A stretch of 64,000 bases of DNA from Verrucomicrobiaceae bacterium (GTDB lineage Bacteria > Verrucomicrobiota > Verrucomicrobiia > Verrucomicrobiales > Verrucomicrobiaceae): assembly GCA_016795485.1 (NCBI GenBank), contig JAEUHM010000054.1:124001-188000 (forward strand), in the 5' to 3' direction. Made by a program: the position numbers and the translations under genes. Numbering within the stretch: position 1 is the stretch's first letter; each line of letters begins with the position of its first letter. This document shows, in pieces, positions 1-64,000 of this stretch. The notes beneath the pieces are model-generated. The model saw only the letters and a program-made list of their open reading frames with translations, had not been told where the DNA came from and made no database searches.

Positions 1-183
1 CTGCGGGAAGTGCGGCGCGAGAACTTCAGGAGTGAGCGTGGGAGTAGGCGCTGCAGGATCACCCGCCTGCGTCGGCTCCATGATCTGCGCCATCAGGCAG
101 CGCGGGCACTGGCTGGCTGGTGCATCCTGCGGAATAAGGGCACCGCAGTCGAGGCATTTGGGGGCATGTGATGAATCAGTCAT
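1..183 (-). CDS. Ser/Thr protein kinase, N-terminal fragment (runs off left edge)
   Basis: Only the first 61 codons are in the window. The ATG at 181-183 is preceded directly by AGGAAAGAGC, one of the few good ribosome sites here. The visible peptide has two CxxC pairs (C10/C13 and C26/C29), which read as a small zinc ribbon, then a Pro/Thr linker ending in EVLAPHFPQ. In Verrucomicrobia and Planctomycetes this layout usually precedes the glycine-rich loop of an Hanks-type kinase. The gene lies 43 bases downstream of an ECF sigma factor of the kinase-linked type, which supports the call. The kinase domain itself is not visible, so the function is inferred from the N-terminal pattern and the neighbour. 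Confidence 0.6.
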   Translation of the reverse strand, partial: MTDSSHAPKCLDCGALIPQDAPASQCPRCLMAQIMEPTQAGDPAAPTPTLTPEVLAPHFPQ

Positions 184-226
184 GCTCTTTCCTGATGCGT
201 TGAAATGGAAACCGAACAGATCTTTT

Positions 227-967
227 TCATTTCCCAAGGGCGGCGAACAAAGTCTGCATCTCACTTTGCACACTGGCTGGGTCATCCAAAGTGCCGGCCA
301 CTTCGGATTTCACCCATTGCCGGAGGCGCTTCCGTAAGCGGTGAATGACCATGCGTAATGCATCGGGACTCATCCCGAAGGCGGAGGCGAGCGCCACTTG
401 ATCGCCACGCTCGGCACCGCCACTGAGCATGGATTTGACCGACTCAAACAACTCGCCCCGCCCCTCTGCCACACATTCAGTTCGGAGTGCGTCCAGGCTA
501 CGGGCAAGCACAGTGACGGCCCATTGCCGATCAAACTCCTCGTCTGGTGACAATTGCCGTCCGTCGGGGAGTTCCGACACCTCGGGCGCATCCAGCGGCA
601 GAGCCTCCGCGCTGCCGCCGCGTTTGATGCGCCGCCCAGACTCACGCTGACGCGAAACGAAGTGTTTCACCGCACCAAGCAGATAGGACCGAAAGCGCCC
701 GCGATCCCTCTCTACAGAATCAATGCGCCCTCCACCCAGAATCTCGGCAAAGAACGCATGGCTCAGATCCCGCGCGGTATCCACATCCCTCAGCGCACTC
801 TTCAAATAGGCGACCACTGGCTCGTAATAAGCATCACAAAGGTCCGTCAGTGCCCGGCGACCTTCCTCAGAATCCGCCTTGGCCAAGCAGACGCGAGTCC
901 AGCGAGTAGTGAGGAACGAGGCGACGTGAGGCGATGCTGGAGTCATGGAGTGTGGCAATGCTGCCAT
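227..967 (-). CDS. ECF-type RNA polymerase sigma factor (kinase-linked group)
   Basis: A 246-residue sigma-70 family protein. Region 2 is marked by FLTTRWTRV (about residues 18-26), the DARD-like RDLSHAFFAEIL stretch and RGRFRSYLLGAVKHFVSRQ. Region 4 carries the helix-turn-helix ASAFGMSPDALRMVIHRLRKRLRQ near residues 190-215. The opening TTRW motif followed by a long region 2-4 linker is typical of the ECF group that sits beside Ser/Thr kinases in Planctomycetes and Verrucomicrobia, and a kinase start follows 43 bases downstream. The start at 965-967 has no clear ribosome site; Met8 is a possible alternative. It probably directs RNA polymerase to a small regulon after a kinase signal (inference). 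Confidence 0.85.
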   Translation of the reverse strand: MAALPHSMTPASPHVASFLTTRWTRVCLAKADSEEGRRALTDLCDAYYEPVVAYLKSALRDVDTARDLSHAFFAEILGGGRIDSVERDRGRFRSYLLGAVKHFVSRQRESGRRIKRGGSAEALPLDAPEVSELPDGRQLSPDEEFDRQWAVTVLARSLDALRTECVAEGRGELFESVKSMLSGGAERGDQVALASAFGMSPDALRMVIHRLRKRLRQWVKSEVAGTLDDPASVQSEMQTLFAALGK

Positions 968-1020
968 AGGTCCATGACGTTTTGGAGGGGAAACGTAACG
1001 GATCGGTCAACGAATAGAAG

Positions 1021-2460
1021 TCATGGCCGGGCCGAGCGCCAGCCTGCTTTCAGTTGTTCGGCGAGCTGCTTCACGCGGTCGGCATGATCGGGATCATCGG
1101 CGAGGTTTTTGGACTCGGTTTCGTGGTAAAGCTCGATGCCGGCGGGCTTGCCTTTGAGATCATGCCACTCGGTGTAGCGCCATTCGGGCGTTCGAATGCT
1201 GCGGCCCATGAAGGGTGGTTTTCCGGTGCGCAGGTATTGGCTGAAGACGGCTTTCTTCCACGGCTGGTCCGGTTCTTCGAGCAACGGGGCGAAGCTGCTG
1301 CCTTCGAGATGCGGCGGCAAAGGCAGCGAGCACACACTGGCGAGCGTGGGATAGAGATCGACGAGTTCCACGAGGGCCTTTGTTCGCTGTCCGGCGGTTT
1401 TCATGCCGGGAAGGCTCACCAGCAACGGCACGCGGGTGCCGTGCTCAAAGTTCGTCATCTTCGTCCACACGCTTTGCTCGCCGAGGTGGTAGCCGCGATC
1501 GCCCCAAAGCACGATGGCGGTGTTTTCACGCAAACCGAGCCGATCCAGCTCCGCGATCACTTTACCGAGCTGTGCATCCATGAAGCTCACGCAGGCGCGG
1601 TAGCCGCGAATGAGATTGTGAGCCATCACGGCGTTGATCTTGCCGTTATCGGGCACGGTGCCGTAGCTGCGGAGTTCGTAGTTGTTGTGAAAAGCAGGTT
1701 CAGGGGCGTTTGGGGGCCGTTTGGCATTCGCGGGCATCTGAATCGATTCCGCTGGATACAGGTCCCAATACTTCTGCGGGCAGGTGAAAGGCAGATGCGG
1801 CTTCACAAAGCCCACGGCGAGGAAGAACGGCTTTGCATCGGCTTTAAGTCGCTGGAGCGTTTCGACAGCTTTCGTAGCGGTTTGACCATCGGGATAGACT
1901 TCATCCGACTCGTTGGCGGCTTCAAACGGTGCGGCGCGGAGTTGCTTCGGTTGCTTGTCCTTTGGCAATGCCTTGAGCTGCTTCACATAATCGAGCGATT
2001 CCTTCGTGAACCAATGCTTGTAAGGCTCGCCATGATACCACGCGGGCTCGCTCCAAGATTGCGGATCATCGCCCGGCTCGCGTTCGCTGTGGTGGAAGAC
2101 CTTGCCGAGCGACAGCGTGGTGTAGCCATGATTTTTGAAGTGTTGTGGCAATGTGACGACATCGGGCATATGCCCGCGAAGGAAGTGCTGATTGTCGAAA
2201 ATGCCCGTCGTGTCCGGCCGGCAGCCACTAAGGATGCTGTTCCGCGAGGGATTGCACACCGCGACTTGGCAATAGGCACGCTCGAAGAGCAAACTTTGCC
2301 CCGCGAGCTTGTCGATGTGCGGCGTCTTCATGTGCGCCGCGCCATAACAACCGATCTCCGGCCGCAGATCGTCCACCGCGATGAAAAGCACATTGAGCGG
2401 GGTTGCGACCGACTGCGTTATCGCACACCATATTAAGAATATTTGCAGTGCTGACTTCAT
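1021..2460 (-). CDS. Sulfatase, iduronate-2-sulfatase-like
   Basis: A 479-residue exported sulfatase. A signal peptide covers about residues 1-19. The metal-binding DD pair is D30-D31 in LFIAVDDLRPEIGCYG. The formylglycine motif is C69-N-P-S-R73, the CxPSR form that the formylglycine-generating enzyme modifies. Further on come the GKVFHH, VGFVKPHLPF and WGDRGYHLGEQSVWTK motifs typical of iduronate-2-sulfatase-like enzymes (family S1_7). It should hydrolyse sulfate esters from a polysaccharide in the periplasm or outside. It stands alone on the minus strand with a 329-base gap upstream. The exact substrate cannot be read from sequence; iduronate sulfate is only the family name. Confidence 0.9.
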   Translation of the reverse strand: MKSALQIFLIWCAITQSVATPLNVLFIAVDDLRPEIGCYGAAHMKTPHIDKLAGQSLLFERAYCQVAVCNPSRNSILSGCRPDTTGIFDNQHFLRGHMPDVVTLPQHFKNHGYTTLSLGKVFHHSEREPGDDPQSWSEPAWYHGEPYKHWFTKESLDYVKQLKALPKDKQPKQLRAAPFEAANESDEVYPDGQTATKAVETLQRLKADAKPFFLAVGFVKPHLPFTCPQKYWDLYPAESIQMPANAKRPPNAPEPAFHNNYELRSYGTVPDNGKINAVMAHNLIRGYRACVSFMDAQLGKVIAELDRLGLRENTAIVLWGDRGYHLGEQSVWTKMTNFEHGTRVPLLVSLPGMKTAGQRTKALVELVDLYPTLASVCSLPLPPHLEGSSFAPLLEEPDQPWKKAVFSQYLRTGKPPFMGRSIRTPEWRYTEWHDLKGKPAGIELYHETESKNLADDPDHADRVKQLAEQLKAGWRSARP

Positions 2461-2789
2461 ATGTCGAGCGTTAGCCAGGCAACGAGAACGTGTTCAGAAT
2501 GGCTGGCTTTTACGACGCCAACTTCCCGTGTCATTTTCGTGGATAATGGAGCTGGCAAAAGCACTTTATAAGCAGCTCGTCCAAGTTCAGTTGTGGTCTC
2601 TTCATAGACTTAGGAGACAATCGCCACAAAGAACACTGCGGGTTGTACGAGCACTCACAAATAAAGGACTGAAGATGTCACAGTGCCTCAAGTTGCCAGT
2701 TTATCGAAACCGACTTTTTAGACGAACGATCACAGGGATAGCGTTGATGCTGTATCGAATTCTGATAGCAGGCGGTCACGGTTGGTGAA
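2461..2789. other. Intergenic gap upstream of the sulfatase gene
   Basis: This 329-base stretch lies between the sulfatase start and the stop of the WG-repeat gene. I see no RNA gene, repeat or convincing reading frame. On the minus strand a TATAAA hexamer (2570 down to 2565) could be a -10 element for the sulfatase gene, but no matching -35 lies 16-18 bases upstream, so it is only a weak candidate. Confidence 0.4.
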
Positions 2790-4700
2790 TCACTTCGAAA
2801 CTGAGCTGATACGGAGGCAGCCCCAGAGGCCGTCCTTTTGAGCGAAGAAGACCGCCGGTTTTGATGGATCAGGAAAGCCGTCCTCCGGCAGCATGACGTC
2901 TTCAAATTCAGCTTCGGAAACAACCGCGCCTGAGGAGTTGAGGAGGCGGATCTGCTTTTTCCGCGTCTCGTAACCCGATAATACCCAGCCTCCGGGAAAG
3001 CCCACTAGCTCGCCCATATAAAACGGGCCATAATCCGCCCCGAGAACAGCCCGCTTCTCTGGCTCGACGACCTGAGGAGGGAACGCGACCTCACCCGATG
3101 GGCGGATAGCACATGCAACGCCCCACATCTCGACAGGCAGGAGACCGTTGTAGGCGGGACCGAAAACTCGGGCCACCTCCGGTTTGAGAACGAAAGTGAG
3201 ACCGTTGCTTACCGCATGGCGTTCCCCATTCTCCTCCGGTATGAAGGTTCTATTTGCCGCATTGTCGCCTATGACTCGGACGATCTTGTCACCGGCCTGG
3301 ATGAACAAGGCGTCACCCGGCTCGTTGTTGGATGGTCCTTGAAGCAAGGCCACAACCTTGCCTGTTGGCACGAGAGACATGTTCGTGATGAACAGAGCGT
3401 CAAGCAATGGCATCTCGTTCGGCCACTGGGCAGGTTCGAGAATGGCTCCATCCCGGCTGATGATGCCCACCTTCCCACCTTGCTCGACGATGAAGTGATC
3501 CATGGATCCCCGGTTGCTAATCTTGTCCCACACGACCCCACCAAGCACTTTTCCATCTGCATCCGCGAGGCCGAGCTTGCTGCCTCGCCGTATCACGATG
3601 CGGTCCAGGTCGGCGCGAATGAAGGACGTAGAATCACGGACGAGGGACTGATCACGGATGAAAACCGAAGTGGAACCCCAGGTATAGTTCGTGACTAGCT
3701 CATCACCCTCAGCCAGTGCTGCCCCGTCCACATGCCACCAGCCTGTCCTGCCTCCCTTGGATGTCTGGAAGAAGTTGCCTGTGACCATTGGGGAGGGGCC
3801 CTCAGCCAGTGCGTCTGACTCAAAGACGTATTTGCCCGCAACGGCATCAAATACACACCACTTCTGAGCGCGTGAGACCCAAAAGAGCTCTCTCGAACTA
3901 CTGCTTATTCGGGTACTGCCGTAGCGCCTGCCATCAAATGGGTGCAATCGCTCCCACTGGTGCTCATGAACGAGCTTGCCCGTGCGGTCGACCAATCCCC
4001 ACTTCCCATCTGCTGCTTGCAGTGCTGGTGCGTAGTCCCCTGCGAAGGGATAGACCTTCTCAAACTGCGCGGGGACGATGATTTTCCCTTTCGCATCGAC
4101 GAGGCCCCACTTGCCCGTAGCTTCATCGGCAAAAGCGAGGGTATCTCCAAACTCCATGCCCACATCTTTCCATCTCGGTTCCGCGAAGACCGATCCACTC
4201 GTGCTCATAATCCCCCATTTGCCACCACGCAGGAAAGGAAACGCTCCTTCCTTCAGGAATACCGACTTGTCGATGCCCTGGCGGGTGGTTTCGCCTTTGT
4301 CGAGGTCCAGCAGCACGCGCCCGTCGGCGGTGATGACCGTCTGCTGCCACTTGCCCTGGGCATCCTGAATATATGGTAGCGCCAGCCTTTGGCGAAAAAG
4401 ATCAGCGACCGGAAACCGTGGCTGAATCACCCAGGACCACGCCGCAGGAGCAGGGCTCCAAGCCTTCACGAAGGCCTGATCCGCCGCGCTGAGCCTCTCC
4501 AACGGCAGCAGGAACTCCTGCCCGTCCTCCGCACGGCGGATGGTGACGTGGTTTTCCGTTTTAGAGACGATGGTGGCCTTCAGAGTGCGGCCATCAGTGG
4601 CGGTGAAGGTGCGGTGGTCAGCGAAGGCAGTCTGCTGGGCTTGAATCGGACTACCTTGAGCGAGCAGGGAGACCAAAGCGGTGAGGAAGAATCGTTTCAT
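2790..4700 (-). CDS. Exported WG-repeat protein with SHD1-like domain
   Basis: A 636-residue protein. The start is taken at ATG 4698-4700 because a signal peptide (MKRFFLTALVSLLAQG) follows at once; an earlier in-frame TTG at 4748 would bury it. Residues about 28-82 form an SHD1/SLA1-like beta domain (FTATDGRTLKATIV, ending LPLERLSAADQAFV), common in exported Verrucomicrobia and Planctomycete proteins. The rest is a series of WG repeats of the type KWGLVDAKGKIIVPAQFEKV, with good copies near residues 160-260 and weaker ones near 390-450. WG repeats are thought to be binding beta-hairpin modules; no enzyme motif is visible. It lies 82 bases after the PA14/heparinase-like gene and may be co-transcribed with it. 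Function unknown. Confidence 0.8.
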   Translation of the reverse strand: MKRFFLTALVSLLAQGSPIQAQQTAFADHRTFTATDGRTLKATIVSKTENHVTIRRAEDGQEFLLPLERLSAADQAFVKAWSPAPAAWSWVIQPRFPVADLFRQRLALPYIQDAQGKWQQTVITADGRVLLDLDKGETTRQGIDKSVFLKEGAFPFLRGGKWGIMSTSGSVFAEPRWKDVGMEFGDTLAFADEATGKWGLVDAKGKIIVPAQFEKVYPFAGDYAPALQAADGKWGLVDRTGKLVHEHQWERLHPFDGRRYGSTRISSSSRELFWVSRAQKWCVFDAVAGKYVFESDALAEGPSPMVTGNFFQTSKGGRTGWWHVDGAALAEGDELVTNYTWGSTSVFIRDQSLVRDSTSFIRADLDRIVIRRGSKLGLADADGKVLGGVVWDKISNRGSMDHFIVEQGGKVGIISRDGAILEPAQWPNEMPLLDALFITNMSLVPTGKVVALLQGPSNNEPGDALFIQAGDKIVRVIGDNAANRTFIPEENGERHAVSNGLTFVLKPEVARVFGPAYNGLLPVEMWGVACAIRPSGEVAFPPQVVEPEKRAVLGADYGPFYMGELVGFPGGWVLSGYETRKKQIRLLNSSGAVVSEAEFEDVMLPEDGFPDPSKPAVFFAQKDGLWGCLRISSVSK

Positions 4701-4782
4701 GGTGGGACTCGAGCGCAAGGAATGCTTCAATTCGATTACAATGGGCAATTAGTGCCGATCCAGACGGGTTTCAAACGTCAAA

Positions 4783-6606
4783 TCACGAGTGCGCCGCCAG
4801 TGATGCCAAACCCATCGCGTTGTTGCTGCCCGTGCCGATGTCGGAGAAAGTGAAGCGCTGCCGCGTGTTGCTGGCGATGCTCAATGGTTCGCGTCTCGCG
4901 GTGAAGAAGCCCGGGATGCGGCTCACGCCAAAGGTGGAGCCCAGAGCCGTCTCCATGCTCAGCATGCCATCGGAGAGCCCCAGCTTGGCCAGGATGCCGT
5001 AATCCGTGCCTTCATGCCATGCGCCGTTGTTTGGCTCCCATTGATCAATCTTCTGCACGAGCTGCGACACCGCTTTGGAAAGATTGCTCTCGCCCTTCGA
5101 CTCATTGCCCATCCCCACTGCGATGGAGGCCTGGATGAAGCCGCTGTCGTTCAAAATGCCGATGTTGTTGCCATACGCGTTTGATTGATAATTGAGGCTA
5201 CTATTGATCAGGAAGTTCAGCAGCGTCGTGCGCCGTGTGCTGTCCCAATACGGATACAGCCAGTCATAAGCGAAGGCCAGCGAGCGCAGGGTGAAGCCCT
5301 TCCACTTGTTCGAGTAGTCGCCCGTCGCCATGATACTCTCCGCCCGCGTCCACACCCGCTCCGCATACGCCGCATCGCCCGTGAGCCACCACGCCAGCGC
5401 CAGACGCGGCATGTCATTGCCATAGTTCGGCACCACGGTGAGGTCCGTGTTCGCCTGGCTCACCACCCACTGCGCCCGCGTCTTCGCCGCACTCGCCGTG
5501 GGGCTCAAATACGCCGCTTTCAGCCACGCAAATCGCTCTCTCGTAGCCCCCAGCCTCGGCTGCTCCGTCGCCAGCGTATTAAAGTAGTTCGACGTGCTCG
5601 GTGTGGTCAAATCCGAGCCCGTCATCATCAGCACCGTGCCTGGAATGATGCTGAAAGTCGCATCTCCCGGCTTCATCCAGCCCACCGACCAATGATCCGC
5701 GCCTGTGTCCTCCTTGTGCAGCAACTCCACATAATACCGCTGTCCCGCCACCAGCGTGCGCGGAGCCGATTGCTGGCTCGCATTCGCCACGAAGTCACGA
5801 AACGCCGTCGCCGTCGTCGTGCTCGCGATGAGCGCCTTGTTTGCCGCTGTCGCATCCGTGCTCAAATAAAGCTGCACCACCTCATCCCCGCTCAACGCAA
5901 AGGTGTAACTCCCCGAAACCGGTGCCCGAATGAACCCCGTCACCCGTGTGCCAAACGAGTCCTCCCAGCTCTGCGCCAGGCACTCAAACAAGGTCAAAAA
6001 CTCGCGTGAAGCCGGTTTGTTCGGGTAGTTCGCATTCGACGTCATGGTGCTGATGCTCGCGCCCGTCAGTCCATGCCAAACCTCACGCATCACCGCCCCG
6101 CCGTTCGGGATTTCCGTCGTCGGATACAGCCGATTCGTCGGCACCACCTGCCTCGATTGCGATGCTGAGGCCCATTCCAGCTTCACCGAGGCACTGCCCG
6201 TTTGCTGCACATACTCCAGCCGCACATTCGCCCGATGCCCCGCCTTCAGCCGCATCTGCCCCCGCATCTCGCCGGACCCCTGCATGAACGCCCGATGCAC
6301 AATCAGCTCATCATTCACCCAAAGCCGCGCCCCATCATCCGCCGTCACAAAAAACGTATAAAGCTCCGAATAAGCCGCCTCAATCTGCCCCGACCACGCC
6401 ACCGCATAAGTATCCGCCGCCGTGATCGCCGTGCCGGATGGGATGGCGGAGCCGAAGTTGAGATTGATCGAAGCATCCGTCCGTGTCGTCACCGGCGTGA
6501 CGAACTCGGTGGCATCGTAATACTTCCCCGTCAGCCCCGTGCCCGTCTGGGCGAAGGCTGAGGCACTCATTAAAAGGGTAAGAATAAGAATGAATCTCCT
6601 AACCAT
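4783..6606 (-). CDS. PA14-domain protein with heparinase-like alpha/alpha domain, probably 3'-truncated
   Basis: A 607-residue exported protein. The start at ATG 6604-6606 is followed by the signal peptide MVRRFILILTLLMSASAFAQ. Residues about 24-165 are a PA14 beta-barrel (GLTGKYYDATEF, FFVTADDGARLWVNDELI). A second PA14-like domain spans about 172-330 (SGSYTFALSGDEVVQLYLS). From about 345 an alpha-helical region (LALAWWLTGDAAYAERV, AFAYDWLYPYWDSTRR, NNGAWHEGTDYG) resembles the toroid of heparinase II/III and alginate lyases. The chain ends at GSNNAMGLASLAAHS, where relatives usually continue into a beta-sandwich domain. The gene start overlaps the end of the upstream GH16 gene by 37 bases. 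Activity on a uronic-acid polysaccharide is inferred; the missing domain makes it uncertain. Confidence 0.75.
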   Translation of the reverse strand: MVRRFILILTLLMSASAFAQTGTGLTGKYYDATEFVTPVTTRTDASINLNFGSAIPSGTAITAADTYAVAWSGQIEAAYSELYTFFVTADDGARLWVNDELIVHRAFMQGSGEMRGQMRLKAGHRANVRLEYVQQTGSASVKLEWASASQSRQVVPTNRLYPTTEIPNGGAVMREVWHGLTGASISTMTSNANYPNKPASREFLTLFECLAQSWEDSFGTRVTGFIRAPVSGSYTFALSGDEVVQLYLSTDATAANKALIASTTTATAFRDFVANASQQSAPRTLVAGQRYYVELLHKEDTGADHWSVGWMKPGDATFSIIPGTVLMMTGSDLTTPSTSNYFNTLATEQPRLGATRERFAWLKAAYLSPTASAAKTRAQWVVSQANTDLTVVPNYGNDMPRLALAWWLTGDAAYAERVWTRAESIMATGDYSNKWKGFTLRSLAFAYDWLYPYWDSTRRTTLLNFLINSSLNYQSNAYGNNIGILNDSGFIQASIAVGMGNESKGESNLSKAVSQLVQKIDQWEPNNGAWHEGTDYGILAKLGLSDGMLSMETALGSTFGVSRIPGFFTARREPLSIASNTRQRFTFSDIGTGSNNAMGLASLAAHS

Positions 6607-9600
6607 GGTCGGGTCACTTTGAGATGCACAAAACGCTTGGCGACACCCGCAGGCACCGTGGCCTTGATTTGCTGAGTGGTGGGGTTGTCGGTCAAAATGC
6701 TGCTGGTGATGCCTGCGGTGCTCCAAGTCACCAGATCATCGCTCCACTCGACCGTGTAGGTCACATCGGTGGCGGACTTGTTTTTCGTATAGATGAACTC
6801 CAGCGTATTTCCGACCTTTTGGGCACTCAGCGGCACTTGGTCGTTTGAGGCAGGGTTCATGGCCGTGGCGTATTCGAGGAGGTTTTGAGTGCCGTCGTTG
6901 TCGGTGTCGGCAGTGTCGAGAGCGGGGCCGGCGTTGGTGTGGTTGTTGAAGTAGGTTTGCCGCCAGATTTCGATGGGCGTCATGGCGGAGCCGGTGACGA
7001 TGATGCTGAGCGTGCGGCTGCTCTCACCGAGGGCGTTGGTGGCGGCGAGTTTCAGCGTGTGGGTGCCGGGGGCGCTGAATTTGATGCTGGTGGGCGTGGT
7101 GAACCAAACTTGGCCGGGGCCGCTGACGAGGCTCCACGCGGAGGTGGTGGCGTTGCTGACCGTGCCTGCCAAAGCGACGTTTTCTCCCACGGTGGCACTC
7201 GGAGCAGTGCCGGGATCGACCGAGGGCAGCAGCGGATGCGAAAAGGTGATCGTGAGCTGTGGCCGACGAGCCAGCGTGGCATGGTCATCGCTGGCGATGC
7301 GGGTGAAGTTGTTCGCGGCACCGGCTTCGGTAAGCGGAGAGAGGATCGTGAAGTTCAAAGATGTGCCTCCGGCGATGGCGGAAGTCACGGCACTGACCAT
7401 CGCGGGACTGCTGGCGAAGGTTTGCTGCGTGTTGACGGTCGTGACGGCATTGAAGCCGGGCACGCTGGCGAGAACTTCGCTACCGAGATCGCCTCCAGCG
7501 GTGCTCCACGTGCCTGCGCCATCGTGCGTGAGCCAGTCAGCGCCGGTGCCGACGCCATTCGTGGCCACCGTGCCATTGCCGGCGCCTTCGATGAAGCTGC
7601 GGTTGAGCGTGCGCAGTTCCAGCGTCTGCACGCTGCCAGTGCCGGCAAAGTCCGTCCACACATCGAGCTGCGCGGCACTCACGGGATACGTTGGCACGCC
7701 AGCGAGTCCGAAACGGATCAAAGAGCGAAACGCGGAGTTGTTCTTGCCCACGAGCATTTGATCGCGTGCGCCGCTGTTCCAGGTCGTCGTGTCGGCGCGG
7801 ATGAAAGTGGCATCGTGCGTGTAGCCGCTCACGCCTTGGCGTAAAGTCAGGCTCGTGGGCGGAGCGACATCGACGGTGATGTTTTGCGTCACGCTTCCGA
7901 GTGCATTCGAGGCAGTGGCACGCAGGACATAGCGACCGGGCGTGCTGAAGCTCACACTGGTGTCGCTGAGGCTCGCATTCGCAAACGTGGCCGTGCCGGG
8001 ACCGCTGACGAGCGACCAAGTGATCACTGCATTGCCGCCCACGGTGGCCGTGAGTCGCAGCGAGGCCGCTGCATCGGGCAAAGCGACCGTCGAGGCGGTG
8101 GGCGAGGTGATGCTGAGCGTCGGATCATCGATCACGGGGAAGCCGGGGATCGGTGTCCACACGAGATTCACCGCTGTGCTCGTTTGTTGAAGCGTGAAGC
8201 TGCCGTAAGTGGCCGCAGCATTGCCCGCGCTGTCATTCGTTACGATTCCGAGCGCAAAACTGCCCGTGCGCGAGGTCATCGTCATCAGCGGAATCGTGCG
8301 TGCGGTGCGCCAGTAGCTCGCAGCGAAGTTCGCCGTGCTGCCGGGGCCATTCAGCACCACGTCCACCTTCGCACCCGAGGTGATCGTCAAGACACCGCAG
8401 CTCACGGGAGCAATGGAGGCGCTGTTGTTCGCAGTGAATTGCGCTTCCAGCTCGCTGTTGCCGAAATGCTGCAACGTGCCGCTGAAGGTCATGCCTTTCG
8501 CTTCGAGCACACCGCTGATGCTTCCCGCTTTGTTGCACACGCCATTGCCGGTGAGACGGCCGCTCAATCCGGCGCTCAGCGTGCCGCCGCTGGCGAGAAT
8601 GCCCGTGAGATTCATGCTGCCCGCCTCCACCGTGGCATTGCCGGTAAAGCTGTGCGCACCGGCCAGCGTGAGCATGCCAGCGCCGCGTTTGCGCAGAGCA
8701 CCGCCGCCGCTGATCGGCGTGGAGAAGGAAACGGCATCATCGCGACCGAAGCCGAGCTCCGCACCCGTGCTGACCGTGACGCCCGGCGTGTCAAAACTGC
8801 CGCTGGTGCCGCCGCCGATGAAAAGCCTGCCGCCGTTCACAGCGAGCGCTGCTTTCGTGCTGTTCGTGCCAGTGAGCACCCACACGCCGCCATTGGCCTT
8901 GTTCAGCGTGAGCGTCACCGGCGTGGTGACACTGTTGTAGGTCACACTCACGCCAGCATCGCTGATGTTGCCCGCAAAGGTGTTGTCGCTCGTGTTGGTG
9001 CCGCCGAGCGTGAAAAACGCATTCGCCGATGGAGCGCGTGAGGGATCGCTGGTCTTCGGTGTAATGACCACATCGCCATTCCATGTCATCGCGCCGCTTC
9101 CAGAGGCTTCGATGACGCCATCAGCCGTGTAACCGGTGAAGGCCACCGGCTTGCTGATGCTCGCCGCGGGTCCCGTGTAGATGAGGCGCGGGCGATACGT
9201 CTCGCTGTGGCGAGTGTTCGGACGAAACACCAGCGGCTCCGTCGGTGATGTGCCCAGGGCGCTGAAGGCCGTGATGCTCACACCGCCGCGTGCGATCGCT
9301 GTTTTCCCACTGTGCTGGCTGTTTGCAGGCAAAGCCAGAGTCGCATCGCCAGCCTTCGTCACATCGCGAATGCCGGTGCCGATGGGCTGCCCGAGCACGG
9401 TCTGGCCCAAAGTGGTCGCGCCGATGCCGGGCATAGCCGAGATGAACTCCACATCCTGCGTGCCGCTGCCGGTGATCGCTCCATTCAGCGTGAGGACGCC
9501 ACCGGCCTTGCGGCTTGCATTGGCAAACTGCACATCCTGCAAGGCCACGATGGGCACATTGAAGGTCTGATTCGTCTGCACCTCGGTGTTAAGCAGGATG

Positions 9601-11366
9601 CCGCCATGCGTCACGGTCGTGTCACTGGCCTTCGGCTCGCCGAGTCGCAGGGCGCCGCTGCCGCTGAAGGTGTGCGCCGGAGTCGTGGCGCCATCAAAGC
9701 TCAGCGTTTGCAGGCTTTGATCGCTGTTGAGCGAAACACTCGTCGTGGTGCTCGGCATGTTAAAAACCGCTGCCATGCCGCCACTCGGCACACCTTCCGT
9801 GCCCCAGTTCGCTGCTTTGGACCAATCACCATCCACCGCGCCATGCCAGCCTGGCTTTTGATAGTAGCGTGCGTAGTCCCACGTCGCCTCGCTGGCATCC
9901 AGCTCCACGTTTTTCGTCAACCAATCGACCACCTTCGTGCTCAGGATCATCGCGGATGGCAGGATGCTCTCGACATCATTCATGCCGCTCGGTGGCGCGG
10001 TGTATTTCTTCACGCCGTTGATGAAAACGACCTGCGAGTTGTCCGTGCGCCACTCCAGGCCGATCACGACAAAGTTCGCCATGTTGCCGATGGTGCTGTT
10101 GTTTGCCGTGTAGTCCCAGGTGCGGCCCGGGAGGTGCCCCGAGTCGCGAGTCGGCAAAAAGTGATCCCACACGCCGAAGCCGAAATTGTTCGATGAGCCG
10201 TCCGCATCGCGATTGAAGAACTCCGGCGTGTCGATCTCATAACTGTGCAGGTAGTTGTCGATGGCCGAGGGCCAAAACGCCGTGTCCACGCCCATGGCAG
10301 GCACCTGCGGGATGCGCAGACGCACCTCGTAGTAGCCAAACTTCTGACTGCTGCGTGACACGATGCCGCCTTCCTCCCAGTTGGCCTCGTTTTGGATCTC
10401 CGCATTCGTCGCCGAGGCCAGTGGCGTGGTGCCGATCCATGTCGGGTTCAGATGCAAATGCCCGCCACTGACCGAATACCACTTCCGATCAAGAAATTGT
10501 GCCCACTTGGCCCCATCGAGCGTCGTTCCATCAAAATCCTCCTCCACCGCCGCGATGGTATAATCACGCGCCAGATCCGCATCCGGAGCCCACGGCCCGA
10601 TGCGCGGCACCAACTGCACTCCATCGGCGATCACATTGCCATTCGCGCCGTTGTTGCGAATCACCACCGACATCGTCGTGCCCGCCTCACACGGCACCGT
10701 GCCGATGCGATTCCACTGCCCGCCATTGATCTCCTGATTCACCGTCAACGTCCGCGTTTCATCTGCCAAAACGAGGTCGATGGGCGTGTTCGTCGCGCGA
10801 TTCGGATCCGCCGTCCAACGCACATACACATCATACATGCCACGAGCCGGAATCGTCGGCGTGAACGTGTAAGTCGCCGTCGGTGAGGCTCCACTGACCT
10901 GCGAGGCAAACAGCGACGCATTCCCATGCGATCCCGCAATACCAGATGCCGCCCAGGAACCCGTGAAGCTCACTCCCGCGCTCGTATTGCCCGCCGTCGC
11001 ATTATCAAGGATCAAACTCGGAGCCGCCCAAGCACTGCGCGGCGTTGATTCCGTTGCTCCCGTGAGAGCGGTGACACTGTAGAGATAGCGCGTGCCCACC
11101 GTGGCTGTGGAGTCCGTTTGCGTGAGAGAGGGGCTATTGCTAACGAGAGTCGTTGGAGCACTGGAGAGCGATTCAGCCCGCTTCACCGTATAACCCGTCG
11201 CCCCCACCACCGCCGACCAAGAGAGCGTGACCTGGTTGTTCGCCCCCGAAGCATCCACCGAAACGGTGGCCACCTGAGCGTGGAGCGATGAAACAATAAA
11301 AACGAGAAGCAGTGCAGCAAAGCCCACCCGGACTAAGCCATTCAAGGCAGCAACCTCCGTTGCCAT
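6570..11366 (-). CDS. Large exported GH16-like glycoside hydrolase with autotransporter-type repeats and DNRLRE domain
   Basis: A 1598-residue multidomain protein. Start ATG 11364-11366 gives a signal peptide (about 1-31). The order is: fibronectin III-like domain (32-115); golvesin/lyase-type carbohydrate-binding domain (about 120-250); GH16 concanavalin-fold domain (about 260-480) with the catalytic motif E377-I-D379-T-P-E382; beta-helical autotransporter-type repeats (about 490-1050, e.g. MLTLAGAHSFTGNATVEAGSM); Ig-like domain; DNRLRE-like domain (about 1170-1385); Ig-like domain; and a calcium-type DTADTDNDGTQNLLEYA motif near 1485. No outer-membrane barrel follows the repeats. It should cleave a beta-1,3 or beta-1,4 galactan or glucan outside the cell. 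The final 11 residues run into the next gene and may be read-through of a normal VTRP end. Confidence 0.85.
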   Translation of the reverse strand: MATEVAALNGLVRVGFAALLLVFIVSSLHAQVATVSVDASGANNQVTLSWSAVVGATGYTVKRAESLSSAPTTLVSNSPSLTQTDSTATVGTRYLYSVTALTGATESTPRSAWAAPSLILDNATAGNTSAGVSFTGSWAASGIAGSHGNASLFASQVSGASPTATYTFTPTIPARGMYDVYVRWTADPNRATNTPIDLVLADETRTLTVNQEINGGQWNRIGTVPCEAGTTMSVVIRNNGANGNVIADGVQLVPRIGPWAPDADLARDYTIAAVEEDFDGTTLDGAKWAQFLDRKWYSVSGGHLHLNPTWIGTTPLASATNAEIQNEANWEEGGIVSRSSQKFGYYEVRLRIPQVPAMGVDTAFWPSAIDNYLHSYEIDTPEFFNRDADGSSNNFGFGVWDHFLPTRDSGHLPGRTWDYTANNSTIGNMANFVVIGLEWRTDNSQVVFINGVKKYTAPPSGMNDVESILPSAMILSTKVVDWLTKNVELDASEATWDYARYYQKPGWHGAVDGDWSKAANWGTEGVPSGGMAAVFNMPSTTTSVSLNSDQSLQTLSFDGATTPAHTFSGSGALRLGEPKASDTTVTHGGILLNTEVQTNQTFNVPIVALQDVQFANASRKAGGVLTLNGAITGSGTQDVEFISAMPGIGATTLGQTVLGQPIGTGIRDVTKAGDATLALPANSQHSGKTAIARGGVSITAFSALGTSPTEPLVFRPNTRHSETYRPRLIYTGPAASISKPVAFTGYTADGVIEASGSGAMTWNGDVVITPKTSDPSRAPSANAFFTLGGTNTSDNTFAGNISDAGVSVTYNSVTTPVTLTLNKANGGVWVLTGTNSTKAALAVNGGRLFIGGGTSGSFDTPGVTVSTGAELGFGRDDAVSFSTPISGGGALRKRGAGMLTLAGAHSFTGNATVEAGSMNLTGILASGGTLSAGLSGRLTGNGVCNKAGSISGVLEAKGMTFSGTLQHFGNSELEAQFTANNSASIAPVSCGVLTITSGAKVDVVLNGPGSTANFAASYWRTARTIPLMTMTSRTGSFALGIVTNDSAGNAAATYGSFTLQQTSTAVNLVWTPIPGFPVIDDPTLSITSPTASTVALPDAAASLRLTATVGGNAVITWSLVSGPGTATFANASLSDTSVSFSTPGRYVLRATASNALGSVTQNITVDVAPPTSLTLRQGVSGYTHDATFIRADTTTWNSGARDQMLVGKNNSAFRSLIRFGLAGVPTYPVSAAQLDVWTDFAGTGSVQTLELRTLNRSFIEGAGNGTVATNGVGTGADWLTHDGAGTWSTAGGDLGSEVLASVPGFNAVTTVNTQQTFASSPAMVSAVTSAIAGGTSLNFTILSPLTEAGAANNFTRIASDDHATLARRPQLTITFSHPLLPSVDPGTAPSATVGENVALAGTVSNATTSAWSLVSGPGQVWFTTPTSIKFSAPGTHTLKLAATNALGESSRTLSIIVTGSAMTPIEIWRQTYFNNHTNAGPALDTADTDNDGTQNLLEYATAMNPASNDQVPLSAQKVGNTLEFIYTKNKSATDVTYTVEWSDDLVTWSTAGITSSILTDNPTTQQIKATVPAGVAKRFVHLKVTRPWLGDSFLFLPF

Positions 11367-11403
11367 GGTTGATAATCTATCAAGCCTGTGCCACGCTGAC
11401 GCC

Positions 11404-11661
11404 ATGAGTGCAGTCGCCCTGAAACTCCAACAAACTCTTGCCACCCTTGATCCAGCGGAAGCCTCGTTGCTGGAACGACTGGTCGATGATGCCTTGGCTC
11501 TGGTCCAACGACGGCCTGGCAAAACGCCTGATACCGCTGTCGATGCGAATGGCTGGCCGGTGGGATACTTCGAAGCGACGGCGGGGGCTTTTGCCAATGA
11601 GCCGTTTGACATGCCAGTGGATACCCCTCCCGAGCCAAACATGGCTGCTACTGAATGGTGA
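11404..11661 (+). CDS. Probable type II antitoxin partner of the PIN toxin
   Basis: An 85-residue protein whose stop overlaps the start of the PIN-domain gene, the usual arrangement of vapBC-type operons. The N-terminal half is helical (MSAVALKLQQTLATLDPAEA, LLERLVDDALALV). The C-terminal half has NGWPVGYFEATAGAFANEP, a GWP/GFFE pattern often seen in antitoxins that pair with VapC toxins. The start is placed at ATG 11404; an ATG at 11365 is also in frame but would overlap the divergent gene's own start codon. No ribosome site is visible for either. The call rests on position and the C-terminal pattern, as no named DNA-binding fold is clear. Confidence 0.7.
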   Translation: MSAVALKLQQTLATLDPAEASLLERLVDDALALVQRRPGKTPDTAVDANGWPVGYFEATAGAFANEPFDMPVDTPPEPNMAATEW

Positions 11662-12062
11662 TGCGATACCTCATCGACTCCAACATCTGGATCTATTACT
11701 TGAAGCGATCCGAGAGCCCTGTGCGTGCCCACTTGGCGCGGCATCCTGTTCATGACATCGCCGTCTGTTCGGTGATCTGGGCGGAACTGCTGCATGGGGC
11801 CAGAAAATATGACGATCCCGCGGCTCGCGAAGCCAAGATTCAGACGACTCTGTCTCCTTTTGCCAGCTGTGACTTCGATTTGGCATCTGCTCGCCACTAC
11901 GCCCACATTCGCGACGACTTGGAACGTGGTGGCTGCATCATTGGCAACAACGACCTCATGATCGCGGCCATTGCTCTGGCGAACGACTTGACCGTGGTGA
12001 CCAACAACGTCGATGAGTTCAGCCGCGTGCCCGGACTGAGGATCGAAGACTGGTCGGTGTAG
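11655..12062 (+). CDS. vapC: VapC-type PIN-domain ribonuclease toxin
   Basis: A 135-residue PIN-domain protein. The acidic metal-binding residues are in place: D8 (YLIDSN), E44 (VIWAELLHGAR), D100 (IGNNDLMIAA) and D120/E121 (VTNNVDEF). VapC enzymes cut specific RNAs, often initiator tRNA or rRNA, when the antitoxin is lost. Two starts are possible: ATG 11655, overlapping the antitoxin by 7 bases, or ATG 11661, giving the TGATG coupling typical of such pairs. The pair is the only plus-strand unit within 20 kb of minus-strand genes and ends 5 bases before the stop of the GH16-SGNH gene, which suggests insertion as a mobile module. Confidence 0.9.
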   Translation: MVMRYLIDSNIWIYYLKRSESPVRAHLARHPVHDIAVCSVIWAELLHGARKYDDPAAREAKIQTTLSPFASCDFDLASARHYAHIRDDLERGGCIIGNNDLMIAAIALANDLTVVTNNVDEFSRVPGLRIEDWSV

Positions 12063-12067
12063 CGCCT

Positions 12068-13414
12068 TCATAACCGCAACCTCCCTGCGATCACCTTCGC
12101 CATCGCAGCATGACCAGCGGCATCAGGATGAACGCCGTCTTTTGTCATCGTCTCTTCTGGCACGACGCCGAACAAGCTCACGAAGTCGCACTGCTTTTCC
12201 TTTGCCAGAGCTTCAAACGCGGCACCGAGAGCTTTCAATTGGGCCTCGCGTTCATTCGCGATGGGTTTGGTGGCGACCAAAGCGGCTTTGTTGATGTTCG
12301 GCGGGCCGATGAGCATCACCTTCACCCACGGACCGTAGCACTGGCGAGCGCGATCGATCATGTAGCGGACGTTGCTGGCGGCTTTTTCGACACTCCCGGG
12401 CTTCAAGTCGCGGGAGTCATTGGTGCCGAGGGCGATGACGATGGCATCTGCACGAGGCTGGCGCGCGTTCATCTTGTCGAAGTCCCATTTGCCATCGCCG
12501 GTGGCGCGACCGCCTTTGCCTTCGTTGATGACCTTGAGTTTACCCTCCGACTGCTGCTCCACGAGCTTCACCCAGGCGCTTTCGCCGCCGGATTTGCCCT
12601 CGGTGAGCGAATCGCCATACGCGATCACAGTTTGCGGCTTTTGCGGCTCCTGGGCCTGCTTTTCAAAGAACCGCACATACTCGAAATCAGCGAACGCAGG
12701 CAGTTTTGAGTCGTCGATCTTCTCTTTGTTGCTCCAAGGCAGTTTCGCCCAACCGACTGTGGTGAGCCAGATGCTCATCGAGTCATGCTTAAAGCCCGTG
12801 GCATCCCAAACTCCGACCAGCTTGCCATCGAAGTATTGCCGGATCTCCGTCGGTGTGAACTCACAGCCCAGCGTGTGGAAGCCTTTCGACAAATCCGGTG
12901 TCTTCACCCGCCGACCCGCGAGTCCTTTATGATCCGGCGAATGGATGTGAAGGTTCGTGCCATAACTGGTCTGGTCCTTCGTGTCGTGCTCGCAGATGTC
13001 GATCTCCTGGCGATCGCCCTCGCTCTTGCCCGCATTCTTCATCAGCCAGAACGACACATGCCAGCCCTCGCCCACAGGCGAGCGGAAGCTCGTCTCGTAG
13101 TAGCCGTAGCGGAACTCACGCTTCGAGATCACGCCGCCACTCGTGTAGTCCAGCTTGCCTGCTTTTTCCTTCTTCAAAGCGATGCGCAGCAGGCCATCGG
13201 CCACACTCACGTTCTGCGCCTTGTTCATCGAGGCAAAGCGCTCGCCAGTGCGCAGGTTCCACTCCGCTTTGTTCAGCTCGGCGGCATCAAACTCATCCTG
13301 CCACGTGAGCGTGTAGCCTGCAGCCGCGTCAGCGGGCAAACGCGGCACCTGTGCCATGAGTGATGGCGCGATGAAGGCGAGGACCAATGCCCCCACAATG
13401 GATAGAGGCCTCAT
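12068..13414 (-). CDS. GH16 glycoside hydrolase fused to SGNH esterase
   Basis: A 448-residue exported protein with a signal peptide (about 1-21). Residues about 33-252 are a GH16 domain (LTWQDEFDAAELN at the start, catalytic motif E137-I-D139-I-C-E142, and GWHVSFWLM). This form resembles agarase or carrageenase-type GH16 enzymes. Residues about 262-448 are an SGNH hydrolase: S269 in YGDSLTEG, the G in NEGKGG, N332 in GTND, and D426/H429 in DGVHP. The fusion would let one chain cut a backbone and remove acyl esters. It is the last gene of an ECF-FecR operon, overlapping the fecR-like gene by ATGA, so it is probably the main regulated output. Confidence 0.9.
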   Translation of the reverse strand: MRPLSIVGALVLAFIAPSLMAQVPRLPADAAAGYTLTWQDEFDAAELNKAEWNLRTGERFASMNKAQNVSVADGLLRIALKKEKAGKLDYTSGGVISKREFRYGYYETSFRSPVGEGWHVSFWLMKNAGKSEGDRQEIDICEHDTKDQTSYGTNLHIHSPDHKGLAGRRVKTPDLSKGFHTLGCEFTPTEIRQYFDGKLVGVWDATGFKHDSMSIWLTTVGWAKLPWSNKEKIDDSKLPAFADFEYVRFFEKQAQEPQKPQTVIAYGDSLTEGKSGGESAWVKLVEQQSEGKLKVINEGKGGRATGDGKWDFDKMNARQPRADAIVIALGTNDSRDLKPGSVEKAASNVRYMIDRARQCYGPWVKVMLIGPPNINKAALVATKPIANEREAQLKALGAAFEALAKEKQCDFVSLFGVVPEETMTKDGVHPDAAGHAAMAKVIAGRLRL

Positions 13415-14676
13415 GGTTGTGTGGTGGCAGGAGTTTTCAGCGGGCTGATGTGCAGCACGGCATCGTCAAACACCACCGAGCCGTTTTTTTCGCCGCGGGC
13501 ATTCAGCAGCAGCTCCACGCTCACGCCCTTTGTGCCGGGCGGAGCGATGGCCGCGACGTGAGCCGTTTCAAAAACACCCGCAGTGCCTCCGCCGAACTGA
13601 AAATGCCTCGACGCATACGCAATGTGCGAACCCCGCTCACCACGGAAGACGAGCTTCAGCACGGCAAACTGCATCGGCTGCAGAGGATCATCCACAGGTT
13701 GCATCGCACTCACCGAGGCCACGATGGCGCGTCCGCTGAGATCAGGCCGCCACACAGTTTGACGCGCATTCGGCCAGAAGCGGCTTTCGCGACTGCTCAC
13801 ACGCAGCGACTCGCTTTCGAGCATCGCATGGCCAGGAGTGAGTTCCCAGTTCGACGCTTTTGCATTGGCGAAATCAGGTTCGCGAAGCTCATTCTGCACG
13901 TCGGGCATCGGTGCATCGTCCCGCATCTGAGCCATCATCTCCCGCACCACCGAGGCCTCCAGCATCGTCAATCCGGGCGAGCGCACCTCTGCTGCCTGGC
14001 CCTCGCGCAGCACGGTGGAGTCCACTTTGACCTCGCCGCTGAAAACGGCCACGCGCGTGCTGCGGTCTCCACGAGCCTCCACGGAAAATTCCGTGCCGAG
14101 ATCGATCACCTGCGTCTCCGGCGTGCGCACCGTCAGTCGCGATTGCGGCGTCGGGCAACGGCACAGCACCTTGCCCGACTCGACAAAGATCGCCGTCGCA
14201 CTCTCGAATCGGATCACTGCGGGCGCTTCCAAGGCCACCGTGGCACCCTGCGAGGTCGCAAATTCCGCCTCGCCCTCCAGCAGACGCAGCATGCCGCTCG
14301 GTGCCTCGCCCGCGTTCAGATTGAGCTCGGTCGCTTCATTCTCCCAACGAGCATTCACCGTGCTGATGAGCGTCGCAAAGGGCAGATCAGGCTCCGCAGC
14401 CGGTTTCAGCCACCAAAACGACAAACCCGCCAAAACCAGCACCGCCGCAATTTTCAGCATCGGAGCCAACAGTGCCCATTTGGACCGTGCGAGGCGCTTT
14501 TCCACTTTTGGCACACGCAGCGACTCCTCCGCCGAAAGCACTGCGTGCAACTCCGCGAGGTCCAGGTAGCGATTTCGCATGTTGGCGTCCGTCTCGATGA
14601 GTTGTGAAAGCTCCGCGGCTTCGGCGTGTGAGGCCGTTCCGTCGAGAAAGCGATGAATGAGGTCGTCGTGGTTCAT
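13411..14676 (-). CDS. FecR-family anti-sigma regulator with lectin-like C-terminal domain
   Basis: A 421-residue inner-membrane protein. The cytoplasmic N-terminus (1-65) begins like an anti-sigma domain (HRFLDGTASHAEAAEL). One membrane helix spans about 67-90. The periplasmic part holds the FecR signature TPETQVIDLGTEFSVE (185-200) and FSGEVKV. Residues about 265-410 form a further beta-rich region (NELREPDFANA ... NGSVVFDDAVLHISP) that looks like a galactose-binding/jelly-roll carbohydrate-binding module. It overlaps the sigma gene upstream and the GH16-SGNH gene downstream by four bases each. It likely holds the sigma factor inactive until a signal, perhaps a glycan, is bound outside (inference). 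Confidence 0.85.
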   Translation of the reverse strand: MNHDDLIHRFLDGTASHAEAAELSQLIETDANMRNRYLDLAELHAVLSAEESLRVPKVEKRLARSKWALLAPMLKIAAVLVLAGLSFWWLKPAAEPDLPFATLISTVNARWENEATELNLNAGEAPSGMLRLLEGEAEFATSQGATVALEAPAVIRFESATAIFVESGKVLCRCPTPQSRLTVRTPETQVIDLGTEFSVEARGDRSTRVAVFSGEVKVDSTVLREGQAAEVRSPGLTMLEASVVREMMAQMRDDAPMPDVQNELREPDFANAKASNWELTPGHAMLESESLRVSSRESRFWPNARQTVWRPDLSGRAIVASVSAMQPVDDPLQPMQFAVLKLVFRGERGSHIAYASRHFQFGGGTAGVFETAHVAAIAPPGTKGVSVELLLNARGEKNGSVVFDDAVLHISPLKTPATTQP

Positions 14677-15188
14677 GCTCGGGAGAGTTTGAGGGTGATG
14701 CAGTCCAGCAGCGCGGCCCGCAGCCGCTGCAAAATCTTGTAAATGGCCTCCACGCTGCGGCCCTGGCTCTGCGCGAGCTGTTCCACCGTGTATTCATCAA
14801 AGTAGTAACCCGTCAGCACATCCCGCGAATGCGCCGGGAGCTGATCCAGACACTCCCGCAGAGCCGCATCGCGCTTCTCCTTGTCCGCCACCCGCTCATC
14901 CTGAGCCTGCTCCAGCAGCACTGCCGCCCGCTCTGTGAGCGTCGCCCGCCGCGCCCCGCTGCGCAGGAAGCGCCGCATCTGAATCCGCGCATAGCCCAGC
15001 GCCCAGTTCACAAACGGCCGCGTCGGATCATACTGCTCGAAGTGCTTCCAAAGCGTCACCGCCGTCTCCTGCACAATGTCCCGCGCATCCGCCCTCTCCG
15101 GCACGATCACCATCACGGCCCGCAAGATCTCCGGCTCGTGCTGGAGAAACAGGCGGGTGAAGCGTTCGTAGGCGTGAGGTTCAGGCAT
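14673..15188 (-). CDS. ECF sigma factor (Rhodopirellula/Verrucomicrobium type)
   Basis: A 171-residue sigma-70 family protein of usual ECF length. Region 2 includes ARDIVQETAVTLWKHFEQYDP and FVNWALGYARIQMRRFLR. Region 4 includes LPAHSRDVLTGYYFDEYTVEQLAQ and the helix-turn-helix GRSVEAIYKILQRLRAAL. The YTVEQLAQ.GRS..A.YK.LQR.R..L pattern marks the family found with FecR partners in Rhodopirellula and Verrucomicrobium. It opens the three-gene operon sigma > FecR > GH16-SGNH, overlapping the next gene by ATGA. No Shine-Dalgarno sequence precedes the ATG at 15186-15188. It probably transcribes its own operon and other glycan genes nearby. Confidence 0.92.
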   Translation of the reverse strand: MPEPHAYERFTRLFLQHEPEILRAVMVIVPERADARDIVQETAVTLWKHFEQYDPTRPFVNWALGYARIQMRRFLRSGARRATLTERAAVLLEQAQDERVADKEKRDAALRECLDQLPAHSRDVLTGYYFDEYTVEQLAQSQGRSVEAIYKILQRLRAALLDCITLKLSRA

Positions 15189-15272
15189 GGGTAGGCATCA
15201 CCAGTCCGCAGCCGGGGAGGGAATTGGACAAAAATCTTCGACTCACGGCCTCGTGTCGCAGTGTGGTAGTCG

Positions 15273-16757
15273 CTACTTCTTTTGAAGAGCACGCTGTTGC
15301 TCGGCCTCGCGGAGGCGCTGGACCTTCGGTTTGTAGCCGGCGGAGAGGTTGGTTTGCGTGCTGCGAAGATGGATGAGGAGCTTTTCGCGCATGGCGTTGA
15401 GGGTTTCGCGATGCTCCGGCTTTTCAGCGAGGTCGTTTTGCTCCAGCGGGTCGGTTTCGAGATCGAAGAGGTATTCGCGATCCTCATCGGCCCAGTATTT
15501 GAAGCGCTCATCGCGGGCCATCATGCGCAGCGGTGCCTTGTCGCCGATCTCGCTGATGGCGATGGTGCGGACACGGTTTTGTTCGCCCGTGGCGATGGGA
15601 AGCAACGATTTGGCGAAACGTCCAGGCGTGAGATCGCCACCGATGGCTTCAACAACGGTGGGATACACGTCCATCATCTGCACCGGAGCTTTGCTGCGGC
15701 CGGTTTTGACATGACCGGGCCAGCGTAGCACGAGCGGCACGCGGGCGGACTCTTCATAAAAGCGGCCTTTGGTGAGATAACCGTGAGCGCCCATCATCTC
15801 GCCATGATCGGCGGTGATGGCGACGAAGGCGCTCTCCCACGTGCCGCGGGCTTTCAGCGCCTCGACGAGCCGCGCGACGCAGTCATCGACGAGCGCCAAC
15901 TTGCCGAGGTAGTTCGCGAGCATGCGCTTCGTCTCCGCATGATCGAGCGCACGGCCTTCACGCAGATACTTCGTCGGCACGCTGGCAGGCAGCGTGAGCT
16001 TTTCGGGATCAAACATCGTGGCGTAATGCCCCGGCGCATCGAGCGGCGGATGCGGCGAGTGCAGGCTGACGACGATGCAGAGCGGTTTGTCCTTCGGCTG
16101 CTCACGGATGAGATCGACCGCGAGGCCGGTGGTGAAGACATCGTGGTAGTCTTCCACCTTCACCACGCTCGCCCGAGGCTCCAACTCGCCCTTCACATAG
16201 CGGGCGTGAAGGTCATCGGCCACCGTTCGGAGCAGACCGCGCTCGCGAAGATGCTCTTTATAATGATCGCGACCATTGATCGAGTCCGGCGGCCCGGAAA
16301 TGTCCGCCACATGATCGAGGCCGAGCGCCTTGAAGAAGACACCGCTGTTTTTGAAGCGCTCCTGCCACGCCGGACCGGCCGTCCAATGCGTTTTCCCGAT
16401 CTGCGCCGTGGTCCAGCCCGCCCGCTGGATGTCGAGGAACATCGGAGCGTCCTCCGGCTGCGGGTAATACCGCGCACCATTCCCCCACAGGCCGTGACCT
16501 GCATTGTGCGGATACAATCCCGTCAGCAGCGAAACCCGCGCCGGCATGCACACCGGCGAGGTAACGTAGCACGCATCAAACACCATCCCCTCCGCCGCGA
16601 TGCGATCCATGTGCGGCGTGCGCACCTCTTTGTTGTCCCAGCCTGTGTATCGCGGGCTCCACTGGTCGGCGAGAACGACGAGCACATCCGGCTGTTGGGC
16701 GGCAGAATACACCAACGTTGTGATTAGGCAGGTAACAGTAACGAGCAGCTTCATCAT
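15273..16757 (-). CDS. Sulfatase (formylglycine-dependent, CxPAR type)
   Basis: A 494-residue exported sulfatase. A signal peptide covers about residues 1-21. D31 in VLADQW is a metal ligand. The modified cysteine is C70 in C70-M-P-A-R74, the CxPxR motif with Ala in place of the common Ser. Other family motifs are GKTHWT, VVSLHSPHPPLDAP and AITADHGEMMGAHGYLTKG. It would release sulfate from a polysaccharide. It is the third gene of a tight operon after an FAD oxidoreductase and an SGNH hydrolase and overlaps the SGNH gene by ATGA; Met2 three bases later is an alternative start. The substrate is not readable; co-transcription with an esterase suggests a glycan that is both sulfated and acylated. 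Confidence 0.92.
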   Translation of the reverse strand: MMKLLVTVTCLITTLVYSAAQQPDVLVVLADQWSPRYTGWDNKEVRTPHMDRIAAEGMVFDACYVTSPVCMPARVSLLTGLYPHNAGHGLWGNGARYYPQPEDAPMFLDIQRAGWTTAQIGKTHWTAGPAWQERFKNSGVFFKALGLDHVADISGPPDSINGRDHYKEHLRERGLLRTVADDLHARYVKGELEPRASVVKVEDYHDVFTTGLAVDLIREQPKDKPLCIVVSLHSPHPPLDAPGHYATMFDPEKLTLPASVPTKYLREGRALDHAETKRMLANYLGKLALVDDCVARLVEALKARGTWESAFVAITADHGEMMGAHGYLTKGRFYEESARVPLVLRWPGHVKTGRSKAPVQMMDVYPTVVEAIGGDLTPGRFAKSLLPIATGEQNRVRTIAISEIGDKAPLRMMARDERFKYWADEDREYLFDLETDPLEQNDLAEKPEHRETLNAMREKLLIHLRSTQTNLSAGYKPKVQRLREAEQQRALQKK

Positions 16758-17730
16758 TTCGTCAGTGCGGTCTCGATGCTTTGAGCGACGGCTTTTGCCA
16801 GGAGAGCGTAGCCTTCAGAGGAGAAGTGGACATCGTTTTCGCGGCCCACACAGGACATTTCCGGGAGAACAACGGCATAGAGATCGTCAATGGCGATGCC
16901 TTGCTCCTGCATGAGCGCGGTGGCGAGCTTGTTGCGCTCCTCCACGCTGTCGAACCGGCGAGTGGGGGACAAGACGCCGCCATTGGGCACGGGTGTGGTG
17001 GTGGCGAAGACGAGCTTTGCGCCGGTGGCCTTCATTTGCGAGATGAGTGCCTTGAGATTGGCGATGTATTGCTCGCGTGTGGCGCGCTGCGTGGTTTCCG
17101 AAGCGTATTTGGCATCGTGCAGGCCGAAGTTGAAGTGGATGACGTCCCACTTGCCGTCACCGAGCCAGCTTTTCATCTTGTCGAGGCCCACCTCGGTAGC
17201 GCCGCCATTCTGCGGAATGCGGTGGACGTTTGCTTTGCCCTTGAGGAGGTCACGAACAGGCAAGGTGTAGCCGATGGAGATGGAGTCGCCGATCAAGAGC
17301 ACGCGGGGAAGGCCGGGGTCGTCCTTGGGTGCCTTCATGGCGTTGTTCTTGGCGGAATCTGAGTCTGCGAGTGTTTCGCCTTCATTCGCTTTGTCGAGAC
17401 CGAGCTTCTTCAATTCGAGTTTGCGGGCCCAAAGCGGTCCGATGGTGGGATCGACGGCCAAAACGGCTTTTTGCAACGCAGCGTCGTAAGCAGCGCTCGC
17501 GGCGCGCCACGTTTTGGCTGCGTCTTTGTCGCGATCTGCGGGGAACTTTTTCCTGTCATCTGAGTACGCCTTGCGCGCGGCACTGTAGGTCTTAGCCGCC
17601 TCACGCATGGCTGGCGTGCGTTTTGCAGTAAGCTCGATACCAGCCAGTTTCTTCTTATCAGCATCACTGAGCGGCTCGACAGCCCAAGTATGTACGAACA
17701 GGAAGACGAAAAGGAGAGTGGAGAGGTGTT

Positions 17731-17734
<4 letters not shown>
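16754..17734 (-). CDS. Exported SGNH/GDSL hydrolase
   Basis: A 326-residue protein with signal peptide (about 1-19). Residues about 20-140 are a charged helical stretch (AAKTYSAARKAYSDDRKKF) without a known domain. The SGNH fold follows: S151 in LLIGDSISIGY, the block II glycine in PQNGGATEVG, a FGLHDAK block III where the usual N is H, and D/H in NDVHFSSEGY. Such enzymes remove acetyl or other acyl groups, commonly from polysaccharides. It is the middle gene of the FAD oxidoreductase > SGNH > sulfatase operon, with 4-base overlaps on both sides. The long helical N-terminal segment is unusual and its role is unknown. Confidence 0.87.
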
Positions 17735-21666
<3,932 letters not shown>

Positions 21667-21713
21667 TATCTAAGAACAGCCCGTGTCGAGTTGTGCCTTC
21701 GTCCAGGCATTCC

Positions 21714-21742
21714 TTGACGGCTCATTAACCCTCCTTTACTGT
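21714..21742 (+). promoter_or_regulatory. Possible sigma-70-like promoter before the BamD-like gene
   Basis: TTGACG (21714-21719) is followed after 17 bases by TACTGT (21737-21742). The -35 is close to consensus; the -10 matches only three of six. The next gene starts at 21750, so transcription from this site would give almost no leader. The spacing is right but the -10 is poor. Confidence 0.25.
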
Positions 21743-21749
21743 CACGTTT

Positions 21750-23066
21750 ATGAAAATCACCGCGTTCCCTCGCCTCGCGGCACCGGCAATCCTGTTGAGT
21801 GTCGTCATCACGACGCCCGCAAGTGCTTTCCTTGGAGGCTTGTTTAAGAAACCTCAGAAAAAAGTCCCAGCTCCGGCAGAACTCAATTCCCAGGAGGCCG
21901 AAGCCAGTGCGCAGTTGCAAGAAGCACGTGCTCGCGGTGACAAAGGTGCCCTCCGTAGTATCGCAGAGCGCTATCCTTTTACGAAGGCTGCGGCTGAGGC
22001 TGCCTATGAGTATGCTTCTCTCTTGCGGCAATCTGGCAAACTCGAGGATGCGTTTGATGCGTTCCAGAAGTTCATCACCGACTATCGCACCAGCCCGAGG
22101 TTCGATGAAGCCGTTCAACAGCAGTATGAGATCGCTGAAGAAGCCCGTGGCGGGAAGAAGCAACGTTCATTTGTGATTGTTCCGATGAAACTCGGGACGG
22201 AGGCAACGGTGAAAATGTACCGCCAAATCATCGCAAACGCACCCTATGGCCGCTTTGCCTCAATGGCACAGTTCAGCATGGGTGAGGTATATCAAGACAA
22301 GGGCGACAAATCCGCAGCGGTAGCGGCCTATCAGCTCGTGGTCGACAACTACCCTGCGTCCAAGGAGGCATCCGAGGCTCAGTTCCGTATCGGGGCGATT
22401 TCTAACGTGGCAGCCAAGCGCACCCAGGATGGCGAAAACCTGAATGAAACTCGCGATGCACTGAACTCCTACATGGCCACCAACCCACAGGGAGAGCGGG
22501 CCAGCGAGGCACTTGCGTTGTTGAGCCAAGTTGACGAAAACGAAGCTGGGCGCTCCTTGGAGATCGGCAAGTTTTACGAGCGGATTGGGAAGCCCAAAGC
22601 CGCAGCTATTTACTACAACGAAGCGCTGAGATTCGGATCTGCTGAATCCTCTCAGGAAGCCCGGGAGCGACTAGAAGTTATCTCTGCAGAGTTTCCGGAG
22701 GCAATTGCGGAGACAAAAGTTGATCCATCCACCAATTTCACTCGCCCTGGAGCCATGGATCTTCGTGGTCGGGACGACTATGCAGGTCCTCCGTCACCCG
22801 ATCTAGCCAAGCTGAGCGAGAAGCCCAAGATGCGTCAGGAAGGTTTTGCACCGATTCCAATGCAAGAGCCAGCGTTGCCAGTCCGTGCGGGCGGCACCGA
22901 AGCTGGGCCCGCCAATAGCCTCCTGCCACCACCTCCAGGAGCGCCTCCTGCACCAGGGAAGACTGGCGAAAGCTCGCTGTTGCTCCCAGTTCCGTCTACA
23001 CCCGCTACTCCGGCACCTCCCCCACCGCCTCCACCGCCAGCTGAGGCCGAAAAGAAGAGAAACTAA
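21750..23066 (+). CDS. Exported TPR protein, BamD-like, with proline-rich tail
   Basis: A 438-residue protein with signal peptide MKITAFPRLAAPAILLSVVITTPASA (about 1-26); no lipobox cysteine is present, unlike classical BamD. Residues about 60-310 hold TPR units of the outer-membrane assembly type (AAYEYASLLRQSGKLEDAFDAFQKFITDYR, QFSMGEVYQDKGDKSAAVAAYQ, FYERIGKPKAAAIYYNEAL). From about 340 the chain turns disordered and ends with a long polyproline stretch before KKRN. Repeats of this type often act in beta-barrel insertion or cell-wall coordination. It is followed after 62 bases by an LptE-like lipoprotein, which fits an envelope-assembly role. The precise partner is unknown. Confidence 0.8.
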   Translation: MKITAFPRLAAPAILLSVVITTPASAFLGGLFKKPQKKVPAPAELNSQEAEASAQLQEARARGDKGALRSIAERYPFTKAAAEAAYEYASLLRQSGKLEDAFDAFQKFITDYRTSPRFDEAVQQQYEIAEEARGGKKQRSFVIVPMKLGTEATVKMYRQIIANAPYGRFASMAQFSMGEVYQDKGDKSAAVAAYQLVVDNYPASKEASEAQFRIGAISNVAAKRTQDGENLNETRDALNSYMATNPQGERASEALALLSQVDENEAGRSLEIGKFYERIGKPKAAAIYYNEALRFGSAESSQEARERLEVISAEFPEAIAETKVDPSTNFTRPGAMDLRGRDDYAGPPSPDLAKLSEKPKMRQEGFAPIPMQEPALPVRAGGTEAGPANSLLPPPPGAPPAPGKTGESSLLLPVPSTPATPAPPPPPPPPAEAEKKRN

Positions 23067-23128
23067 ACGGCCTGACCTGACGAAAACACTTTTCACCATC
23101 ACAATCGCACGCCAAACTCCCGCCTAAC

Positions 23129-23638
23129 ATGAATCGCAGGCTGTTTTCACTTCTCGCTCTCGCTTCCCTCCTCCTCCCTGGTTGTTCTGGATACCAGCTT
23201 GGGGGCACCAAGCCCCAGCGCCTGTCGCACATCACGAAGTTGCACATACCCACCTTCGAGAACGACACGTTGGAGCCAAGGCTCGCAGTGATGGTGACCA
23301 ATGCCGTTATCAAGCAAATCCAGGCAGGTGGAGCTTACGAGATCGTGAACGCTGACGAAGCCGATGCCGTCCTCAAAGGCCGGATCGACATGATCGACCG
23401 TAGCCAGTGGCGCTCCGTGCGCACGAACACCCTCCGCACTCGGGAGTTGCTCGTTCGTCTCCGCACCGGCTACAAGATCATCGACGGTTCTGGCAGCACG
23501 GTTCACAATGGAAGGGTGAACTCGGAGTCTTATGTGGTTTTGGCCAGCAATTTCCAGGTTTCAGAAAGGCAGGCCCTTTCCGAGGCGGCCGAGCGGATGG
23601 CGGTGACTCTTGTCAACGAGATCTCCGACGGTTGGTAA
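23129..23638 (+). CDS. LptE-like lipopolysaccharide-assembly lipoprotein
   Basis: A 169-residue lipoprotein. The signal peptide MNRRLFSLLALASLLLPGC ends in the lipobox LLPGC with C19. The mature part begins SGYQLGGTKP and runs into IPTFENDTLEPRLAVMVTNAVIKQI, the pattern of the LptE family (plug partner of LptD that sets lipopolysaccharide into the outer membrane). The length matches that family. The gene sits between a BamD-like TPR gene and rsmI. This points to a lipopolysaccharide-bearing outer membrane. LptD itself is not in the window, so the gene symbol is withheld. Confidence 0.8.
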   Translation: MNRRLFSLLALASLLLPGCSGYQLGGTKPQRLSHITKLHIPTFENDTLEPRLAVMVTNAVIKQIQAGGAYEIVNADEADAVLKGRIDMIDRSQWRSVRTNTLRTRELLVRLRTGYKIIDGSGSTVHNGRVNSESYVVLASNFQVSERQALSEAAERMAVTLVNEISDGW

Positions 23639-23688
23639 TTGACTCATCGACTCGAAACGGGGCTTAACCGGCCAACCCAGCACGCCCC

Positions 23689-24474
23689 GTGGAAAGTGAA
23701 CCCGCAGGTGAATCTACCTTCCCTGCCCATCAAGGCATTTCCAAACTGCTCCCGGGGCTTTATCCGGTTGCGACACCGATTGGGAATCTCCAAGACCTAA
23801 CCTTTAGAGCGCTGGCCGTGCTCAAAGCTGCAGATGTCATCGCTTGCGAGGACACCAGACACTCCGTCAGGCTGCTCAAGCACTACGAAGTGCCGCACAA
23901 GCCACTGCTTTCACTGAACGAGCACAACGAGGCTCGACGCATCCCTGAAATCATCGCCCGCATCCAAGAAGGCGCATCCGTAGCGCTGGTGTCAGACGCC
24001 GGAACTCCCACCGTCTCAGATCCAGGCCAGCGACTGGTTCACGCCGTAGCGGCAGTTGGGTTGCGTATTGAAGGGATACCAGGCCCAAGTGCTGTCACCA
24101 CTGCGTTGTCAGCTTGTGGATTGCCCACCACTCCGTTCTACTTTGGCGGATTCCTTCCGCACAAAAAGGGCCAACGCACCACAGCACTGAGCACTGCAAT
24201 AGCTCGCGATTGCACGACGATTTTCTTCGAGAGCCCCTATCGTCTTTTGGACACCCTTCAAATCATCGCTGAACTCGCCCCAGACCACCAATTGGTCGTC
24301 GCTCGTGAACTAACTAAAGTCCACGAGACATACCACCGGGGAACGGCCAAAGAACTCAGCAGCCATTTTGCCAAAACGAGCCCAAAAGGAGAGATTTGCC
24401 TCCTCATCGCCCCTTCTGAAGCTCCTAAATGGATGAGCTACCAAGCGAATGAAAAAGAAGAGGGCGATCTGTGA
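23689..24474 (+). CDS. rsmI: 16S rRNA (cytidine-1402 2'-O)-methyltransferase
   Basis: A 261-residue SAM-dependent tetrapyrrole-methylase-fold enzyme that methylates the ribose of C1402 in 16S rRNA. Family motifs: LYPVATPIGNLQDLTFRAL near residue 25, ACEDTRHSVRLL, SLNEHNEARR, ALVSDAGTPTVSDPG, GIPGPSAVTTAL, YFGGFLPHKKGQR, and the VARELTKVHETY block. Together these are diagnostic of RsmI. The start is a GTG at 23689 with no visible ribosome site; a shorter start closer to LLPGLYPV cannot be excluded. The gene lies 50 bases after the LptE-like gene on the same strand. Confidence 0.93.
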   Translation: MESEPAGESTFPAHQGISKLLPGLYPVATPIGNLQDLTFRALAVLKAADVIACEDTRHSVRLLKHYEVPHKPLLSLNEHNEARRIPEIIARIQEGASVALVSDAGTPTVSDPGQRLVHAVAAVGLRIEGIPGPSAVTTALSACGLPTTPFYFGGFLPHKKGQRTTALSTAIARDCTTIFFESPYRLLDTLQIIAELAPDHQLVVARELTKVHETYHRGTAKELSSHFAKTSPKGEICLLIAPSEAPKWMSYQANEKEEGDL

Positions 24475-24870
24475 TTGAAGCAGCCCGCTTAGCTGTTGAA
24501 GTCCAAAAGTAAGGCCTCGGGCAGTTCTGCGTGCAGATACCAACCGACTTCCGTCTGTTCCTGGACGGACTGACGTTCTGATGAGTGTTTGGTGTGCACC
24601 TAGTTGTCGTTAGTCCCTATTGGCGTCTCTAAACGATCGAGAACTGTGGCCATCGAGACACTGTGTGGCCCAATCAACCTTGAGGTGGATGCCGCTACGT
24701 CATGAAGAGACATCGTGGTGAAGAAAGCCACAACTACGTTGATAGAGCTGCACGGGGAGTGGTGGCAGGTGTTACTCATGGGAGCGACTTGGCCCCACAA
24801 GGCATGTCATTTGTGACGGCCCCCATACGGATGTTCGGTTCTGAAGTCCACGAATAACGCAACCGGACCC
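24475..24870. other. 396-base intergenic gap
   Basis: No RNA gene, tandem repeat or mobile element is visible between rsmI and the GT-C/TPR gene. A 51-codon frame on the plus strand (ATG 24702 to TAA 24857) is open but resembles nothing known and has no ribosome site, so I do not call it. A short inverted repeat (CCGTC 24551-24555, GACGG 24564-24568) lacks a T-tract. Confidence 0.4.
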
Positions 24871-26670
24871 ATGAAGACAACTTCCAACACCACGAGACTT
24901 CCTGTTTATCTGCTAATGGCGTTGGCCCTCATTCCGTGGCTCCTCTACTTGAACACCCTGCACTTCGAACCCGTCCTGGATGATCGCCAATACGTGCTGA
25001 TGAATCCATTGCTCGCAAGCGGCTGGAGTTTCCTTTTTCCATTCAATTTCAGCGAGTTTTCCAGGAGCTTCATGACTCTGGATATCAGCAGCGACTTCCC
25101 CCTAAACTTCATTTTGAGGCCAGTCACCTACATGACGTGGTTCATCAATCGCCTGATCCATGGGCAAGACACGGCGGGTTATCGGTTGGTGAATATCTTC
25201 CTGCACATGATGAACGCGATCATGCTCTGGAAGATTCTGCGCTCACTGTTAGACGATGAATCACGCCGCACACTCATTTTGACTTGGTTCATTGCGGTCC
25301 TATTTGCGGTTCATCCCATGAACGTGGAATCTGTAACGTACATCGCTCAACGATCAGAGACACTCGTAACACTTTTTGGGCTGCTGGCCATGTGGTATCA
25401 CTTGCAATCCACCACCCACCCAAACACAACGGGCACCATGCCAAGCTTGGTGTTTACCCTGCTCGCGATGCTTTCAAAAGAGTCCGCAGTCGTGCTTCCG
25501 CTAGTTCTGCTGCTGATCAACCGCCTCTGGGCAAACTGCGATTGGAAACTCGCTATCAAACGAGTCCGTTGGCACCTGTTGCTGACTCCAGTGCTTCCCT
25601 TGTTGCTACTGGCAACAAGTTGGGCCCAGTCCAGCGAACTAAATCTTACCAAGACGCTCAATATCACCAATATCGGCACAGACCCCATGCCTTGGGCCCA
25701 CTACTTGATGAGTCAAATCTACGGATGGTTGCATTATCTTCGCTTCCTGATCCTACCGGTGGGCCAGAGTTTCGATCACGATTTCCCTCTCATCACCACA
25801 GCGACAGATGAACGTCTCGTGGGTGCCATACTCTTCTTGCTGCTGTTGTGCGGCGCGGTTTGGCACGCCGCCAATCAAGCGACTGGCAAAAGAGGAGCCA
25901 CACTCAAGCTCGGTGTCATTTGGTTCTTCGTATTTCTGCTCCCCTCTTCCAGTTTCATTCCACTGCCTGACCTATTTGCAGAACATCGATGCTACTTTTC
26001 ATCGATTGGGTTCTTCTTCTCCGTTGGTGCACTCTTGACGATTGTGCCCGGCAAGGCGAGTGAAGGCCGCCAAGAGCTTGCCCCGAGCTTCATGGCTACG
26101 CTTACGGCGCTCGGCCTTGCGGTCGCAACGATAGCACGCAACGATGTCATGCGAACTAAGGCCAGTCTCTGGGCAGATGCGTTTGCCAAAGGATCGGACA
26201 GCTCACGCGTCTGGAAAGGTCTGGGCATTGCTGCCCATGAAGCAGGCGATTTCAAACTGGCACTCGAACGCTTCACGCGAGCGACAGAAAAGAGTCCGCG
26301 GGATTTTGAAGCTTGGGCAAATGTCGCAGGCCTTCAACTTCATCTGAAGCGGGCACAAGATGCAATCTCTACTCTTGAAAAAGCGGAAGCGGCCATCGGC
26401 CTAACGGCTCCAATTGCTCATCTCAGGGCGGTGGCGTTCCTTCGGGTCGGTCGTAATGATGAGGCCATCCAATTGTGGCAAATGATCCTTTCGAACTATC
26501 CCTCCCATCGGCATGCAAATCTATGCCTCGGGGAAATCTACATGCAGCTAGGACGCCCCAGAGATTCACTCGACTGCATTGAGCGGGCGAGCCGTTCCGG
26601 AGCTTTGTCGAAGCATCACCAGACCATCCGTGCCAAGGCTGAAGAGAAGCTCGGACTAGCTGCTAGGTAG
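24871..26670 (+). CDS. GT-C-type membrane protein with C-terminal TPR repeats
   Basis: A 599-residue integral membrane protein. About nine to eleven hydrophobic helices fill residues 10-425. The first outer loop has an Asp pair in PVLDDRQYV (D37-D38), the place of the acidic catalytic residue in GT-C glycosyltransferases that use lipid-linked sugars. NVESVTYIAQRSETLVTLF and LSKESAVVLPLVLLL match the TMTC/DUF1736 group. Residues about 455-590 are TPR units (WKGLGIAAHEAGDFKLALERF, HANLCLGEIYMQLGRPRDSL). It could be a protein O-mannosyltransferase-like enzyme acting in the periplasm. Many bacterial relatives are unstudied, so the enzymatic role is inferred. Confidence 0.75.
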   Translation: MKTTSNTTRLPVYLLMALALIPWLLYLNTLHFEPVLDDRQYVLMNPLLASGWSFLFPFNFSEFSRSFMTLDISSDFPLNFILRPVTYMTWFINRLIHGQDTAGYRLVNIFLHMMNAIMLWKILRSLLDDESRRTLILTWFIAVLFAVHPMNVESVTYIAQRSETLVTLFGLLAMWYHLQSTTHPNTTGTMPSLVFTLLAMLSKESAVVLPLVLLLINRLWANCDWKLAIKRVRWHLLLTPVLPLLLLATSWAQSSELNLTKTLNITNIGTDPMPWAHYLMSQIYGWLHYLRFLILPVGQSFDHDFPLITTATDERLVGAILFLLLLCGAVWHAANQATGKRGATLKLGVIWFFVFLLPSSSFIPLPDLFAEHRCYFSSIGFFFSVGALLTIVPGKASEGRQELAPSFMATLTALGLAVATIARNDVMRTKASLWADAFAKGSDSSRVWKGLGIAAHEAGDFKLALERFTRATEKSPRDFEAWANVAGLQLHLKRAQDAISTLEKAEAAIGLTAPIAHLRAVAFLRVGRNDEAIQLWQMILSNYPSHRHANLCLGEIYMQLGRPRDSLDCIERASRSGALSKHHQTIRAKAEEKLGLAAR

Positions 26671-26703
26671 CTGGTGATGGGGGTCCGATTGGCCGCAAGA
26701 GTC

Positions 26704-26732
26704 TTGACATTTGGGGCGTTGACCCGTTTATG
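26704..26732 (+). promoter_or_regulatory. Possible promoter before the DUF1501 gene
   Basis: A perfect TTGACA (26704-26709) lies 17 bases before TTTATG (26727-26732), a poor -10. If active, transcription would start near 26739, which favours translation from the second in-frame ATG (26751) over the first (26730). Confidence 0.25.
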
Positions 26733-28151
26733 AGGCCTTTGGCCCTTAAAATGAGTTCCAACTGTTGCGCCACACTTCTCGGCATCGCCTCACGGCGGGG
26801 ATTCCTAGGCACTACGGCACTTGGGCTTTCAGGTGTGGCGTTCAAGAGTTTACTCGCGTCAACTTCTGCTCGCGGCCCTCACTTTTCCCCGAAAGCCACG
26901 AGAGTGATTTGGTTGTTCATGCATGGCGGGCCAAGCCACGTCGACATGTTCGATCCCAAACCGGCCTTGACCAAATATGCTGGCCAAAGAATCCCAGACA
27001 GCGTGGGTAAGTTTGATACAAGGCGCGATGTCTCGCGCAATCCGCTGCTCCCAAGCGTCAAGCCATTCAAAGCGCGTGGCCAAAGCGGCATCGAGATCAG
27101 CGATTTTCTGCCTAACATGGCTGAACTTGCCGATGACATGTGCGTCATTCGCAGTTGTCATGGCGACAGCGTCAATCATCCGCAGTCTGTTTATCAGCTT
27201 AACACGGGTTCGACCTTGATGGGGAAGCCGAGCATGGGAGCATGGGTCTCCTATGGGCTTGGCACCGAGAACGAGCAGATGCCTGCGTTCGTCGTGATGC
27301 CAGACCCTGGTGGAGGCCTTAAAGGTGGCCCGCCAGCTTGGGGAAGCGGTTTTTTGCCTGCTTCACACCAAGGAACGACCATGCGTGCTGGCGCTGCCCC
27401 TATCCTGGATCTCAAACCAGCGCTGGGAATGTCTACCCAACGCCAGCGGTCTACCTTAGATCTCATTCACAAGCTCAACGCCGATCACCTTGCGGCTCGT
27501 GGTGGTGATACCAATTTGGAGGCACGTCTAAAGGCCTACGAGCTTGCCTTCCATATGCAAAGCGCGGCACCCGAAGTTGTCGACATTGGAGGTGAGTCCG
27601 CCGCCACGCTTGAACTTTACGGCATCGATCAACCAAAGACGCGTGAGTTTGGCACGCGCTGTCTGCTTGCTAGGCGCATGATTGAACGCGGGGTGCGTTT
27701 TGTTCAAATCTACTCTGGCGATACCAACGGATGGGACGCGCACGAGGCGGTCAAACGCAATCATGAGATCTATTGCGAGCGAACAGACAAACCCGTTGCG
27801 GGTCTGATTCGCGATCTGAAAGCGCGCGGGCTTCTTGAGGACACCCTCGTAATCTGGGGCGGCGAGTTTGGTCGTATGCCGATGAGCGAAAAAGGAACTG
27901 GGCGTGACCACAATCCCTGGGGCTACACAACCGTGCTGATGGGTGCCGGGGTAAAACATGGGCATGTCCATGGCGCGACCGATGAGTTTGGACTACGCGC
28001 TGCGGTGGAGCCAGTTCATGTTAGCGATCTTCACGCCACCATCTTGCATTTGCTGGGTGTCCATCATGAAGAACTCACCTATCGCTTCGAGGGCTTGGAT
28101 CAGCGTCTAACGGGGACGGCAGGGAACGTCGTTAAATCCATCCTGACTTAA
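26730..28151 (+). CDS. DUF1501 protein (Tat-exported, sulfatase-like fold)
   Basis: A 473-residue protein of the DUF1501 family. A twin-arginine type signal is visible (ASRRGFLGTTALGLSGVAF, near residues 20-38). Family motifs are VIWLFMHGGPSHVDMFDPKP, GMSTQRQRS, ARRMIERGVRFVQIYSG, WDAHEAVKRNHE and VIWGGEFGRMPM. The fold belongs to the alkaline phosphatase/sulfatase superfamily but no formylglycine motif is present. Its job is not established. Start is uncertain: ATG 26730 or Met8 at 26751. The next gene (DUF1549/DUF1553) begins 6 bases later; the two families almost always occur together in Planctomycetes and Verrucomicrobia, though usually in the opposite order. Confidence 0.9.
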   Translation: MRPLALKMSSNCCATLLGIASRRGFLGTTALGLSGVAFKSLLASTSARGPHFSPKATRVIWLFMHGGPSHVDMFDPKPALTKYAGQRIPDSVGKFDTRRDVSRNPLLPSVKPFKARGQSGIEISDFLPNMAELADDMCVIRSCHGDSVNHPQSVYQLNTGSTLMGKPSMGAWVSYGLGTENEQMPAFVVMPDPGGGLKGGPPAWGSGFLPASHQGTTMRAGAAPILDLKPALGMSTQRQRSTLDLIHKLNADHLAARGGDTNLEARLKAYELAFHMQSAAPEVVDIGGESAATLELYGIDQPKTREFGTRCLLARRMIERGVRFVQIYSGDTNGWDAHEAVKRNHEIYCERTDKPVAGLIRDLKARGLLEDTLVIWGGEFGRMPMSEKGTGRDHNPWGYTTVLMGAGVKHGHVHGATDEFGLRAAVEPVHVSDLHATILHLLGVHHEELTYRFEGLDQRLTGTAGNVVKSILT

Positions 28152-28157
28152 CACCGC

Positions 28158-30035
28158 ATGGGACGCACAAAGAAAGCACTTGGCGTTTGGCTTCTCACAG
28201 CAGTTGGTCTGTATGCTACTTCTGCCTCGTCTAAACCGATCCGCGCAACAGAAGACCCGGTAAAGAATGAGCCCGCTCTGGCAGCGGAAGACAAACAGCA
28301 CTGGGCATTTCAACCCCTGCTGCTCCCGCAGCCACCTCCAGTTCATAATGAACAATTGGCGCGCAACCCGATTGACCGCTTCATTCTAGCTAGCCAGGAA
28401 GCGGTTGGTGAGAAGCTTTTCCCAGAAGCACCGCCATTAACACTACTGCGGCGACTTACATTTGACCTCACAGGTCTACCACCGACCGCTGAACAAGCAC
28501 GAGCCTACTTGGCGAGTCATGCCACTAACGGAGATGCGGCCTATGAGTCCATCGTTGATGAGCTTCTGCGCTCCGACCGCTATGGTGAGGCTTGGGCACA
28601 GCACTGGCTAGACCTCGCTCGATATGCCGACACCGACGGGTTTGAGCATGATCTTGAGCGTAAAGAGGCATGGAAGTATCGAGACTGGGTCATTCGGGCG
28701 TTAAACGCAGACATTCCATTCGATGAGTTTGCCGCTATGCAGATTGCAGGTGACGAACTTCCCGGTTCCGAGGCAATCGCCACCGGTTTCCTGCTCTCCG
28801 GGCCTGATATGCCGGACACAAACTTCCAAGATGAGCGAATGCATCTTTTGCTCAATGGCATCACCAGCACCGTAGGCAGCACCTTCCTGGGGATGACCAT
28901 CGGATGCGCTCAATGCCACGACCACCCGTATGATCCGCTGAGTCAGGCTGACTTTTACCGTCTACGTGCCTGCTTTGACAACATCCCCAAGCTCAAACGG
29001 GACAAGCAGCTTCCCCCATCATACATCGAAGCAAGTGTGAAACCCAGGGAGAGCCGAGTGGCGATTCGCGGTGATCACCAACGCCCCGGCCCGGTGATTC
29101 CTGCAGGCTTCCCACGCATCGCCAATCCTGCCGAGATTGATGTCTATCCTACACCTGCAGGAAACTCATCTGGAAGACGTGCCGCCCTCGCACGGTGGAT
29201 CACCCAACCTACTAATGTCCTTTTTCTGCGCACTTCCGTAAATCGCCTCTGGTTGCATCATTTTGGCAGACCCCTCGTTGGCTCACCAAATGATCTGGGC
29301 AAGCAGGGTGAAAAACCTACACATCCACAACTGCTCGATTGGCTTGCTGCCGAACTGCCACGTGAGAAATGGAGCTTAAAGCGAATGCACAAGATGATCG
29401 TGATGAGTGCCACGTATAGGCAAGCTCCAGTGATGCAACACGACTCTGGAGGAAAGGCAGCAGAACTTTACGTTGGCTTTCCTCGGAAGCGATTGACTGG
29501 CGAACAACTGCGGGATGCCATGCTGCTAGTTAGTAATCGCCTCAACTATAAAATGGGGGGGCCGGGGGTGAGTCTTCCATTGCCAGCAGAAGTCAGCACC
29601 ACGCTGCTCAAGAAGCAGATCGCCATCACTCAGGATGAGGCAGAACATAATCGACGTAGCATCTACGTTTTTGCACGCCGAAATCTGCGTTATCCGCTCT
29701 TTGACGTCTTTGATCGCCCAGATGCCTTAGTCAGTTGTGGCCGCCGTAGCGAGTCAACGACCGCTCCTCAGGCCCTAATGCTGCTGAACTCCAGCTTTAC
29801 ACAAACGATGGCAAACAGCTTGGCCGCTGTGATCGCAAGCACAGACTCCGAACCACAACGAATCATCGCTGATGCCACATGGAGTTGCTACTCTAGGCCG
29901 CCAACAGACCTTGAGCTCTCGATTGGCACCGAGTTTCTCCAAAAGCAGCAGATGCTGACGAAGACATTCCAAGAGGCAGTGAGCGACTACTGCCTAGCCC
30001 TACTCAACGCCAGCGAGTTCAGTTGGGTGGACTGA
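28158..30035 (+). CDS. DUF1549/DUF1553 exported protein with CxxCH motif
   Basis: A 625-residue protein. A weak signal peptide is at 1-22. The DUF1549 part covers about 65-275 (NPIDRFILA, LLRRLTFDLTGLPPT, HWLDLARYADTDGFEHD), ending in the invariant CAQCHDHPYDP, a CxxCH sequence able to bind haem. RESRVAIRGDHQRPGPVI links to the DUF1553 part (about 345-620; FLRTSVNRLWLHHFGRPLVGSPNDLG, LPREKWSLKRMHKMIVMSATYRQ). The separate N-terminal cytochrome c domain often found in these proteins is missing, so the protein is short for the group. It is paired with DUF1501 upstream. The reaction is unknown; redox-linked polysaccharide degradation is only a hypothesis from genome context in the phylum. Confidence 0.9.
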   Translation: MGRTKKALGVWLLTAVGLYATSASSKPIRATEDPVKNEPALAAEDKQHWAFQPLLLPQPPPVHNEQLARNPIDRFILASQEAVGEKLFPEAPPLTLLRRLTFDLTGLPPTAEQARAYLASHATNGDAAYESIVDELLRSDRYGEAWAQHWLDLARYADTDGFEHDLERKEAWKYRDWVIRALNADIPFDEFAAMQIAGDELPGSEAIATGFLLSGPDMPDTNFQDERMHLLLNGITSTVGSTFLGMTIGCAQCHDHPYDPLSQADFYRLRACFDNIPKLKRDKQLPPSYIEASVKPRESRVAIRGDHQRPGPVIPAGFPRIANPAEIDVYPTPAGNSSGRRAALARWITQPTNVLFLRTSVNRLWLHHFGRPLVGSPNDLGKQGEKPTHPQLLDWLAAELPREKWSLKRMHKMIVMSATYRQAPVMQHDSGGKAAELYVGFPRKRLTGEQLRDAMLLVSNRLNYKMGGPGVSLPLPAEVSTTLLKKQIAITQDEAEHNRRSIYVFARRNLRYPLFDVFDRPDALVSCGRRSESTTAPQALMLLNSSFTQTMANSLAAVIASTDSEPQRIIADATWSCYSRPPTDLELSIGTEFLQKQQMLTKTFQEAVSDYCLALLNASEFSWVD

Positions 30036-30056
30036 TCACCAACGCGCCGATCAGTC
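30030..30056. terminator. Inverted repeat across two convergent stop codons
   Basis: GACTGATC (30030-30037) pairs perfectly with GATCAGTC (30049-30056) over an 11-base loop. The stems contain the stop codons of the DUF1549/1553 gene and of ppk2, which converge here. There is no T-tract on either side, so termination is plausible but not proven. Confidence 0.35.
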
Positions 30057-30932
30057 GGCCAAAAGACTCTGCCGCATCTGAGCTAGCTTAGCCTTCTCTT
30101 CAGGACTCAACACGGGCCATTCTAACCCCATCTGTTTGAGTTCATGCAGGATGGCTGCAGCCGCGAGCAAGCGCGCATTCTTCTTGTCGTCGGCGGGTAT
30201 CACATACCAAGGGCAGTCCTTGGTAGCCGTGGCTTGTATCGCTTCCTCATAGGCCTTCATGTAGCTCTTCCAGTGTGCTCGCTCGGCCACATCTCCAGAG
30301 TTGAACTTCCAGTTCTTTGCGGGGTCATCAATGCGCTCAAGGAAGCGCTTTCTCTGCTCGTCTTTCGAGACGTGAAGCATCACCTTCATCACACGGATGC
30401 CGTTGCGATGCGCATAGGCCTCAAAAGAAGCCATGTCATCCAATCGCTTTCTGAAAAGCTTTTTCAGGTCCCGTGACTCTTCGTTCGGGAGTCGTTGGCT
30501 GTTCTGAACGATCTCTGGATGGACTTTGCAAATGAGCACCTCTTCGTAATAGGAGCGATTGAATACACCTATTCTCCCACGAGGCGGCAGTTTTAACTGC
30601 GTTCTCCACATGTAGTCATGATCAAGTTCATCTTCGCTGGGACGCTTAAATGCATGGACCTCAACACCATGAGGATTAATGCCACTCATGACGTGTTTGA
30701 TCGCGCCATCTTTGCCAGCAGCATCCATTGCCTGAAAAATAACCAACAACCCATAGCGGTCATGCGCATACATCTTTTGCTGAAGATCGTCGATCTCAGC
30801 GCGATGCTCCGCGAGTTGACCCTCATAATCGGGGTCATCGCGATAGAAAGCCTTCACGTTTGTCTTGGCTTTGGAAATGCTGAACTTCGATGAGGTTACC
30901 CTGAAGTCCTTAAGTTCAATGGCGCTCTTCAT
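30051..30932 (-). CDS. ppk2: Polyphosphate kinase 2 family protein
   Basis: A 293-residue PPK2 enzyme. It carries a Walker A motif at A71-A-G-K-D-G76 (FQAMDAAGKDGAIKHVMSGI), the GVEVHAFKRPS segment, and the lid/Walker B region RGRIGVFNRSYYEEVLICKVHPE. VMLHVSKDEQRKRFLERIDDP and WKFNSGDVAERAHW are also family hallmarks. PPK2 enzymes transfer phosphate between polyphosphate and nucleotides; a length near 290 residues with a single domain fits the class that phosphorylates NMP and NDP. It is a single minus-strand gene whose stop faces the DUF1553 gene. The next gene upstream ends only 11 bases before its start, so the two may be co-transcribed. Confidence 0.93.
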   Translation of the reverse strand: MKSAIELKDFRVTSSKFSISKAKTNVKAFYRDDPDYEGQLAEHRAEIDDLQQKMYAHDRYGLLVIFQAMDAAGKDGAIKHVMSGINPHGVEVHAFKRPSEDELDHDYMWRTQLKLPPRGRIGVFNRSYYEEVLICKVHPEIVQNSQRLPNEESRDLKKLFRKRLDDMASFEAYAHRNGIRVMKVMLHVSKDEQRKRFLERIDDPAKNWKFNSGDVAERAHWKSYMKAYEEAIQATATKDCPWYVIPADDKKNARLLAAAAILHELKQMGLEWPVLSPEEKAKLAQMRQSLLAD

Positions 30933-30943
30933 GTCGGTAGCGG

Positions 30944-32077
30944 CTACGGCTTTAATGCATCGCGCAACACGGGTTCCATCACGTCCGCCTGACGCATAAA
31001 GCCGAGATCGTTTGGATGACTGGCGTCCGTGGCACCCTCCGCATCATCACCCAGGAGTGCGTCTCCGCCAATATAGTGCAGGTGCTTCACGCCGTCCTTT
31101 ACGAGGCTGTCATGAGCCGCTTTCAGCGCGGCGTGATTGTCGTCATGAAACTTCGACTTGCCAGGGGTGATCCAAGAGTTGGTAAACCGGCGATCTTCGA
31201 CCAACACGATAGGAGTTGAAGGCCACTTAGCACGAAGTTGCTTCACCAGAGGCCCACACTTCTTTGTCACGTCGGCGGGTTGCATGTTGGGGAGGCAATC
31301 GATTACGAAAACGGCGGCATCGACCTCACAGAGCAAATCACCCACGGCAGTGTCCATGCGCCCGTTCCCGGAGAAACCGAGATTGATTACCGGGCGGTCG
31401 AAACGACGCCCAAGAATCGCGGTGTGCACCATGCCAGGACGAGAAGCACAAGCGCCGTGCGTGATCGAAGTGCCATAAAACACAATCGGCTTTTCCTGGC
31501 GAGGTGCCAACCCCTCGAACGTGCTACCTTTTGGCACGCCGATCTCAAGTTTCTCCACTCCGTTATACAGAGGTAAGTAGGCAGCGTATTCTCTCATGCC
31601 AGGAGCGAGTCCAGACACAATCTCGGCTTGCACGTTCGGATTGGATGGCTTGATCACCTGGACCCACCGCCATTTCCCAGAGCCGTCTCTTCCATACAGG
31701 TCCAAGCCACTCACGCCGGTTGCGGGCATATGAGGAAGGGCAAGTCCAGGCTTCATCACTTGGTAGCGGGCGTGGATGGACGAGGCATCGGTTTTAAATC
31801 GCACCATCATCCCGGCACTGTCCCTACTGAGACTCCAGACGGCACTTGTCACTCTTCCTTCCGCCTTGGCGGGTAGCCGATCGTACCAGCGCTTTCGCTC
31901 CTGATCTCCCCAAGCCCGCCCCTCTACTCCCCACTGGCTAACATCATGCCAATCGAGTTGAATCGCAGCCTTCTTATTGGTGCCCATGGCAGGGTCTAGC
32001 CGGGCGGTATCAGATGTTTTTGGCGCTTGCGCTAGAGCGCCAAAGGAAAGGAGGACGAATGCAACAGGAAGCTTCAT
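30944..32077 (-). CDS. Exported SGNH hydrolase with N-terminal beta-sandwich
   Basis: A 377-residue protein. Start ATG 32075-32077 is chosen because it begins the signal peptide MKLPVAFVLLSFGALAQ; an upstream in-frame start would put 20 polar residues ahead of it. Residues about 40-190 match the SsfX3/carbohydrate-esterase 2-like N-terminal domain (VTSAVWSLSRDSAGMMVRF, GSGKWRWVQVIKPS). The SGNH part has S204 in FYGTSITHGACASRPGM, the GFSGNGRMD block, LPNMQPADV, and a C-terminal DASHPNDLG with the D/H pair. Such enzymes deacylate sugars or related compounds. It lies 11 bases upstream of ppk2; the link is probably positional only. Confidence 0.88.
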   Translation of the reverse strand: MKLPVAFVLLSFGALAQAPKTSDTARLDPAMGTNKKAAIQLDWHDVSQWGVEGRAWGDQERKRWYDRLPAKAEGRVTSAVWSLSRDSAGMMVRFKTDASSIHARYQVMKPGLALPHMPATGVSGLDLYGRDGSGKWRWVQVIKPSNPNVQAEIVSGLAPGMREYAAYLPLYNGVEKLEIGVPKGSTFEGLAPRQEKPIVFYGTSITHGACASRPGMVHTAILGRRFDRPVINLGFSGNGRMDTAVGDLLCEVDAAVFVIDCLPNMQPADVTKKCGPLVKQLRAKWPSTPIVLVEDRRFTNSWITPGKSKFHDDNHAALKAAHDSLVKDGVKHLHYIGGDALLGDDAEGATDASHPNDLGFMRQADVMEPVLRDALKP

Positions 32078-32247
32078 GGAAGTGGCATAACGAAGCAGGA
32101 AATAGAGAACTGGCACGAGGTTTGCATCTTCATCCATCTTCTACGAGGAACTGCTTCGTGCCGCCTTTTGCAACTTGATGTGCATCCTTTGCTAAAGTGA
32201 AACATTCCCACCTCTGAGAGCGTGATTTTCCTACCCCCAAAACACCC

Positions 32248-33567
32248 ATGAATCTTTCTCGCCGCCATTTCCTCCGTGGCTCCGGCGTGGCCATTGGCCT
32301 GCCGTGGTTGGAGTCGATTTGCTCGTTCGGAGCCGAGTCCCTTAAGTCCAATTCCGCTCCTCGTCGTCTTGCTGTCTGCTTTACCGGCAACGGAGTGAAT
32401 CCCCATAACTGGGGTGCCACGGCTGGTGCCAATGGAATGGAGTTGATGAAGACACTATCTCCCCTGGAGAGCCTCAAGAGCAAAGTAAATGTCTTCAAGG
32501 GTCTCTGGAACCCAACGACTGTGGAGGGTGAAGGCGGCCACTATCCAAAGATGAACGTGCTTTGCGGTCTGAAGGTGAAGAAAACCACGACTGACGTGGA
32601 AGTTGGCACGACGATGGATCAACTCATCGCCTCACAGACAGGCAGAGAAACTCCAGTGCACAGTATCGTGCTCGGCACAGAACGGCCAAGCTACAGCACT
32701 GACTCGGGCTTCACCTCGATTTACTCCGCCTACATCTCTTGGAGCTCGCCCACCACTCCGGCGCCTAAGGAGATTTTTCCCCAACAGGCGTTTGATCAAT
32801 TGTTCGACGATGGCAGCCGCCGCAAACGCGACCGCAGTGTTTTGGATCTAGCAATGCAGGATGCCAACAGTCTCAAAGGCAAACTGAGCAGCCGAGATCG
32901 TCAAAAACTCGATGAGTATCTCACTTCCGTGCGTGAGATTGAGCAGCGCATTGAACTTGCCGAGAAAATAAGCAAGGCGGAAACCAAAGGTGCAGGTTGG
33001 CAAGCAAGTGTGAAGGCTCCAACGATCGGGCGTCCAGCTGCCGGTATTCCGCCAAGCAGTGAGGATCACCTTCGGTTGATGTTTGATATCATGCTGTTGG
33101 CCTTCCAAATGGATCGCACACGAGTGGCAACCTTCATGATGAACAACGACCTCTCCAACATGCGATTCCCAAGCCTGGAGGGAGTAACGGGTGGGATCCA
33201 CGAACTGTCTCACCATGCTGGCGATGAACATCGACTATCCATGTACCAGAAGGTCAATCAGCACCAAGTTAAGCTCTGGGCGGAGTTTCTATCCAAAATG
33301 GAGAACACCAACGAGGGTGAACGCTCTCTATTGGACAACAGCATGATCCTGCTAACCAGCAGTCTGTTCGATGGAAACGCTCATGACTCCACACAGCTGC
33401 CCGTGGTGATGGCGGGACTTGGCGGAGGCACCATTCAGGGCGGAAAGCTTCATGACTACAGCAACGACCCTAACCGCAAGCTCTGTAGGCTTCACATCTC
33501 TCTCATGGATCGCATGGGCGTGAAGACTTCCCACTTCGGTGATGCTGAAAATGCCCTTCCAATTTGA
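32248..33567 (+). CDS. DUF1552 protein with Tat signal
   Basis: A 439-residue protein of the DUF1552 family. The N-terminus MNLSRRHFLRGSGVAIGLPW is a twin-arginine signal, so the protein is exported folded. Family motifs are RRLAVCFTGNGVNPHNW, GGHYPKMNVLCGLK, GTTMDQLIAS, LGTERPSYSTDSGFTSIYSAYISW and the LDEYLTSVREIEQRIE helix. The fold is thought to lie near the sulfatase/phosphatase superfamily, with no assigned reaction. It lies divergent to the SGNH gene (170 bases between) and its stop codon overlaps a TTG start of a ceramidase-like gene (TTGA). In other genomes DUF1552 genes usually follow a DUF1592/1588 cytochrome gene; that partner is absent here. Confidence 0.9.
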   Translation: MNLSRRHFLRGSGVAIGLPWLESICSFGAESLKSNSAPRRLAVCFTGNGVNPHNWGATAGANGMELMKTLSPLESLKSKVNVFKGLWNPTTVEGEGGHYPKMNVLCGLKVKKTTTDVEVGTTMDQLIASQTGRETPVHSIVLGTERPSYSTDSGFTSIYSAYISWSSPTTPAPKEIFPQQAFDQLFDDGSRRKRDRSVLDLAMQDANSLKGKLSSRDRQKLDEYLTSVREIEQRIELAEKISKAETKGAGWQASVKAPTIGRPAAGIPPSSEDHLRLMFDIMLLAFQMDRTRVATFMMNNDLSNMRFPSLEGVTGGIHELSHHAGDEHRLSMYQKVNQHQVKLWAEFLSKMENTNEGERSLLDNSMILLTSSLFDGNAHDSTQLPVVMAGLGGGTIQGGKLHDYSNDPNRKLCRLHISLMDRMGVKTSHFGDAENALPI

Positions 33568-35066
33568 CCAAGCACACCGCCATCTTCATCGCACTTAGTT
33601 TGCTCCTGAGCCACGTCTCCGGTGCAGAGTTGCTTGGTGGTGCAGCCAAGGTGGACATCACCGACTATCAAGCGGGACCAGTCAATGATCCAAGTTTTGC
33701 TCGGGCACTCGTGCTCAAGTCTGGAGATCGCACCACAGCTCTCGTAGCGGTGGATGCGGTAGCCATTGGGGGTATTGGCCGCATCGGCAATGGATTCTTG
33801 GCTACCGTCCGTGGTCAGGTCGAGAAAGATTGCGGTATCCCTGCAGAAGCTATCATCATCAACGCGAGTCATTGCCACGCAGTTGTGCGCGCGGACACAG
33901 CGCAACTGGTTGTTAAGGCTATCACAACCGCCGCATCACAATTGACTCCTTTGAAAGCCGGGACAGGAACGGGCAATGAAGATCGCATCAGCGAAAATCG
34001 CCGGATGACGCTCAAGGATGGCTCGCAAGTAGACATGCGGCGTGCTTACTCGATGCCTCCTGACGATCAAGTGGCCTCAGTTGGCCCGATTGATCCTGAG
34101 ATCGGGTTACTAAAGCTTGAACGCACCGACGGCACACCATTCGCCGTCGTCTATCAGTTCGCTTGTCATCCCATCATGAACCCACCAAGCAAAGGCAACT
34201 CTGCTGACTATCCCGGGTTTGCATCGAAGGCGATTGAAGAAGCTCTCGGACACGAAACCATGGCCCTATTTCTCCAGGGTTGCGGAGGTGACATCAACCC
34301 TATCCGCTACAAGGAACCCACGCGGCCCGCTGATGCCGAACCACTGGGTGCCATGCTAGCCACCAAAGTTCTTTCCGCACTGCAAAACGTGAAGACCCAG
34401 CCAAGCCAACTTTTGCAAGTGGAGCGGACCCAACTAAGTCTCCCCAGGGCCGCCGATTACGATACACGAATCGCGGCGATTGAGGTGAGCCAGAAGAAAC
34501 TCCTCGCCTCGCTCAAGCCTACAAATATCAATTTCAAAAGCTTCCTGCCTTTGCTCATCCAACACAAGCTTTACCCAGAAATGCCCTCTCACTACGCGCA
34601 AGGCTACTTGCACGACAAGGCATCGGACCGCAAGAGCATCGAACAATTGGACGCGGACAACAAAGCACTCGTTGAAGCATACCTTGGCAACATTCAGGTC
34701 ATGGAGGAGCTGACTCGACTCAACACGAACCAGGCCCTGCTAAAGCGCCATCGCGAAGAGACTCTCGCAGCCAATAGCAACTCATTAAGCGTAGAAGTAT
34801 GCGGTCTCCGGGTCGGCGACTTCAAGCTGGTCACCTTCCCAGGCGAGATTACAGTTCAAGTGGGACTCAACATCAAGAAAGCGGCAGCACAAAAGCACAG
34901 CTTTGTTTCCGGTTACACCAATGGCTACATCTACTACACGCCAACGGTCGCACAGCGCGCAAATACCGGATACGCCCAAGAGGATTGCGATACCCTCGTG
35001 GCACCCGAGTGGCAGCAACTATTTGAGGCCCGCGCCGTAGAGGTGCTCAAGCGTCTTGCCCAGTAG
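33564..35066 (+). CDS. Neutral/alkaline ceramidase-like exported hydrolase
   Basis: A 500-residue protein. The TTG start at 33564 overlaps the DUF1552 stop (TTGA) and is followed at once by a signal peptide (HTAIFIALSLLLSHVSG), which supports this unusual start. The mature part starts ELLGGAAKVDIT, the opening of the ceramidase N-terminal family. INASHCHAVV replaces the family's THTHSGP metal loop, and VYQFACHPIMN, LFLQGCGGDINPIRY and a late FVSGYTNGYIYYTPT block follow. Such proteins are zinc hydrolases; only some cleave ceramide amide bonds, and this divergent member may act on a different amide or ester. It is translationally coupled to DUF1552. Its stop overlaps the convergent ymdB-like gene by 20 bases. 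Confidence 0.82.
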   Translation: MTKHTAIFIALSLLLSHVSGAELLGGAAKVDITDYQAGPVNDPSFARALVLKSGDRTTALVAVDAVAIGGIGRIGNGFLATVRGQVEKDCGIPAEAIIINASHCHAVVRADTAQLVVKAITTAASQLTPLKAGTGTGNEDRISENRRMTLKDGSQVDMRRAYSMPPDDQVASVGPIDPEIGLLKLERTDGTPFAVVYQFACHPIMNPPSKGNSADYPGFASKAIEEALGHETMALFLQGCGGDINPIRYKEPTRPADAEPLGAMLATKVLSALQNVKTQPSQLLQVERTQLSLPRAADYDTRIAAIEVSQKKLLASLKPTNINFKSFLPLLIQHKLYPEMPSHYAQGYLHDKASDRKSIEQLDADNKALVEAYLGNIQVMEELTRLNTNQALLKRHREETLAANSNSLSVEVCGLRVGDFKLVTFPGEITVQVGLNIKKAAAQKHSFVSGYTNGYIYYTPTVAQRANTGYAQEDCDTLVAPEWQQLFEARAVEVLKRLAQ

Positions 35067-35934
35067 TGACCGAAACAACGGGGTCGCTCCCAGGCTCCGT
35101 CCAAAAGCGTTTCACCCTCTCAACGGCAACTGCCTTGCCCGTATCCGGCTGCACCGTCACTAACAACCCATTGAGGCGTACCGTGCCACGGCCCACACCG
35201 AAGCGTGCTGGCATCCCTGTGTGAAAGCGCCCCAGTACAGGCTCCACCTGACTGCCAATCACAGACACAACTGGCCCGCACATCCCCGCATCCGACTGAA
35301 AAGCCGTGCCACCCGGCAAAATCCACTCATCAGCGGTAGGGACATGGGTGTGAGTTCCCACTACTGCTGAGACTTTGCCGTCCAGGTGCCACCCCATGGC
35401 AACCTTTTCGCTTGTTGCCTCGGCGTGGAAGTCCAAGAAGATCACTGGCGTCTCTTTGCGGATTTCTTCCACAATCTCCGTCACCATTTTGAATGGATTG
35501 TCCAGAGGAGGGTTCATAAAGACACGGCCCTGGAGATTGATGACTCCCACTTTGCACTTTTTGGTCGGCAACACCACCCATCCGGCACCTGGCGTGTCAG
35601 GCGGATAATTGGCTGGCCTCAAGAGGCGCGGCTCTGTGGGTAGGAACGGCAAAATCTCTTTCTGATCCCAAACGTGATCCCCAGTCGTGATCACCGCAGC
35701 ACCCGCGCGCATCAAGCCGATCGCCAGCTTGGGGGTGATGCCTCTTCCTGCAGCGGAGTTTTCCCCATTCACAATCGCAAAGTCAGCACGCAGTTCCTGC
35801 TTAAGCCGTGGCAATAACTCGCCCACCGCCTTACGCCCAGGCTCACCCACCACATCCCCCAGGAAGAGAATGCGAAACAAACCGTCGTCAGCGCCTGTGC
35901 CGTCTGATTCGGTGGGAATATGCGATTCAGTCAT
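35047..35934 (-). CDS. YmdB-type metallophosphoesterase
   Basis: A 295-residue calcineurin-like phosphodiesterase. Motifs in order: LFLGDVVGEPGRKAV, IVNGENSAAGRGITP, ITTGDHVWDQKEI, FLDFHAEATSEKVAMG, GTHTHVPTADEWILPGGTAFQ and DAGMCGP. All are diagnostic of the YmdB/TIGR00282 family, which in Bacillus hydrolyses 2',3'-cyclic AMP and affects motility and biofilm choice. Start ATG 35932-35934 has a good ribosome site (AGGAAGAGC just upstream); an in-frame start 12 codons earlier lacks this. About 22 residues precede the fold. The amidase gene is divergent 57 bases away. Confidence 0.92.
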   Translation of the reverse strand: MTESHIPTESDGTGADDGLFRILFLGDVVGEPGRKAVGELLPRLKQELRADFAIVNGENSAAGRGITPKLAIGLMRAGAAVITTGDHVWDQKEILPFLPTEPRLLRPANYPPDTPGAGWVVLPTKKCKVGVINLQGRVFMNPPLDNPFKMVTEIVEEIRKETPVIFLDFHAEATSEKVAMGWHLDGKVSAVVGTHTHVPTADEWILPGGTAFQSDAGMCGPVVSVIGSQVEPVLGRFHTGMPARFGVGRGTVRLNGLLVTVQPDTGKAVAVERVKRFWTEPGSDPVVSVTTGQDA

Positions 35935-35991
35935 GCTCTTCCTATAGCGGAGCATTGTCAGGGCTTTCAAGCGCGTCTATGATCCAATCCC

Positions 35992-37302
35992 ATGCTTTTC
36001 TTTCGCCAACAGCTTTTGCCCATGCTCCTCGGAGCATCGCTCATGCAGACTGCGGCAGCTCAGATAGCGTCGAACGGCACTCCGCCCACACTGGCCAAGA
36101 CAAGCCCGCTTACCGCACCGCCAGAATGGCCGCAACTTTCCGAACTCGATGGCCAACTCACAAAGGAAGCGTTCGATATCGTCTGGCAAGGCGTTTACGC
36201 AGGCGACAAGAACCTCCCAGCCCCATGGACCGTGCTGACCGAGACGCTTGAGGTGGAGACTGGCAATCCCACAGCTCCTTATCAGCGGATCAAGTTCCGC
36301 CCATCGGACGTGACAACTCCACCGCCAGTTCGTTACTGGAGAACGCCCGAAGAACTCCCAGCTCGAGGCGAGAACGCCGTCCTGTCGGATGTGCACATCG
36401 CCCTGGACCCAGGTCACATTGGTGGTGATTTCGCAAAAATGGAGGAACGCTACCTCTGCTTTGACCCATCCAAGCCCGACATCGCGGTGCGTGAGGGCAA
36501 CTCCACCCTGGAAGTCGCACTTGCTCTAAAATCAAGGCTCGAGGCCGAAGGCGCTCGCGTCAGCCTGGTGCGGGACAAACTGGGCCCTTCGACTCCGGCC
36601 CGCCCATCTGACATGATGGCCGCTGCCCGCACTGTTTTGGCGGAGGCCGGCATCAAGTCACCCGCAGAAAGCTACAATGGTCTGACGGGTGACCAGAAAC
36701 TCATCACGGTTCAGTGGCAGGCTGAAAAACTATTTTACCGGGTGGCAGAGATCAGAGCGCGGGCCGATCGAGTCAATCATGTGCTCAAGCCGGACCTTGT
36801 CGTCTGCCTCCACCTGAACGCCGAGTCGTGGGGTGACTCCACACAACCACAATACTCTGCGGTCAATCACTTCCACATTCTCATCAATGGCTGCTACTCA
36901 CCGCAGGAACTACAGTATGCCGATGTGCGCCACGAGTTGTTAACCCGCATCTTTACCGGCACTCATGGCGTGGAACTACCGTTAGCCGAAGCAGTAGCCA
37001 GTGCCGTAGCCAGCACCACGGGCCTCCCCCCCTACGTCTACACCACTCCAAATGCTCGTCTCATGGGCACAAGCTCTTACGTTTACGCGCGCAATCTCCT
37101 AGCCAACCGAATATTCCGCTGTCCGGTGATTTATCTTGAACCCTATGTAATGAATCACAAGGAGAGCTATGACCGACTTCTTCGCGGCCACTTTATGGGG
37201 CGCACGCTGATTGATGGGCGTCTGCAAAGTTCGATCATCGACGACTACGCCCGTGGAGTTGCCCGCGGCATAATCTCTTATTTCAAAGAACGCCGCAAAT
37301 AG
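35992..37302 (+). CDS. N-acetylmuramoyl-L-alanine amidase (Amidase_3)
   Basis: A 436-residue exported amidase with signal peptide (about 1-23). The zinc-binding histidine H142 lies in IALDPGHIGG; the following acidic residue is in the REGNSTLEVALALK segment (E168 or E174). The second histidine is in VVCLHLNAES, and the last acidic residue is probably in CPVIYLEPYVMNH. This follows the Amidase_3 order. It should cut the bond between muramic acid and the peptide stem of peptidoglycan. A large insert (about 200-255) between the first two motifs and an N-terminal region of 130 residues without known domain distinguish it from AmiC-type enzymes. The Nudix gene follows 51 bases later. Confidence 0.87.
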   Translation: MLFFRQQLLPMLLGASLMQTAAAQIASNGTPPTLAKTSPLTAPPEWPQLSELDGQLTKEAFDIVWQGVYAGDKNLPAPWTVLTETLEVETGNPTAPYQRIKFRPSDVTTPPPVRYWRTPEELPARGENAVLSDVHIALDPGHIGGDFAKMEERYLCFDPSKPDIAVREGNSTLEVALALKSRLEAEGARVSLVRDKLGPSTPARPSDMMAAARTVLAEAGIKSPAESYNGLTGDQKLITVQWQAEKLFYRVAEIRARADRVNHVLKPDLVVCLHLNAESWGDSTQPQYSAVNHFHILINGCYSPQELQYADVRHELLTRIFTGTHGVELPLAEAVASAVASTTGLPPYVYTTPNARLMGTSSYVYARNLLANRIFRCPVIYLEPYVMNHKESYDRLLRGHFMGRTLIDGRLQSSIIDDYARGVARGIISYFKERRK

Positions 37303-37353
37303 ACCCACCAAGTCCACTGCATTCTCTCAGCCCGAATCAACGCACCACACTCA

Positions 37354-37848
37354 ATGCCCACCGACTGGAACCACTGGCAGCCCTCACTTCGAGCCACACT
37401 GCTTTTCATCATCGACGAAGCCCACCAGAAAGTGCTCCTCATCCGCAAAAAGCGTGGGTTGGGAGCAGGAAAAATCAATGGGCCAGGTGGCAAGTTGGAT
37501 CCAGGTGAGTCTTCAGAAGAGTGCGCGGTGCGCGAGACCCAAGAGGAACTCCACGTCACGGCACAGAATCCAGTCAAGCATGGTGAACTTTGGTTCCAGT
37601 TCACTGACGGTCTTGGCATGATTGTCGACGTCTTCCTTGCCACTCAATGGGAAGGCACTCCAACCGAAACCCCAGAAGCTATCCCGCTCTGGACTTCACT
37701 CGATGCCATACCTCTTCGCGAAATGTGGGCTGACGACTCCGTCTGGCTTGAGCGCACGCTCAAACAGCGACATCACTTCACCGGCAAGTTCGACTTTGAT
37801 AATGATACCATGCTCTCCATGCAAATAGAGTGGGAAGAGAAAGCTTAG
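37354..37848 (+). CDS. Nudix hydrolase, MTH1-like 8-oxo-dGTP diphosphatase
   Basis: A 164-residue Nudix protein. The Nudix box is complete: GGKLDPGESSEECAVRETQEEL (GX5EX7REUXEEXGU). It is preceded by LLIRKKRGLGAGKINGPGGK, where the RGLGAGK.NGPGGK form is typical of MTH1-type enzymes that remove 8-oxo-dGTP. The WFQFTDG and MWADDSVWL segments after the box also match that group. It would sanitise oxidised nucleotides in the cytoplasm. It is in the same direction as the amidase gene but their roles are unrelated. Confidence 0.9.
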   Translation: MPTDWNHWQPSLRATLLFIIDEAHQKVLLIRKKRGLGAGKINGPGGKLDPGESSEECAVRETQEELHVTAQNPVKHGELWFQFTDGLGMIVDVFLATQWEGTPTETPEAIPLWTSLDAIPLREMWADDSVWLERTLKQRHHFTGKFDFDNDTMLSMQIEWEEKA

Positions 37849-37886
37849 CGTTAGAGCGCAGAAACGACCAACACTTGAGAACTTGA

Positions 37887-39008
37887 TCAATCCTCTCGGT
37901 CCTTCAGATGACCGAGAATCTCACGTGCGCTACTCGCCGTATCAAAAAATGACTGAATGAAGTCGGCGAAAACAAGAATCATAAAGGCGATGGCAACCCC
38001 TGCCAATATCGTCAAGAAGGTCTTGGTAATCCAAGCCGTTCGAAGAACATCCTGGGTAGCTTCGGCCGCACGGCATTGATCGCGCTCTCGCTGCATTACA
38101 CCCACTGCTTCAACGATGGACCGATCAAGAGTCCAATTCTGGGTCACTGTATCGTGAATCTCTTGCAAAGCTTGAGCTAGCGCACGGTGAGTCCTCACAG
38201 CTGTCTCCAATGGATCCAGTTCAGGGCTTTGCACCTGCGCCTCTCTGAGAGGTTGCTGCAAAGGCTGTACGTTCAACTGTTCAGCTGGCTTTGGCTCTGG
38301 GAGTGCAGGGAGCCAACCTTTGAGCTTGGTGAGGTCGTCCAGAACGCTTTTGATGAGTTTCTTGTTTTCTTCTTTCTCGGCAGACTCTGCCAGTTTCGTG
38401 AAAAAACCTTCGGCATCAGAAAGGGAGTTATGTGCGGTACGGAGCGTATTACTTACCCCTGTGCCAAAGATTGAGCGTGCAGGCATATCCAACGCCGAGC
38501 GAGCAGCTACTTGCCCAGTTGTCGGCTTATTGTCAGGCTGTGGGTCTTGATTTGAAGCCGGGGGCACATCCATTGTCTGCCGCACTTTCTCGATCTCACG
38601 AACCGTCTCACCGATCTTCGTTTGGAGAGCCTTGATGCCCGCATCGACCGAAAACATCAATCTTTTCTTGAGTTCAATCCGCTGGGCCTCAGCTCCATCA
38701 AGGGCCTTGGCCACGGCCTCAAACTCCGATAGTCGACTTGGAATGGTTGACTTAGGGAGGGCTTTAAGGTCGCTCACTGGTGCAATGCGACCCACTTCTT
38801 TGATCGCGAAGTCCACTTCTTCCCCGAGCCGATCTAGAGTGAGCTTCAAGCCAGCATCCTGCTCATACGCAGCAGCTCGGTTCGCTACACGATAGCCACC
38901 AGTAACGATGGCGATATAGACAGTGGTCGCAATGGTCGTCAGGATGGCCAGCAGCTTGGCAAACTTAACAAACAAGTAACCAAATACGTATTTTCGTGTG
39001 CTTTTCAT
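37887..39008 (-). CDS. Membrane protein with two TM helices and coiled coil, unknown function
   Basis: A 373-residue protein that I do not recognise. One transmembrane helix lies near the N-terminus (LLAILTTIATTVYIAIVTG, about 17-35) and another near the C-terminus (TFLTILAGVAIAFMILVFADF, about 328-348). Between them are about 290 charged, helix-rich residues, likely periplasmic, with heptad-like stretches (LGEEVDFAIKEVGRI, LQTKIGETVREIEKVR) and a Pro/Gln-rich part near 225-260. The C-terminus (SAREILGHLKDRED) is cytoplasmic if the topology is in-out-in. The gene follows the LprI/MORN-like gene by only 2 bases, so the two proteins are surely made together and may interact. Confidence 0.7.
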   Translation of the reverse strand: MKSTRKYVFGYLFVKFAKLLAILTTIATTVYIAIVTGGYRVANRAAAYEQDAGLKLTLDRLGEEVDFAIKEVGRIAPVSDLKALPKSTIPSRLSEFEAVAKALDGAEAQRIELKKRLMFSVDAGIKALQTKIGETVREIEKVRQTMDVPPASNQDPQPDNKPTTGQVAARSALDMPARSIFGTGVSNTLRTAHNSLSDAEGFFTKLAESAEKEENKKLIKSVLDDLTKLKGWLPALPEPKPAEQLNVQPLQQPLREAQVQSPELDPLETAVRTHRALAQALQEIHDTVTQNWTLDRSIVEAVGVMQRERDQCRAAEATQDVLRTAWITKTFLTILAGVAIAFMILVFADFIQSFFDTASSAREILGHLKDRED

Positions 39009-39010
39009 GA

Positions 39011-41143
39011 TCAGAGTCCCGATGCTTTACCCTCGCATTTTCTGGCGTTCTCCAAAAGGCTCTCTTGCTTGTCTAAAAGCCATGCTTTGCGATAGAGTTC
39101 CCCTGCCCTGAGGAACTTCCGCTCCATTTCAGCGACTTGAGCGTCTTTGATTAGAGTTTCATACTCTTTTACCTTTGGAGAAATCAACTTCTCGATAGCT
39201 CGCAGCCGATCAATGACAATCTTTGCTTCTGGCGGATGGGAGTTCATGACTTTGGCCCAGCTTTCAAGTGCACGCACTTTTTGGAGAGCCGTAATTGGAT
39301 GCGGTGAATCTAGTTCTCCAGATGGTTCAAACTGGTTGAGAAAAGCCAGCAATAGCCCGGAAGCAAAGATGGCATCCCGGCAAGGCTTCAGCGTACGCGA
39401 CAATGCCGATTCCGGAAGGCTATCAAACTCTTCAACTGCTTTGTTTGCATCGTTTAGCAGTTCTCTGCTAGGAAGAGTAGGTGTCTTCCAGTCCGCATCA
39501 ACCGCTCGCATTGCTTTGTCGGCCAACAACCTCTCAAATGACTTCAGAACAGCCACAAACTTGCCCCCATCGGCACTAGGCTGAACCTTCAAGAGTTCAT
39601 TCACTCGCTGGAGTGCTGCCGGCACATCGGCGATTCGAAGCTTTTCCGGAATCTCAGCAAGGAGGCTTCGTGCACCTTCGTGGTCTGACTTTGCCTTCAG
39701 TTGCACCTGTGACCACCATGCGCGAGTGACGCTGTCTTTTTCATCTAGAGACCGCCCGGCCTCATCGAAACGCGACAATGCAATAGATGCGTCTTTGCCC
39801 CAATGAGTGAGTGCATCGTTCATCCGAGCCAGTGCTGCGATTCGTTTAAGCGCATAGGCATCAGTTTCACTCAGAGTAGACGATACCAGCATCTGCGATT
39901 CTTCCATCAATCGTGAAAGCTGATTTGCTGTGCTCGTTGGAAGAGGCGATGGCAATGCCGTGAGAGTGTTCCCACCGATCTCCCAATGCTTTGATGCCAG
40001 AGAGAAGAGTGCAGTGGCTTCTTTCACCACTTGCTCCAGCCCCGCAGTTGTTCCTGCACTGGGTAACTTCATCGGAGCCTCGCCATGCACGACCGGGGTC
40101 TCAATGAGAAGGCTCAGTGTCGTCGAAAGATGGTCAATGGTCGCGTGCTGTTGGGCTCGGATAGCAGCAATGATGCTCTCCCTGCTCCAACGAGCCACGC
40201 CAATGATCTGGGCGAGCTTGTTTGATTCGACCCACGCGTCCACTAAAAGCTGTATGTCCTGAGTCGAAGTTTTGGCGGCAAGTGCATTGGCCTGATTCTT
40301 GATCCGGTCGTTGAGGACAGAAGTTGAGTCGACCGGAGCAGTGGGCAGTTCATCGCCTCGAATAGCGGTCAGTACGAACTCAATCTCCTGAGTGCGCTGA
40401 CGAGTCACCACCCCTCGAATCTGCTCGTATCGCAACTCAAAGTCAGGCCGAGCCGACCAGAGCGCCGTAGCCACTTTCTCGACCTGCTTTTCGTAGCGCA
40501 CCCATGCACGCTGGAATACAACCAGATCATCACGCGCTTTTCCATCGGTACTAGCTTTTAGCCTGTCATAGCTCGTTTGTAGCTGACTGTTCAAAAACTC
40601 GAGATCACCTTCCTCTCCAAAGGCATCGTCCAGCCGATCCCTACTTCCATTTAGATCGGGACTATCGGATACGGACGGGGACGTATTCACTGGTGTCTCC
40701 CGCAGGAGCTCACCTTCCCTCCAAACACCGGAGACGCGCCGACCATTGCGGTAAGTCATTGTTCCCGTCCCATGTTCATTCCAATTGTAAAAACTGCCTT
40801 CGTAAGACGCCCTATCCGATGAGGTGTGATACACCGCCCTGACCTGCCCTACGAGACGCCCACTCCTCATCACGCCAGCAAAGCTCGCCACAAGCTGCCC
40901 GGATTTGTCAAAAATGGACAGCGTTCCCTCCCCAGACGCGAATCCATCGGAATCACGCAGACCAGTCCACCGGACCTTGCCATCATAAGGCCGCCAGACC
41001 AACGCACCCGATGTCTCGTCAGCAACAGGTTTCTCCGCTGCCGCTACCACTGCGGGCGACAAGCACAATCCATAGAACGAAAACCAAGTGCAAAGAAAGA
41101 AGTTCAACCAGCAAGCGCCGGGGGACCGCGGAAGAGGAGCCAT
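39011..41143 (-). CDS. Large exported protein with MORN-like and LprI-like segments, unknown function
   Basis: A 710-residue protein with a signal peptide (about 1-36). Residues about 90-145 look like MORN-type repeats (RASYEGSFYNWNEHGTGTMTYRNGRRVSGVW). Residues about 178-245 resemble an LprI/DUF1311 domain (DLEFLNSQLQTSYDRLKAS ... LVVFQRAWVRYE) but without its usual cysteine pair. The remainder is long and helical with Leu/Ala-rich repeats and no recognised domain. It heads a two-gene operon, ending 2 bases before a membrane coiled-coil gene. Possible roles are in envelope support or regulation of a cell-surface enzyme; nothing in the sequence decides. Confidence 0.7.
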   Translation of the reverse strand: MAPLPRSPGACWLNFFLCTWFSFYGLCLSPAVVAAAEKPVADETSGALVWRPYDGKVRWTGLRDSDGFASGEGTLSIFDKSGQLVASFAGVMRSGRLVGQVRAVYHTSSDRASYEGSFYNWNEHGTGTMTYRNGRRVSGVWREGELLRETPVNTSPSVSDSPDLNGSRDRLDDAFGEEGDLEFLNSQLQTSYDRLKASTDGKARDDLVVFQRAWVRYEKQVEKVATALWSARPDFELRYEQIRGVVTRQRTQEIEFVLTAIRGDELPTAPVDSTSVLNDRIKNQANALAAKTSTQDIQLLVDAWVESNKLAQIIGVARWSRESIIAAIRAQQHATIDHLSTTLSLLIETPVVHGEAPMKLPSAGTTAGLEQVVKEATALFSLASKHWEIGGNTLTALPSPLPTSTANQLSRLMEESQMLVSSTLSETDAYALKRIAALARMNDALTHWGKDASIALSRFDEAGRSLDEKDSVTRAWWSQVQLKAKSDHEGARSLLAEIPEKLRIADVPAALQRVNELLKVQPSADGGKFVAVLKSFERLLADKAMRAVDADWKTPTLPSRELLNDANKAVEEFDSLPESALSRTLKPCRDAIFASGLLLAFLNQFEPSGELDSPHPITALQKVRALESWAKVMNSHPPEAKIVIDRLRAIEKLISPKVKEYETLIKDAQVAEMERKFLRAGELYRKAWLLDKQESLLENARKCEGKASGL

Positions 41144-41373
41144 AGGAAGACACTAAGGGAGAACCCTCCTCCAGCAGTGTCAAGCAAAGCAAATGCGTAG
41201 TCATCTGGACACGCATCGGAGACGTTGAATGCTTTCATACATAACTCCAACAATCTCAGTCATCGGCTAAGCCTACGAATTCAACTTGCATCTCTAACTA
41301 CTCCCAGAACGCTGGGTCGTTGTGAGCCGCGCTTGTTTCCAATTGTTAAGTACTCCAACACCTCTGTGACCAA

Positions 41374-42516
41374 TCAGGCGATCACCCATTTTCTAGGAAC
41401 TTCCCAGGGAGCGAGGTAGCGGCAGGCGTTGGTTTTGAAACTTGATGTTAGGGATTCAGGTTCCAGGTCGATACGGACCACAACCTCCTCGCACCTCTCT
41501 GGGTCACGACTTTGGACTTTGAATACTTCCTGGATGCATGAGCCAGCTGCCGCCCTGAGTTTTTCTAATACCTCGTGAGGACTGAGCTTGCGGCCGGCCA
41601 CATTGATACCTTGTCCGTTTGTATGAGTAAGGGACAGATGGCCCCCATATACTGTGCCAACATCCCAACTGAGATGATGACCCTGGCCAAATACCTCATC
41701 TGGCTCCACACAATCATAGCCAAGGCCAACGGATTTGCTCGAATATAACACCCTTCCAGATGGATGACATGTGGCTTCAACACCGGGCAGCAATTGACCG
41801 GTAAAGTGATGCCGATTTGATGCTCGACCGATCGCGACAGCTCCGGTCTCGCTTGTGCCATAAAGATTGCAAAGATCAGCGCCACGATCATCGACAAGCG
41901 GTGCCCCAGCAGATATCCGTCCCATTGTGTTGCCCAAGGGGACTTGAGCTAGGCTCCAGGCTTTCCAAAGTGACGGCACACCCAACAATATAGCTCGCCG
42001 ATGGTTTGCCAGAGCCTGAGTAACGGCAATTGGAAAAGGCTGCGGAAGCCAGTGCAGTTTCTGGCCTTTATAGATGACCTGCAAAAGCCCAGCCGTTAAG
42101 CCATAGCTGTGTGCTAGGGAAATCGGAGCAACAATCGCATCGCTCTCAACCATCTGAAGTGCCGCATAAATGCGGTCCACATCATCGCGAATCTGTGCTT
42201 CGGAAAAAAACTGGCACCGCCTAATGCCGCTAGCACCAACCGTTTGCTTGATGATCGCAGTGCTTTCCGGCAAAGGAATAGCCGGAGTTCGAAGTGGGCG
42301 GTCGCGCTCGACTACCTGGACTGGTATGTCATGCCGAAGGCCGCGTAGGATAGCAATTGCCATTTCGATGGCATCACCACGGGCTTCAATGAAGCCAGTC
42401 GCACCGACTCGGCTAGCTTCATCCAACTCTGCGAACCGAATGATCCGGTCAGGCTGCTGGATGGCCACGCTCTGACCATGCCGCGCCACTGTGTCTTGCC
42501 AAATTGAACCAAACAT
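41374..42516 (-). CDS. Short AMP-ligase-like protein (acyl-CoA synthetase family), C-terminus missing
   Basis: A 380-residue protein of the adenylate-forming family. The A5 motif LYGTSETG and the A8-like GINVAGRKLSPHEVLEKL are clear. The A3 phosphate loop is degenerate: the usual TSGSTGxPK reads QTVGASGIRRC. The protein ends at APWEVPRKWVIA, before the A10 region with the catalytic lysine, so it is probably inactive as a normal ligase or needs a partner. Start ATG 42514-42516 is chosen over a GTG 12 codons upstream. It lies divergent to two ketosynthase genes, a pairing known from aryl-polyene and related fatty-acid-like clusters. No acyl carrier protein or ketoreductase is near. Confidence 0.7.
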   Translation of the reverse strand: MFGSIWQDTVARHGQSVAIQQPDRIIRFAELDEASRVGATGFIEARGDAIEMAIAILRGLRHDIPVQVVERDRPLRTPAIPLPESTAIIKQTVGASGIRRCQFFSEAQIRDDVDRIYAALQMVESDAIVAPISLAHSYGLTAGLLQVIYKGQKLHWLPQPFPIAVTQALANHRRAILLGVPSLWKAWSLAQVPLGNTMGRISAGAPLVDDRGADLCNLYGTSETGAVAIGRASNRHHFTGQLLPGVEATCHPSGRVLYSSKSVGLGYDCVEPDEVFGQGHHLSWDVGTVYGGHLSLTHTNGQGINVAGRKLSPHEVLEKLRAAAGSCIQEVFKVQSRDPERCEEVVVRIDLEPESLTSSFKTNACRYLAPWEVPRKWVIA

Positions 42517-42633
42517 TTGAATCCTTTGCTGGTCGGCGATACAGACGGCCACACCAACTCCGCGAAAGTGACCACTTCCGCCGGGCGATCAAGTTTCCAG
42601 TTTCCCAGCAGCCTCGACGAACGTATCAAACCT

Positions 42634-43872
42634 GTGTTCAGTTCCCCGAAATGTCCCGTTTTCGTGTCAGGCATGGGACTCGTCACGCCCCTGGGCTTGA
42701 ATCAAGTCGATACCGAATCGAGTCTTCGAGCCGAAAAGCAGCATTTCTTGCCCGTGACACTGTTTGACGTAAGTCACAGAATAGCGAAGACGGCAGCAAG
42801 TATTGAACTACCCGAGCAACGGCTTTTTAGAAAAGTGCCCAAGCATCGGCAGCATCTAATAGATCGAGGCACAAAGATGCTGATGTTGGCGCTTCTCGAG
42901 TGTCTGGACCAAGCAGGGATCCAGACCCTTTCAGCCGTAGATGCGATGGTAATTGGCACATCCGCGGGTGCGATGCCGATTGGCGAAGACTATTTCCGTG
43001 CCGCTGTATGTAGCAGTGCCAAACAGCGAGGCCAGTTGGCGCGGATCCAGGCTTATCAGCCTCAACAGCAAATGGCCATGATTGCTGCGGAGTGGGACTG
43101 GCCAGGAAGTTGCTGCCTCATCTCAAACGCATGTGCCTCTGGTGCCAATGCCATTGGTCATGCTCTGGGAATGATCCAAACTGGCCGAGCCAAGCGAGTT
43201 CTAGCTGGGGGATACGATGCACTAGCAGAGTTGGTATTTGCAGGCTTTGATTCGCTGAGAGCTCTGGCCCCAAGTGGGATACCGAGACCATTCGATGCGG
43301 CTCGGGATGGACTGGCCCTTGGTGAGGGTGCTGCAATCATGTTGCTAGAAAGCGAAGAGGCTTTGTTAGAGAGGAAACGAACTGCATTGGCACGAGTGGG
43401 CGGCTATGCCACAGCTACCGACTTACACCACCTTACACAACCTGACCCAGAAGGGAAAGCAGCCATCAAGACAATGAACGGCGCCTGCCTCCACGCTGGG
43501 TTGAGGCCAGACATGATTGACTACATCAACTCTCACGGAACTGGCACCCCGCACAATGACGTAGCCGAAGCCATGGCGATAACTGCCTGGGCAGGTGATG
43601 CGGCATCCCGAATCGCCGTCAGTTCCACCAAGTCTTCGATGGGCCATCTCTTGGGTGGTGCTGGAGCTGTGGAGGCAGCAATCTGTGTGTTAGCTATGAA
43701 AGGCCAATTCCTTCCTGCGAGCCTCAACGTGCGGGAGAAAGACGCTGCAGTGAGATTCGACCTCGTGCAAAAAGCACGCCCTGCAAGCTTGCGGCATGTA
43801 TTAACCAACTCTTTTGGGTTCGGCGGAACCAACGCCACCTTAGCACTGAGTGATTTGGAGGTGAATAGATGA
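42634..43872 (+). CDS. Beta-ketoacyl-ACP synthase (FabF-type, active triad intact)
   Basis: A 412-residue ketosynthase if translation begins at GTG 42634, where PVFVSGMGLVTPLG starts the fold; an in-frame TTG at 42517 would add 39 residues but leave no space to the divergent gene. The catalytic triad is present: C167 in SNACASGANAIG, H301 in NSHGTGTPHND and H338 in TKSSMGHLLGGAGAVEA. SFGFGGTNATLAL closes the fold. It condenses malonyl-ACP with an acyl primer. It overlaps the next gene, a Cys-less ketosynthase relative, by ATGA. Together they resemble a KS/chain-length-factor pair. Primary fatty-acid FabF is less likely, as no fab genes are nearby. Confidence 0.9.
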   Translation: MFSSPKCPVFVSGMGLVTPLGLNQVDTESSLRAEKQHFLPVTLFDVSHRIAKTAASIELPEQRLFRKVPKHRQHLIDRGTKMLMLALLECLDQAGIQTLSAVDAMVIGTSAGAMPIGEDYFRAAVCSSAKQRGQLARIQAYQPQQQMAMIAAEWDWPGSCCLISNACASGANAIGHALGMIQTGRAKRVLAGGYDALAELVFAGFDSLRALAPSGIPRPFDAARDGLALGEGAAIMLLESEEALLERKRTALARVGGYATATDLHHLTQPDPEGKAAIKTMNGACLHAGLRPDMIDYINSHGTGTPHNDVAEAMAITAWAGDAASRIAVSSTKSSMGHLLGGAGAVEAAICVLAMKGQFLPASLNVREKDAAVRFDLVQKARPASLRHVLTNSFGFGGTNATLALSDLEVNR

Positions 43873-44879
43873 ACTTGCATGCGCTTGACCTGACCATCGA
43901 AGGTCTCGGTGTGGTCTCGCCTGCTGGCTGGGGACTGCCTCATCTAAAGACCGCTTGCAATCTTGGCATGCCATTGCCTACCCAAGAACTGCTGAGAACG
44001 TCAGGTCAGGCGCGGTCTTGGAGCTGTAGTGTACGTTCGGTTCCTTCACCGCCGGCAGACTACCTACCACGCTCACCAAGGTTGCGAAGAGCTAGTCCGT
44101 TGACCAAGTTTCTGCTGGGAGCCACGATTGAAGCCTTGAATGGACATACGACAGAGGGACTTGGGATCATCCAAGTGATGCAGAATGGCGCAGTGCAGTA
44201 TTCTGGGCGATTCTTTCACGAACTCCTAACCACCCCGAGCACTCCAAGCCCACTCATCTTTCCAGAGACGGTCTTCAACGCACCGACGTCCCATGTTGCG
44301 TCCTGCATCGCAGTATCTGGTGCTGTGACCACGTTGATCGGTGAAGACAATTTATTGATTGAGGCTTTGCAAACGGCGAGTCAGTGGCTCGAAGAAGGCT
44401 GCGTTGAGCGCGTACTAGTGCTAGCAGGTGAGGAACTGGACTGGCTGAGCACGGAAGCAGCTACCTACTACAACCGGAATCTCGTCGCCTCTGAAGGAGC
44501 AGGTGCCCTACTCTTAGCCAAGGGGAGATCTGGTGGCCCGAGGATCCGATTCACGACCGGGTTACACGGACACACTGGTTCGAGACGCAGAACGGTGATC
44601 CAAAAAGTAGCCGATTGCCTGACTGAAGACACGACCAGCAGTTGCGCCTTAGTGACCAGTGAGTCGGGCATCGCGAGACTGGACAGAGCAGAGTCTCAAG
44701 CCTGGAGTGAAGCAAAGTGGCAGCACTTTTCACCAAAGGTTGTTCTCGGACACAGCATGGGGGCGTCTTGTGCTATTCAAGCGGTATTGGCCGCTTCACT
44801 GCTAGACCAATACGAGAAAGTTGTTGTGTCCTGCCCTGGGGAGGTAGCCTCTGGAGGGCTAATCTTTAGTAGGCTGTAG
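43869..44879 (+). CDS. Ketosynthase-like protein lacking the catalytic cysteine (chain-length-factor-like)
   Basis: A 336-residue thiolase-fold protein, shorter than a full ketosynthase (about 410). It opens LTIEGLGVVSPAGWGLP and keeps the FNAPTSHVASCIAVSGAVTTLIGED segment, but the usual nucleophile Cys site reads GAVTT. ERVLVLAGEELDWL, EGAGALLLAKG and VVLGHSMGASCAIQAVLAA match late ketosynthase blocks; the HGTGT block is lost. This combination suggests a partner subunit that shapes the active site of the upstream ketosynthase, like a chain-length factor. The genes overlap by ATGA, so equal production is expected. The stop overlaps the convergent dehydratase gene by 14 bases. Confidence 0.75.
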   Translation: MNLHALDLTIEGLGVVSPAGWGLPHLKTACNLGMPLPTQELLRTSGQARSWSCSVRSVPSPPADYLPRSPRLRRASPLTKFLLGATIEALNGHTTEGLGIIQVMQNGAVQYSGRFFHELLTTPSTPSPLIFPETVFNAPTSHVASCIAVSGAVTTLIGEDNLLIEALQTASQWLEEGCVERVLVLAGEELDWLSTEAATYYNRNLVASEGAGALLLAKGRSGGPRIRFTTGLHGHTGSRRRTVIQKVADCLTEDTTSSCALVTSESGIARLDRAESQAWSEAKWQHFSPKVVLGHSMGASCAIQAVLAASLLDQYEKVVVSCPGEVASGGLIFSRL

Positions 44880-45804
44880 CGCTAGTAGGCGGAACGTTTC
44901 CACCCGACAGAATCGCGGCCACACGCTGGTCACCTGGGCGCTTAGACAATGCAGCTACAGACAATGCGCCGGAACCCTCGACGACGAGGCCAGTAAGTGA
45001 GCTTATATGGGCTTGTGCAGCTGCGACTTCTTCATCAGTCACTTCGACAATATCGTCGAGCCGCTGCAAAAACAAATTGAGGGCATCTGGATGAGGAGTG
45101 CTGCACGCCACCCCTTCTGCTAGACGCGTTGACGTAGGGTGCGTGATAAGTTTTCGACTCGCCAACGACAACGCGTAGGCTGGCGCGTGAGCGGATACCA
45201 CGCCGATCACTCGAACTTTTGGGCAAATCGCATCCCTCATCGCAATCACTCCACTGGCTCCAGAGCCTAAGCCAATCGGGACATAGACCTCTGCCAAGTT
45301 TGGGACTTGTTGAAAAAGCTCCAGCGCATACGTGGCTACGCCAAGAACAAGCCACGGATGATAGGAAGGAACAGCATGTAGCCCCTCCGACTCGGCGACA
45401 GATCGCGAGTGCTCGAGTGCCGACTGAAAGTCTTGACCGCTTTCAATGAGCCTTGCTCCCAGTGATCGAATCGCTGCATTCTTATGTTTAGGATTTCCAA
45501 TAGGCACAACGATGGTGCATGCGATATCAAGGCGCCGAGCGGACCAAGCGATAGAGCGCCCATGATTCCCGGTTGAAGCGGCGATGACCCCATTGATGTC
45601 CGGATGAGCATTGAGCAACTCTTCGAGATAGACGATTCCTCCCCTTACCTTGAAAGCTCCAGCAGGCGTTTGGTGCTCATGCTTGAGCCAGACCTCTCTT
45701 CCAAACAGGGCATCCAAAGCCGGATGATGACTCACCACCGTTTCAGGGACATGCAGCCTGACTCTGGGGACTACTGCCTGGACCTGTGCTGGCGTGGGTA
45801 TCAC
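44866..45804 (-). CDS. PLP-dependent threonine/serine dehydratase-like enzyme
   Basis: A 312-residue fold-type II PLP enzyme. The cofactor lysine lies in TPAGAFKVRGG (near residue 52), followed by AASTGNHGRSIAWSARR, the PLP-phosphate loop GLGSGASG, and the SGGN motif near the C-terminus. These match the single-domain threonine/serine dehydratase or hydroxyaspartate ammonia-lyase group; a C-terminal regulatory domain is absent. The start is a GTG at 45804 that overlaps the dapA stop (GTGA), so it is coupled to dapA. The exact amino acid substrate is not clear from sequence. It is the last gene of the map-trpA-dapF-dapA series. Confidence 0.85.
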   Translation of the reverse strand: MIPTPAQVQAVVPRVRLHVPETVVSHHPALDALFGREVWLKHEHQTPAGAFKVRGGIVYLEELLNAHPDINGVIAASTGNHGRSIAWSARRLDIACTIVVPIGNPKHKNAAIRSLGARLIESGQDFQSALEHSRSVAESEGLHAVPSYHPWLVLGVATYALELFQQVPNLAEVYVPIGLGSGASGVIAMRDAICPKVRVIGVVSAHAPAYALSLASRKLITHPTSTRLAEGVACSTPHPDALNLFLQRLDDIVEVTDEEVAAAQAHISSLTGLVVEGSGALSVAALSKRPGDQRVAAILSGGNVPPTSATAY

Positions 45805-46682
45805 GCAATGATCTTGAGACGCCTCAGTATTTCGGCAAGCTCTGCCTTACCGGCTTCGGACATGGCTGTCATGGGCAGACGGAGCTCAGGATCAATCATA
45901 CCTGCGAGACCCATGGCTGTCTTGATTGGTATTGGGTTAGTGGAGAGCTTCAAGAATGCAGCCAGCAATGGGTAGTAGCGATGATGGATATCTTGAGCCT
46001 CTGGCCAATTGCACTCCAACGCATGCGAGACCATCCGGCTGATAGCTCCAGGAATGATGTTGCTGGCAACGCTAACAACTCCAACAGCACCAACCGACAT
46101 AAAAGGTAGGGTTAGCGAATCATCACCGGAAAGCACCTCGAAGGTATTGGGCAACACTTGCTTCATCTGGCTGACCCGTTCAGGGTTTCCGCCAGCCTCC
46201 TTCATAGCACGAATGTTCGGGCAGGCCTCGACAAGCCGCACCACCGTGTCGACAGCGATCTCTATACCACAGCGTCCAGGGATGCTGTAAAGCATGATGG
46301 GCAGCTTGGTGCTCTGTGCTACGGCCTTAAAGTGCTGAAAAAGCCCTTCCTGTGTTGGCTTGTTGTAATACGGCGCGACTTGAAGAATAGCGTTAGCACC
46401 AGCAGCTTCAGCTTCTTGAGTCATCTCAACAGCCTCTCTCGTGCTGTTCGATCCAGTTCCCGCCATGACGATGCCGCGACCTGCCGCATACTCCACAGTC
46501 AGGCGAACCACTTGCTCGTGCTCGTCATAATCCAGTGTGGGTGATTCACCTGTCGTTCCGCATGGAACAACACCGCTAATCCCCTCATCAAATTGAAAAT
46601 CGACCAACTTCTTTAGGGCGGCCTCATCAATCTTGCCGTTGCGAAAAGGAGTAACGATGGCGGTGTGGGTGCCTGCGAACAT
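45801..46682 (-). CDS. dapA: 4-hydroxy-tetrahydrodipicolinate synthase
   Basis: A 293-residue enzyme of lysine and diaminopimelate synthesis that joins pyruvate and aspartate semialdehyde. The Schiff-base lysine is K161 in IRAMKEAGGN. T43/T44 in VPCGTTGESPTL, Y106 in QVAPYYNKP and Y132 in LYSIPGRCG are the conserved active-site residues, with R137 binding substrate carboxyl. Length is normal. It follows dapF by 43 bases and its stop overlaps the GTG start of the dehydratase gene. With dapF nearby it serves peptidoglycan and lysine supply. Confidence 0.97.
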   Translation of the reverse strand: MFAGTHTAIVTPFRNGKIDEAALKKLVDFQFDEGISGVVPCGTTGESPTLDYDEHEQVVRLTVEYAAGRGIVMAGTGSNSTREAVEMTQEAEAAGANAILQVAPYYNKPTQEGLFQHFKAVAQSTKLPIMLYSIPGRCGIEIAVDTVVRLVEACPNIRAMKEAGGNPERVSQMKQVLPNTFEVLSGDDSLTLPFMSVGAVGVVSVASNIIPGAISRMVSHALECNWPEAQDIHHRYYPLLAAFLKLSTNPIPIKTAMGLAGMIDPELRLPMTAMSEAGKAELAEILRRLKIIA

Positions 46683-46725
46683 AGTTTGGTCGATGATGTT
46701 TTAGGAAAGTGCCAAAGAAAGTGTG

Positions 46726-47535
46726 TTAAATCGTGACTTGGCCGGTGAAAACAAAGTCTGCCGGACCAAAAAGAGTCACATTTTCATATCCGGAACTCAC
46801 CACGTCAAATCCCACAGCTAGGATGTCGCCACCCTTCACTTGTACTTGGATTGGAGATGCCGTGCCAGAGAGTTGGTGATGAACGAGAGCACAAGCAACC
46901 ATGCCCGTCCCACATGCGAGTGTTTCATCTTCTACACCCCGCTCGTAGGTTCGAATGGCTATGCAACTGGGTGAGAGCGCTTTAACAAAGTTGGCATTGG
47001 TGCCCTTCGGCTTGAATGCATCATGATAGCGTAAGCCTGCACCCAACTTCCGAACTTCAGTCCCCTCAAGATCGTCCACAAAGACCACGGCATGTGGAAC
47101 CCCGGTATTGATGCTGTGCACCCTGAGAGCAGTTCCCCCAACATCGAGCGTCTGATTCAGCAGCATGCCATGTGGCGTGCTCATATTGATTCGAACCCGA
47201 TCTCCCACAAACTCAGCCGAGATCAAACCCGCCAGTGTCTCAAAAACAACTCGGTTGAGGCGGTCACCATGCAGGTGATTCACAAACCTACCGAAGCACC
47301 GTGCGCCGTTGCCACACATCTCAGCCTCACCACCATCAGCATTGTAATAACGCATCCGAAAGTCAGCTCCCTGTTGTGCTGGCTCAACAAGCAGAAGCCC
47401 ATCAGCCCCAATGCCACGATGACGATCACACAGACTGGCTATTTGGTTGTGTGTTAGGCTGAGGGACAGATCACGATTGTCCAGCATGACGAAGTCATTG
47501 CCAGCACCGTTCATTTTTGTGAAGTTCAGCGTCAT
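46726..47535 (-). CDS. dapF: Diaminopimelate epimerase
   Basis: A 269-residue cofactor-free epimerase turning LL- into meso-diaminopimelate. Catalytic cysteines are C74 in AEMCGNGARC and C208 in LACGTGMVAC. FTKMNGAGNDFVMLDN opens the fold and fixes the start at ATG 47533-47535; a longer in-frame extension has no family match. Other blocks are STPHGM, NTGVPHAV and ERGVEDETLACG. It lies 19 bases after trpA and 43 bases before dapA in one run of minus-strand genes, an uncommon linkage of tryptophan and lysine genes. Confidence 0.97.
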   Translation of the reverse strand: MTLNFTKMNGAGNDFVMLDNRDLSLSLTHNQIASLCDRHRGIGADGLLLVEPAQQGADFRMRYYNADGGEAEMCGNGARCFGRFVNHLHGDRLNRVVFETLAGLISAEFVGDRVRINMSTPHGMLLNQTLDVGGTALRVHSINTGVPHAVVFVDDLEGTEVRKLGAGLRYHDAFKPKGTNANFVKALSPSCIAIRTYERGVEDETLACGTGMVACALVHHQLSGTASPIQVQVKGGDILAVGFDVVSSGYENVTLFGPADFVFTGQVTI

Positions 47536-47554
47536 CGATTTTGGGGCATAGACG

Positions 47555-48367
47555 TTAAGCGCCCTTGGCTCCGTGGACAAGAGGTTTGACAAAAGCCTCA
47601 ACACGAGAAGGCAGATCTGCATCCGATCCGTGTTGCTCAATAAGTTTCACGATAGCACTGCCCACAACAACGCCATCTGCCTTTGCCGCCACCTGTGCAG
47701 CTTGTTCGGGACTAGATATACCAAATCCAACGCACACCGGAACCTCTGAGTGCTGCTTGATGCGATCCACCTGCTCCGAAATGCCCTGAGGGATATCGCC
47801 ACGGGCACCAGTCACACCAAGTCGGCTGACGTAATAGATGAATCCTTCAGCTTTGGCTGCAATCGAGGGTATGCGGTCCTCTGGCGTAGTCGGAGCGATC
47901 AACTGAATGTGGTTGAGACCGGCAACGGGTTTAAGTTCGGCATTCTCAGCTGCCTCATCAGGTGGGAGGTCGAGTACCAGAATCCCATCGGCGCCCGCTT
48001 GATGTGCATCCCTATGAAACTGCTCGTATCCATAAGCGTAGATGGGGTTTAGATAGGTAAAAAGAACGATGGGAATCTGAGAACGCTCTCGGATGGCCTT
48101 GATCGTTTCAATCACGCCGCGAGTGGTGGCCCCAGCTTTCAAAGCACGATCCGCTGCAAGCTGATTCACAATCCCATCCGCTACGGGGTCTGAAAATGGC
48201 ACCCCAAGTTCAACGATATCAACGCCGGACCTTTCAAGGGCCGCAACGATCTCCACCGTCTGATCTAAACTGGGATCACCTGCGGCGATATAGGCTACAA
48301 ATGCTTTCCTGCCCTCTGTCTTTAGACGGGAAAATGCGATCTCAATACGATTGGATGTCTCTGCCAT
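47555..48367 (-). CDS. trpA: Tryptophan synthase alpha subunit
   Basis: A 270-residue TIM-barrel enzyme that releases indole from indole-3-glycerol phosphate. E53 (VELGVPFSDP) and D64 (PVADG) are the catalytic acids. AYIAAGDPSLDQT, FTYLNPIYAYG, LVLDLPPDEA, YYVSRLGVTGARG and VCVGFGISSPEQA are the standard blocks. Start ATG 48365-48367 is chosen by the family N-terminus (ETSNRIEIAFSRLKTEGRKAF). No trpB or other trp gene is near. It lies 86 bases after map, in the place where infA and the alpha ribosomal operon often begin in other bacteria. Confidence 0.97.
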   Translation of the reverse strand: MAETSNRIEIAFSRLKTEGRKAFVAYIAAGDPSLDQTVEIVAALERSGVDIVELGVPFSDPVADGIVNQLAADRALKAGATTRGVIETIKAIRERSQIPIVLFTYLNPIYAYGYEQFHRDAHQAGADGILVLDLPPDEAAENAELKPVAGLNHIQLIAPTTPEDRIPSIAAKAEGFIYYVSRLGVTGARGDIPQGISEQVDRIKQHSEVPVCVGFGISSPEQAAQVAAKADGVVVGSAIVKLIEQHGSDADLPSRVEAFVKPLVHGAKGA

Positions 48368-48453
48368 GTGGAGGCTACTTAGACAGAGCCGCGTGGAATG
48401 CAATCAACCATGTCAAGTGACTGCGCAATTGAAGTGCAAGGTCACCGTACCAC

Positions 48454-49278
48454 CTAGCCTATCGAGGCCACGCCACCAGGGAACATGCGCTCCCGCCAAG
48501 TCAAGACTTCGGGTTCATCTTCGGTCACAAGCACCATGTGCTCGTAGTGAGCACTAGGTTTTTTGTCTGTGGTCACAGCAGTCCATCCATCAGACAAAAC
48601 GCGGCTATTGGGTGAACCCAGATTGACCATCGGTTCAATGGCAAGGCTCATCCCTGCTTTCAGACGGGGCCTAGCACCTATTTCGCCAAAGTTGGGTACC
48701 TGAGGCTCCTCATGAAGCTTTCTCCCCACGCCGTGGCCAACAAACTCTCGGACAACGCTAAAACCGTATTGGATTACATGCGCTTCAACCGAATGACAAA
48801 GCGTACCAAGCATCTCACCATCTCGAGCATGCCCAATCGCTACATGAAGGGCTTCCTCAGTAGCTGCAAGCAAACGCAATGTCTCCTTGTCTACCTTTCC
48901 AACGGGTACTGTGAGGGCGTTATCACCCACCCACCCCTGGTAATGGACACCAATATCGATCGACACAATGTCACCATCCTCGATCACCCTCGATCCGCCA
49001 ATCCCGTGAACAATTTCCTCGTTGATTGAAATGCAGATATTGCCCTTGAATCCACGGTATCCAAGGAATGCACTGGTAGCACCCCGCGCTGCGATCTCTG
49101 CCGCAGCGTAACGGTCAATCTCACCAGTCGTTACTCCCACTTTAACCCTTTCAGCGGTCTTCAGCAGTACGTCGCGAGCCAAAGCGCCAGACTTCCTGAG
49201 TCCGTCACGCTGAGCAGGCCCACGAATGGGAATCTTGTTTCCGAGTATGATGCCCATTGCGCGGTCAGCCCAACTCAT
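48454..49278 (-). CDS. map: Methionine aminopeptidase type I
   Basis: A 274-residue enzyme that removes N-terminal Met from new proteins. All five metal ligands are present: D108 (SIDIG), D119 (GDNALT), H182 (FVGHGVGR), E215 (AIEPM) and E246 (YEHMVL), with H91 near the substrate. Start ATG 49276-49278 overlaps the secY stop as ATGA and lies where the family begins. This secY-map order is common in spc operons, though adk, infA and rpmJ that often accompany it are missing. Confidence 0.96.
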   Translation of the reverse strand: MSWADRAMGIILGNKIPIRGPAQRDGLRKSGALARDVLLKTAERVKVGVTTGEIDRYAAAEIAARGATSAFLGYRGFKGNICISINEEIVHGIGGSRVIEDGDIVSIDIGVHYQGWVGDNALTVPVGKVDKETLRLLAATEEALHVAIGHARDGEMLGTLCHSVEAHVIQYGFSVVREFVGHGVGRKLHEEPQVPNFGEIGARPRLKAGMSLAIEPMVNLGSPNSRVLSDGWTAVTTDKKPSAHYEHMVLVTEDEPEVLTWRERMFPGGVASIG

Positions 49279-50780
49279 GCTGCCTTTTTCATCAGCATGT
49301 AAACCACGCCAATGAGGACGATCACAGCGATGCCAACCCACATCCAGACTACCGTGGTTGAGTCAGCAGCCTGCCCACGACCGCCCACTGGACGGTCCGT
49401 TCGGCCACGAATCTTACCTTTGCGGAGGAATCCATCGTAGTTGGCTTGAAGGAGGTGCGTCTCAAGTTGCTTCATGATGTCAAGCACCACGCCAACAAGG
49501 ATCAAAAGGCTCGTACCGCCGAAGAACTGAGCTGCTGTTTGCGAAATGCCCATGAATTGAGCAACCAATCCAGGAAGCACGTAGATGATCGTCAAAAAGA
49601 TAGCACCGGCAAAAGTCAGCCGACTCATAGTGAAGTCCAAGAAGTCAGCCGTTGGTTTACCGGGGCGAATACCAGGCAAGTAGCCACCGTTCTTCTTCAG
49701 ATCCTCAGCGATTTGTGTGGGCTGGAACATCGTGGCCACCCAAAAATAGCTGAAGAAGAAGATAAGAAGCGCTGAGGCAGTGTAATAGACCCAACCTGTA
49801 ACCATGGCCTGGGACAGTTTTTGAATCCAAGACACGTCTGGAAAAATGCCTGCGAGGATCTGAGACGGAAACAACAAGATAGCCTGAGCAAAAATGATCG
49901 GCATCACACCCGAGTAGTTCACCTTCAGCGGAAGATACTGAGTTTGACCTCCATAAACCTTCCTTCCAACCACCCTTTTAGCATATTGTATAACAATACG
50001 TCTTTGCGCCTGAGTGAGTGCGATAACACCCGCAATCACAGCAATCAGTAGAGCGAGAAGCAGAACAAGCATCGCCGCCTTTGTTGGGTCTGCTGAAGCA
50101 CCTCCCACATAAGTCTGCCAAACTTGCAGCAACGCACCGGGGAGGGCAGATATGATGTTAACGCTTATCAAAATGGACACTCCATTCCCGATTCCACGTT
50201 CAGTGATCATCTCACCGAGCCACATCATGAGCATGGTGCCCGCTGTGATAGTAATGACGGCTGGAATCACGAAGCTGAATAGGCCAGGATTTGGCACTAG
50301 CGGACCATACTTGCCTATTGCGTCCTGAAGGCCTTGGAGCATGAAGTTTTGCCCAGGATTTGGCAAAGTCCTTACAAGCAAAAGTCCCTGGAACACGCAA
50401 AGCACAAGTGTGGCCACCCGAGTGTAGTGGGTGATCTTTTGGCGACCACCTTCCTCACGAGCCATTTTGCTCAGCGATGGCACCACAGCAGTAAGTAGCT
50501 GCAACATGATGCTAGCACTGATGTAAGGCATGATTCCAAGTGCAAAAATCGCGAGGTTGTCCAAACCACCGCCGCTGAAGACGTTAAGAAGTGCAGCAAC
50601 TTGGGCGGCAGTTCCAGTGTCCTGCTGGCGGTCACTTAGCCAACCCTGAAGCACCGTGGGATCAATACCTGGAAGCGTGATGGCGGTTCCCAAGCGTACG
50701 ATGACAACCATCGCTAGCGTAAAAAGGATGCGAGCGCGGACATCCGGGATGTTGAAGCAATTGCGGAATGCAGAGATCAT
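49275..50780 (-). CDS. secY: Preprotein translocase subunit SecY
   Basis: A 501-residue channel protein with ten expected membrane helices. Typical blocks are ARILFTLAMVVIVRLGTAI (TM1), the plug region with GGGLDNLAIFALGIMPYISASIM, GEMITERGIGNGVSILI, KRVVGRKVYGGQTQYLPLKVNYSGVMPIIFAQ and the cytoplasmic loop KKNGGYLPGIRPGK. It forms the SecYEG pore for exported proteins, which this genome region uses heavily. It is somewhat longer than E. coli SecY (443) through a wider first outer loop and the C-terminus. A hairpin lies between rplO and this gene. Confidence 0.97.
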   Translation of the reverse strand: MISAFRNCFNIPDVRARILFTLAMVVIVRLGTAITLPGIDPTVLQGWLSDRQQDTGTAAQVAALLNVFSGGGLDNLAIFALGIMPYISASIMLQLLTAVVPSLSKMAREEGGRQKITHYTRVATLVLCVFQGLLLVRTLPNPGQNFMLQGLQDAIGKYGPLVPNPGLFSFVIPAVITITAGTMLMMWLGEMITERGIGNGVSILISVNIISALPGALLQVWQTYVGGASADPTKAAMLVLLLALLIAVIAGVIALTQAQRRIVIQYAKRVVGRKVYGGQTQYLPLKVNYSGVMPIIFAQAILLFPSQILAGIFPDVSWIQKLSQAMVTGWVYYTASALLIFFFSYFWVATMFQPTQIAEDLKKNGGYLPGIRPGKPTADFLDFTMSRLTFAGAIFLTIIYVLPGLVAQFMGISQTAAQFFGGTSLLILVGVVLDIMKQLETHLLQANYDGFLRKGKIRGRTDRPVGGRGQAADSTTVVWMWVGIAVIVLIGVVYMLMKKAA

Positions 50781-50809
50781 GAAAAAGGACGGAAACTACA
50801 AAAAGAGGA

Positions 50810-50834
50810 ACGCTTACGGATAACCCGCAAGCGT
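50810..50834 (-). terminator. Hairpin with T-run between rplO and secY (possible attenuator)
   Basis: ACGCTT (50810-50815) pairs with AAGCGT (50829-50834); after one mismatch, CGG pairs with CCG around a 5-base loop. On the transcribed minus strand the hairpin is followed by TCCTCTTTTTG. The T-run starts a few bases late for a classical terminator, so partial termination or RNA processing ahead of secY is the more likely role. Confidence 0.45.
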
Positions 50835-50858
50835 GCCGCAAGGTTAAAAGGAATTAGT

Positions 50859-51305
50859 TTAGGAAGCCGAAGTGATAGTGCCACCGGCTTTTTCAATTTT
50901 TTCCTTTGCGGAGGCGCTCACCAGTCCAATCTGAACGGTCAGCTTCTTGGTGAGGTCTCCGTTGCCGAGCACCTTTACGGCGTCACAAGTGCGATTAATA
51001 ATACCCCTCTCGCGAAGAGCAGCTTCTGTGACCACAGCACCATCGTCGAAAGCATTCAGGCTCCCCACATTCACGACTTCAATTTTGTCGCGGAACATAG
51101 TGTTATTAAAGCCCTTCTTGGGTAGGCGACGATGCATCGGCATCTGTCCGCCTTCGAACCCTGGGCGGATGGCACCGCCGGTACGGGCAAGCTGCCCTTT
51201 GTGACCGCGGCAGGAGGTTTTGCCGTGACCGGAGCTTTCGCCACAGCCAATGCGCTTTCTGCGTTTGCGGGCCCCGGTTGCCGGAGCGGAGTCATGAAGT
51301 CTCAT
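50859..51305 (-). CDS. rplO: 50S ribosomal protein L15
   Basis: A 148-residue large-subunit protein, normal length. The start MRLHDSAPATGARKRRKRIG and the block GKTSCRGHKGQLARTGG are the usual L15 N-terminus, followed by FEGGQMPMHRRLPKKGFNN. It binds 23S rRNA late in assembly. It follows rpsE by 32 bases; rpmD, which usually lies between them, is absent. No ribosome site precedes its ATG. Confidence 0.97.
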   Translation of the reverse strand: MRLHDSAPATGARKRRKRIGCGESSGHGKTSCRGHKGQLARTGGAIRPGFEGGQMPMHRRLPKKGFNNTMFRDKIEVVNVGSLNAFDDGAVVTEAALRERGIINRTCDAVKVLGNGDLTKKLTVQIGLVSASAKEKIEKAGGTITSAS

Positions 51306-51337
51306 AAGAGGTTGAATCGAAATGTTACTGGGATGGA

Positions 51338-51889
51338 TTACAACGCCTTCTTCTCGGCGTTTGCCTTACCACGGGACTTCAGAATGGAGTCAGCCGTGCG
51401 CAAAGAGAGGAGAGCGGCGATAGTGGCCTTGACGACGTTAGCGTGATTGCTTGAGCCAAGAGATTTGGCGAGAACATCTTTTACGCCCACAGCCTCGAGC
51501 ACAGCACGAGCACCACCGCCGGCAATAATGCCGGTTCCTGGCGCTGCTGGCTTGAGCATAATGTAACCACCACCGTGCTGGCCAACAACCTCATGCGGGA
51601 TGGTGTTCTCACGAAGATTGACGGTAACAAAGTCCTTCTTTGAAGCCTCGGTTGCTTTCTTGATAGCATCCGAAACCTCGTTTGCCTTGCCGAAACCAAT
51701 TCCGATCTTCCCTTGCTGGTCTCCAGCCACCACAAGAGCACTGAAGCTGAAGCGGCGACCGCCTTTCACGACCTTGGCGCATCGGTTAATATGAACGACT
51801 TTCTCGATGATGCCGCCGCGATCATCCGTTTGAGCGCTGCCGCCGAGGAACCCCTCGACGCTTTTGTCTGCTGTTGCGATTTCTGACAT
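51338..51889 (-). CDS. rpsE: 30S ribosomal protein S5
   Basis: A 183-residue small-subunit protein. It shows the S5 blocks [74 protein letters not shown] and [18 protein letters not shown] 23-residue N-terminal extension precedes the fold. S5 helps decoding fidelity at the mRNA entry side. It lies between rplR and rplO in standard spc order. Confidence 0.97.
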
Positions 51890-51912
51890 AGTTAGACGGT
51901 GTGCTGGCTAGC

Positions 51913-52266
51913 TTAGAATTGGAGGCCCTTTTCGCGGGCTGCATCGGCGAGTGCCTTCACTTTGCCGTGATAATTGAATCCACCGCGGTCAAACACAACA
52001 CTTGTGATGCCCTTGCCTGCGGCGCGCTCTGCTACAGTAGCGCCCACGCGACTGGCTGTAGCAATATTTGCTGATCCACCGAAACCTTTTTCCTTGGTCG
52101 AGGCGGAAACAATTGTGACCCCCTTGTCGTCGTCGATGACTTGGGCATACACATTTTTGTTTGAGAAGTAAACTGCGAGGCGTGGACGCTCGGCAGTACC
52201 ACGCACCTTGCGACGAATACGGGTGTGGATGCGCTTGCGAATTTCTTTGCGTTTGATCGTGGCCAT
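51913..52266 (-). CDS. rplR: 50S ribosomal protein L18
   Basis: A 117-residue 5S rRNA-binding protein of usual size. [31 protein letters not shown] and [26 protein letters not shown] are the family's first and last blocks. Start ATG 52264-52266 lacks a ribosome site. It sits 24 bases downstream of rplF. Confidence 0.97.
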
Positions 52267-52290
52267 GATGGCTGGTTCGAAAGTTGGGGG

Positions 52291-52830
52291 TTACTTGACG
52301 GACTTGCCAGCTTTGCGGCGAATGTGCTCACCTGCATAGCGCACTCCTTTGGCCTTGTAGGGCTCCGGTGGATAATACGCGCGGACATCTGCGGCGAATT
52401 GACCGACTACTTGTTTGTCGATGCCTTCAACTGAGATTTTGGTGTTCTCGTTGACGGTCACTTTCAAACCCTTCGGGATTGGATGAAGACGCGGGTGAGA
52501 CTGACCAAGACTAAGGTCGAGATTTGTTCCCTTCACCGAAGCGCGGAATCCTACGCCGTGAATCTCAAGGTCTTTGCGATACCCATCGCTCACTCCCTTG
52601 ACCATGTTACTAATGAGACGTTGGGCCGTACCATGAAGGGCACGGGTCCGACGTTCATCGTCAACACGGTTAACAGTGACATTAGCACCTTCCACTTGGA
52701 CGGTTATTCCAGCGGGTAGAGTCCAGTCGAGCTTGCCCTTAGGGCCCTCGACGTTGACCGCACCATCATTGCCGACTTTGACGGCTACTTTGGCTGGCAA
52801 TGAAATGATTTGTTTTCCTACGCGAGACAT
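52291..52830 (-). CDS. rplF: 50S ribosomal protein L6
   Basis: A 179-residue protein with two repeated alpha/beta domains. It begins MSRVGKQIISLPAKVAVKVG and has VEGPKGKLDWTLP, GVSDGYRKDLEIHGVGFRA and the C-terminal block RAYYPPEPYKAKGVRYAGE, all standard for L6. It sits near the factor-binding site of the large subunit. Order rpsH-rplF-rplR is conserved. Confidence 0.97.
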   Translation of the reverse strand: MSRVGKQIISLPAKVAVKVGNDGAVNVEGPKGKLDWTLPAGITVQVEGANVTVNRVDDERRTRALHGTAQRLISNMVKGVSDGYRKDLEIHGVGFRASVKGTNLDLSLGQSHPRLHPIPKGLKVTVNENTKISVEGIDKQVVGQFAADVRAYYPPEPYKAKGVRYAGEHIRRKAGKSVK

Positions 52831-52851
52831 GAAGTAATCGTGGGATAAGAG

Positions 52852-53244
52852 TTACCAGACAAGGGCGAGAAGTTCACCACCAAGCTTAGCTTTGCGAGCC
52901 TTGGAGCCGGTCATGACGCCTTTAGAAGTTGATAAAATCGAAATGCCAAGCCCACCGAGAACACGAGGGATCTCGTTCACGGCCACATAAGTGCGAACGC
53001 CAGGCTTCGAAACACGACGAAGTGCCCTAATGACTGGTGCCTTGTTGTCATACTTCAGCTTGAGCTTAAGTTGAGGGTGGGCCGCTTTGGTATCCACTTC
53101 GTAGGACCAAATGTAGCCCTCTTCCGCAAGGATTCGGGACATTTCGGCTTTGATTTTTGAGTAAGGCGCTAGCACTTCGGCCAAGCCTGCGGCACTTGCA
53201 TTACGCACGCGGCTGAGAAAGTCAGCGATTGGGTCGGTATTCAT
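52852..53244 (-). CDS. rpsH: 30S ribosomal protein S8
   Basis: A 130-residue primary 16S rRNA-binding protein. Family blocks: DPIADFLSRVRNASAAG at the start, LKYDNKAPVIRALRRVSKPGVRTYV and the end LGGLGISILSTSKGVMTGSKA. In E. coli S8 is the spc-operon translational repressor; whether it is here is not known. The gene follows rplE by only 36 bases, so rpsN, usually between them, is absent. Confidence 0.97.
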   Translation of the reverse strand: MNTDPIADFLSRVRNASAAGLAEVLAPYSKIKAEMSRILAEEGYIWSYEVDTKAAHPQLKLKLKYDNKAPVIRALRRVSKPGVRTYVAVNEIPRVLGGLGISILSTSKGVMTGSKARKAKLGGELLALVW

Positions 53245-53280
53245 CTAATTAGTCTTATAAATGGGGGCTGACTCGATTAA

Positions 53281-53868
53281 TCAGGCGGCTTCGGACTGTT
53301 CGCCGTCCTCCTTTTTGGCCTGGACCGTGCGCTCACGGAATGGCATTCCAAGCGCCTTCAACATCACGCGAGCGTGATCATCATTGTTGGTGCTGGTCAC
53401 AAAAGTAACATCGAAACCGAGTGATCGCTTAACTTTGTCGAGCTCAATCTCGGGGAAAATCGATTGATCGGTGATTCCGAGCGTGTAGTTGCCGCGTCCA
53501 TCAAATGAACGAGGCGGAACTCCGCGGAAGTCGCGAATACGAGGCACTGCAGTTCTCACCAAACGAAGCATGAAGTCATACATGCGCCGACCACGGAGTG
53601 TCACTTTCACACCCACAGGCTCTCCCTGACGAAGCTTGAAGTTGGCAATAGCTTTCTTAGCATACGCCACCTGAGGTTTCTGGCCGGTGATCAACGCAAC
53701 TTCGTTCGATGCATCATCAATAGCAACTTTCCGGTCAGCCTCAGAGCCGATAGAGCAGTTTACCACGATCTTCTCAAGACGTGGGACTTCGTGGATATTT
53801 TCCAGCCCAAGCTGTTTCTTGAGCTCAGGAATGATTTCTTTGTAGTGGGTTTTTAGTGCTGGTTCCAT
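53281..53868 (-). CDS. rplE: 50S ribosomal protein L5
   Basis: A 195-residue 5S rRNA-binding protein. It begins with the family's LKTHYKEIIPELKKQLG and has VPRLEKIVVNCSIG, ITGQKPQVAYAKKAIANFKLRQG, RDFRGVPPRSFDGRGNYTLGI and FDVTFVTST. A short acidic tail (KKEDGEQSEAA) is added to the usual end. The leader to rplX is 79 bases, the widest gap inside this part of the cluster apart from the secY leader. Confidence 0.97.
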   Translation of the reverse strand: MEPALKTHYKEIIPELKKQLGLENIHEVPRLEKIVVNCSIGSEADRKVAIDDASNEVALITGQKPQVAYAKKAIANFKLRQGEPVGVKVTLRGRRMYDFMLRLVRTAVPRIRDFRGVPPRSFDGRGNYTLGITDQSIFPEIELDKVKRSLGFDVTFVTSTNNDDHARVMLKALGMPFRERTVQAKKEDGEQSEAA

Positions 53869-53947
53869 GTTTTTTGTCGGCTTGATCCGCCGCCTTTCCT
53901 CAACGCCAAAAGTGTTTTCGGGCCAAGGGGGCGAGGATATTGCTCAG

Positions 53948-54265
53948 TTACGACTTCTTCTCAACAGACTTCTTGGCAGTTTTTGTTGCGGCTTTTTTGG
54001 CCGCCTTTTTTGCTGTGGGTTTCTTTTCTGGCTCACTGGCCAGTTTCACGTTTGAAATGTGGATAGGACGCTGGATATCCACAAAACCACCTTGGGGATT
54101 TTTCTGGCTTGGGCGAACCGTCTTTTTGATCGTAGCGACTCCTTCAATCGTTACACGACCTTTTCCTGGCTGAACGCCAAGAATGGTTCCAGTAGCTCCT
54201 TTGAATGCGCCACTGATGACTTGGACCAGATCGCCTTTCTTCACATGGGTTTTGATACGGCTCAT
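53948..54265 (-). CDS. rplX: 50S ribosomal protein L24
   Basis: A 105-residue assembly-initiator protein. The KOW motif is in [37 protein letters not shown] follows. The last 30 residues are an Ala/Lys-rich tail ([19 protein letters not shown]), not usual in the family and probably RNA-binding. Its ATG overlaps the rplN stop (ATGA), so translation of the two is coupled. Confidence 0.96.
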
Positions 54266-54630
54266 AGCACTTCTGGGGCGAGCGAAACAATTTTCATGAA
54301 GTTCTTGTCGCGCAGCTCACGAGCGACAGGACCAAAAATGCGAGTTCCCTTTGGGTTGTTGTCTTTGTCGATGATCACGATAGCATTGCGATCAAAGCGA
54401 AGGATAGAACCATCAGGGCGGCGGATAGGGGCTGCGGTGCGAACGACCACTGCGCGCACGACTTCACCCTTCTTAACTGCTCCTGTTGGAGTGCTCTCGC
54501 GAACGTGAGCCGTGATGATATCACCGACGTGGGCGAAACGGCTGTTTTTCTTTCCGAGCACACCAATCATCTTGGCATGTCTGGCACCGGTATTGTCGGC
54601 AACCAGGATATCTGATTCCATTTGAAGCAT
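54262..54630 (-). CDS. rplN: 50S ribosomal protein L14
   Basis: A 122-residue protein at the subunit interface, exactly the usual length. Start ATG 54628-54630 opens [18 protein letters not shown], the family N-terminus, and has a real Shine-Dalgarno (CAGGAGAC ending 7 bases upstream), rare among ribosomal genes here. [18 protein letters not shown] and [14 protein letters not shown] confirm L14. Confidence 0.97.
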
Positions 54631-54652
54631 AAAACTTGTCTCCTGCTTTCCG

Positions 54653-54934
54653 TTAGTGTTTAAGCACCTCCACAAGGCTCCAGCGCTTGAGCTTGCTCAA
54701 TGGCCGAGTCTCTTCGATCAAGACCTTATCGCCTTCTTTGGCTGCCTCTTTGTCATCGTGAGCATAAAACTTGGACGTTTTACGCACGATCTTTTTGAAC
54801 TTTGGGTGAGGAACCCGGCGCTCGACCTCAACTACGATGGTCTTGCTCATTTTGTCTGAGACAACGACACCAACGCGCTGCTTGCGCACCGGAGCCTTGG
54901 CTGCTGGGGTTTCCTGGGTGGTAGTATCACTCAT
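54653..54934 (-). CDS. rpsQ: 30S ribosomal protein S17
   Basis: A 93-residue 16S rRNA-binding OB-fold protein. [29 protein letters not shown] and [17 protein letters not shown] are the standard blocks. About 20 extra residues rich in Thr, Ala and Lys precede the fold. It lies between rpmC and rplN in normal order. Confidence 0.96.
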
Positions 54935-54960
54935 GATAGTTTAGTTGGGTCGAAGAGTGA

Positions 54961-55173
54961 TTAGGCAGCTGCGGTAGCTGCCTTGCGACTGCGCTCGTTG
55001 ATGAGCGTAACCACACGAGCAACTTCACGGCGGATGAGACGGAGGCGAGATGGATTCTCCAATTGGCCACTCTGCTGCTGAAGGCGCAGATGCAACGCTT
55101 CCTGGAGCAGGTCCTTGCGGTGCTTCGAGAGCTCCTCAACGGACATTTCGCGCAGTTCCTTGATCTTCTTCAT
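54961..55173 (-). CDS. rpmC: 50S ribosomal protein L29
   Basis: A 70-residue helical-hairpin protein at the peptide exit. KKIKELREMSVEELSKHRKDL, LRLQQQSGQLENPSRLRLIRREVARVVTLI give the L29 pattern. It sits near the docking site for SRP and trigger factor. No ribosome site precedes the ATG. Confidence 0.96.
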   Translation of the reverse strand: MKKIKELREMSVEELSKHRKDLLQEALHLRLQQQSGQLENPSRLRLIRREVARVVTLINERSRKAATAAA

Positions 55174-55194
55174 GGTTTTAGGGATTGTAAATCG

Positions 55195-55614
55195 TTAATG
55201 GGCACCCTGACGGACGACGAAGCGAGTGCGGATGCCGAGTTTAGCTGCGGCGAGACGGCAAGCATCACGGGCTGTTGCCTCGTTAACTCCAGAGATTTCA
55301 AAAAGCATGGTGCCAGGGTAAACCACGGCCACCCAAAACTCAGGTGAACCCTTGCCCTTACCCATCCGTGTTTCTGGAGGACGTGCAGTAACCGGTTTGT
55401 GAGGAAATACCCGGATGAACACACGACCCTTACGCTTGAGGTCACGGGTAATGGCCACACGACAAGCCTCAATCTGATTGTTTTTGATCCAGCCGCGCTC
55501 TAGGCACTGAAGACCAAACTCACCGTAGTCGATCTTGTTGCAACTGCTTGCATTTCCTGCGCGGCTTCCGCGCTGGGTCTTGCGGTACTTTACTCTAGAA
55601 GGCAAAAGGGCCAT
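55195..55614 (-). CDS. rplP: 50S ribosomal protein L16
   Basis: A 139-residue protein near the A-site tRNA. It opens [16 protein letters not shown] and has [26 protein letters not shown] and [16 protein letters not shown], all standard. The length is normal. It lies 40 bases after rpsC. Confidence 0.97.
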
Positions 55615-55653
55615 GACGTGTCTTTATCTAAGGTTCTGGGATGAAAAATGAGT

Positions 55654-56466
55654 CTACTGAGCTACTGGAGATGGAACTTCGGCTGCAGCTACGACCTCTG
55701 CTTCGGGCGTGCCGCGAGCCGGACCCCTGCCGCGTCCACCACCGCCAGGTCCACGGCCACCGCCAGGTCCCCGACGATCACCAGGCTGACGCTCACGACG
55801 CTCACGGCGCTCACCACCTTGACGAGGGGCGCTGGTGTCGAGGTCTGGACGCTTATTCAGCCAGACTTTGACTCCAATGATCCCGTAAACTGTCTTTGCC
55901 TCGGCAAATCCATAATCAATTGGGATCCGCAGAGTTTGGAGAGGTACTTTACCCTGGCGATACCATTCCGCACGAGCAATGTCACCACCGCCAAGACGGC
56001 CAGAACAACGGATTCGGATGCCATCGGCGCCAAACTCCATGGCAGTCTGCACGGCTCGCTTCATCGCACGACGGAACGAAATACGACGCTCGAGTTGGAC
56101 AGCGACTGTCTCTGCTACGAGTTGTGCATCTAGTTCTGGCTGCTTGATCTCAAAGATATCGATCTTAACTTGCTTACCGCCACACATCTCGGAAATCTTT
56201 GCGCTCATCACGTCGATCTCCTGGCCCTTGCGACCAATAACTAGGCCTGGGCGAGCTGTATGAAGAGTCACCCGCACAAGGTTCCATGCGCGTTCGATCA
56301 CGATGCGAGCAATAGCGGCCTGCATCAGCTTGTCTTTGAGGTATTTGCGGATGGCAATGTCACTGTGTAGGAAGTCTGCAAACTCCTTCTCAGGAGCATA
56401 CCACTTAGAACGCCAGTCCTTCTGAACTGCGAGGCGGAAACCGATTGGATTGACTTTTTGTCCCAT
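55654..56466 (-). CDS. rpsC: 30S ribosomal protein S3 with RG-rich tail
   Basis: A 270-residue protein of the mRNA entry channel. [25 protein letters not shown], the KH-domain [18 protein letters not shown] and the C-domain block [25 protein letters not shown] are the family features. The usual fold ends near residue 212; about 55 extra residues follow, with many Arg-Arg and Gly-rich repeats ([16 protein letters not shown]). This disordered basic tail is uncommon and may contact rRNA. Confidence 0.97.
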
Positions 56467-56493
56467 GATGTTTGGTGCGAACGGTTCTAACTA

Positions 56494-56928
56494 TTAGGAA
56501 TCTTGAGCCTTGCGTGCGCGCTTGGCTTTTGGCTTTTCGGTGGACACGACTTCGGCCGCACTAGCTGCCTTGGCGCCATCTTTTTTCTCAGACTCTGGCT
56601 TTTGGTCCAAAATCACGGTGATGTGAGTCATCCGCTTCTTGATCGCTGCCGCAGAACCACGAGCACGTGGCATAATGCGACTGAGCGAAGGTCCTTCAGT
56701 AGCAGTAGCGCTTTTCACGATCAATGTATCTGGATCGATCTCGTGATTGTTCTCAGCATTGGCAACGGCCGATTGAAGAGTCTTGCCAACCAAGAAGGCG
56801 GCTTTCTTCGGAGTGTAGGCCAGAACGGCGAGCGCGTTGGAAACTGGCATTCCCTGAATGGCGCGGGTCACTTCGCGAGCCTTGAGGCAGGAGATCCGCG
56901 CATACTTATAGACTGACTTTACTTGCAT
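56494..56928 (-). CDS. rplV: 50S ribosomal protein L22
   Basis: A 144-residue protein lining the exit tunnel. YARISCLKAREVTRAIQGM, LAVLAYTPKKAAFLVGKTLQSAVANAENN, GPSLSRIMPRARGSAAAIKKRMTHITVIL are the standard blocks. A 35-residue Lys/Ala/Glu tail extends the usual end. Normally it directly follows rpsS; here an unknown gene comes between, and rplV starts 18 bases after that gene's stop. Confidence 0.97.
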   Translation of the reverse strand: MQVKSVYKYARISCLKAREVTRAIQGMPVSNALAVLAYTPKKAAFLVGKTLQSAVANAENNHEIDPDTLIVKSATATEGPSLSRIMPRARGSAAAIKKRMTHITVILDQKPESEKKDGAKAASAAEVVSTEKPKAKRARKAQDS

Positions 56929-56946
56929 AACGACAACGGTGGGGGC

Positions 56947-57786
56947 TTAAAATGCTCGATTGGGGTCAATTTGGCCGCGATCACCAACGGTGGGCACAGC
57001 ACCTTGGGCCAAAGATTCTTGAACGACGGCACCGCAAACTGATTTGCGAACGTCTACTACTAAAACTTGTGCGATAGGCTGTTCACCACGGTATAACGTG
57101 AAGGGCATTCCAACCCGAACGCCTTGCCGCGAACCTACGTTTAACACGGTCAATGCTGCCTCCGGCTTCCATGACACCACCTTGGCGTTGTGAAGGTCAG
57201 TTGCGCTTTCTGATGTAGTTCCTGCACCACTTGAGGTTCGAACAGCCTCCTCAGCGCGGCTAAGAGCCACATCGAGCGCCCCCTTTGAAGACGCATCATT
57301 GTTTTTTGCAAACACCAATGCAGCCTCCGAGAGCGCCATTAGGGCATCGGTGACATTACGCTTTTGATCGTCGACGATACGAAGATCAGAAAGAGCAGCC
57401 AACAATTTCTCTTGGACTTGATCACGACTACCTTCCAATGCGCCAATGCCGAGGCCCTCAAGGACAGTCCGCAATTTCTCGAACTGCTCACGAGCCTGGG
57501 CGGCATCGCTATTGGCTGCAGCAACGGACTGCGTCAAAGTGGTGATCTGAACTTTAGAAGCGGCTAGCTGTGCTTCAAGCTCACGAATCTGACGCGCAGA
57601 TGCCTCAAGCGTGGTCTTTAGTTCAAGTAACTCAATGTTACCCGATTCACCACTCTGTTGAGCAGGCGACAACGGTGACCACGCAAGAACCAACACAATT
57701 GATATCCCAAACCAGCAACGAACTGCCCCAGCGACCGCAGTTGCTGCGGCGCGAGTTTGTTCGTAATGCTGGGAATGGGTAAACAT
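56947..57786 (-). CDS. Exported coiled-coil protein inserted in the S10 operon, unknown function
   Basis: A 279-residue protein that I do not recognise. A signal or anchor helix lies at about 27-45 (FGISIVLVLAWSPLSPAQ). Residues about 50-105 are a strong coiled coil (LLELKTTLEASARQIRELEAQLAASK), with further helices to about 190. The C-terminal part (about 205-275) has AALTVLNVGSRQGVRVGMPFTLYRG and AQVLVVDVRKSVCGAVV, a small beta domain seen in other exported Verrucomicrobia proteins and like the FlgT C-terminus. It lies between rpsS (17 bases) and rplV (18 bases), two genes that are adjacent in almost all bacteria. It must be transcribed with them. The start at 57786 has no visible ribosome site. 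Confidence 0.8.
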   Translation of the reverse strand: MFTHSQHYEQTRAAATAVAGAVRCWFGISIVLVLAWSPLSPAQQSGESGNIELLELKTTLEASARQIRELEAQLAASKVQITTLTQSVAAANSDAAQAREQFEKLRTVLEGLGIGALEGSRDQVQEKLLAALSDLRIVDDQKRNVTDALMALSEAALVFAKNNDASSKGALDVALSRAEEAVRTSSGAGTTSESATDLHNAKVVSWKPEAALTVLNVGSRQGVRVGMPFTLYRGEQPIAQVLVVDVRKSVCGAVVQESLAQGAVPTVGDRGQIDPNRAF

Positions 57787-57803
57787 CAGAATGAAGCGAT
57801 AGA

Positions 57804-58082
57804 TTACTTGGTTGCCTTAGCGGTATGTGCACCGTGAGCCTTGAATACACGGGTCGTAGCAAACTCGCCCAATCGGTGCCCAACCATGTTCTCCGTTGCA
57901 TACACGCTGACGAAGTCCTTACCGTTGTGCACAAGGAAGGTATGACCAACGAGGTCAGGCGTGATCATGGAGGCGCGTGACCAAGTTTTGACAGGACGCT
58001 TTAGCTTAGCGTCGTTGAGTGCATCGACCTTAGCCAGAAGCTTCTGGTGGACGTAGGGACCCTTTTTGAGCGAGCGAGGCAT
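57804..58082 (-). CDS. rpsS: 30S ribosomal protein S19
   Basis: A 92-residue 16S rRNA-binding protein of normal length. [31 protein letters not shown]-like [38 protein letters not shown] and KLGEFATTR-like [14 protein letters not shown] identify it. It follows rplB by 21 bases and is followed by the unknown coiled-coil gene. Confidence 0.97.
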
Positions 58083-58103
58083 AAATTTAGTTCAGAACGA
58101 AGA

Positions 58104-58940
58104 TTACTTGGAGTTGCGGCGGCTAACGATAAAGCGGCTCGTCGCCTTCTTGGGTTGACGAGTCTTCTCGCCCTTAGCGTGTCCCCATGGGGACAGAAGG
58201 TGTTGGCGTCCACCACCGGACTTCGAACGACCTTCACCACCACCGTTCGGGTGATCGATTGGGTTCATGCACATACCACGCACAGTCGGGCGAGTGCCCT
58301 GCCAACGAGTACGGCCAGCTTTACCGGAAACCACGTTCATGTGCTCAGAGTTGCCAACTTTACCGACAGTCGCGTAGCAAGTTGCCTTGATCTTGCGAAC
58401 TTCTCCCGATGGCATCTTAACGAGAGCATAGTCACCTTCACGGTTGGAAAGGATCGCCTCTTGCCCAGCAGCCCGTGCGACTACGCCACCGCGACCAGGC
58501 TGGAGCTCAATATTGTGGATGCTTGTTCCCAGTGGAATCTTGCCAAGAGGAAGAGCGTTACCCACTTCAGGAGCAGCCTTTTCGCCAGCAATCACAGACG
58601 CACCGACTTCAAGGCCAATTGGAGCAAGAATGTATGCTTTTTCTCCATCAGCATATTGAATCAGAGCAATACGTGCAGAGCGGTTCGGATCATATTCGAT
58701 ACCAATCACTTTGGCGGCCACATCATGACGAGAGCGCTTGAAGTCGATCAGACGATAACGTCTTCTGTGCCCACCGCCGATATGGCGACAAGTGATGCGA
58801 CCAGTGTTATTACGACCACCAGACTTGCGCAAGGCAACGGTCAATGACCGTTCTGGCTTGTCTTTGGTCACCTCATCAAATGAGTTCCACTGCTTGTAGC
58901 GGTTGGTGGGAGTATTGGGCTTGAATGCTTTGAGCGCCAT
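58104..58940 (-). CDS. rplB: 50S ribosomal protein L2
   Basis: A 278-residue protein needed for peptidyl transfer and subunit joining. Blocks: [79 protein letters not shown]-like [21 protein letters not shown] and the invariant [18 protein letters not shown] near the C-terminus. Length is normal. rplW follows upstream 60 bases away. Confidence 0.97.
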
Positions 58941-59000
58941 GGCTGCGATTCGGTTAAAGGTTGTTCGCTGACTTAAGCGAGTGCTGGCGAGGAAAAGAGG

Positions 59001-59285
59001 TTATACGAGGTCGATGCGCTCGCCGTCCTTCAGACGCACGATAGCTTTCTTCCAGTGATTAGTGCGTCCGTAGTCTGCGCGGCGCTCCCGCTTGGCTTTA
59101 CCACCAAACTGAGCTGTGCGAACAGCGACAACTGTTTTCCCGAAAAGCTTTTCAACAGCCTGACGGATTTCCACTTTAGTGGCCTTTGGATCGACCTTAA
59201 AGACGAACTCGTTGTTTTTCTCGCCGAGGAGGGTGGCCTTCTCAGTCAAACGGATGTTCTTGATGACTTGATAGAGATCTTGCAT
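59001..59285 (-). CDS. rplW: 50S ribosomal protein L23
   Basis: A 94-residue protein at the tunnel exit, the main docking site for trigger factor and SRP. YQVIKNIRLTEKATLLGEKNNEFVFKVDPKATKVEIRQAVEKLFG is the family core (positions about 5-50), and GRTNHWKKAIVRLKDGERID ends it. It lies 9 bases after rplD. Confidence 0.96.
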   Translation of the reverse strand: MQDLYQVIKNIRLTEKATLLGEKNNEFVFKVDPKATKVEIRQAVEKLFGKTVVAVRTAQFGGKAKRERRADYGRTNHWKKAIVRLKDGERIDLV

Positions 59286-59294
59286 GGCGAGAAG

Positions 59295-59900
59295 TTAAGC
59301 GGTCCTCCGAGCGAGGGTTTCGAGTGCATCGGCCGTTATTACGACCTTTTCAAAATTGAGGAGTTGTTCAGCATTGACTTCGTCAGCACTGATAAGCTGG
59401 ACAGACTGGACATTGCGGCCTGCCCGGAAGGTGTTCTCATCGAAACGTCCACCCACGATCAGCACCTTACGGCTGTCAGTGATAGCTTTGACCGCTGACA
59501 CAAAGCTCCTGGTCTTTCCATCTGGGATGCTGATACCATCAACACTCAAAACAGCACCGTCGTTGATCCGAGCCGTGAGCGCAGCACGAAAAGCAAGTTG
59601 ACGCGCTTTCCGGTTGGTCTTCTTCGAATAGTCACGAGTGCGAGGACCAAAAACGGTGGCACCGCCACTCCAAATCGGGCTCCGGCGGCTACCCATACGG
59701 GCATTACCAGTTCCCTTTTGCTTCCAGAGTTTCTTACCGGATCCAGCCACTTCTCCACGACGCTTCGTGTGAGCGGTTCCCTGACGACGGTTTGCACGAT
59801 ACGCGACCAGGGTCTCATGAAGAGCCTGTGCACCTTCCCCCGAGTCAGTTAGATTGAGATTTGCGGCCTGTGCGGCCTGCGATGAAAAGACGGTTGCCAT
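59295..59900 (-). CDS. rplD: 50S ribosomal protein L4
   Basis: A 201-residue tunnel protein. Blocks: LVAYRANRRQGTAHTKRRGEVAGSGKKLWKQKGTGNARMGSRRSPIWSGGATVFGP is the long conserved loop region (about 31-86), then LAFRAALTARI and VLIVGGRFDENTFRAGRNV. Its ATG has a clear GGAGG ten bases upstream, unlike most of its neighbours. In E. coli L4 represses the S10 operon; whether this occurs here is unknown. Confidence 0.97.
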   Translation of the reverse strand: MATVFSSQAAQAANLNLTDSGEGAQALHETLVAYRANRRQGTAHTKRRGEVAGSGKKLWKQKGTGNARMGSRRSPIWSGGATVFGPRTRDYSKKTNRKARQLAFRAALTARINDGAVLSVDGISIPDGKTRSFVSAVKAITDSRKVLIVGGRFDENTFRAGRNVQSVQLISADEVNAEQLLNFEKVVITADALETLARRTA

Positions 59901-59924
59901 GTTGTTTTGCCTCCGTGGTTAAAC

Positions 59925-60581
59925 TTACTTGTTCTCCGGCTGGGCTTTCTTCTTTGCCGCCCGGATGATTACATATGTGCCCTTGTTTCCAGGAACGCTG
60001 CCCGAGACGAGCAAAACTCCCTCTTCAGGACGGCTCTGGACAATCTCAAGATTTTGCACGGTCCGACGCACCACACCCATGTGACCTGGCATCTTCTGGT
60101 TCTTCCAAACCAAACCAGGAGTCAAACGACAACCGATGGAACCCGTTCGGCGATGCATCATGTGTCCGTGTGCGGCGGGTTGACCAGCAAAGTTGTGGCG
60201 CTTAACCACACCCTGGAATCCCTTTCCTTTCGTCACTCCGATCACATCAACAGGAGCGCCAGCAACAAAAGCCTCAGGTCCAAGCTTTGCACCTGCTTGA
60301 GGCAGCTGATCATCTCCGGCCACGCGAAACTCAACGATCTTGCGCTTTGGAGCCTCAGCACCCCACTTCTTGAAGTGGCCGAGTTGAGCTTTGTTCATGC
60401 GCTTCTCCTTTTGGTCATCAAAACCAACCTGAACTGCGCTGTAGCCATCCTTCTCTGCGGATTTTTTTACCTGTAACACTTGATTGCCAGCCACCGAGAT
60501 GACGGTCACCGCAACTGCGCTACCGTCAGCTTTGTAGATTTGCGTCATTCCAAGTTTTTTCCCAATAAGACCGAGACTCAT
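59925..60581 (-). CDS. rplC: 50S ribosomal protein L3
   Basis: A 218-residue early assembly protein. MSLGLIGKKLGMTQIYKADG is the standard start. IGVTKGKGFQGVVKRHNFAGQPAAHGHMMHRRTGSIG (middle) and KMPGHMGVVRRTVQNLEI contain the conserved glutamine loop region reaching the peptidyl-transferase centre. Length is normal. It follows rpsJ by 42 bases. Confidence 0.97.
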   Translation of the reverse strand: MSLGLIGKKLGMTQIYKADGSAVAVTVISVAGNQVLQVKKSAEKDGYSAVQVGFDDQKEKRMNKAQLGHFKKWGAEAPKRKIVEFRVAGDDQLPQAGAKLGPEAFVAGAPVDVIGVTKGKGFQGVVKRHNFAGQPAAHGHMMHRRTGSIGCRLTPGLVWKNQKMPGHMGVVRRTVQNLEIVQSRPEEGVLLVSGSVPGNKGTYVIIRAAKKKAQPENK

Positions 60582-60623
60582 ACTTTTAGTTTCTCTATTG
60601 TTGCGTTCGATTAGAGCCCAAAA

Positions 60624-60932
60624 CTAGATCCGAATCGTGATGTCCACGCCGGAAGGAAGATTAAGCTTCTTCAACTCGTCGACTGTGCGAGCGGTTGGGT
60701 CTACAATGTCCAGCAGGCGCTTATGCGTGCGGATCTCAAATTGATCCATCGACTTCTTGTCGACGTGAGGCGAACGGTTCACCGTGAACTTTTCGATTCG
60801 TGTAGGAAGCGGAATGGGACCTGCCACCTTAGCGCCAGTGCGCTTGGCCGTCTCCACAATATCCGCCGTGGACTTGTCCAGCGTCCTGTAGTCATAGGCC
60901 CGGAGGCGGATTCTTATTCTTTGGTTCTGCAT
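60624..60932 (-). CDS. rpsJ: 30S ribosomal protein S10
   Basis: A 102-residue protein of normal length. [57 protein letters not shown] covers the family core (about 4-60), then [23 protein letters not shown]. It starts the S10 series; fusA lies 44 bases upstream, so no tuf gene stands between them. S10 also serves in transcription antitermination with NusB in many bacteria. Confidence 0.97.
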
Positions 60933-60976
60933 GGGTAATTGATTGTGTTAAAGATCAAACTCCTGGGTTAAACGGC

Positions 60977-63127
60977 TCAGGATTTGCCGCCGCCGCGTTG
61001 CTCGACGATCTGCTCCACAATATTCTGCGGCACTTGCTCAAAGTGGGATGGAGTCATGGTATAACTCGCACGACCGCTGGAAAGAGTCCGGATCGCTGTC
61101 GAGTAACCAAACATCTCAGAAAGCGGAACTTCAGCCTTAAGGATACAAAGATTAGCCTTGGTATCCATTCCCTGGATTTTGCCACGGCGGCGGTTCATGT
61201 CGCCGAGGATATCGCCTTGATACTGCTCAGGAGTCGATGCCTCAACAGCCATGATCGGCTCAAGGAGGATGCTCTTAGCCTTCTTCATTGCATCCTTCAT
61301 CGCGAAGATGGCCGCCATGCGGAAGGCGTTTTCATTAGAGTCGACTTCGTGGCTAGAACCATCAAGAAGATCGACCTCGATGTCCACTACTGGGTAACCA
61401 GCAATCACGCCATTAAGCACAGACTCAGTGACACCTGCTTTACAAGCATTGATGTACTCTTTGGGAATCGTTCCGCCCACAACCTTATTCTCGATGACAA
61501 GGCCTTTACCTTTTTCGGCAGGACGGACACAGAGCACTACGTGACCGTATTGACCACGACCACCCGACTGCTTCACTAACTTGCCCTCGCCATCAGCCGG
61601 CTGAGTGATGGTTTCGCGGTAAGCAATTTGAGGCTTACCAGCATCGGTGTCGACCTTGTGCTCACGAAGCATGCGGTCACGCAAAATCTCGAGGTGCAGT
61701 TCACCCATTCCAGCGATGATGGTTTGGCCAGTCTCCTCGTCGGTCTTGACGAAGAACGTTGGATCCTCTTCAGACAAACGCTGAAGGGCATTCGCCATCT
61801 TCTCCTGGTCACCCTTGGTCTTAGGCTCAATGGACATGCTGATCACCGGCTCAGGGAATGAAGGCGGCTCAAGCTGGATGTCGAAATCTTCGTCGCAAAG
61901 CGTATCACCAGTTCGCACATCACGAACACCGACCATTGCGGCAATATCGCCAGAGTAACATACGTCGATGTCCTTCTGCACACTGGCCTGAATCTGAATC
62001 AAACGGCCAACGCGCTCAGTCTTACGCGTGCGAGGGTTGTAGATTGTGTCACCCTTCTTCACCGCACCAGAGTAGACGCGGAAGAACACGAGACGCCCAA
62101 ACTTGTCACTCCAAAGCTTGAAAGCCAAACAACAGAACTTGGCGTTATCCGAAGCCTCAGCCAGCACTTCAATGCTGTGATCTTCAGGGTTGATACCCTT
62201 GGCGGCCGGGATGTCGAGAGGACCAGGAAGGTAGTCAATCACAGCGTCAATCAGATACTGCACTCCCTTATTCTTGAATGCCGATCCACCAACCATCGGA
62301 ATGATCTGGTTAGCGATCACCGCACGACGAAGTGCCATTTTGACATCAGGCACCGTGATCGGCTTCTCCTCAAGGAACATAGTCCCGAGTTCGTCATCAA
62401 CGTTGCACAACTCTTCAACCAACTCGCTGTAAGCCTGCTCCGCCTTCTCAATTTCGGCACCCTGGAGCTCACGAACCTCATAGGTCGAACCCAGCTTGTC
62501 GTTGTCGAGATAGATGATCGATTTTTTGTTAATCACATCAATCTGGCCACTGAGATTGTCTTCGGCACCGATTGGAATGAGGATTGGGAAGGCATTCGCC
62601 CCAAGCTTTTCACGAACATCCTTCACGACATTGTCAAAGTTGGCACCAACACGGTCCATCTTGTTGACGAACGCAATCCGAGGAACGCCATACTTCTGCG
62701 CCTGGCGATAAACCGTCTCAGACTGAGGCTGAACGCCGGCAACACCGCAAAGAACGAAAATAGCGCCATCGAGAACTCGAAGAGAACGCTCCACTTCAGC
62801 CGTGAAGTCCACGTGCCCAGGAGTATCAATGATGTTAACCCGAATGTCTTCCAACTCACGAAGCTTGAAGATACCTTCTTCCTTCAACTGCTTCCACTTG
62901 GCCGTCACCGCAGCCGACGTGATGGTAATGCCACGCTCCTTCTCCTGCTCCATCCAGTCAGTTGTAGCCGCCCCATCATGGACTTCACCGATCTTGTGAA
63001 TCATTCCTGTGTAAAACAGGATACGCTCAGTGAGGGTCGTCTTGCCTGCGTCAATGTGGGCGCAGATCCCGATATTCCGGGTGCGCTCAAGAGGGTATTC
63101 GCGATTTGGGCTATTTACGTTGGACAT
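60977..63127 (-). CDS. fusA: Translation elongation factor G
   Basis: A 716-residue GTPase that drives tRNA-mRNA translocation. P-loop A23-H-I-D-A-G-K-T30, the switch I region EQEKERGITITSAAV, D101-T-P-G-H105 and NKMDR are intact. Later domains show VISMSIEPKTKGDQEKM, GMGELHLEI and ASYTMTPSHFEQVP at the C-terminus. The stretch between switch I and DTPGH carries a longer loop (KWKQLKEEGIFKLRELEDI) than E. coli EF-G. It lies between rpsG and rpsJ. No ribosome site is seen before the ATG. Confidence 0.97.
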   Translation of the reverse strand: MSNVNSPNREYPLERTRNIGICAHIDAGKTTLTERILFYTGMIHKIGEVHDGAATTDWMEQEKERGITITSAAVTAKWKQLKEEGIFKLRELEDIRVNIIDTPGHVDFTAEVERSLRVLDGAIFVLCGVAGVQPQSETVYRQAQKYGVPRIAFVNKMDRVGANFDNVVKDVREKLGANAFPILIPIGAEDNLSGQIDVINKKSIIYLDNDKLGSTYEVRELQGAEIEKAEQAYSELVEELCNVDDELGTMFLEEKPITVPDVKMALRRAVIANQIIPMVGGSAFKNKGVQYLIDAVIDYLPGPLDIPAAKGINPEDHSIEVLAEASDNAKFCCLAFKLWSDKFGRLVFFRVYSGAVKKGDTIYNPRTRKTERVGRLIQIQASVQKDIDVCYSGDIAAMVGVRDVRTGDTLCDEDFDIQLEPPSFPEPVISMSIEPKTKGDQEKMANALQRLSEEDPTFFVKTDEETGQTIIAGMGELHLEILRDRMLREHKVDTDAGKPQIAYRETITQPADGEGKLVKQSGGRGQYGHVVLCVRPAEKGKGLVIENKVVGGTIPKEYINACKAGVTESVLNGVIAGYPVVDIEVDLLDGSSHEVDSNENAFRMAAIFAMKDAMKKAKSILLEPIMAVEASTPEQYQGDILGDMNRRRGKIQGMDTKANLCILKAEVPLSEMFGYSTAIRTLSSGRASYTMTPSHFEQVPQNIVEQIVEQRGGGKS

Positions 63128-63176
63128 GGGGTTTTGCGGAGTAATGAGGCTCTAACAGAGGACTGTGACAGAAAAA

Positions 63177-63650
63177 CTAGAAGCGGAAGTGAGCGAAGGC
63201 ACGGTTAGCTTGAGCCTGCTTATGCACCTCGTCGCGCTTGCGGACAGAGTTACCTTGATTCGACGCCGCATCACGAAGTTCATTTGCGAGCGCGCGATGC
63301 ATTGGAGTACCCTTGCGACTGCGCGCAAAACCAATAATCCAGCGAAGAGCCAGCGATTCAGAGCGAGCAGCCGAAACCTCAATAGGCACAGGATACGTGG
63401 CACCACCAACACGACGAGCCTTTACCTCGACCTTTGGCTTGGCGTTCTCAATAGCGCGCGTAAAGGTCTCAAGCGGATCTACCGCGTCCGACTTTTCATT
63501 GAGGGCATCAATAGCCGAATAGACGATGCGCTCCGCAAGAGACTTCTTGCCGGATACCATAATCTTATTGATCAAATGAGCCACCAACTCGCTATCATAG
63601 CGGGAGTCGCGCAACTCAGGCTTTTCGTAAACTCTTTTCCTGCGGGCCAT
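63177..63650 (-). CDS. rpsG: 30S ribosomal protein S7
   Basis: A 157-residue head-assembly protein. MARRKRVYEKPELRDSRYDS, LVAHLINKIMVSGKKSLAERIVYSAID, PKVEVKARRVGGATYPVPIEV and ALRWIIGFAR are the standard blocks. It follows rpsL by 42 bases. In E. coli it controls the str operon translation; unknown here. Confidence 0.97.
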   Translation of the reverse strand: MARRKRVYEKPELRDSRYDSELVAHLINKIMVSGKKSLAERIVYSAIDALNEKSDAVDPLETFTRAIENAKPKVEVKARRVGGATYPVPIEVSAARSESLALRWIIGFARSRKGTPMHRALANELRDAASNQGNSVRKRDEVHKQAQANRAFAHFRF

Positions 63651-63692
63651 GGTAAATCAGATTCTAGATGGTTTGTCGATACAGACGGGCTA

Positions 63693-64000
63693 TTACTTCT
63701 TCTTGCCAGCCGCTACTGCAGCACCAGGCTTCGGACGCTTTGCACCGTATTTTGAGCGGCCGCGACGACGAGCCTCAACGCCAAGGCAGTCGAGAGTTCC
63801 ACGAACGATGTGATAACGCACACCAGGCAAGTCCTTCACACGACCACCACGCACAAGAACAATCGAGTGCTCCTGCAAATTGTGACCTTCTCCGCCAATA
63901 TACGCGATAACCTCGAAGCCATTTGTGAGACGAACCTTAGCAACCTTACGCAAAGCCGAGTTGGGCTTCTTTGGCGTACGAGTCATCACCTGCAAACACA
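63693..64000 (-). CDS. rpsL: 30S ribosomal protein S12, C-terminal part (runs off right edge)
   Basis: About 102 codons of S12 are visible; the first 35-40 residues are outside the window. The readable part [62 protein letters not shown] (given as family positions 35-105) and SRSKYGAK-like [10 protein letters not shown] identify it without doubt. It carries the loop (PNSALRKVA, usually K43/K88 site nearby) where streptomycin resistance changes occur in other species. It is the first gene seen of the merged str-S10-spc cluster. Confidence 0.96.

Follow-up and report, generated by a model that had tools for sequence, protein, structure and literature searches.

The window analyzed here, a stretch of 64,000 nucleotides from a Verrucomicrobiaceae bacterium, carries on its minus strand an S10 operon running into the start of the spc operon. 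The genes lie in the order rpsJ, rplC, rplD, rplW, rplB, rpsS, X, rplV, rpsC, rplP, rpmC, rpsQ, rplN, rplX, which is the order found in Escherichia coli except for the gene that we call X. X is an open reading frame of 840 bases with an ATG start and 279 codons, separated from rpsS by 17 bp and from rplV by 18 bp; the spacing between rpsS and rplV in E. coli K-12 is 14 bp. An earlier note on this DNA had described a gene of this size and spacing, and the ORFs of the window confirm it. The presence of homologues, the recurrence of the rpsS-X-rplV order and the low omega values presented below argue that X is a real gene. Within the same operon, rpsC (55654-56466, minus strand) encodes an Arg/Gly-rich C-terminal tail, at approximately residues 215-255, extending past the part that is conserved in relatives. 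The coordinates of the features are collected in the table.

Table. Features at the X locus, with positions in the window, and the loci at which split S10 operons were read.
Feature	Position	Strand	Basis
Gene X, exported coiled-coil protein (predicted) with C-terminal TsaP/FlgT-like beta domain, 279 aa	56947..57786	-	
rpsS (ribosomal protein S19), upstream neighbor of X in the operon	57804..58082	-	
rplV (ribosomal protein L22), downstream neighbor of X; partner kept in split operons	56494..56928	-	
Operon region around X, from the S10 genes into the start of spc	53948..60932	-	
N-terminal hydrophobic export signal (predicted), residues 1-42; possible signal-peptidase site S-P-A↓Q (by eye)	57661..57786	-	sequence
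Long helices/coiled coil, residues 50-187, variable	57226..57639	-	AlphaFold
C-terminal beta domain, residues 198-275	56962..57195	-	alignment, profile, model
Split-operon loci	L227-L246, L257-L265 (rplV side); L247-L256 (rpsS side)		

The protein has three parts, comprising a hydrophobic N-terminus, a helical section and a compact C-terminal domain. A hydrophobic N-terminal segment is found in 229 of 242 homologue ORFs; the start codons of these ORFs were set mechanically, and several of the 13 exceptions are such starts or contig ends. We therefore predict that X carries a Sec-type signal or anchor. The AlphaFold model (mean pLDDT 85) places helices at residues 50-111, 121-161 and 165-187, followed by the beta domain from approximately residue 198. 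The coil is not present in every family. Short forms of X of about 110-130 aa, comprising the signal and the beta domain, occur in families f13, f17, f39, f47 and f50 of the same class, and the f44 protein is also short if its start is placed downstream.

The beta domain contains three residues, G218, R247 and G268, that are invariant in 49 homologues, and when modeled alone it gives a pLDDT of 94.6. The best matches to this model in the PDB are structures of FlgT (8z5n and 3w1e), with TMq of 0.68-0.71 and 13-14% sequence identity, so that the fold resembles that of the FlgT C-terminal domain. FlgT_C is also the commonest Pfam match of the beta domains (22 of 49), and weak matches to this family (PF16538) were obtained for 27 of 58 full-length homologues, with E = 1.3e-6 for the best homologue. 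The X protein of the window itself gave no match to FlgT_C with E up to 10 for the whole protein or 0.1 for the beta domain alone, and no FlgT_C match was found in the genome from which the window comes. A profile search matched the beta domain to TsaP of the Myxococcus pilus machine (3jc8) with E = 3.5e-6, the match covering only part of the profile (positions 11-53). The description of X as an exported or membrane-anchored coiled-coil protein with a FlgT-C-like beta domain, originally made from the sequence of the window, is thus supported by AlphaFold, Foldseek, Pfam and the TsaP profile match. Related domains occur elsewhere. The window's own genome (G000:C14) encodes a paralogous pair of tandem membrane-anchored coiled-coil proteins of 261 and 371 aa (L267:9960-10745 and 10813-11928), both ending, or nearly ending, in a domain like the beta domain of X, and a similar protein of 271 aa is encoded at L301:4702-5517 in a genome that is probably Akkermansia (G047).

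The rpsS-X-rplV order was sought in genomes across Verrucomicrobia. Within the order to which the window belongs, homologues of X were found in 55 of 57 genomes and in all 49 of those of good quality; the two members lacking a homologue have assemblies of 75% and 87% completeness. All the loci read in the order show rpsS-X-rplV (L052 being settled by profile), with a single exception, where the contig stops upstream of X. A further 110 loci were read, mostly from named genomes (Prosthecobacter, Brevifollis, Chthoniobacterales, Candidatus Udaeobacter and others), some of which are genomes already included among the 57. Both neighbors are present in the same order in 107 of these, and the remaining three reach a contig end after X. 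At the level of the class, even a single-sequence query gave matches to X in 164 of 285 genomes, and X lies between rpsS and rplV in all 19 further loci read. Across the phylum the X profile matches 180 of 289 genomes, although some of these matches are paralogues. When 181 genomes were read at the locus itself, 131 from 44 families had an intact operon with X and 21 an intact operon without it, while the operon was split with X in 21 and split without X in five, and cut by a contig end in three. The feature is therefore wider than the earlier note supposed, being found in most of the phylum and persisting where the operon is split. The homologues that we identified all appear to belong to Verrucomicrobia, the one phylum searched. 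In the open-access literature we found no description of the rpsS-X-rplV order, nor of an Akkermansia locus tag or mutant of X.

In a sample of 135 genomes drawn evenly from the phylum, with the positions of rpsS and rplV tallied by hand, there are three ARRANGEMENTS at rpsS/rplV. An X-sized gap is present in 43, the genes are adjacent without X in 41, and in 45 they lie on different contigs or far apart; six could not be judged. The statement that rpsS and rplV are adjacent in almost all bacteria thus needs a limit, since in this phylum plain adjacency is one of three arrangements. Five of the 45 separated pairs (G332, G359, G383, G406 and G409) lie on a single contig, and these must be real breaks rather than assembly ends. 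In gene maps of the split operons, rpsS is the last gene of the first half, and the second half opens with X-rplV-rpsC. X is directly upstream of rplV in 21 of the 26 split loci read, with a gap of 1-117 bp in the 20 measured. In the tree of ribosomal proteins one large clade of 22 rows is split or contig-cut throughout. The break between rpsS and X/rplV is found in this clade and, by the tree, arose separately in f70, f90 and possibly f82; the place of f82 in the tree, beside the outgroup, is unsure.

This tree was calculated from rplB, rpsS, rplV and rpsC with 111 rows, with SH-aLRT as the sole measure of branch support. It requires at least ten changes in the presence of X and at least four in the split state. 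The simplest reading is one early gain followed by about nine losses, because X occurs in all the main clades, although gains and losses cannot be told apart merely by counting changes. With that number of losses X cannot be indispensable. Two reduced genomes of 0.9 Mb in family f19 (G072 and G080, loci L206 and L207) have lost X and retain gaps of 148 and 313 bp in its place; no recognizable remnant of a degraded X was seen in these gaps on inspection by eye. A relative with a genome of 2.5 Mb (L290) has X intact.

Where X is present, the evidence points to a gene that is maintained. Pairwise distances for X correlate with those of the ribosomal proteins with a Spearman coefficient of 0.76, compared with a maximum of 0.16 in 200 permutations, and X evolves approximately 3.3 times faster than they do. 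The history of X thus appears to match that of the ribosomal proteins, consistent with vertical descent. Of ten close pairs, eight give omega values of 0.05-0.13 and the other two 0.20 and 0.36, indicative of strong purifying selection. The homologues that were read as single ORFs showed no frameshifts. An alternative raised when the gene was first noticed, that it could be a lineage marker, holds in the sense that X is a conserved feature of the lineage. Passive insertion we judge unlikely in view of the selection, the vertical history and the retention of X after operon splits.

The earlier note also held that X must be transcribed with the ribosomal genes at a high level. X lies on the same strand as its neighbors with small gaps and no internal terminator, as expected for a gene of the S10 operon, and no promoter-like or terminator-like site was found in the 4 kb of operon around it (55400-59400). 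With no such site between the genes, co-transcription is likely. The high level is not supported, however, as the codon usage of X is ordinary. Its codon adaptation is 0.660, and 61% of 206 background ORFs, drawn from the window and 14 stretches of 20 kb each, score higher. By comparison, nine of 14 ribosomal and fusA genes fall in the top 3%, and most of its S10 neighbors in the top 1-10%. X is the least adapted gene in the loci of 43 of 73 relatives, with a mean z of -2.28. Such codon usage means that X may be made at far below the level of the ribosomal proteins; probably it is carried on the ribosomal transcript and translated less.

The likeness of the beta domain to FlgT might suggest a flagellar function. 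FlgI, however, is absent from the window's genome and from 121 of the 135 sampled genomes, being found in just 14, and this rules out a flagellar role for X. None of the three candidate partners whose presence was compared with that of X (MreC, secretin and FlgI) tracks it closely.

The TsaP match raises the possibility that X is a secretin collar, which would ring or anchor the secretin in the outer membrane, either that of a type IV pilus or that of a type II secretion system. TsaP touches secretin rings peripherally, with a suggested role in fastening them to the wall (PMC4471445), and a secretin is encoded in every X-bearing genome of the 135-genome sample. The only four genomes without a secretin (G062, G069, G077 and G085, all of family f12) also lack X. 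Yet the linkage is one-way, so that a strict association of X with secretins is rejected; many X-less genomes have secretins, and the co-occurrence thus gives weak support for a TsaP-like role. Moreover, X does not adjoin secretin genes, TsaP-type domains are known in other contexts too, and no LysM peptidoglycan-binding domain was found among the Pfam matches of the window's X with E up to 10. We regard such a collar as rather unlikely. We give slightly less credence to X as a scaffold for cell shape or wall synthesis like MreC, its dose following growth. The layout of membrane signal, coil and barrel is similar, MreC is the second structural match of the beta-domain model (TMq 0.50, a partial barrel), and the MreC Pfam family matches five of 49 beta domains. 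Against this, the coil is missing in some families, and the X of the window scores 18.2 bits against the NCBIfam/Pfam MreC model, for which the cut-off is 343. Of the 135 genomes, 119 encode a canonical MreC as a separate protein, that of the window among them. Genus g12 (probably Akkermansia) is represented by 14 genomes in the sample (e.g., G047, G049 and G149); none of them has MreC, which is otherwise nearly general in the phylum, and all keep X. X can therefore work without the MreC system, and a dependence on MreC is ruled out.

Two further explanations would place less weight on what the protein does. X might be a minor gene inserted once that survives passively because breaking the operon is costly. 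Its ordinary codon usage and its losses, including those in the reduced genomes, would fit such a marker. However, loss of X is clearly harmless to the operon, so that X must itself be under selection to have survived in 44 families, and the low omega and the retention beside rplV after the operon has broken also oppose this; we think it unlikely, to nearly the same degree as the collar. Alternatively the position could matter more than the protein, with the translation of a signal peptide in mid-operon bringing the mRNA of the ribosomal genes to the membrane by transertion, or tuning the output between the two halves of the operon. This would account for export and mid-operon place being kept together, and for a constant signal when coil and length vary widely. 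It is the least probable of these readings, since invariant beta-domain residues across the phylum together with low omega indicate selection on the X protein itself. Furthermore, X persists ahead of rplV where it is no longer in mid-operon, and its loss is tolerated.

The explanation we prefer, to which we give about an even chance, is that X is a long-established component of the envelope, made from the S10 operon and exported by Sec, the supply of which follows growth rate. X would be transcribed with the ribosomal genes, exported by the Sec system and remain in the periplasm, secreted or anchored. There the coiled coil would probably oligomerize the protein, and the TsaP/FlgT-type beta domain would probably dock onto a ring-shaped or wall-bound machine. 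Co-transcription with ribosomal genes would tie the supply of X to the rate of growth, and this coupling may be what keeps X in the operon. We hold more tentatively, as possible though on balance doubtful, a stronger form in which X is a dedicated periplasmic scaffold whose supply became firmly tied to ribosome synthesis early in the history of the phylum, a counterpart of SecY in the spc operon that stays with rplV after breaks.

These results bear on the question of how bacteria match envelope growth to the production of ribosomes, and if the explanation we prefer is correct X would be a component of the envelope that the cell supplies in step with its ribosomes. Of all ribosomal operons the S10 operon is the most conserved, and selection appears to have kept an exported protein within it across much of a phylum. 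Since X is kept in the operon, and by rplV after breaks, the link between envelope and ribosome could be tested in a cultivated member. X also provides a marker at the level of the phylum, and its site is a natural break point of the S10 operon, with a bearing on the evolution of gene order.

X can be compared with four known systems. The C-terminal domain of FlgT, an H-ring protein of Vibrio flagella, has the same fold of about 80 residues, although the N-terminal domains of FlgT are missing from X. TsaP, the secretin-associated protein of type IV pili, is exported like X and has a C-terminal domain that matches its beta domain. TsaP has an N-terminal LysM domain (judged from PDB names), whereas X has a coiled coil or nothing in front of the beta domain, and is encoded in the S10 operon. 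MreC, the cell-shape protein, shares with X the succession of membrane signal, coiled coil and beta barrel, but X has only one barrel domain and coexists with a canonical MreC in most genomes. A parallel in genomic position is secY in the spc operon, which like X is an envelope-related, non-ribosomal gene inside a ribosomal-protein operon. Unlike SecY, which is universal and has an understood link to translation, X is predicted to be exported and is dispensable in some lineages.
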